From the NCBI GenBank assembly GCA_001873285.1, contig MNYV01000051.1:1-17548 (forward strand): a stretch of 17,548 bases of DNA, read 5' to 3'. Each line of letters opens with the position of its first letter. Position 1 is the stretch's first letter. Under the pieces are notes generated by a model. The model saw only the letters and a list, made by a program, of their open reading frames with translations. It had not been told where the DNA came from and made no database searches. The translations under genes and the position numbers were made by a program. Of this stretch, positions 1 through 17,548 are shown piece by piece. Origin of the DNA: Nitrospirae bacterium CG2_30_53_67. GTDB lineage: Bacteria > CG2-30-53-67.

Positions 1-227
1 CTCGTCCCATGTTGACTTCCACTTCTACAACAGTGTCGTCCTTCCCAACGCGTCACTTTCGGGGCTCAATCCCTTCAACCAATCGGCTTACGGCCTGCCA
101 GCTTGCTATCTTACGCTTAAAGAAGGATGTTACCGCCCTCCCTCCAAAGACTCGCTACCCGGTGGCTGGCTTACCTTCCGGGGCGGGATTCTCACCCGCT
201 GGATGATACGACCTTGCCCGGTCGCAC
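1..227 (-). mobile_element. Group II intron, 5' end (domain I), cut by window edge
   Basis: Read on the minus strand, the sequence begins GTGCGACC at 227, matching the GUGYG 5' start of bacterial group II introns. What follows is dense RNA-like secondary structure: GCGACC can pair with GGTCGT, a GCGGG/CCCGC hairpin occupies 183-199, and a GGC-CGTAA-GCC type stem comes further in. Near the left edge a hairpin with a CACT/AGTG stem carries TGTAG in its loop (29-25), which complements CTACA, the last five exon bases before the junction. This is the expected EBS1-IBS1 relation. No protein of the intron-encoded reverse transcriptase/maturase is visible; it would lie beyond the left edge on the same strand. 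The junction and folds are seen directly; the class of intron is not decided. Confidence 0.7.
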
Positions 228-234
228 TGTAGGT

Positions 235-293
235 CTGACCCCAAAGCCCTCTGACCCCAAAGCCCTCCCAAAGCCCTCTGACCCCAAAGCCCT
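235..293. repeat. Short tandem repeat, 16-bp unit
   Basis: The unit CTGACCCCAAAGCCCT occurs at 235-250, 251-266 and 278-293, with a shortened CCCAAAGCCCT copy at 267-277. The array lies between the stop codon of the GIY-YIG nuclease gene and the group II intron start, so it forms most of the intron's 5' exon. The array may continue on the other side of the intron outside the window. Function unknown. Confidence 0.85.
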
Positions 294-308
294 CCCCCGA
301 ATCATCTA

Positions 309-1007
309 TTATTTCTTCTTGAAATCGGTGGTGATTCCGAGCTCTTTAACGCGAAGGCCGGCAAGACTTTCAAGTCTTCTTGCCTGCGTTAGAAGGGTTC
401 GGCGAAGTCCGTCGGATACGTCACGTTCGCTGATGACACGAGCAAGGTTGGCAATCGTCGTGGCCCGTCGCGCAATACGCACATCAGGGTGTTTTCGTTG
501 CGTGTATATCGCTTCGGGAATGATTCGTTGTTTGTAGGATTGGGGGAGCTTAATTTCACTTCGTGGCGCCATTTCTTTTTCGTTCAGCACCGCGCCAAGC
601 TCGGATTCTCTCAAGACCTTTTGAAAAACTGTGTATTCTGCGCGATCCAAAAGCGTCTTTTGATCTTTTTTCAGAAGACCGTCCACAAGATCATCGAGCG
701 GCCACACTTCAATGTATGCCACCTCGAACGGATCGAGCACGTTCATTGCGACGGCGTCGGTTCTCTGGTTCGTCAGGTGTCTGCTGACACGACCGCTTAG
801 TTTTTCTTCGGTCTGTCCAACGTATATAGGCTCGCCGTCATAGTCGTAAAAGGCGTACACGCCGTGCTTGTAGCTGCCAATGCGCTTTCCGTTGCCGTCT
901 TTCGAGGCGAAGAATTTTCTAATTTCAGCCCGAATCGCTGCCACATCTTCTGGAAGTCCGACTACCTCAAATTGCGGTTGCGGCGTACCGCTCTTGCTCG
1001 ATTTCAA
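309..1007 (-). CDS. GIY-YIG nuclease, probable restriction endonuclease
   Basis: This is a 232-residue protein with an intact GIY-YIG catalytic domain near residues 48-145. The two motif tyrosines are in GVYAF (Y51) and IYVG (Y62), the catalytic arginine is in GRVSRH (R73), the metal-binding glutamate in DRAEYTV (E124) and an asparagine in VLNEKE (N142). The basic C-terminal third, about 150-232, could bind DNA. The only good start is TTG at 1007, preceded by GGAAGGAG ten bases upstream inside the methyltransferase gene; the two genes overlap by about 41 bp. It is last in the vsr-methyltransferase operon, so the likely role is the cleaving partner of a type II restriction system, as in Eco29kI-like and other GIY-YIG restriction enzymes. 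The function is inferred from fold and context, and the target sequence is unknown. A repair or homing-type nuclease is the alternative. Confidence 0.8.
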   Translation of the reverse strand: MKSSKSGTPQPQFEVVGLPEDVAAIRAEIRKFFASKDGNGKRIGSYKHGVYAFYDYDGEPIYVGQTEEKLSGRVSRHLTNQRTDAVAMNVLDPFEVAYIEVWPLDDLVDGLLKKDQKTLLDRAEYTVFQKVLRESELGAVLNEKEMAPRSEIKLPQSYKQRIIPEAIYTQRKHPDVRIARRATTIANLARVISERDVSDGLRRTLLTQARRLESLAGLRVKELGITTDFKKK

Positions 1008-2121
1008 TGGCGTGTAGCTCCTTCCATTCCGGTGTCAAATAATTCTCCGCAATCCATTTAATGACAGGAACGCAGACAGCGTCACCGAAGCCAAATAGTG
1101 CTTGGTTTAACGGAACTGTTATTTTGAAATCGTTCGCCCCCATTAGACGCGCGCATTCCCTGGGTGTGAGAAGGCGGACCGCATAGCGTCCTTTGCCCGC
1201 TACAAATAAAATCTGGCGGCCGCTTCCGCCTCTCGGCGTGCGAAGACAGCCCGCGACACCGTCCGTTCTTAACTCTGCCATTGATTTTCCATAACGCACA
1301 CGTCGAAAGACCGTCCCACAGGAGAGGTCCTTTCCTGCAATCATCTTATCAGCGATAGAGCGATGTTTTTCACTCATCTGGTTGAGAAGATATTCAGCTC
1401 TTTCCTTACTCCACCAATAGACAGAGTTGGTGGGTAAACGCTCGACAATATCTCGTAAGGTTGTTTTAGCGGCCACGATGGGTGGAAGACTTCGTAAAGA
1501 CCATCGAATATCGGGATTCCATAAGATAAAGTCCGCGAGAGCGTGGGGCCGACATTGGGATTGATAGAACGAAGGCGTTTCAGAGATACGGTCAGCCTTG
1601 CGTTTCCCGCGCTTTCCGATAAGAAAAAGGCGTTGTCTACTTTGCGGCACGAATAAAGCGGCGTCAATAATAAAGGCGTCAACCGCGTATCCCAATTCAT
1701 TCAGCGCAAGGCAAGCGTCTCTGAAATCGTTTCCATCGTGGGAAGTCAGGAAGCCAGCGACATTCTCCAGCATGACGAGCGGCGGACGCCGGTTCCGCAT
1801 TCCTTTAAGGGCATCCACGAAACCCCAAAATGCGCCGGAGTGTTGACCCGCCAGTCCACGTCGCGCGCCTGCCAACGAGAGGTCATTGCAGGGGAAAGAC
1901 GCTGTTGCCAGCGCTACGCTTGGAATTTTGACAGGGGTCAATTCATGAACATCGCCAAGATGAAAATGAGCAACATCGTCGGTAAAATGGCCGCGATACA
2001 TCCTCATCTTATCTTCGTCGATGTCATTCGCCCAGACAACATCCCAGCCGGCTTGCTCAAGACCTAATCGCATGAGTCCTATTCCAGCGAAAAACTCTGC
2101 AACTGTTTTTTCATTCTTCAT
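967..2121 (-). CDS. dcm: DNA (cytosine-5) methyltransferase
   Basis: This 384-residue enzyme transfers a methyl group from S-adenosylmethionine to C5 of cytosine in a specific DNA sequence. The canonical C5-MTase motifs occur in order: motif I FFAGIGL (10-16), motif IV with catalytic Cys78 in SFPCNDLS, motif VI ENV (119-121), motif VIII QSRQR (160-164), then a target-recognition stretch of roughly 180-310, and C-terminal motifs IX and X (LTPRECARLMG and GFGDAVCVPV). Length and motif order are complete for the family. The ATG start overlaps the end of vsr by 11 bp, and its own 3' end overlaps the GIY-YIG gene, so the three are probably translated from one mRNA. Methylation before cleavage would protect host DNA. 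The symbol is generic; the recognition sequence cannot be read from the protein. Confidence 0.93.
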   Translation of the reverse strand: MKNEKTVAEFFAGIGLMRLGLEQAGWDVVWANDIDEDKMRMYRGHFTDDVAHFHLGDVHELTPVKIPSVALATASFPCNDLSLAGARRGLAGQHSGAFWGFVDALKGMRNRRPPLVMLENVAGFLTSHDGNDFRDACLALNELGYAVDAFIIDAALFVPQSRQRLFLIGKRGKRKADRISETPSFYQSQCRPHALADFILWNPDIRWSLRSLPPIVAAKTTLRDIVERLPTNSVYWWSKERAEYLLNQMSEKHRSIADKMIAGKDLSCGTVFRRVRYGKSMAELRTDGVAGCLRTPRGGSGRQILFVAGKGRYAVRLLTPRECARLMGANDFKITVPLNQALFGFGDAVCVPVIKWIAENYLTPEWKELHAIEIEQERYAATAI

Positions 2122-2521
2122 ATCCGCCCATCGCTTTCCGTAACCGTGTTACAGTTGATGGCTTTGCTACCATATCTTCCCATATTCTGACTACTTTCCA
2201 GCCTTCATCTTTGAGCGTGCGAGTTACAAGCTTGTCGCGCACTATATTGTGGTTTATCTTTTTCAGCCAATATTCACGGTTAGTTTGCGGCACCCGGCAT
2301 TTTCGTGGATGCCCATGCCAGAAACACCCATCGACGAATACAGCAACTTTCCTGCGTGGAAACGCAAAATCGGGTTTGCCAAAAATAGGGTAGCGCCTGC
2401 GCCAGCCTACGATTTTAGATTTGCGAAGAACGGCGACCAATATCTGTTCCGTTGATCTGTTTCCGACGGATTTGACCTGCGCCATTATCCACGAGCGTTT
2501 CTTCGCGCTGAACGTATCCAT
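2111..2521 (-). CDS. vsr: Very short patch repair endonuclease Vsr
   Basis: The protein has 136 residues, the usual Vsr length. It nicks DNA next to T:G mismatches left when 5-methylcytosine deaminates, starting repair back to C:G. Visible family features are KPDFAF with the metal-binding aspartate at position 51, the FVDGCFWHGHP block with D64, C66, H69 and H71, a following cysteine (C75), and the NREYWLKKI-N-RD segment. Where many Vsr proteins have a WEC motif supplying another zinc ligand, this one reads WED, so one structural zinc ligand may be lost or replaced by Asp. It is the first gene of the operon, with an ATG start and a weak ribosome site. The pairing with a C5 methyltransferase matches its known role of limiting mutation at methylated sites. 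Confidence 0.93.
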   Translation of the reverse strand: MDTFSAKKRSWIMAQVKSVGNRSTEQILVAVLRKSKIVGWRRRYPIFGKPDFAFPRRKVAVFVDGCFWHGHPRKCRVPQTNREYWLKKINHNIVRDKLVTRTLKDEGWKVVRIWEDMVAKPSTVTRLRKAMGGYEE

Positions 2522-2552
2522 GCAATCTTAAACCTTAAAAGCCATAAACATA

Positions 2553-2569
2553 CTGATAAACTTTATCAG
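2553..2569. promoter_or_regulatory. Perfect palindrome upstream of vsr, candidate operator
   Basis: CTGATAAA and TTTATCAG form perfect 8-bp arms around one central base, 32 bp upstream of the vsr start. On the minus strand the left arm falls where a -10 box would lie after a weak TTGCTT-like -35, so a bound repressor could block transcription of the restriction-modification operon. It shares the 9-mer TGATAAAGT with the palindrome in front of the Rrf2 gene. No controller gene is seen next to the operon. Rest of 2522-2757 shows only a GC hairpin at 2716-2728 with no T-run. Confidence 0.45.
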
Positions 2570-2757
2570 ACTCTTTCGGCCATTTCAAGCAATTTGTGGA
2601 AGCTTTCTGCGCGGGATTAACAATGTTATTAAGCGACAAAACGAGTGTAACAGGAATAGGCTTCTTTGTAAAAGAAATTTGACATAACCTAATACATGAT
2701 TCCCTGTTGTGATAGCCGCCGCAGGCGGTCCCGGCCCGGCAAGAATATTGAATAGGA

Positions 2758-3168
2758 TTACAGGATCTCCACCTTCATGGCCTTGGGCGGGCAAGTCCCC
2801 ACGCAGAGTTCACAGACGATGCACTTCTCAGGGTCGAAGCTCACAATCATGGTCTTTCTGTCGATGGAGATGGCTTCGCTTGGACAGACTGCCGTGCAGG
2901 CGCTGCACTGATAGCACCGGTCTTCAACCTTGTAAACCCGCTTCTTGAGGTCCAGTACCTCCACGCCCGAGTCTTTGAGAAACTTGATCCCTTTCTTGTA
3001 GTTCTTGCTATCCCCATCGATTTCAAGAACCATCTCCCCTTCCTCATCCGGGAGGATATTCGCCTTCAGGATGTTGAAGCTCAGGTCAAAATCCTTGACC
3101 AGCCTGTAAACAATCGGCTTGCTGATTAAATTATTGGAGAATCTTAACAGAACTTTCTTGTATGCCAT
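2758..3168 (-). CDS. NIL-domain 4Fe-4S ferredoxin for homocysteine synthesis
   Basis: A 136-residue cytoplasmic protein. Residues 1-75 form a NIL domain, the small fold also found at the end of MetN transporters. After it come two full ferredoxin motifs: C85-C88-C91-C95P and C116-C119-C122-C126P, predicting two 4Fe-4S clusters. In methanogens and sulfate reducers, NIL-ferredoxins work with COG1900/DUF39 proteins to convert aspartate semialdehyde plus sulfide-derived sulfur into homocysteine. The DUF39 gene lies two genes upstream in the same operon. The ATG at 3168 was chosen because AAGGAG lies 11 bases ahead of it. A longer reading to 3303 would run through a repeat element and adds residues foreign to the family. 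The role is inferred from family and context; electron supply to the sulfur-insertion step is the likely job. Confidence 0.9.
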   Translation of the reverse strand: MAYKKVLLRFSNNLISKPIVYRLVKDFDLSFNILKANILPDEEGEMVLEIDGDSKNYKKGIKFLKDSGVEVLDLKKRVYKVEDRCYQCSACTAVCPSEAISIDRKTMIVSFDPEKCIVCELCVGTCPPKAMKVEIL

Positions 3169-3198
3169 AGCTGATGAACTCCTTTCCAAAAATAAATT

Positions 3199-3355
3199 TT
3201 GATGGACTCGTAAAAAGTCCACAAGTGGGACGGCACAGTAAAAAGATCCGGATGCAAGGCGCGCGAATTCTGAGGAATGAGGCGTATTAGAGATACGCTG
3301 CAATGACGAAGAATGAAGCGCAACGCCGCAGACGGACTTTTTACGAAGCCGTCAA
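3199..3355. repeat. Hairpin-forming MITE-like repeat between cysK and NIL-ferredoxin
   Basis: The ends carry an inverted repeat with a perfect 13-bp core, TCGTAAAAAGTCC at 3208-3220 against its complement at 3334-3346, and weaker pairing out to TTGATGG/CCGTCAA. Inside is a second stem, GCGTAT (3282-3287) with ATACGC (3293-3298). ATTTT flanks both sides and could be a target duplication, but the flank is AT-rich so this is weak. No coding capacity. It abuts the cysK stop codon and ends about 31 bp before the NIL-ferredoxin start. It resembles non-autonomous repeats scattered in deltaproteobacterial genomes; that resemblance is from memory and unverified. Confidence 0.75.
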
Positions 3356-3357
3356 TT

Positions 3358-4284
3358 TTATTTTGTATACATATCCGTACTCAGGTAACGCTCCCCGGTA
3401 TCCGGAAAGATCACCACGACGGTCTTTCCCGGCCCGAGTTCCCTGGCGACTTCAAGCGCGGCAAAAAATGCCGCACCCGAGGAAATCCCGCAAAGGATCC
3501 CTTCCTGCCTGGCCAGATCCCGTGCCGCGGCTGCCGCATCCTCACCGCTCACCCGAACAATCTGATCAACGATCTCCATGTTCAGGACATCCGGAACAAA
3601 TCCGGCGCCGATCCCCTGGATCTTGTGCGGTCCGGCTTTACCTCCGGACAGGACCGGGGATTCCCTGGGCTCAACAGCCACGATCCTGATGCCCGGATTT
3701 TTGTTCTTCAGGACCTCGCCCACACCGGTGACCGTCCCACCGGTCCCCACTCCTGCAACAAAGGCATGGAAATCAAAACCGGCCTGCCTGATAATTTCCT
3801 GCGCCGTGGTCTTCCTATGCACCTCCGGATTGGCGGGGTTCTTGAACTGCTGGGGCATAAAATACCCCGGATTCTTTTCGACCATCTCTTCAGCCTTGCG
3901 TATGGCCCCTCTCATCCCTTCATCTCCCGGCGTCAGCACCACCTCGGCGCCGTAGGCCCGCAAGAGGGTTCTTCGCTCGAGGCTCATGGTCTCCGGCATG
4001 GTAAAGATGGCCCGATACCCCTTGACCGCAGCAACAAAAGCCAAGCCGATCCCCGTATTGCCGCTGGTCGGTTCGACGATAACCCCTCCGGGTCTAAGCT
4101 TTCCTTCCCGTTCCGCGGCCTCGATCATGCTCAGGCAGATCCTGTCCTTGACACTGCCGCCGGGATTGAAGGACTCGAGCTTGGCCCAGATGACGGCCTC
4201 TTCCTGCCCGGCCAGCCGTTGTATCCGGACCATGGGGGTATTCCCGATCAGGCCGGTAATCCATTCCACTCTATCCCTGTTCAT
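3358..4284 (-). CDS. cysK: Cysteine synthase (O-acetylserine sulfhydrylase)
   Basis: This 308-residue fold-type II PLP enzyme makes cysteine from O-acetylserine and sulfide. Visible motifs are LIGNTPMVR (12-20), NPGGSVKDR with the PLP lysine K46, TSGNTG (73-78) for substrate carboxylate binding, GTGGT (180-184) for the PLP phosphate, GISSGA (266-271) and the C-terminal [10 protein letters not shown]. The length fits CysK/CysM. The ATG at 4284 was preferred because GGAAG lies just upstream; an in-frame ATG at 4299 adds five residues but has no ribosome site at a normal distance. It sits between the DUF39 and NIL-ferredoxin genes, so the operon handles both cysteine and homocysteine formation. 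Use of another acceptor, such as O-phosphoserine or O-acetylhomoserine, cannot be excluded from sequence alone. Confidence 0.93.
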
Positions 4285-4324
4285 GTTGCTTCCATTCATC
4301 AGAACGGTTAAAGCTCTCTTTTCC

Positions 4325-5545
4325 CTATTTGTCCCAGGGTCTCTCCTTGAGCATTTTGAACGAGGCGCCGGAATCCGCCGAAGGGATCAGGTTCTGGGGT
4401 TCACCGAGCAGGAACTTTCCTTTGAGGATCCAGTCCTTGAGCGTCTCTGCGATCTTCACCGCCTTGGGGTAGCTCGAAAGAGAAGATGTCTTGACTTCCT
4501 TCCCCTGGATCATGATCTGACCGGACTTGAGTTCTTTGTAATTGACTTCTCCATAGCTCTTGGCGATGCCCTGCGGGTAATCTGCGCCGTAGTCCACAAT
4601 CTGGGTATAGATCTGTTCATCTGATACGCCGGTGGTCCGGGCCAGGTCCTCGTCCAGGATCGGTATGGGAATACCAAGTCCCAACGAGAGAGAGACCCCA
4701 TAACCCTGTAAGCTGACCCCTTTGACATATTCCGTGCTCATGCCCCGAAGGTCCCCATAGGTGGCGATGGTCCCGGCAGGCGCGCGCACGACCCCATTCT
4801 CCCCCCGTTTAACCGAAGGGTTGTGCTGAGTCCCCGGCGAGACCACGTATCCGATCCCCCCGCCCATGAATATCCGCGTCCCAATGCCGATGGTGCGGTA
4901 AAAAGGATCGTTCAGCAGAGGGGACAACTGGCCTGCGCTGCAGTAGTTGGCGTTTCCAAGATTGGGCCTGAGTCCTCCCATATAGGTGTAGATCATTCGG
5001 CTTCCGAGGTTCACGGCGCAGTTGTAATTCTGGTAGGCATTCCTTGGATTGAAAAGGTAACATTCATTCAGATCCTTGATGTTGATCAGGGAATATAAAT
5101 CCTTTCTGGGATAGCAGTCGGTCCCGTAGGCCAAGGCCTTGAGCTGGATGTCCTTCCCTGCGATCAGGTCCTCAATCACATGCCCTCCGCCATAGGGGAA
5201 CTGTCCCGGGTAGACCCGGTTCTCCGGGTCGTCTTCCGCAAGTTCGGTGGCGCCGATGTAGAGGTCTACGGCTGCAAGGCCGCCATAGGCATTCACCCCG
5301 TTGAGCCAGGCGCTCTTGACTTTAATCTTGGGTTTGGAATGCCCGAAGTTCAAGAATGCCCCCGAAGAGCACATGGGACCGAATGTGCCGGTGGTGACCA
5401 CATCCACCTTTCCGGCAGCGGCCACCGGGCCGTTCTTGTCCACGATGTCGATCATCTCCTCCGCGGTCACGACGACCGCCTCACCCTTTTTAATCCGGGC
5501 ATTGATCTCGGCATATGTCTTTTTGACTTTGGTTTCTTTTTCCAT
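4325..5545 (-). CDS. COG1900/DUF39 homocysteine biosynthesis protein
   Basis: A 406-residue protein recognisable as the DUF39/COG1900 family by its glycine-rich blocks: [12 protein letters not shown] (about 51-62), [12 protein letters not shown] (78-89), [16 protein letters not shown] (112-127), [11 protein letters not shown] (138-148), [18 protein letters not shown], and [14 protein letters not shown]. Cysteines at 59 and 144 sit in the most conserved-looking patches and are candidates to carry a persulfide. Genetic work in methanogens and Desulfovibrio ties this family, with a NIL-ferredoxin, to making homocysteine directly from aspartate semialdehyde without activated homoserine. Unlike methanogen versions with C-terminal CBS domains, this one ends after the core. 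The ATG at 5545 has GAGGAG seven bases upstream; a TTG at 5560 is less likely. It lies 11 bp after the Rrf2 gene. Confidence 0.9.
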
Positions 5546-5556
5546 CCTCTTTCTCC

Positions 5557-6018
5557 TCAAATGTTGTACATCAACGATTTTTCTTCCTTATTCAGTCCCA
5601 TTTGATCTGCCCGCCGGCAGAGGTCGGAAATGGCGATGGAATCAAAATACCGGCTGATCATCGTGCCGGCCTCGTCCCAAACCATCCGGGTCACGCACTG
5701 GTCCATATATTTACAGGCCGAGCCGTCTTTTTCCATGGTCGTGCAGGGAACCGGCTCAACCGGGCCTTCAAGGACACGGATGATATGGCCGACCGTAATC
5801 TTATCCGGGGAACGGGTGAGCAAATACCCCCCCTTGGGCCCCCGGGTGCTCTCGATGATCCCCGCCTTTTTCAAGGAATAGAAGATCTGCTCCAGGAACC
5901 GCCTTGAGATCCCCTGTCTCCTGGAGATCTCCCGGATCTGTACCGTCCTCCCTGGGGAATAATAGGCCATATCAAAAAGCGCCCGGACTCCATATTGACT
6001 TCGGTTTGAAAGTTTCAT
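5557..6018 (-). CDS. Rrf2-family transcriptional regulator (IscR/CymR-like)
   Basis: A 153-residue regulator with an N-terminal winged helix-turn-helix (1-70), including the family signatures QYGVRALFDMAYY, ISRRFLEQIFYSLKKAGI and RGPKGGYLL. It then has the C-terminal dimerisation helix. Three cysteines at 92, 102 and 108 follow the pattern C-x9-C-x5-C, close to the Fe-S cluster ligands of IscR (92, 98, 104), so it may hold a cluster and sense Fe-S or sulfur status. A CymR-like role, through a cysteine synthase partner, is also possible because cysK is in the operon. It is the first gene of the sulfur-assimilation operon, and its promoter contains a perfect palindrome, suggesting autoregulation. 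The regulated genes are inferred, not shown. Confidence 0.92.
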   Translation of the reverse strand: MKLSNRSQYGVRALFDMAYYSPGRTVQIREISRRQGISRRFLEQIFYSLKKAGIIESTRGPKGGYLLTRSPDKITVGHIIRVLEGPVEPVPCTTMEKDGSACKYMDQCVTRMVWDEAGTMISRYFDSIAISDLCRRADQMGLNKEEKSLMYNI

Positions 6019-6061
6019 AAATTCTCAACTACAATCTTTACCAAAAGAATGGGGTTCAGGA

Positions 6062-6090
6062 TAAATAATATACTTTATTGATAAAGTCAA
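6062..6090 (-). promoter_or_regulatory. Sigma-70 promoter of the Rrf2/sulfur operon
   Basis: On the minus strand TTGACT (6090-6085) is followed after 17 bp by TATTTA (6067-6062). The -35 matches 5 of 6 consensus bases and the -10 is weaker. Transcription would begin about 40 bp before the Rrf2 start codon. The palindrome at 6072-6087 covers the spacer and the edge of the -35. Confidence 0.6.
6072..6087. promoter_or_regulatory. Candidate Rrf2 operator palindrome
   Basis: ACTTTAT-TG-ATAAAGT is a perfect inverted repeat with 7-bp arms. It overlaps the spacer and last bases of the -35 of the operon promoter, the classic place for repression by an autoregulated Rrf2 protein. Binding is inferred from position and symmetry. 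Confidence 0.6.
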
Positions 6091-6257
6091 GTTTTTTTGC
6101 TTTTTCCTGAATAGGGGAACTTTTAAAAATCATTGGATGGAATAGGGCGCATGGAGAATGCATCTTGAAAATAGGCGTAAGAAAAGACAAAAAGGCAAAA
6201 AGGTTCCGGTTTTTTAAAGAAAATTCATTAAAAGCTCACATTTACATAAAAACAAGC

Positions 6258-6286
6258 TTGACAAAAATATGATATCTAATTATAGT
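6258..6286 (+). promoter_or_regulatory. Strong sigma-70 promoter of the rpsU operon
   Basis: TTGACA at 6258-6263 is a perfect -35. After exactly 17 bp comes TATAGT (6281-6286), five of six -10 consensus bases. The predicted start point near 6293 leaves a leader of about 47 nt before rpsU. This is the best promoter in the window and fits high expression of a ribosomal protein. Confidence 0.85.
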
Positions 6287-6339
6287 TAATATTTAGTTTT
6301 TTTAAACTTATTTTATATATGGAGGGAGGGGAAAAATGA

Positions 6340-6540
6340 ATGCTTGGCATCAAAATCAGAGAAGGCGAATCTTTTGAAGGGGCGTTGAGGCGGTTCAAGA
6401 AAATGTGCGAAAAATCAGGGCTCTTGTCTGAAATCCGCAAGCGCGAACATTATGAAAAGCCCTCCATAAGAAAAAAGAGAAAAACACTCGCGGCTCAGAA
6501 AAAGGCGCTGAAAATTCAAAAATATTCTGCAAGCAAATAG
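6340..6540 (+). CDS. rpsU: 30S ribosomal protein S21
   Basis: A 66-residue, very basic protein with the S21 core [26 protein letters not shown] followed by a lysine/arginine-rich tail. S21 joins the small ribosomal subunit late and helps the anti-Shine-Dalgarno region pair with mRNA during initiation. The ATG at 6340 gives the usual S21 N-terminus and follows the GGAGGGAGGGG ribosome site. Another ATG at 6336 is out of frame and opens only a 13-codon reading frame. rpsU begins the extended macromolecular-synthesis operon, as rpsU does ahead of dnaG and rpoD in many proteobacteria. yqeY follows after 15 bp. Confidence 0.93.
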
Positions 6541-6555
6541 CAACAAAGGAGCAGG

Positions 6556-6999
6556 ATGGGCCTTAAGGCGAAACTGGAAGCGGACATGAAGTCTGCAATG
6601 AAAACAGGCGACAAAGAGAGGCTTTCAGTCATCCGTATGATTCTCTCTGAAATCAAGAACCAGGAGATCAAAACGGGAGGGGCCTTACAGGAAAACGAGA
6701 TCACCGCCCTTCTTTCAAGAACCGTTAAGAGGCACAAGGAGTCCATTTCTCAATTCCAGATCGGGAAAAGGGAGGATCTGGTTCAAAAAGAGACCAAAGA
6801 ACTGGGTATGGTTCTTGAATATCTCCCCCCTCCATTATCCGTCGAGGAGCTAAGAGAGATCATCAAAAAGGTCATCGCTGAGACCGGCGCCGGCTCGATG
6901 AAAGAAATGGGCGCCGTCATGAAGAAAGTCATGGCCGAGGCCGCCGGAAGAGCCGATGGGAAACAGGTGCAGCAGTTGGTACAGAAAAGTTTATCGTGA
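6556..6999 (+). CDS. yqeY: YqeY / GatB-related domain protein
   Basis: A 147-residue all-helical protein of the YqeY family. This domain also ends GatB, the amidotransferase subunit that corrects misacylated Glu-tRNA(Gln) and Asp-tRNA(Asn). Recognisable parts are the start GLKAKLEADMKSAMKTGDKERLSVIRMI, the middle LEYLPPPLSVEELREII and the end MGAVMKKVMAEAAGRADGKQV. The free-standing protein is widespread next to rpsU; a tRNA-linked role is suspected but not settled. The start is ATG at 6556, with AAAGGAG six bases upstream. The stop codon is immediately followed by an intrinsic terminator, so rpsU-yqeY can form its own short transcript. Confidence 0.92.
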   Translation: MGLKAKLEADMKSAMKTGDKERLSVIRMILSEIKNQEIKTGGALQENEITALLSRTVKRHKESISQFQIGKREDLVQKETKELGMVLEYLPPPLSVEELREIIKKVIAETGAGSMKEMGAVMKKVMAEAAGRADGKQVQQLVQKSLS

Positions 7000-7028
7000 A
7001 AGAGGGCCGCTAAGCCGGCCCTCTTTTT
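6999..7028 (+). terminator. Intrinsic terminator after yqeY
   Basis: AAAGAGGGCCG (6999-7009) pairs perfectly with CGGCCCTCTTT (7016-7026) around a 6-base loop, and the stem runs into TTTTT ending at 7028. The stem uses the last base of the yqeY stop codon. It probably reduces, rather than abolishes, flow into mutS2-dnaG-rpoD, since no strong promoter is visible behind it. Confidence 0.9.
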
Positions 7029-7032
7029 CGTA

Positions 7033-7083
7033 AACCCGTTTAACGCCGTTCCCAAGGAATGCGGCATTCCGGTGTAACGGGTT
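7033..7083. repeat. Nested palindrome between yqeY terminator and mutS2
   Basis: Outer arms AACCCGTT (7033-7040) and AACGGGTT (7076-7083) enclose a perfect inner hairpin GGAATGC-G-GCATTCC (7056-7070). The element lies five bases past the terminator and about 53 bp before the mutS2 start. It looks like a REP-type hairpin unit or part of an anti-termination or mRNA-processing site; no second copy is in the window. Confidence 0.6.
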
Positions 7084-7136
7084 CAAAGCTGCGCCTCCTT
7101 CGACAAGGATTCGGAGAAGGGGCCGGGATCTCCCAA

Positions 7137-9479
7137 ATGGATAGACAGATCCTTCGGATCCTGGAATTTGACCGGGTTCAGAATATTCTCAAAAGATACG
7201 CTCAATCCCCTTTTGGCCAATCCGAGATTGAAAGTCTTACGGTACAACATGATCCTGTTCAGGTACAGTATCTCCTTCATTGCGTTGCCGAAATGATATC
7301 CTTGGTTAAGAAACGCGGCAGACCGTCCATTCAGGGACTGTCCGATATCCGCCCCTTCTTGAAAGAGGCCCATGCCGAGGGGTATTTGCTTCAACCCGAC
7401 GCCCTGATTTCCATACGCCGGGTGATCCGGACCGTTCAGGGGCTCAAAAGATTCATCAAAAAAGAGGCCGGCGTTTTCCCGCTCCTTGAGGCGGAGATCG
7501 GCCGGATTGATCCCCTGTTTGAACTTGGGGAGGCCATAGATCGGAGCGTTGACGAAAAAGGAGAAATCAAGGATTCCGCCAGTACGGTTTTGGCCGGCAT
7601 CCGCCGAAGGATCCGGCAGCAGAAAGAGTCAGTTAAACTCAGACTGGATGCCATACTCTCCTCGGATGCCTTGAAGACCGTTGTCCAGGAGAGGCTGGTT
7701 ACCCTGAGGAATAACCGATATGTTATTCCCCTCAAGTCTGATTTCTCATCGAAGATCCAGGGGATCATTCATGACCAGTCAGCAAGCGGGATGACCGTCT
7801 TTGTGGAGCCCTCGGAAACCGTGGAGATGAACAACCATCTTTCACGCCTTGTTTCCGAGGAGTTGAAAGAAGTCCACCGGATTCTTTTAGAAATCAGCGA
7901 TCAGGTGCGCGCAGGATGGGAATCGCTTTGGAAAGACATCTCGGTCCTGGCGCACGTTGATCTCCATTTATGCAAAGCGCTTTTTGCCGAGGACTACCAC
8001 GCGGTGATCCCCGTCATCTTGGCTGAGAAAAAGATTGATTTCAAGGGCGCCCGGCACCCCCTCCTTCAGGAAAGAAGGCAGGGGGCCGTCAATGAGATCG
8101 TGCCGGTTGACCTTCAGATTGGAGAGGGATACAGGACCCTGATGATTACAGGCCCCAATATGGGGGGCAAAACCGTGGCCCTGAAAACCTTGGGGATTCT
8201 GGTCCTCATGGCCCAGGCCGGTATCCCCATTCCGGCTGCGGAGGGAAGCTCCATGGGGGTCTTTCGGGACGTCTTCGCGGATATCGGGGATGAACAGAGT
8301 ATTCAGGAAGAGATGAGCACCTTTTCCTCTCATATCAAGAACATGGTTCGAATCCTCGAAGCGTCCGGCGCTTTATCCCTGGTTTTGCTCGATGAACTGG
8401 GAACGGGGACGGACCCGAAAGAAGGGGCCGCTCTCGGCATCGCCATCCTTGAAGCGCTGTCTCTCAAGGAGGCCCTGACGGCGGCCACCACGCATTACGA
8501 GGAGATTAAGCAATACGCCTATATGACCCAGGGGATGATGAATGCCTCTGTGTCATATGACGCGGAACGAATGCGGCCGGCATATACGCTTGAGTACGGC
8601 CGTCTGGGAACCAGTCACGCCTTCGAGATTTCTGAAAAGATCGGGATGCCGAAGGAGATCCTGGACCGGGCCAGGGAGAAGATCCCAGCCATGGACCGGA
8701 ACACGGCCCATCTGATCGAAGAGTTGGAGCAGAAGATTCGGGATAACGAGGCGGTCCGGCACGAATGGGATAGGAAGAAAGAAGAGATGGATAGGGAGAT
8801 TTCCGCCGTTGAGAATCAGAAAATAGCGGCTCTCAAGGAAGCGCATCAGTTCCTGAATGAGGCCATGTCGCTGGCCGCCCGGACTAAAACAAGGTCGAAA
8901 AGGCTTCTCAAGATTGCAGAGCATGGAAACCGGATACGTTTCGAGGAGGAGATAAAAAAGATCGAGCAGGAACTGAAACCCTCGAATCCGATCCCTTTCC
9001 CCTCTCAGCCGGTGGAACTTGCAAGCATTCAACCCGGGCTTGAGGTCGAAATCATGGGCACCGGCAGAAAAGGGGTGGTCATGAACGGCCCGGATAAAAA
9101 AAAGCGGATCGAGGTCTTTTGCAACGGCCTTCGGGTCCAGGTTTCGGCTGATCAGGTGCAACTCGTATCCCAAGGCACTCAGGAAAGGCGTCCCATGGTG
9201 ACCGTGGCGACGGACGCGGGGTCCCATAAGGAGGTTTCTCCCAGCATCAATCTCATCGGTCTGAGGGTGGAAGAGGCCGTGAAAAGAACCGAAAAATACC
9301 TGGATGACGCTCACCTTGGGAACCTCCGCATGGTGCAGATCATTCATGGGATCGGGACCGGCGCCCTTCGGGACGCCGTTGCAAAGACCTTGATGTCGCA
9401 CCCGCTTGTGGCCGATTTTCGGAGCGGCCAGATGGAGGAAGGAGGGCCGGGGGTCACCCTGGTCGAACTGATTTCATGA
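7137..9479 (+). CDS. mutS2: Endonuclease MutS2 (ribosome rescue / recombination suppressor)
   Basis: A 780-residue MutS2, close to the 785 typical of Bacillus. Domain order is: MutS core and lever helices (1-300), ATPase with Walker A GPNMGGKT (339-346), signature STFSSH (394-399) and Walker B LVLLDE (415-420), a charged coiled-coil of about 520-640, and a C-terminal Smr domain (703-780) with HGIGTGALR. MutS2 lacks the mismatch-reading domain of MutS. It acts against homologous recombination and, in some bacteria, splits collided ribosomes. The usual Smr LDLRG motif reads INLIG here, losing the conserved Asp and Arg. The ATG at 7137 gives the family N-terminus (MDRQILRILEFDRV); an upstream ATG at 7059 would translate the hairpin element. 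The ribosome site is weak. The gene overlaps dnaG in an ATGA. Confidence 0.93.
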   Translation: MDRQILRILEFDRVQNILKRYAQSPFGQSEIESLTVQHDPVQVQYLLHCVAEMISLVKKRGRPSIQGLSDIRPFLKEAHAEGYLLQPDALISIRRVIRTVQGLKRFIKKEAGVFPLLEAEIGRIDPLFELGEAIDRSVDEKGEIKDSASTVLAGIRRRIRQQKESVKLRLDAILSSDALKTVVQERLVTLRNNRYVIPLKSDFSSKIQGIIHDQSASGMTVFVEPSETVEMNNHLSRLVSEELKEVHRILLEISDQVRAGWESLWKDISVLAHVDLHLCKALFAEDYHAVIPVILAEKKIDFKGARHPLLQERRQGAVNEIVPVDLQIGEGYRTLMITGPNMGGKTVALKTLGILVLMAQAGIPIPAAEGSSMGVFRDVFADIGDEQSIQEEMSTFSSHIKNMVRILEASGALSLVLLDELGTGTDPKEGAALGIAILEALSLKEALTAATTHYEEIKQYAYMTQGMMNASVSYDAERMRPAYTLEYGRLGTSHAFEISEKIGMPKEILDRAREKIPAMDRNTAHLIEELEQKIRDNEAVRHEWDRKKEEMDREISAVENQKIAALKEAHQFLNEAMSLAARTKTRSKRLLKIAEHGNRIRFEEEIKKIEQELKPSNPIPFPSQPVELASIQPGLEVEIMGTGRKGVVMNGPDKKKRIEVFCNGLRVQVSADQVQLVSQGTQERRPMVTVATDAGSHKEVSPSINLIGLRVEEAVKRTEKYLDDAHLGNLRMVQIIHGIGTGALRDAVAKTLMSHPLVADFRSGQMEEGGPGVTLVELIS

Positions 9480-11287
9480 AAGCAGTCAGAAACATGTTTT
9501 TCCCGGAAGAATTTATCAACCAGGTCAGGGAAGAGAGTGACATCGTGGACGTGATCTCCAATTATGTCTCCCTTAAAAGAGGGGGGAGCAATTATAAAGG
9601 TCTCTGTCCCTTTCACTCGGAGAAAACGCCCTCTTTTATGGTCAACCCCTCCAAGCAGATCTTTCATTGTTTCGGCTGCGGGGAGGGGGGGAACGTCTTT
9701 CATTTCCTGATGAAACATGAAAATATGGGGTTCCCGGATGCGGTACGCGCCCTGGCTGAACGCTGTGGAAGGCCGGTTCCTGAAATCGAGCGTACCCCCG
9801 AAGACCTGGCTCAGCAGAAAATAAAGGATCGGATTTTTGAGATCAACAAGGCGGCTGCATCATTCTTTTTTGAGACCGGAAGGAAAACCAGCCTGGCCTT
9901 GTCCTACCTGAAGAGTCGTGGAATCACCGAGGAGACCCTGTCGCTCTTTAAGATCGGATATGCGCCGGATTCCTGGGATGCCCTGACCCTGCATTTGAAG
10001 GGGCTCGGTTTCAATGAAAAGGATATAGAACTGGCCGGATTGGCTCTGAAAAAGAAAAGCGGAGACGGCTTGTATGACCGGTTCCGTAACCGGGTCATTT
10101 TCCCCATCGTAGACATCTACGCAAGGGTCCTTGGTTTCGGCGGGCGGGTCCTTGACGATTCCACCCCCAAGTACCTTAATTCTCCGGAGACGCCGGTCTT
10201 TGACAAAGGGTCCAGCCTGTATGGTTTGAACCTCTCTTACGAGGCGATCCGAAAGCAGGAATATGCCATCCTGGTTGAGGGATATATGGACGTCATCACG
10301 ACCTACCAGAACGACATCCACAACATCGTCGCTACGCTTGGGACCTCCCTGACCCGGTGGCATGTCCGTAAGCTGCAACGGTATACCCGGAACCTGGCCT
10401 TGTTTTTCGACTCGGACGATGCCGGAGTCAAGGCCGCCAAACGATCTTTTGACATCTGCGTCCCCGAGGGAATGAAAATGAAGGTCGTCACCCTTGTCCA
10501 GGGTGAGGACCCGGACAGTTTTCTTGGGAAGTACGGCAAAAACGGATTTAAAGATCGGATGGCAGAGGCCAAACCCATTATGGATTTCATGATCGAACAT
10601 ACCCTGAAAGAGATGCCGCAGAAGACCCTAAACGAGAAGGTGTCGGTGGCCGAACGGCTGATCCCTCTTCTTTCCATGATTTCAAACCCCATTGAGCAGG
10701 AACTTTATACGAATCAGGTTGCCTCTTTGCTCAGGATCGATCCCGGAACCATAAGGGCTTCCATCCGTTCCGGGGCCGCAAAGCTGCGGGGCAAGGAGGA
10801 CCCTTCAAAAAAGGAGGGGACAAAACCCGGGAAGGAGGCCCCGGTCTGGGAAGGAGCCCTGGTCAGTCTCATGATCCATCATCCGGATCTGCTCCAAGAG
10901 ATCAAGGGGCGGATCGAACCGGGCTATTTCAGTGACCCGGGTTTACGGTCCGTTGTACAGCGGATCTTTGATTCCCCTGGAGAAAAGCCCGGTCCCGGTA
11001 CCATCCAGTCTCTGATCCCGGCAGAGGATGCATCCCTTGCGGGAATGCTTTCGAGATTTTTGATAGAGGATCAGGAGCCAGTGGACCTTCAAGGTCTGAT
11101 CGACAGGGTTCGTCAGGAACATCTCAAGAGGATGAAAAAAACGCTTCAGGAAGAGGTTGAAGACGCCGAAAAACAAGGAAGAAGCCGGGAGGCTGCGCAA
11201 CTTGTTCGGGAAATATCGAACATCTCATTGGAGGTTTCGACCCTCCAGCAGAGACTCGGTACTGAACGGAGGAATGTAAAAGCATGA
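9476..11287 (+). CDS. dnaG: DNA primase DnaG
   Basis: A 603-residue primase that makes RNA primers at the replication fork and binds DnaB helicase. The N-terminal zinc-ribbon has C44, H47, C65 and C68 (CPFH and CFGC). The RNA-polymerase core includes the [12 protein letters not shown] basic segment and the TOPRIM motifs EGYMD (about 267-271) and FFDSDDAG (about 310-317) that hold the metals. The C-terminal part from about 450 is the variable helicase-binding domain. The ATG at 9476 overlaps the mutS2 stop in ATGA, which suggests coupled translation. An internal ATG at 9494 (MFFPEEF) would also match the family start and cannot be ruled out. The 3' end overlaps rpoD in the same ATGA way. Confidence 0.96.
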
Positions 11288-13161
11288 CAAAAAAAATCAG
11301 ACGAAGCCCGGAAATCAAATCTCTCATCACGATGGGCAAGGAAAAAGGGTTTCTGACCTACGATGATCTGAACGATGCCCTTCCGGAAGATATGGTGAAT
11401 TCCGAACAGATTGACGAGCTGATCATGATGCTCAACAACATGAATATCGAGATCATGGAGACCTCCCAGGAAGGGGGGGACCTGCATAGCAAGCTCCGTC
11501 TGGATCATGAACTGGACCAGGAAGATGAAGAGATTAAGGGCTTCGAGGTGGATTTCAAGGAAGAAGGCGTGGACATAGAGATGGAAGCCGGGATGGAAGG
11601 CGCCGCAGATGTGGAAGAGAGGGATCTGCACCTCGACCTATCCCCTGGAGTCGTCGGCAAAACCGACGACCCTGTGCGCCTGTATCTCAAAGAGATGGGG
11701 ACTATCCCGCTACTGAACCGGGAGGGGGAGGTCAGGATTGCCAAGAGAATCGAGACGGGCCAGAAAAAGATTACGGAAGTCCTGATGAACTCCCCCTTTG
11801 TGATCCGTATGGTTCTTTCCCTTGGAAAACGGCTCCGGAAGGGAAAGATCTATATCCGGGATGTGGCTTGCGGCAATGAAGAGGACTTCGAGGAATTCTC
11901 TTCTTCCGGCGCCTCGGACAATGAACTCAAGGAACAAACCCTTAAGCTGATCGACGAAGTCCAGGAGCATAACGAGAATCTCCTTTATCTCCAGGGGCGC
12001 ATCCAGGATCCGCGGATCAAAAAGAAAGAGACGCTGGAAAAATACCGGAGCGGGATCGAGAAAACCAAGGAGAAGATCATCTCTTTGATGAAGCAGATCA
12101 ATTTTCATCCGGATTATATCGAGCGGTTCACGCTCAGGCTCAAGACCATCGTGGAACGTATCGATACCCTTCAGAAGGAGATCAGAAACTGCGAGAAGGC
12201 CGCGCGGCTTTCTTCCGAAGATGTCCTGGCCTATGTCAACGCCAAGCGGATGACCCCGAGGCGCAGGAAAATCGAGCGTGCAGCGAGGGTCAAGCCGGAG
12301 AGGCTGAAACTGATCGGACTCAGGCTGAAAAGGGCGCTGAAACAGATACGCATGATTGAGAAGACATTCGAGCAGGATTCCGAATACTTCAAAAAAGCCC
12401 TGAAGAAACTCAAGGCCGGAGAAACCGAGGCCCTGAGCGCCAAGGCCGAGATGGTTGAAGCCAACCTGAGGCTGGTCGTGAGCATCGCCAAGAAGTACAC
12501 CAACCGGGGTCTTCTCTTTTTAGACCTGATCCAGGAGGGTAATATCGGGCTCATGAAGGCTGTGGACAAATTTGAATACCGCCGGGGATACAAGTTCAGC
12601 ACGTATGCCACCTGGTGGATCCGGCAGGCCATCACACGGGCCATTGCGGACCAGGCCAGAACCATCCGGATTCCGGTACACATGATTGAGACCATTAACA
12701 AACTGATCAGGACGACCAGGCTTCTGGTCCAGGAAATGGGAAGGGAACCCACGCCCGAAGAGATCTCCAAGGAAATGGATCTTCCCGTTGAGAAGGTCCG
12801 TAAGGTGCTGAAGATCGCGAAGGAACCCATATCTCTGGAGACCCCGGTAGGAGAAGAGGAAGACAGCCATCTCGGCGACTTCATCGAGGACAAGAAGATC
12901 ATGTCCCCGTCGGAGGCCGTGGTCAAGATCAACCTCCAAGAGACGGTCGGGAAGGTCCTTCAGACGTTGACGCCCAGGGAAGAGAAGGTCCTCAGGAAAC
13001 GATTCGGCATCGGAGAGGCCACGGACCATACCCTGGAGGAAGTTGGACAGGAATTTAAGGTCACGCGTGAGCGAATCAGGCAGATCGAGGCCAAGGCGCT
13101 TCGAAAGCTCAGGCATCCGACTCGAAGCAGGATCTTGAAGGCCTTCATTGAAGGTTCATAA
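11284..13161 (+). CDS. rpoD: RNA polymerase housekeeping sigma factor RpoD (sigma-70)
   Basis: A 625-residue primary sigma factor. Region 1.1 covers about 1-60 ([22 protein letters not shown]), so this is a primary rather than alternative sigma. Region 1.2 has [16 protein letters not shown] near 128. A charged non-conserved region of about 170-370 follows. Region 2 (about 390-460) contains [12 protein letters not shown] and the promoter-melting and -10-reading segment [15 protein letters not shown]. Region 3 and region 4 follow, with [13 protein letters not shown] and the -35-reading helix [20 protein letters not shown]. It fits the TTGACA/TATAAT-like promoters seen in this window. Start overlaps dnaG by ATGA. 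The next gene begins directly after the stop codon with no terminator. Confidence 0.97.
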
Positions 13162-15324
13162 ATGGGTGACCCTCAAAGATCTCTCCTGCATAGTGAGAAA
13201 TATTTCAGTATGAGAGTTCATTACAGGTTTTGGAACCTCCTCGTTTTTTTGGGGAGCCTGCTTTTCGCTTCGCAGGCCTTCGCCTACATCGGCCCCGGCG
13301 CGGGGTTTGCGTTCTTCAGCTCTTTTCTGGTATTTGCCCTTTCCTTTTTAACCGCCATTGTAGCCATTATAATGTTCCCAGTCCGCCTCTTGCTGCGGGG
13401 AGTTCTAAAAAAACAAGGTGGACATACCCAAAAGATTCAGACAAAAAAGAAGGTGATTATCGCCGGGTTGGACGGCCTCTCTCCCATGCTGCTGCAAAAA
13501 TTTATGGACAAGGGCCTCCTTCCAAACTTCAAAAAACTCAAAGAAACGGGGACCTTCAGGACCCTCGGGACGACTACCCCGCCGATTTCTCCGGTCGCCT
13601 GGTCTTCGTTCAGCACCGGCTGCAATCCGGGAAGACACAATATCTTTGATTTTCTGACCCGTGACCCTAAGACCTATATGCCGGTGCTTGCCTTGGCGGA
13701 GGTGGAGAAGCCGGCCAAAACCTTATCCCTGGGTAAATACCGGATCCCTCTTTCAAAGCCGGGTATTTATTCCTATCGCAAGGGGAGTACCCTTTGGGGC
13801 GTTCTGGGAAAACACGGCATTCCAGGCATTGTCATCCGGGTTCCTGTGACCTTCCCTCCCGACACGTTCAGCGGAAGAATTCTTTCATCCATGGGGGTAC
13901 CGGACCTGCGGGGCACACAGGGAACCTTCTCTTCATATACATCCCTGGACGGTGCAGAGGCAAAGAGTACTGGAGGAGAGCGGTTTTATGTCCGTGTACT
14001 GAACAATAAGGTGAAAGGACTCCTTCGTGGTCCTGATAATACTCTCTTAAAGCACCCCGAACCCTTAACCGTACCGTTCACCATTCATCTGAACCCGGCA
14101 GGGGGCAAGGCGGCGCTTTCCCTGCAGGGAAAGGAGACCCCCCTGAAGGTCGGGGAATACAGCGAGTGGGCGCCTGTGACCTTCAAGATGGGCCTGGGGA
14201 TCAAGGTGCACGGCATTTGCCGGTTCCTTCTCAGAAGCGTGTCTCCGGATTTTCAGCTTTATGTTTCCCCGATCAATATCGACCCGGAGAGGCCGGCGCT
14301 TCCCATTTCCTATCCTTTGATCTATTCGCTTTACCTTTCGAAGGTCATCGGCAGATTTTCCACGCTTGGCCTGGCCGAGGATACCTGGGCATTGAACGAA
14401 GGCGCTCTGGATGATGCGGCTTTTCTCGATCAGTGTTACCTCAACCATGAAGATCGGGAGAAGATGCTTTTCCATGAACTCAAACGGTTCAAGAGAGGAC
14501 TTCTCTGCTGTGTTTTTGACACCACGGACAGGATCCAGCACATGTTCTGGCGGAACATGGATCCGGCTCATCCCATGCACAGAAACGGGAGCGAGGCGGA
14601 CTTCACGGTTTTTGAAGAACTTTATAGGCGGATGGATGATCTGGTCGGCCGTTTGATGGAGAAGATCGATCGGGATACGCTCTTCATGGTGATTTCCGAT
14701 CACGGATTCGGCTCATTCCGGCGGGGGATCAATCTCAATTCATGGCTTTACCGGAATGGACTTCTTGCCCTTATCGAGGGCGCCGACGGGAAAAGCGGCC
14801 AGCTCTTTGAAAAGGTGGACTGGGGTCAAACCCGGGCCTATGCCATCGGCCTCAGCGGGATCTTTATCAATCAGAAGGGAAGAGAGGCAAAAGGAATTGT
14901 GGAACCTGGACAAGAGACGGAAAAGGTAAAAAATGAAATCATTCAGAAGCTCGCAACCCTCAAAGATGAAAAGACGGATCAGACCGCGATTTCTCACGTC
15001 ATGAGAAGGGAAGACCTTTATTCCGGCCCCAGCATGGAGAATGCGCCGGATCTGATTGTGTCTTATACAGAAGGATACCGGGCCTCCTGGGATTCGGTCA
15101 TGGGCGGGGTTTCTGCGGATCTGATTGAGGACAATCTCAAGGCATGGAGCGGGGACCACAGCATGCACCCGGATCACATCCCGGGCGTCTTCCTCTGTAA
15201 TCGGAAAATGGTTTCCCACAAAATAAGACTCATGGATCTCACGCCTACGGTACTCAAGGTATTCGGGGTTCCCGTCCCCATTGAAATGGACGGCCGGCCT
15301 GCAGTTTTTGAAACGGAGAAGTGA
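13162..15324 (+). CDS. Membrane-anchored AlkP-superfamily phosphohydrolase (COG3379-like)
   Basis: A 720-residue protein with an AlkP/NPP-type two-metal active site. A signal peptide precedes SQAFA-YIGPGAG (cut near 41/42), then one hydrophobic span at about 49-78, so the catalytic domain probably lies outside the cytoplasmic membrane. Metal and nucleophile residues are in place: D104 (GLDGL), T152 (SSFSTG), D456 and H460 (TDRIQHMFW), D513 and H514 (SDHGFG) and D665/H666 (SGDHSMH). The likely chemistry is hydrolysis or transfer of a phospho-group; the substrate is unknown. Two starts are possible: ATG 13162 has GAAGG seven bases upstream and touches the rpoD stop, while ATG 13210 gives a more normal signal peptide but a poor ribosome site. 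The next gene is a paralogue, so this is a tandem pair. Confidence 0.85.
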   Translation: MGDPQRSLLHSEKYFSMRVHYRFWNLLVFLGSLLFASQAFAYIGPGAGFAFFSSFLVFALSFLTAIVAIIMFPVRLLLRGVLKKQGGHTQKIQTKKKVIIAGLDGLSPMLLQKFMDKGLLPNFKKLKETGTFRTLGTTTPPISPVAWSSFSTGCNPGRHNIFDFLTRDPKTYMPVLALAEVEKPAKTLSLGKYRIPLSKPGIYSYRKGSTLWGVLGKHGIPGIVIRVPVTFPPDTFSGRILSSMGVPDLRGTQGTFSSYTSLDGAEAKSTGGERFYVRVLNNKVKGLLRGPDNTLLKHPEPLTVPFTIHLNPAGGKAALSLQGKETPLKVGEYSEWAPVTFKMGLGIKVHGICRFLLRSVSPDFQLYVSPINIDPERPALPISYPLIYSLYLSKVIGRFSTLGLAEDTWALNEGALDDAAFLDQCYLNHEDREKMLFHELKRFKRGLLCCVFDTTDRIQHMFWRNMDPAHPMHRNGSEADFTVFEELYRRMDDLVGRLMEKIDRDTLFMVISDHGFGSFRRGINLNSWLYRNGLLALIEGADGKSGQLFEKVDWGQTRAYAIGLSGIFINQKGREAKGIVEPGQETEKVKNEIIQKLATLKDEKTDQTAISHVMRREDLYSGPSMENAPDLIVSYTEGYRASWDSVMGGVSADLIEDNLKAWSGDHSMHPDHIPGVFLCNRKMVSHKIRLMDLTPTVLKVFGVPVPIEMDGRPAVFETEK

Positions 15325-15326
15325 CT

Positions 15327-17279
15327 ATGTTCAATAAGAAAATGATTATCGGTGTTTTTTTATTATTCATCATGGTTGTTTCCGGGTGCGGACAACGGAA
15401 TGCAGAGCCGGGTAAAAAGGTTCTCATCCTGGGGTTCGACGGCATGGACTTAGAGAGAACCAAGGTCATGATGGATGCGGGAGAACTTCCCAACTTTGCA
15501 AAATTACGGGACATGGGCGGTTTTTCACCGTTAGCCACCACCATCCCGCCTCAGAGCCCGGTGGCCTGGGCCACGTTCAGTACAGGTTTGAACCCCGGTG
15601 AACATAATATCTTTGATTTTCTAAGACGGGATCCGGATACTTATTTCCCTGCCCTCTCCATGGCAGACGTCAAAGAACCGAAAAGAAAATTGGGCATCGG
15701 GCGTTGGAGCATTCCTCTCTCCTCACCGGAGATTAAGAACTTCCGTGAGGGGGTCCCGTTCTGGAAGGTCCTTTCCGATCATGGGATTCCGGTTTCGGTC
15801 CTCAGGGTCCCGGTCAATTTCCCTCCGGACGAATGCGGCCATCAGCTCTCGGGCATGGGGACGCCTGACATGCTCGGAACCATGGGAACCTTTTCGTTTT
15901 TCACCAACCGCCCTGTAGATAAGACAACCGAAACAGGCGGACGGATCCAGGAGGTGGAGATCAGGAACAACACCGTTGAGGCCGGCATTGAAGGACCCAA
16001 TAACCCTTATAAAAAAGGGGAAGTGAAACTCACCGTGCCTTTTAAGGTCTATATGGATCCGGCTTCCGAAACCATAGAACTCAGGCTCCAGGATCAGAGT
16101 CTCTTTCTCAAGAGAGGTGACTGGAGCAGATGGGTGAAGGTCCGTTTTGAATTTATGCCTATGATGAATGCCACGGGGATCGTCCGTTTTTATCTGAAAG
16201 AGATCGAACCTTATTTCGAACTCTACATGTCACCCATCAACATTGACCCTAAGAATCCGGCGCTTCCGGTTTCCTACCCATCGGGGTATTCCAAAGAGCT
16301 TGCCAAGGAAGGCGGACCTTTTTATACACAGGGTATCGCGGAGGATACCTGGGCCCTGAACCAGAAACGCCTGGATGATGAATCCTTTTTAAAGCAGAGC
16401 GAGATCGTATTCGAAGAGACCCTGAGAAACTTTCACCATGAATGGCGGGATTTTCACTCCGGTCTTCTTATCAGTTACTTTTCTTCGACCGATCCTCTGC
16501 AGCATATGTTCTACCGGTATACGGATCCGGAATGTCCAGGCTATGATGCGGAGAAGGCAAAGCGTTACGGCTCGGTAATCCCCGATACCTACAAAAAGAT
16601 GGACCGGGTCTTAGGCGAAGTGCTCTCCGCCATGGACAAGGATATGACGCTGATTGTGGTCTCAGACCATGGCTTTGCCCCCTTCAGAAGAGCCGTGCAT
16701 GTCAACCGCTGGCTGGTGGAAAAAGGGTACATGGTTTTAAAGGGCCCCTCTCTTCAGGAGAGCGGGGAATTTTTCGATAACGTGGATTGGGAGAAAACCC
16801 GTGCCTATGCCATTGGTTTGAACGGGATTTACTTAAACATGGCCGGCAGGGAAAAGAACGGAATCGTGCAGCAAGAAGAAGCGGATGCATTGAAGGCGGA
16901 ACTGATCCGTGGGCTTGAGGCCGTGGTTGATCCGGATAACGGCAAAAAGATGGTGAACAAGGTCTACAGGGGCGACCAGGCCTATTCCGGGCAATATGCA
17001 GGGAATGCGCCGGATCTGGTCGTGGGTTATACACGCGGGTATCGCGGCTCCTGGCAGACAGCGCTCGGAGCAGCCCCAAAGGTATTGGTGGAGGATAACC
17101 TGAAGGCCTGGAGCGGAGACCATTGTATCGATCCGGCGCTGGTCCCGGGTATTCTTCTCTCCAATAAGAAGATCATGAATAAAACGAATCCTTCTCTGAT
17201 GGATATCGCCCCGACCGTACTGAATGAGTTCCATATGGCTCCTTTGCCTGCCATGACGGGGAAGGATGTATTGGAGTAG
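15327..17279 (+). CDS. Lipoprotein AlkP-superfamily phosphohydrolase, paralogue of previous gene
   Basis: A 650-residue paralogue of the preceding protein, colinear along its whole length (shared SPVAW-FSTG-NPG-HNIFDFL, YVSPINIDP-like and AEDTWALN blocks). It differs at the N-terminus: a short hydrophobic stretch ends in VVSGC with lipobox Cys21, predicting a lipoprotein anchored on the outer face of a membrane instead of a membrane helix. Active-site residues are D38 (GFDGM), T86 (ATFSTG), D389 and H393 (TDPLQHMFY), D447 and H448 (SDHGFA), and D598/H599 (SGDHC). The ATG at 15327 has GGAGAAG seven bases ahead, inside the end of the previous gene. A GTG at 15321 is possible. Substrate unknown; duplication with different anchoring suggests divided location or substrate. 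Confidence 0.85.
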   Translation: MFNKKMIIGVFLLFIMVVSGCGQRNAEPGKKVLILGFDGMDLERTKVMMDAGELPNFAKLRDMGGFSPLATTIPPQSPVAWATFSTGLNPGEHNIFDFLRRDPDTYFPALSMADVKEPKRKLGIGRWSIPLSSPEIKNFREGVPFWKVLSDHGIPVSVLRVPVNFPPDECGHQLSGMGTPDMLGTMGTFSFFTNRPVDKTTETGGRIQEVEIRNNTVEAGIEGPNNPYKKGEVKLTVPFKVYMDPASETIELRLQDQSLFLKRGDWSRWVKVRFEFMPMMNATGIVRFYLKEIEPYFELYMSPINIDPKNPALPVSYPSGYSKELAKEGGPFYTQGIAEDTWALNQKRLDDESFLKQSEIVFEETLRNFHHEWRDFHSGLLISYFSSTDPLQHMFYRYTDPECPGYDAEKAKRYGSVIPDTYKKMDRVLGEVLSAMDKDMTLIVVSDHGFAPFRRAVHVNRWLVEKGYMVLKGPSLQESGEFFDNVDWEKTRAYAIGLNGIYLNMAGREKNGIVQQEEADALKAELIRGLEAVVDPDNGKKMVNKVYRGDQAYSGQYAGNAPDLVVGYTRGYRGSWQTALGAAPKVLVEDNLKAWSGDHCIDPALVPGILLSNKKIMNKTNPSLMDIAPTVLNEFHMAPLPAMTGKDVLE

Positions 17280-17286
17280 GCCGGAA

Positions 17287-17476
17287 CTTAGTGGTCCTAT
17301 TCGTAAATACGGTCGCATTCGAGGGTCGTAGGGCGGCCTCATCTGCGTTCCGCTCCTTGCGGCGTACCAGAGGGTACGCCTCAGTCGCGCGCCTTGATAA
17401 GACCGCCCTACGACCCTCTACCGGTAAACCGAGTACAAGTCGGTACGTTACCCTATTTACGAACAGGACCACTTAG
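17287..17476. mobile_element. MITE-like element with terminal inverted repeats and 5-bp direct repeat
   Basis: CTTAG stands at both ends (17287-17291 and 17472-17476) as a likely target duplication. Inside, 22-bp terminal inverted repeats (17292-17313 and 17450-17471) match at 20 of 22 positions, beginning TGGTCCT. A second perfect 16-bp inverted repeat pairs 17321-17336 with 17403-17418, and a central GGCGTACC/GGTACGCC stem occupies 17361-17380. There is no credible gene within 180 bp, so it would need a transposase in trans. It begins 8 bp after the lipoprotein gene stop and ends 13 bp before the next start. Confidence 0.8.
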
Positions 17477-17489
17477 GAAAGGTGTGATC

Positions 17490-17548
17490 ATGTTTAAGAA
17501 AAAAATTCCCATCGACAAAGATCTCTTTGAACGTGCTTCTCTGTTTGC
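17490..17548 (+). CDS. Start of an unidentified gene, truncated at window edge
   Basis: An ATG at 17490 is preceded by AGGAAAGGTG and opens an unbroken frame of 19 codons reading MFKKKIPIDKDLFERASLF to the end of the window. The lysine-rich start with an IPIDKDLFERA helix is too short to place in a family. It lies in the same direction as, and 210 bp after, the AlkP-superfamily lipoprotein gene, with the MITE-like element between them. Confidence 0.55.
   Translation, partial: MFKKKIPIDKDLFERASLF

Follow-up and report, generated by a model that had tools for sequence, protein, structure and literature searches.

Does a single regulator control the synthesis of both sulfur amino acids, cysteine and homocysteine, in the bacterium from which this DNA derives? 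The question is raised by four genes on a 17,548-nucleotide stretch (the window) from Nitrospirae bacterium CG2_30_53_67, arranged head to tail from 6018 to 2758 of the minus strand in the order Rrf2, DUF39, CysK and NIL-ferredoxin. A sequence-only reading had described these genes as co-directional and closely spaced, and all four were indeed found in their places on that strand. The locus was compared across a family set of six genomes, consisting of the source genome (G000) and five relatives in the same family (G001-G005). Its features are as follows.

6062 to 6090, minus strand: sigma-70-like promoter, TTGACT (6090-6085), 17-nt spacer, TATTTA (6067-6062); conserved in 6/6 family genomes.
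6072 to 6087, no strand assigned: perfect dyad resembling an operator, ACTTTATCAATAAAGT; it extends over part of the -35 element and the spacer; family consensus ACYYKRYNNRYMRRGT.
6033 to 6042, minus strand: second conserved leader block GGTAAAGATT; conserved in 6/6 upstream alignments.
5557 to 6018, minus strand: Rrf2-family regulator, 153 aa; PF02082, 2.3e-38.
4325 to 5545, minus strand: DUF39/HcyBio protein, predicted L-aspartate semialdehyde sulfurtransferase subunit, 406 aa; PF01837, 1.3e-153.
3358 to 4299, minus strand: CysK, cysteine synthase A (O-acetylserine sulfhydrylase), 313 aa; TIGR01139, 456 bits, cut-off 351.
3200 to 3354, minus strand: MITE-like dispersed inverted repeat, 155 bp, between cysK and the NIL-ferredoxin gene; flanked by 5-bp AAAAT repeats.
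2758 to 3168, minus strand: NIL-domain 2x[4Fe-4S] ferredoxin, 136 aa; PF09383, 1.6e-16, plus Fer4; CxxCxxCxxxCP twice.

The intergenic gaps measure 11, 25 and 189 nt in gene order, the first being occupied by a ribosome site. CysK fits the cysteine synthase A assignment, as it passes the equivalog cut-off and retains the active-site motifs SVKDR, TSGNTG, GTGGT and PQQF, of which TSGNTG and PQQF are peptide/substrate-site motifs; cysteine synthases in the PDB match it at E values down to 9e-128. The NIL-ferredoxin is the best NIL copy in the genome and, judging from its domains and from characterized counterparts, is probably the electron-donor subunit of the homocysteine enzyme. Its start had been placed at 3303, both in the earlier reading and in the list of open reading frames; however, that extension runs into the 155-bp inverted-repeat element, and the actual start is the ATG at 3168 behind an AGGAG. 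The set had also been called complete, which overstated its content: the cluster includes neither a serine acetyltransferase gene (cysE) nor COG2122/UPF0280.

The proposed DUF39 plus NIL-ferredoxin route to homocysteine held up well. The Pfam family is now named HcyBio, and genetics in Desulfovibrio showed DUF39, NIL and COG2122 to be a trio necessary for homocysteine (PMC5764234). The L-aspartate semialdehyde sulfurtransferase systems of Methanosarcina (MA1821-MA1822) and Desulfovibrio (DvMF_1464/0262/0044) belong to the same two protein families. In the window, PF01837 covers the whole DUF39 protein (511.5 bits, profile positions 1-349 of 349), which is encoded in single copy in the source genome. 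Both partners are present there as well, with COG2122 at positions 20477-21196 of contig C35; the family assignment of the COG2122 query was confirmed. As in the known systems, the genome encodes COG2122 and lacks any classical homocysteine sulfhydrylase family. DUF39 has a conserved cysteine pair that may correspond to the catalytic residues of MA1821, Cys54 (essential) and Cys131: Cys59 and Cys144 (58 and 143 if the initial Met is not counted) are invariant in a 34-row alignment and at least 90% conserved in a 30-row one. Unlike in those systems, DUF39 is here in an operon with cysK and an Rrf2 regulator while COG2122 is unlinked, and the window protein has no Pfam domain beyond PF01837, whereas the M. 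acetivorans subunit bears a C-terminal CBS domain (PMC12068725). The AF2 model of DUF39 is confident (pLDDT 90.7), and a search by sequence found no related solved structures. Comparison of the model with the PDB gave nothing below E 0.2 in Foldseek and no Z above 2.2 in VIA-align, which does not by itself prove a new fold.

The family offers a natural loss series for this route. COG2122 is full length in G000, G003, G004 and G005. In G001 and G002, the only two genomes with DUF39 absent or truncated, it is broken into fragments or carries an internal deletion. This joint loss supports the DUF39 route and independently indicates that DUF39 and COG2122 act together, although some of the losses could be assembly errors in metagenome-assembled genomes. 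The sequence-only reading had suggested checking that metX, metY, metB and metC are absent, and no PF01053-type MetB, MetC, MetY or MetZ is present in G000 or the five relatives, where the best PF01053 matches reach at most 33.5 bits. The classical homocysteine route was therefore rejected, and the three weak matches in G000 were read as generic aminotransferases and SelA.

DUF39 may nonetheless not be the sole route, because contig C97 of the source genome carries a sulfur-carrier cluster (Rrf2-thrC-like-MoaD-NIL-NIL-UbaA/MoeB-JAMM-DsrE) under its own Rrf2. This cluster might make homocysteine from a protein thiocarboxylate and leave another thiol to DUF39. Its thrC-like gene occurs in 6/6 family genomes, including the two lacking a working DUF39; a second threonine synthase paralog is present beside it, and sulfur carrier, E1 and JAMM proteins were identified. 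The COG1900 family does, moreover, contain a coenzyme M synthase (PMC12068725). Nevertheless, the cluster has no demonstrated function, the complete Desulfovibrio homocysteine trio is encoded in the source genome, and an assignment of the window protein as MMP16/coenzyme M synthase (COG1900d) was rejected, since it scores 109 bits against TIGR03287, for which the cut-off is 364, and has no internal ferredoxin domain. We regard this alternative as improbable.

On the cysteine side, no cysE was found in the source assembly (95%), and a CysK that operates without serine acetyltransferase, by an O-phosphoserine or tRNA route, was considered. It was then rejected because all five relatives (G001-G005) have a full-length cysE, located outside the operon. 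These five CysE proteins lack a C-terminal Ile, and CysK retains its peptide-site motifs. This is the arrangement described for B. subtilis, in which the Ile motif belongs to CymR and CymR is a CysK-binding protein (PMC12895370).

The order Rrf2-DUF39-CysK-NIL is shared by G003, G004 and G005 at 68-83% protein identity, and is therefore not a matter of chance. In G001 DUF39 is lost while the Rrf2-CysK pair is retained (83% and 89% identity), which ties the regulator to CysK and not only to DUF39. Among 80 loci with DUF39, Rrf2 lies nearby in 17, CysK in 14 and both in eight, from Nitrospirota-like, Actinomycetota, Elusimicrobiota and Omnitrophota lineages with differing gene orders.

Could the four genes respond to one switch, as had been proposed? 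Part of that claim stood, in that a single conserved promoter and dyad precede the first gene: TTGACT-N17-TATwwA, with an inner dyad between the -35 and -10 elements, was aligned in the upstream regions of 6/6 family genomes. The dyad scores 16-21 bits, and the next site in the family loci compared scores 14.2, inside dnaG. A similar promoter-dyad arrangement occurs in three Myxococcota/delta loci (L017, L018 and L020; shuffle p 0.01 or less), and a similar dyad was looked for but not found in the Omnitrophota, Elusimicrobiota and Actinomycetota loci. The other part did not stand, as a second operator site was not seen and the NIL gene lies behind a structured repeat. A degenerate dyad scan of G000, G001 and G003 for a wider regulon gave counts not above control, with only the operon site clearly recurring; genome-wide in G000 there were five sites, whereas the reversed pattern used as control gave 13. 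Evidence for a classical regulon is therefore absent, and "one switch" can only mean one operon rather than a sulfur regulon. An Rfam search detected no riboswitch in the operon, its sole match being a group II intron where the contig ends, and there are no consensus terminators on the minus strand within 2500-6600.

The repeat between cysK and the NIL gene has 25 matches in G000, 10 of them near full length at 85-100%, and its predicted hairpin is strong (-59.5 kcal/mol, z -5.3). Since it separates NIL from cysK, control of NIL by a single transcript is at most putative, and the hairpin may uncouple NIL-ferredoxin expression in the source genome. The locus might, then, be an ordinary sulfur neighbourhood of separately expressed genes, in which Rrf2 controls itself and perhaps cysK while NIL is expressed from elsewhere. 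The Rrf2-cysK pair that stands without DUF39 in G001 would suit such an arrangement, as would the frequency with which DUF39 occurs without Rrf2 nearby (63/80 loci) or without CysK nearby (66/80). However, the first three genes are too tightly packed to fit it comfortably, the interior of the cluster showed no further conserved promoter, and the repeat ahead of NIL is confined to the source genome, the cysK-NIL gap of the repeat-free relatives being about 28-70 nt. Separate expression thus seems to us rather unlikely.

What, then, would the regulator sense? It had been called IscR/CymR-like, and this description was borne out on both sides. Rrf2 has a winged helix with three Fe-S-type cysteines, an IscR feature, in the cluster loop (C92, C102 and C108, invariant in 17/17 aligned rows), and a flexible C-terminal tail of the -MYxI type (ending -S-L-M-Y-N-I), whose terminal Ile is CymR-like. 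The cysteine spacing is C-x9-C-x5-C, which differs from that of E. coli IscR. Neither equivalog cut-off is reached (IscR, 113 bits against 207.55; CymR, 93 bits against 195). The tail is predicted to be disordered, with AF2 pLDDT 36-60 over the last ~13 residues. A C-terminal Ile is found in 18/20 DUF39-linked Rrf2 proteins across six lineages, the exceptions (L018 and L020) lacking the tail, and in 0/11 other Rrf2 paralogs when those of the thrC-moaD cluster are set aside; the five Rrf2 proteins linked to thrC-moaD carry the tail, with no cysK next to them. In a tree, a check on monophyly of the DUF39-linked Rrf2 proteins gave two label changes, with L016 on a long branch.

With E. coli and T. 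potens IscR the window regulator shares the Rrf2 fold and the three cysteines of the cluster-binding loop. It might accordingly be an IscR-type Fe-S sensor and nothing else, with Fe-S or iron status setting the supply of cysteine and homocysteine and the tail a functionless relic of the lineage. Such a reading draws on the invariance of the cysteines, on the higher score of the IscR model, and on the nearest solved fold, that of Thermincola potens IscR (4cic), which itself ends MYYI and shows that the tail extends beyond the cysK-linked regulators. A relic is nevertheless disfavoured because the last residue is far better conserved than the linker before it (0.64 bits of entropy in the last column of DUF39-linked Rrf2, versus 2.7-3.0 just before), and this holds in six lineages and for linkers of differing length. 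Moreover, the window regulator is not linked to isc genes and its predicted target is sulfur amino acid synthesis; the source genome has a separate iscR-iscS-iscU locus on contig C35 whose regulator is tail-less, and in G001 Rrf2 adjoins cysK rather than Fe-S genes. We consider an Fe-S sensor alone unlikely, though less so than either of the two alternatives above.

The likeness to the B. subtilis CymR-CysK system comprises an Rrf2 protein with a C-terminal Ile motif, a CysK with peptide-binding motifs, a CysE without the docking Ile, and control, here predicted, of cysteine genes. The differences are that the window regulator scores far below the CymR cut-off, has cysK in its own operon and no wider regulon seen, is predicted to control DUF39-based homocysteine synthesis, and possesses Fe-S-type cysteines whereas B. 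subtilis CymR binds no cluster (PMC9338935). A two-input sensor would be without direct precedent among CymR proteins, as characterized CymR has no Fe-S ligands.

On balance we lean towards an operon Rrf2 that acts as an autorepressor sensing O-acetylserine through CysK, like CymR-CysK, and so controls both sulfur amino acids. CysK would make cysteine from O-acetylserine and sulfide. By analogy with methanogens and Desulfovibrio, DUF39 would transfer sulfur from sulfide to L-aspartate semialdehyde, probably by way of a cysteine persulfide; NIL-ferredoxin would donate electrons to yield homocysteine, with COG2122, encoded elsewhere, also needed. Rrf2 would repress its own operon by binding the dyad that lies between -35 and -10. 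With ample cysteine and little O-acetylserine, its -MYxI tail would occupy the active site of CysK, and a complex of CysK and Rrf2 would hold the operator; the tail, the cysK linkage and the Ile-less CysE all point to such a complex. Build-up of O-acetylserine would displace the tail and open the operon. The three conserved cysteines probably hold an Fe-S cluster, which would serve as a second input.

The enzymes of this locus are already known; what is new is the regulatory combination. The DUF39 route to homocysteine occurs widely among anaerobes, and our literature search found no account of its regulation, nor of an Rrf2 protein with DUF39 or homocysteine. In this locus the route is linked with cysteine synthesis and with a regulator bearing hallmarks of both IscR (Fe-S-type cysteines) and CymR (a tail predicted to dock in CysK). 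More tentatively, a distinct Rrf2 subfamily, which accompanies DUF39, cysK or both in several phyla of anaerobes, may be a two-input sensor, in which an Fe-S cluster and the docking of a CysE-like -YxI tail in the co-transcribed CysK set cysteine and homocysteine synthesis from sulfide together. If true, the DUF39 pathway would gain its first proposed regulator in this two-input Rrf2.

The genes probably form an operon, and the identities of its enzymes are nearly certain. The window is one entire contig (G000:C51) of a 2.36-Mb metagenome-assembled genome that is 95% complete. The operon is divergent from rpsU-yqeY-mutS2-dnaG-rpoD and has intergenic gaps of 11 (Rrf2/DUF39), 25 (DUF39/CysK) and 189 nt (CysK/NIL):

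6018-5557, minus strand, Rrf2 regulator
5545-4325, minus strand, DUF39
4299-3358, minus strand, CysK
3200-3354, MITE-like 155-bp element, inverted ends TGACGGCTTCGTAAAAAGTCC / GGACTTTTTACGAGTCCATCA, ~5-bp target duplications
3168-2758, minus strand, NIL-domain ferredoxin
2111-2521, Vsr nicking endonuclease, downstream of the operon
967-2121, cytosine methyltransferase, downstream of the operon
309-1007, GIY-YIG protein, downstream of the operon
contig end, group II intron (Rfam RF02005)

The largest gap is filled by the inverted-end element, which is flanked on each side by AAAAT and has 25 matches in the genome, approximately 10 of them nearly full length; the NIL start at 3303 proposed in the sequence-only reading falls inside it and cannot stand. 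Comparison with the relatives found no full element between their CysK and NIL genes, and locus L013 has a short stretch resembling one end. Positions 1-2521 hold a restriction-modification island adjoining a mobile element. On the other side, rpoD is followed by a tandem pair of genes for type I phosphodiesterase/nucleotide pyrophosphatase-like proteins (PF01663; 13162-17279).

DUF39 and NIL-ferredoxin are a known homocysteine pair (PMC5764234; PMC12068725), and the third protein of this route, COG2122, is encoded on contig C35 of the same genome. A search of this genome and of five relatives from the same family (G001-G005) revealed no member of PF01053, which holds MetB, MetC, MetY and MetZ. 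Weak PF01053 matches in the window genome were rejected as classical enzymes, being by sequence two aminotransferases and SelA. Wherever a family genome has an intact DUF39, its COG2122 is also full length, and the two genomes that lack an intact DUF39 have a broken COG2122; because they are lost jointly, DUF39 and COG2122 appear to function together, evidence that is independent of published genetics. In G002 (L107, G002:C49, 6350-7250) DUF39 is truncated and COG2122 is in fragments, while in G001 (L141, G001:C50, 4563-6043; L150, G001:C129) DUF39 is missing and COG2122 is short of ~100 internal residues; neither genome has a PF01053 enzyme despite this joint loss. The AlphaFold2 model of DUF39 is confident (pLDDT 90.7, pTM 0.90) and found no clear match among PDB folds (Foldseek, VIA-align); the DUF39 fold seems to be without a representative among solved structures, although this falls short of proof. 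The cluster does not make up a complete sulfide-to-cysteine set: cysE is full length in 5/5 relatives but located away from the cluster, and the window assembly yielded no canonical cysE. Given its presence in all five relatives, this absence is probably an assembly gap.

All four genes occur in identical order in G003, G004 and G005. G002 retains Rrf2, CysK and NIL, together with only the last 64 residues of DUF39, the remainder being replaced by foreign sequence. G001, of the same genus as the window genome, has kept just the Rrf2-CysK pair (83% and 89% identity, respectively), and neither DUF39 nor NIL is adjacent to it; retention of Rrf2-CysK without DUF39 fits a CysK-bound regulator. In a set of 80 DUF39 loci spanning many phyla, 17 have Rrf2 within 2.5 kb and 14 have CysK; 8 have the two together, and 4 carry the full four-gene set. 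For example, the order is Rrf2-CysK-DUF39 in Omnitrophota, DUF39-NIL-CysK-Rrf2 in one Elusimicrobiota genome and CysK-Rrf2-DUF39-NIL in one Actinomycetota genome, and Myxococcota/delta genomes have the pair Rrf2-DUF39. Genomes carry about five Rrf2 genes each, and at that number such proximity is beyond chance expectation; the loci are not independent, however. In the Elusimicrobiota locus (L035, 8001-13423) a MetY-like sulfhydrylase and another CysK come after DUF39-NIL-CysK-Rrf2, so both homocysteine routes may lie side by side.

In each of the six family genomes Rrf2 is preceded by TTGACT-17-TATwwA, which encloses a dyad (ACTTTATCAATAAAGT in the window). The dyad is positioned between -35 and -10, as expected of a repressor site, and is a likely operator, with half-sites that covary only loosely. 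A similar site occupies the equivalent position in 3/4 Myxococcota/delta loci, a neighbouring Rrf2-tree branch (shuffle p 0.01 or less), although the likeness is partly due to TTGAC being common to dyad and promoter. Since a genome scan found no further clear dyad site, an autoregulated operon rather than a regulon is the simplest reading. A second block conserved in 6/6 family genomes, GGTAAAGATT (6033-6042), lies between promoter and start codon; it is not a typical ribosome site and is preserved even in L013, where the start codon is far off.

The regulator scores below the cut-offs of both the IscR (113 against 207.55) and CymR (93 against 195) equivalogs. Three cysteines in its cluster-binding loop are invariant across 17 DUF39-linked relatives, making an Fe-S cluster probable. 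These cysteines would also accommodate a regulator that senses Fe-S status alone, which we consider rather unlikely. The other conserved feature is the C-terminus, -SLMYNI in the window protein. A C-terminal Ile, mostly as -Y-x-I, is present in 18/20 DUF39-linked Rrf2 proteins (including that of G001, whose DUF39 is lost), after linkers differing in length and sequence; in a 17-row alignment entropy is 0.64 bits in the last column versus 2.7-3.0 in columns 149-151, and in the predicted model of the window protein the tail has pLDDT 36-60. None of 11 further Rrf2 paralogs in the family genomes has such an ending, and the five heading the thrC-moaD cluster do have it. Thermincola potens IscR likewise ends in MYYI, so the tail should not be pressed too far.

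That second Rrf2-headed sulfur cluster (L108, G000:C97, 1986-6519; Rrf2 tail MYHI) encodes a threonine-synthase-like enzyme, a SAMP/MoaD-like carrier, two NIL proteins, a UbaA/MoeB-like E1, a JAMM protease and a DsrE-like protein. Its thrC-like gene is present in 6/6 family genomes alongside another threonine synthase paralog, and the cluster may make homocysteine or a different thiol by way of a thiocarboxylate.

A flexible tail with a C-terminal Ile anchors CysE, CdiA-CT and EGL-9 in homologues of CysK, and Bacillus subtilis CymR has a C-terminal Ile motif and binds CysK (PMC12895370; PMC5562914; PMC4961446); a canonical CysE-CysK complex is reported absent from B. subtilis (PMC12895370). 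The family matches this CymR-CysK pattern: CysE lacks the C-terminal Ile in 5/5, Rrf2 carries it, and CysK retains TSGNT and PQQF. By analogy, docking of the Rrf2 tail in CysK is plausible. Neither the enzymes nor the general principle of CysK-assisted repression by an Rrf2 protein is new; the literature searched contained no case of DUF39 homocysteine synthesis and CysK combined with an Rrf2 that bears both Fe-S cysteines and a tail of the CysK type. We lean, by a modest degree, toward joint repression, in which the Rrf2 regulator and CysK would together silence the operon and rising O-acetylserine would release it.
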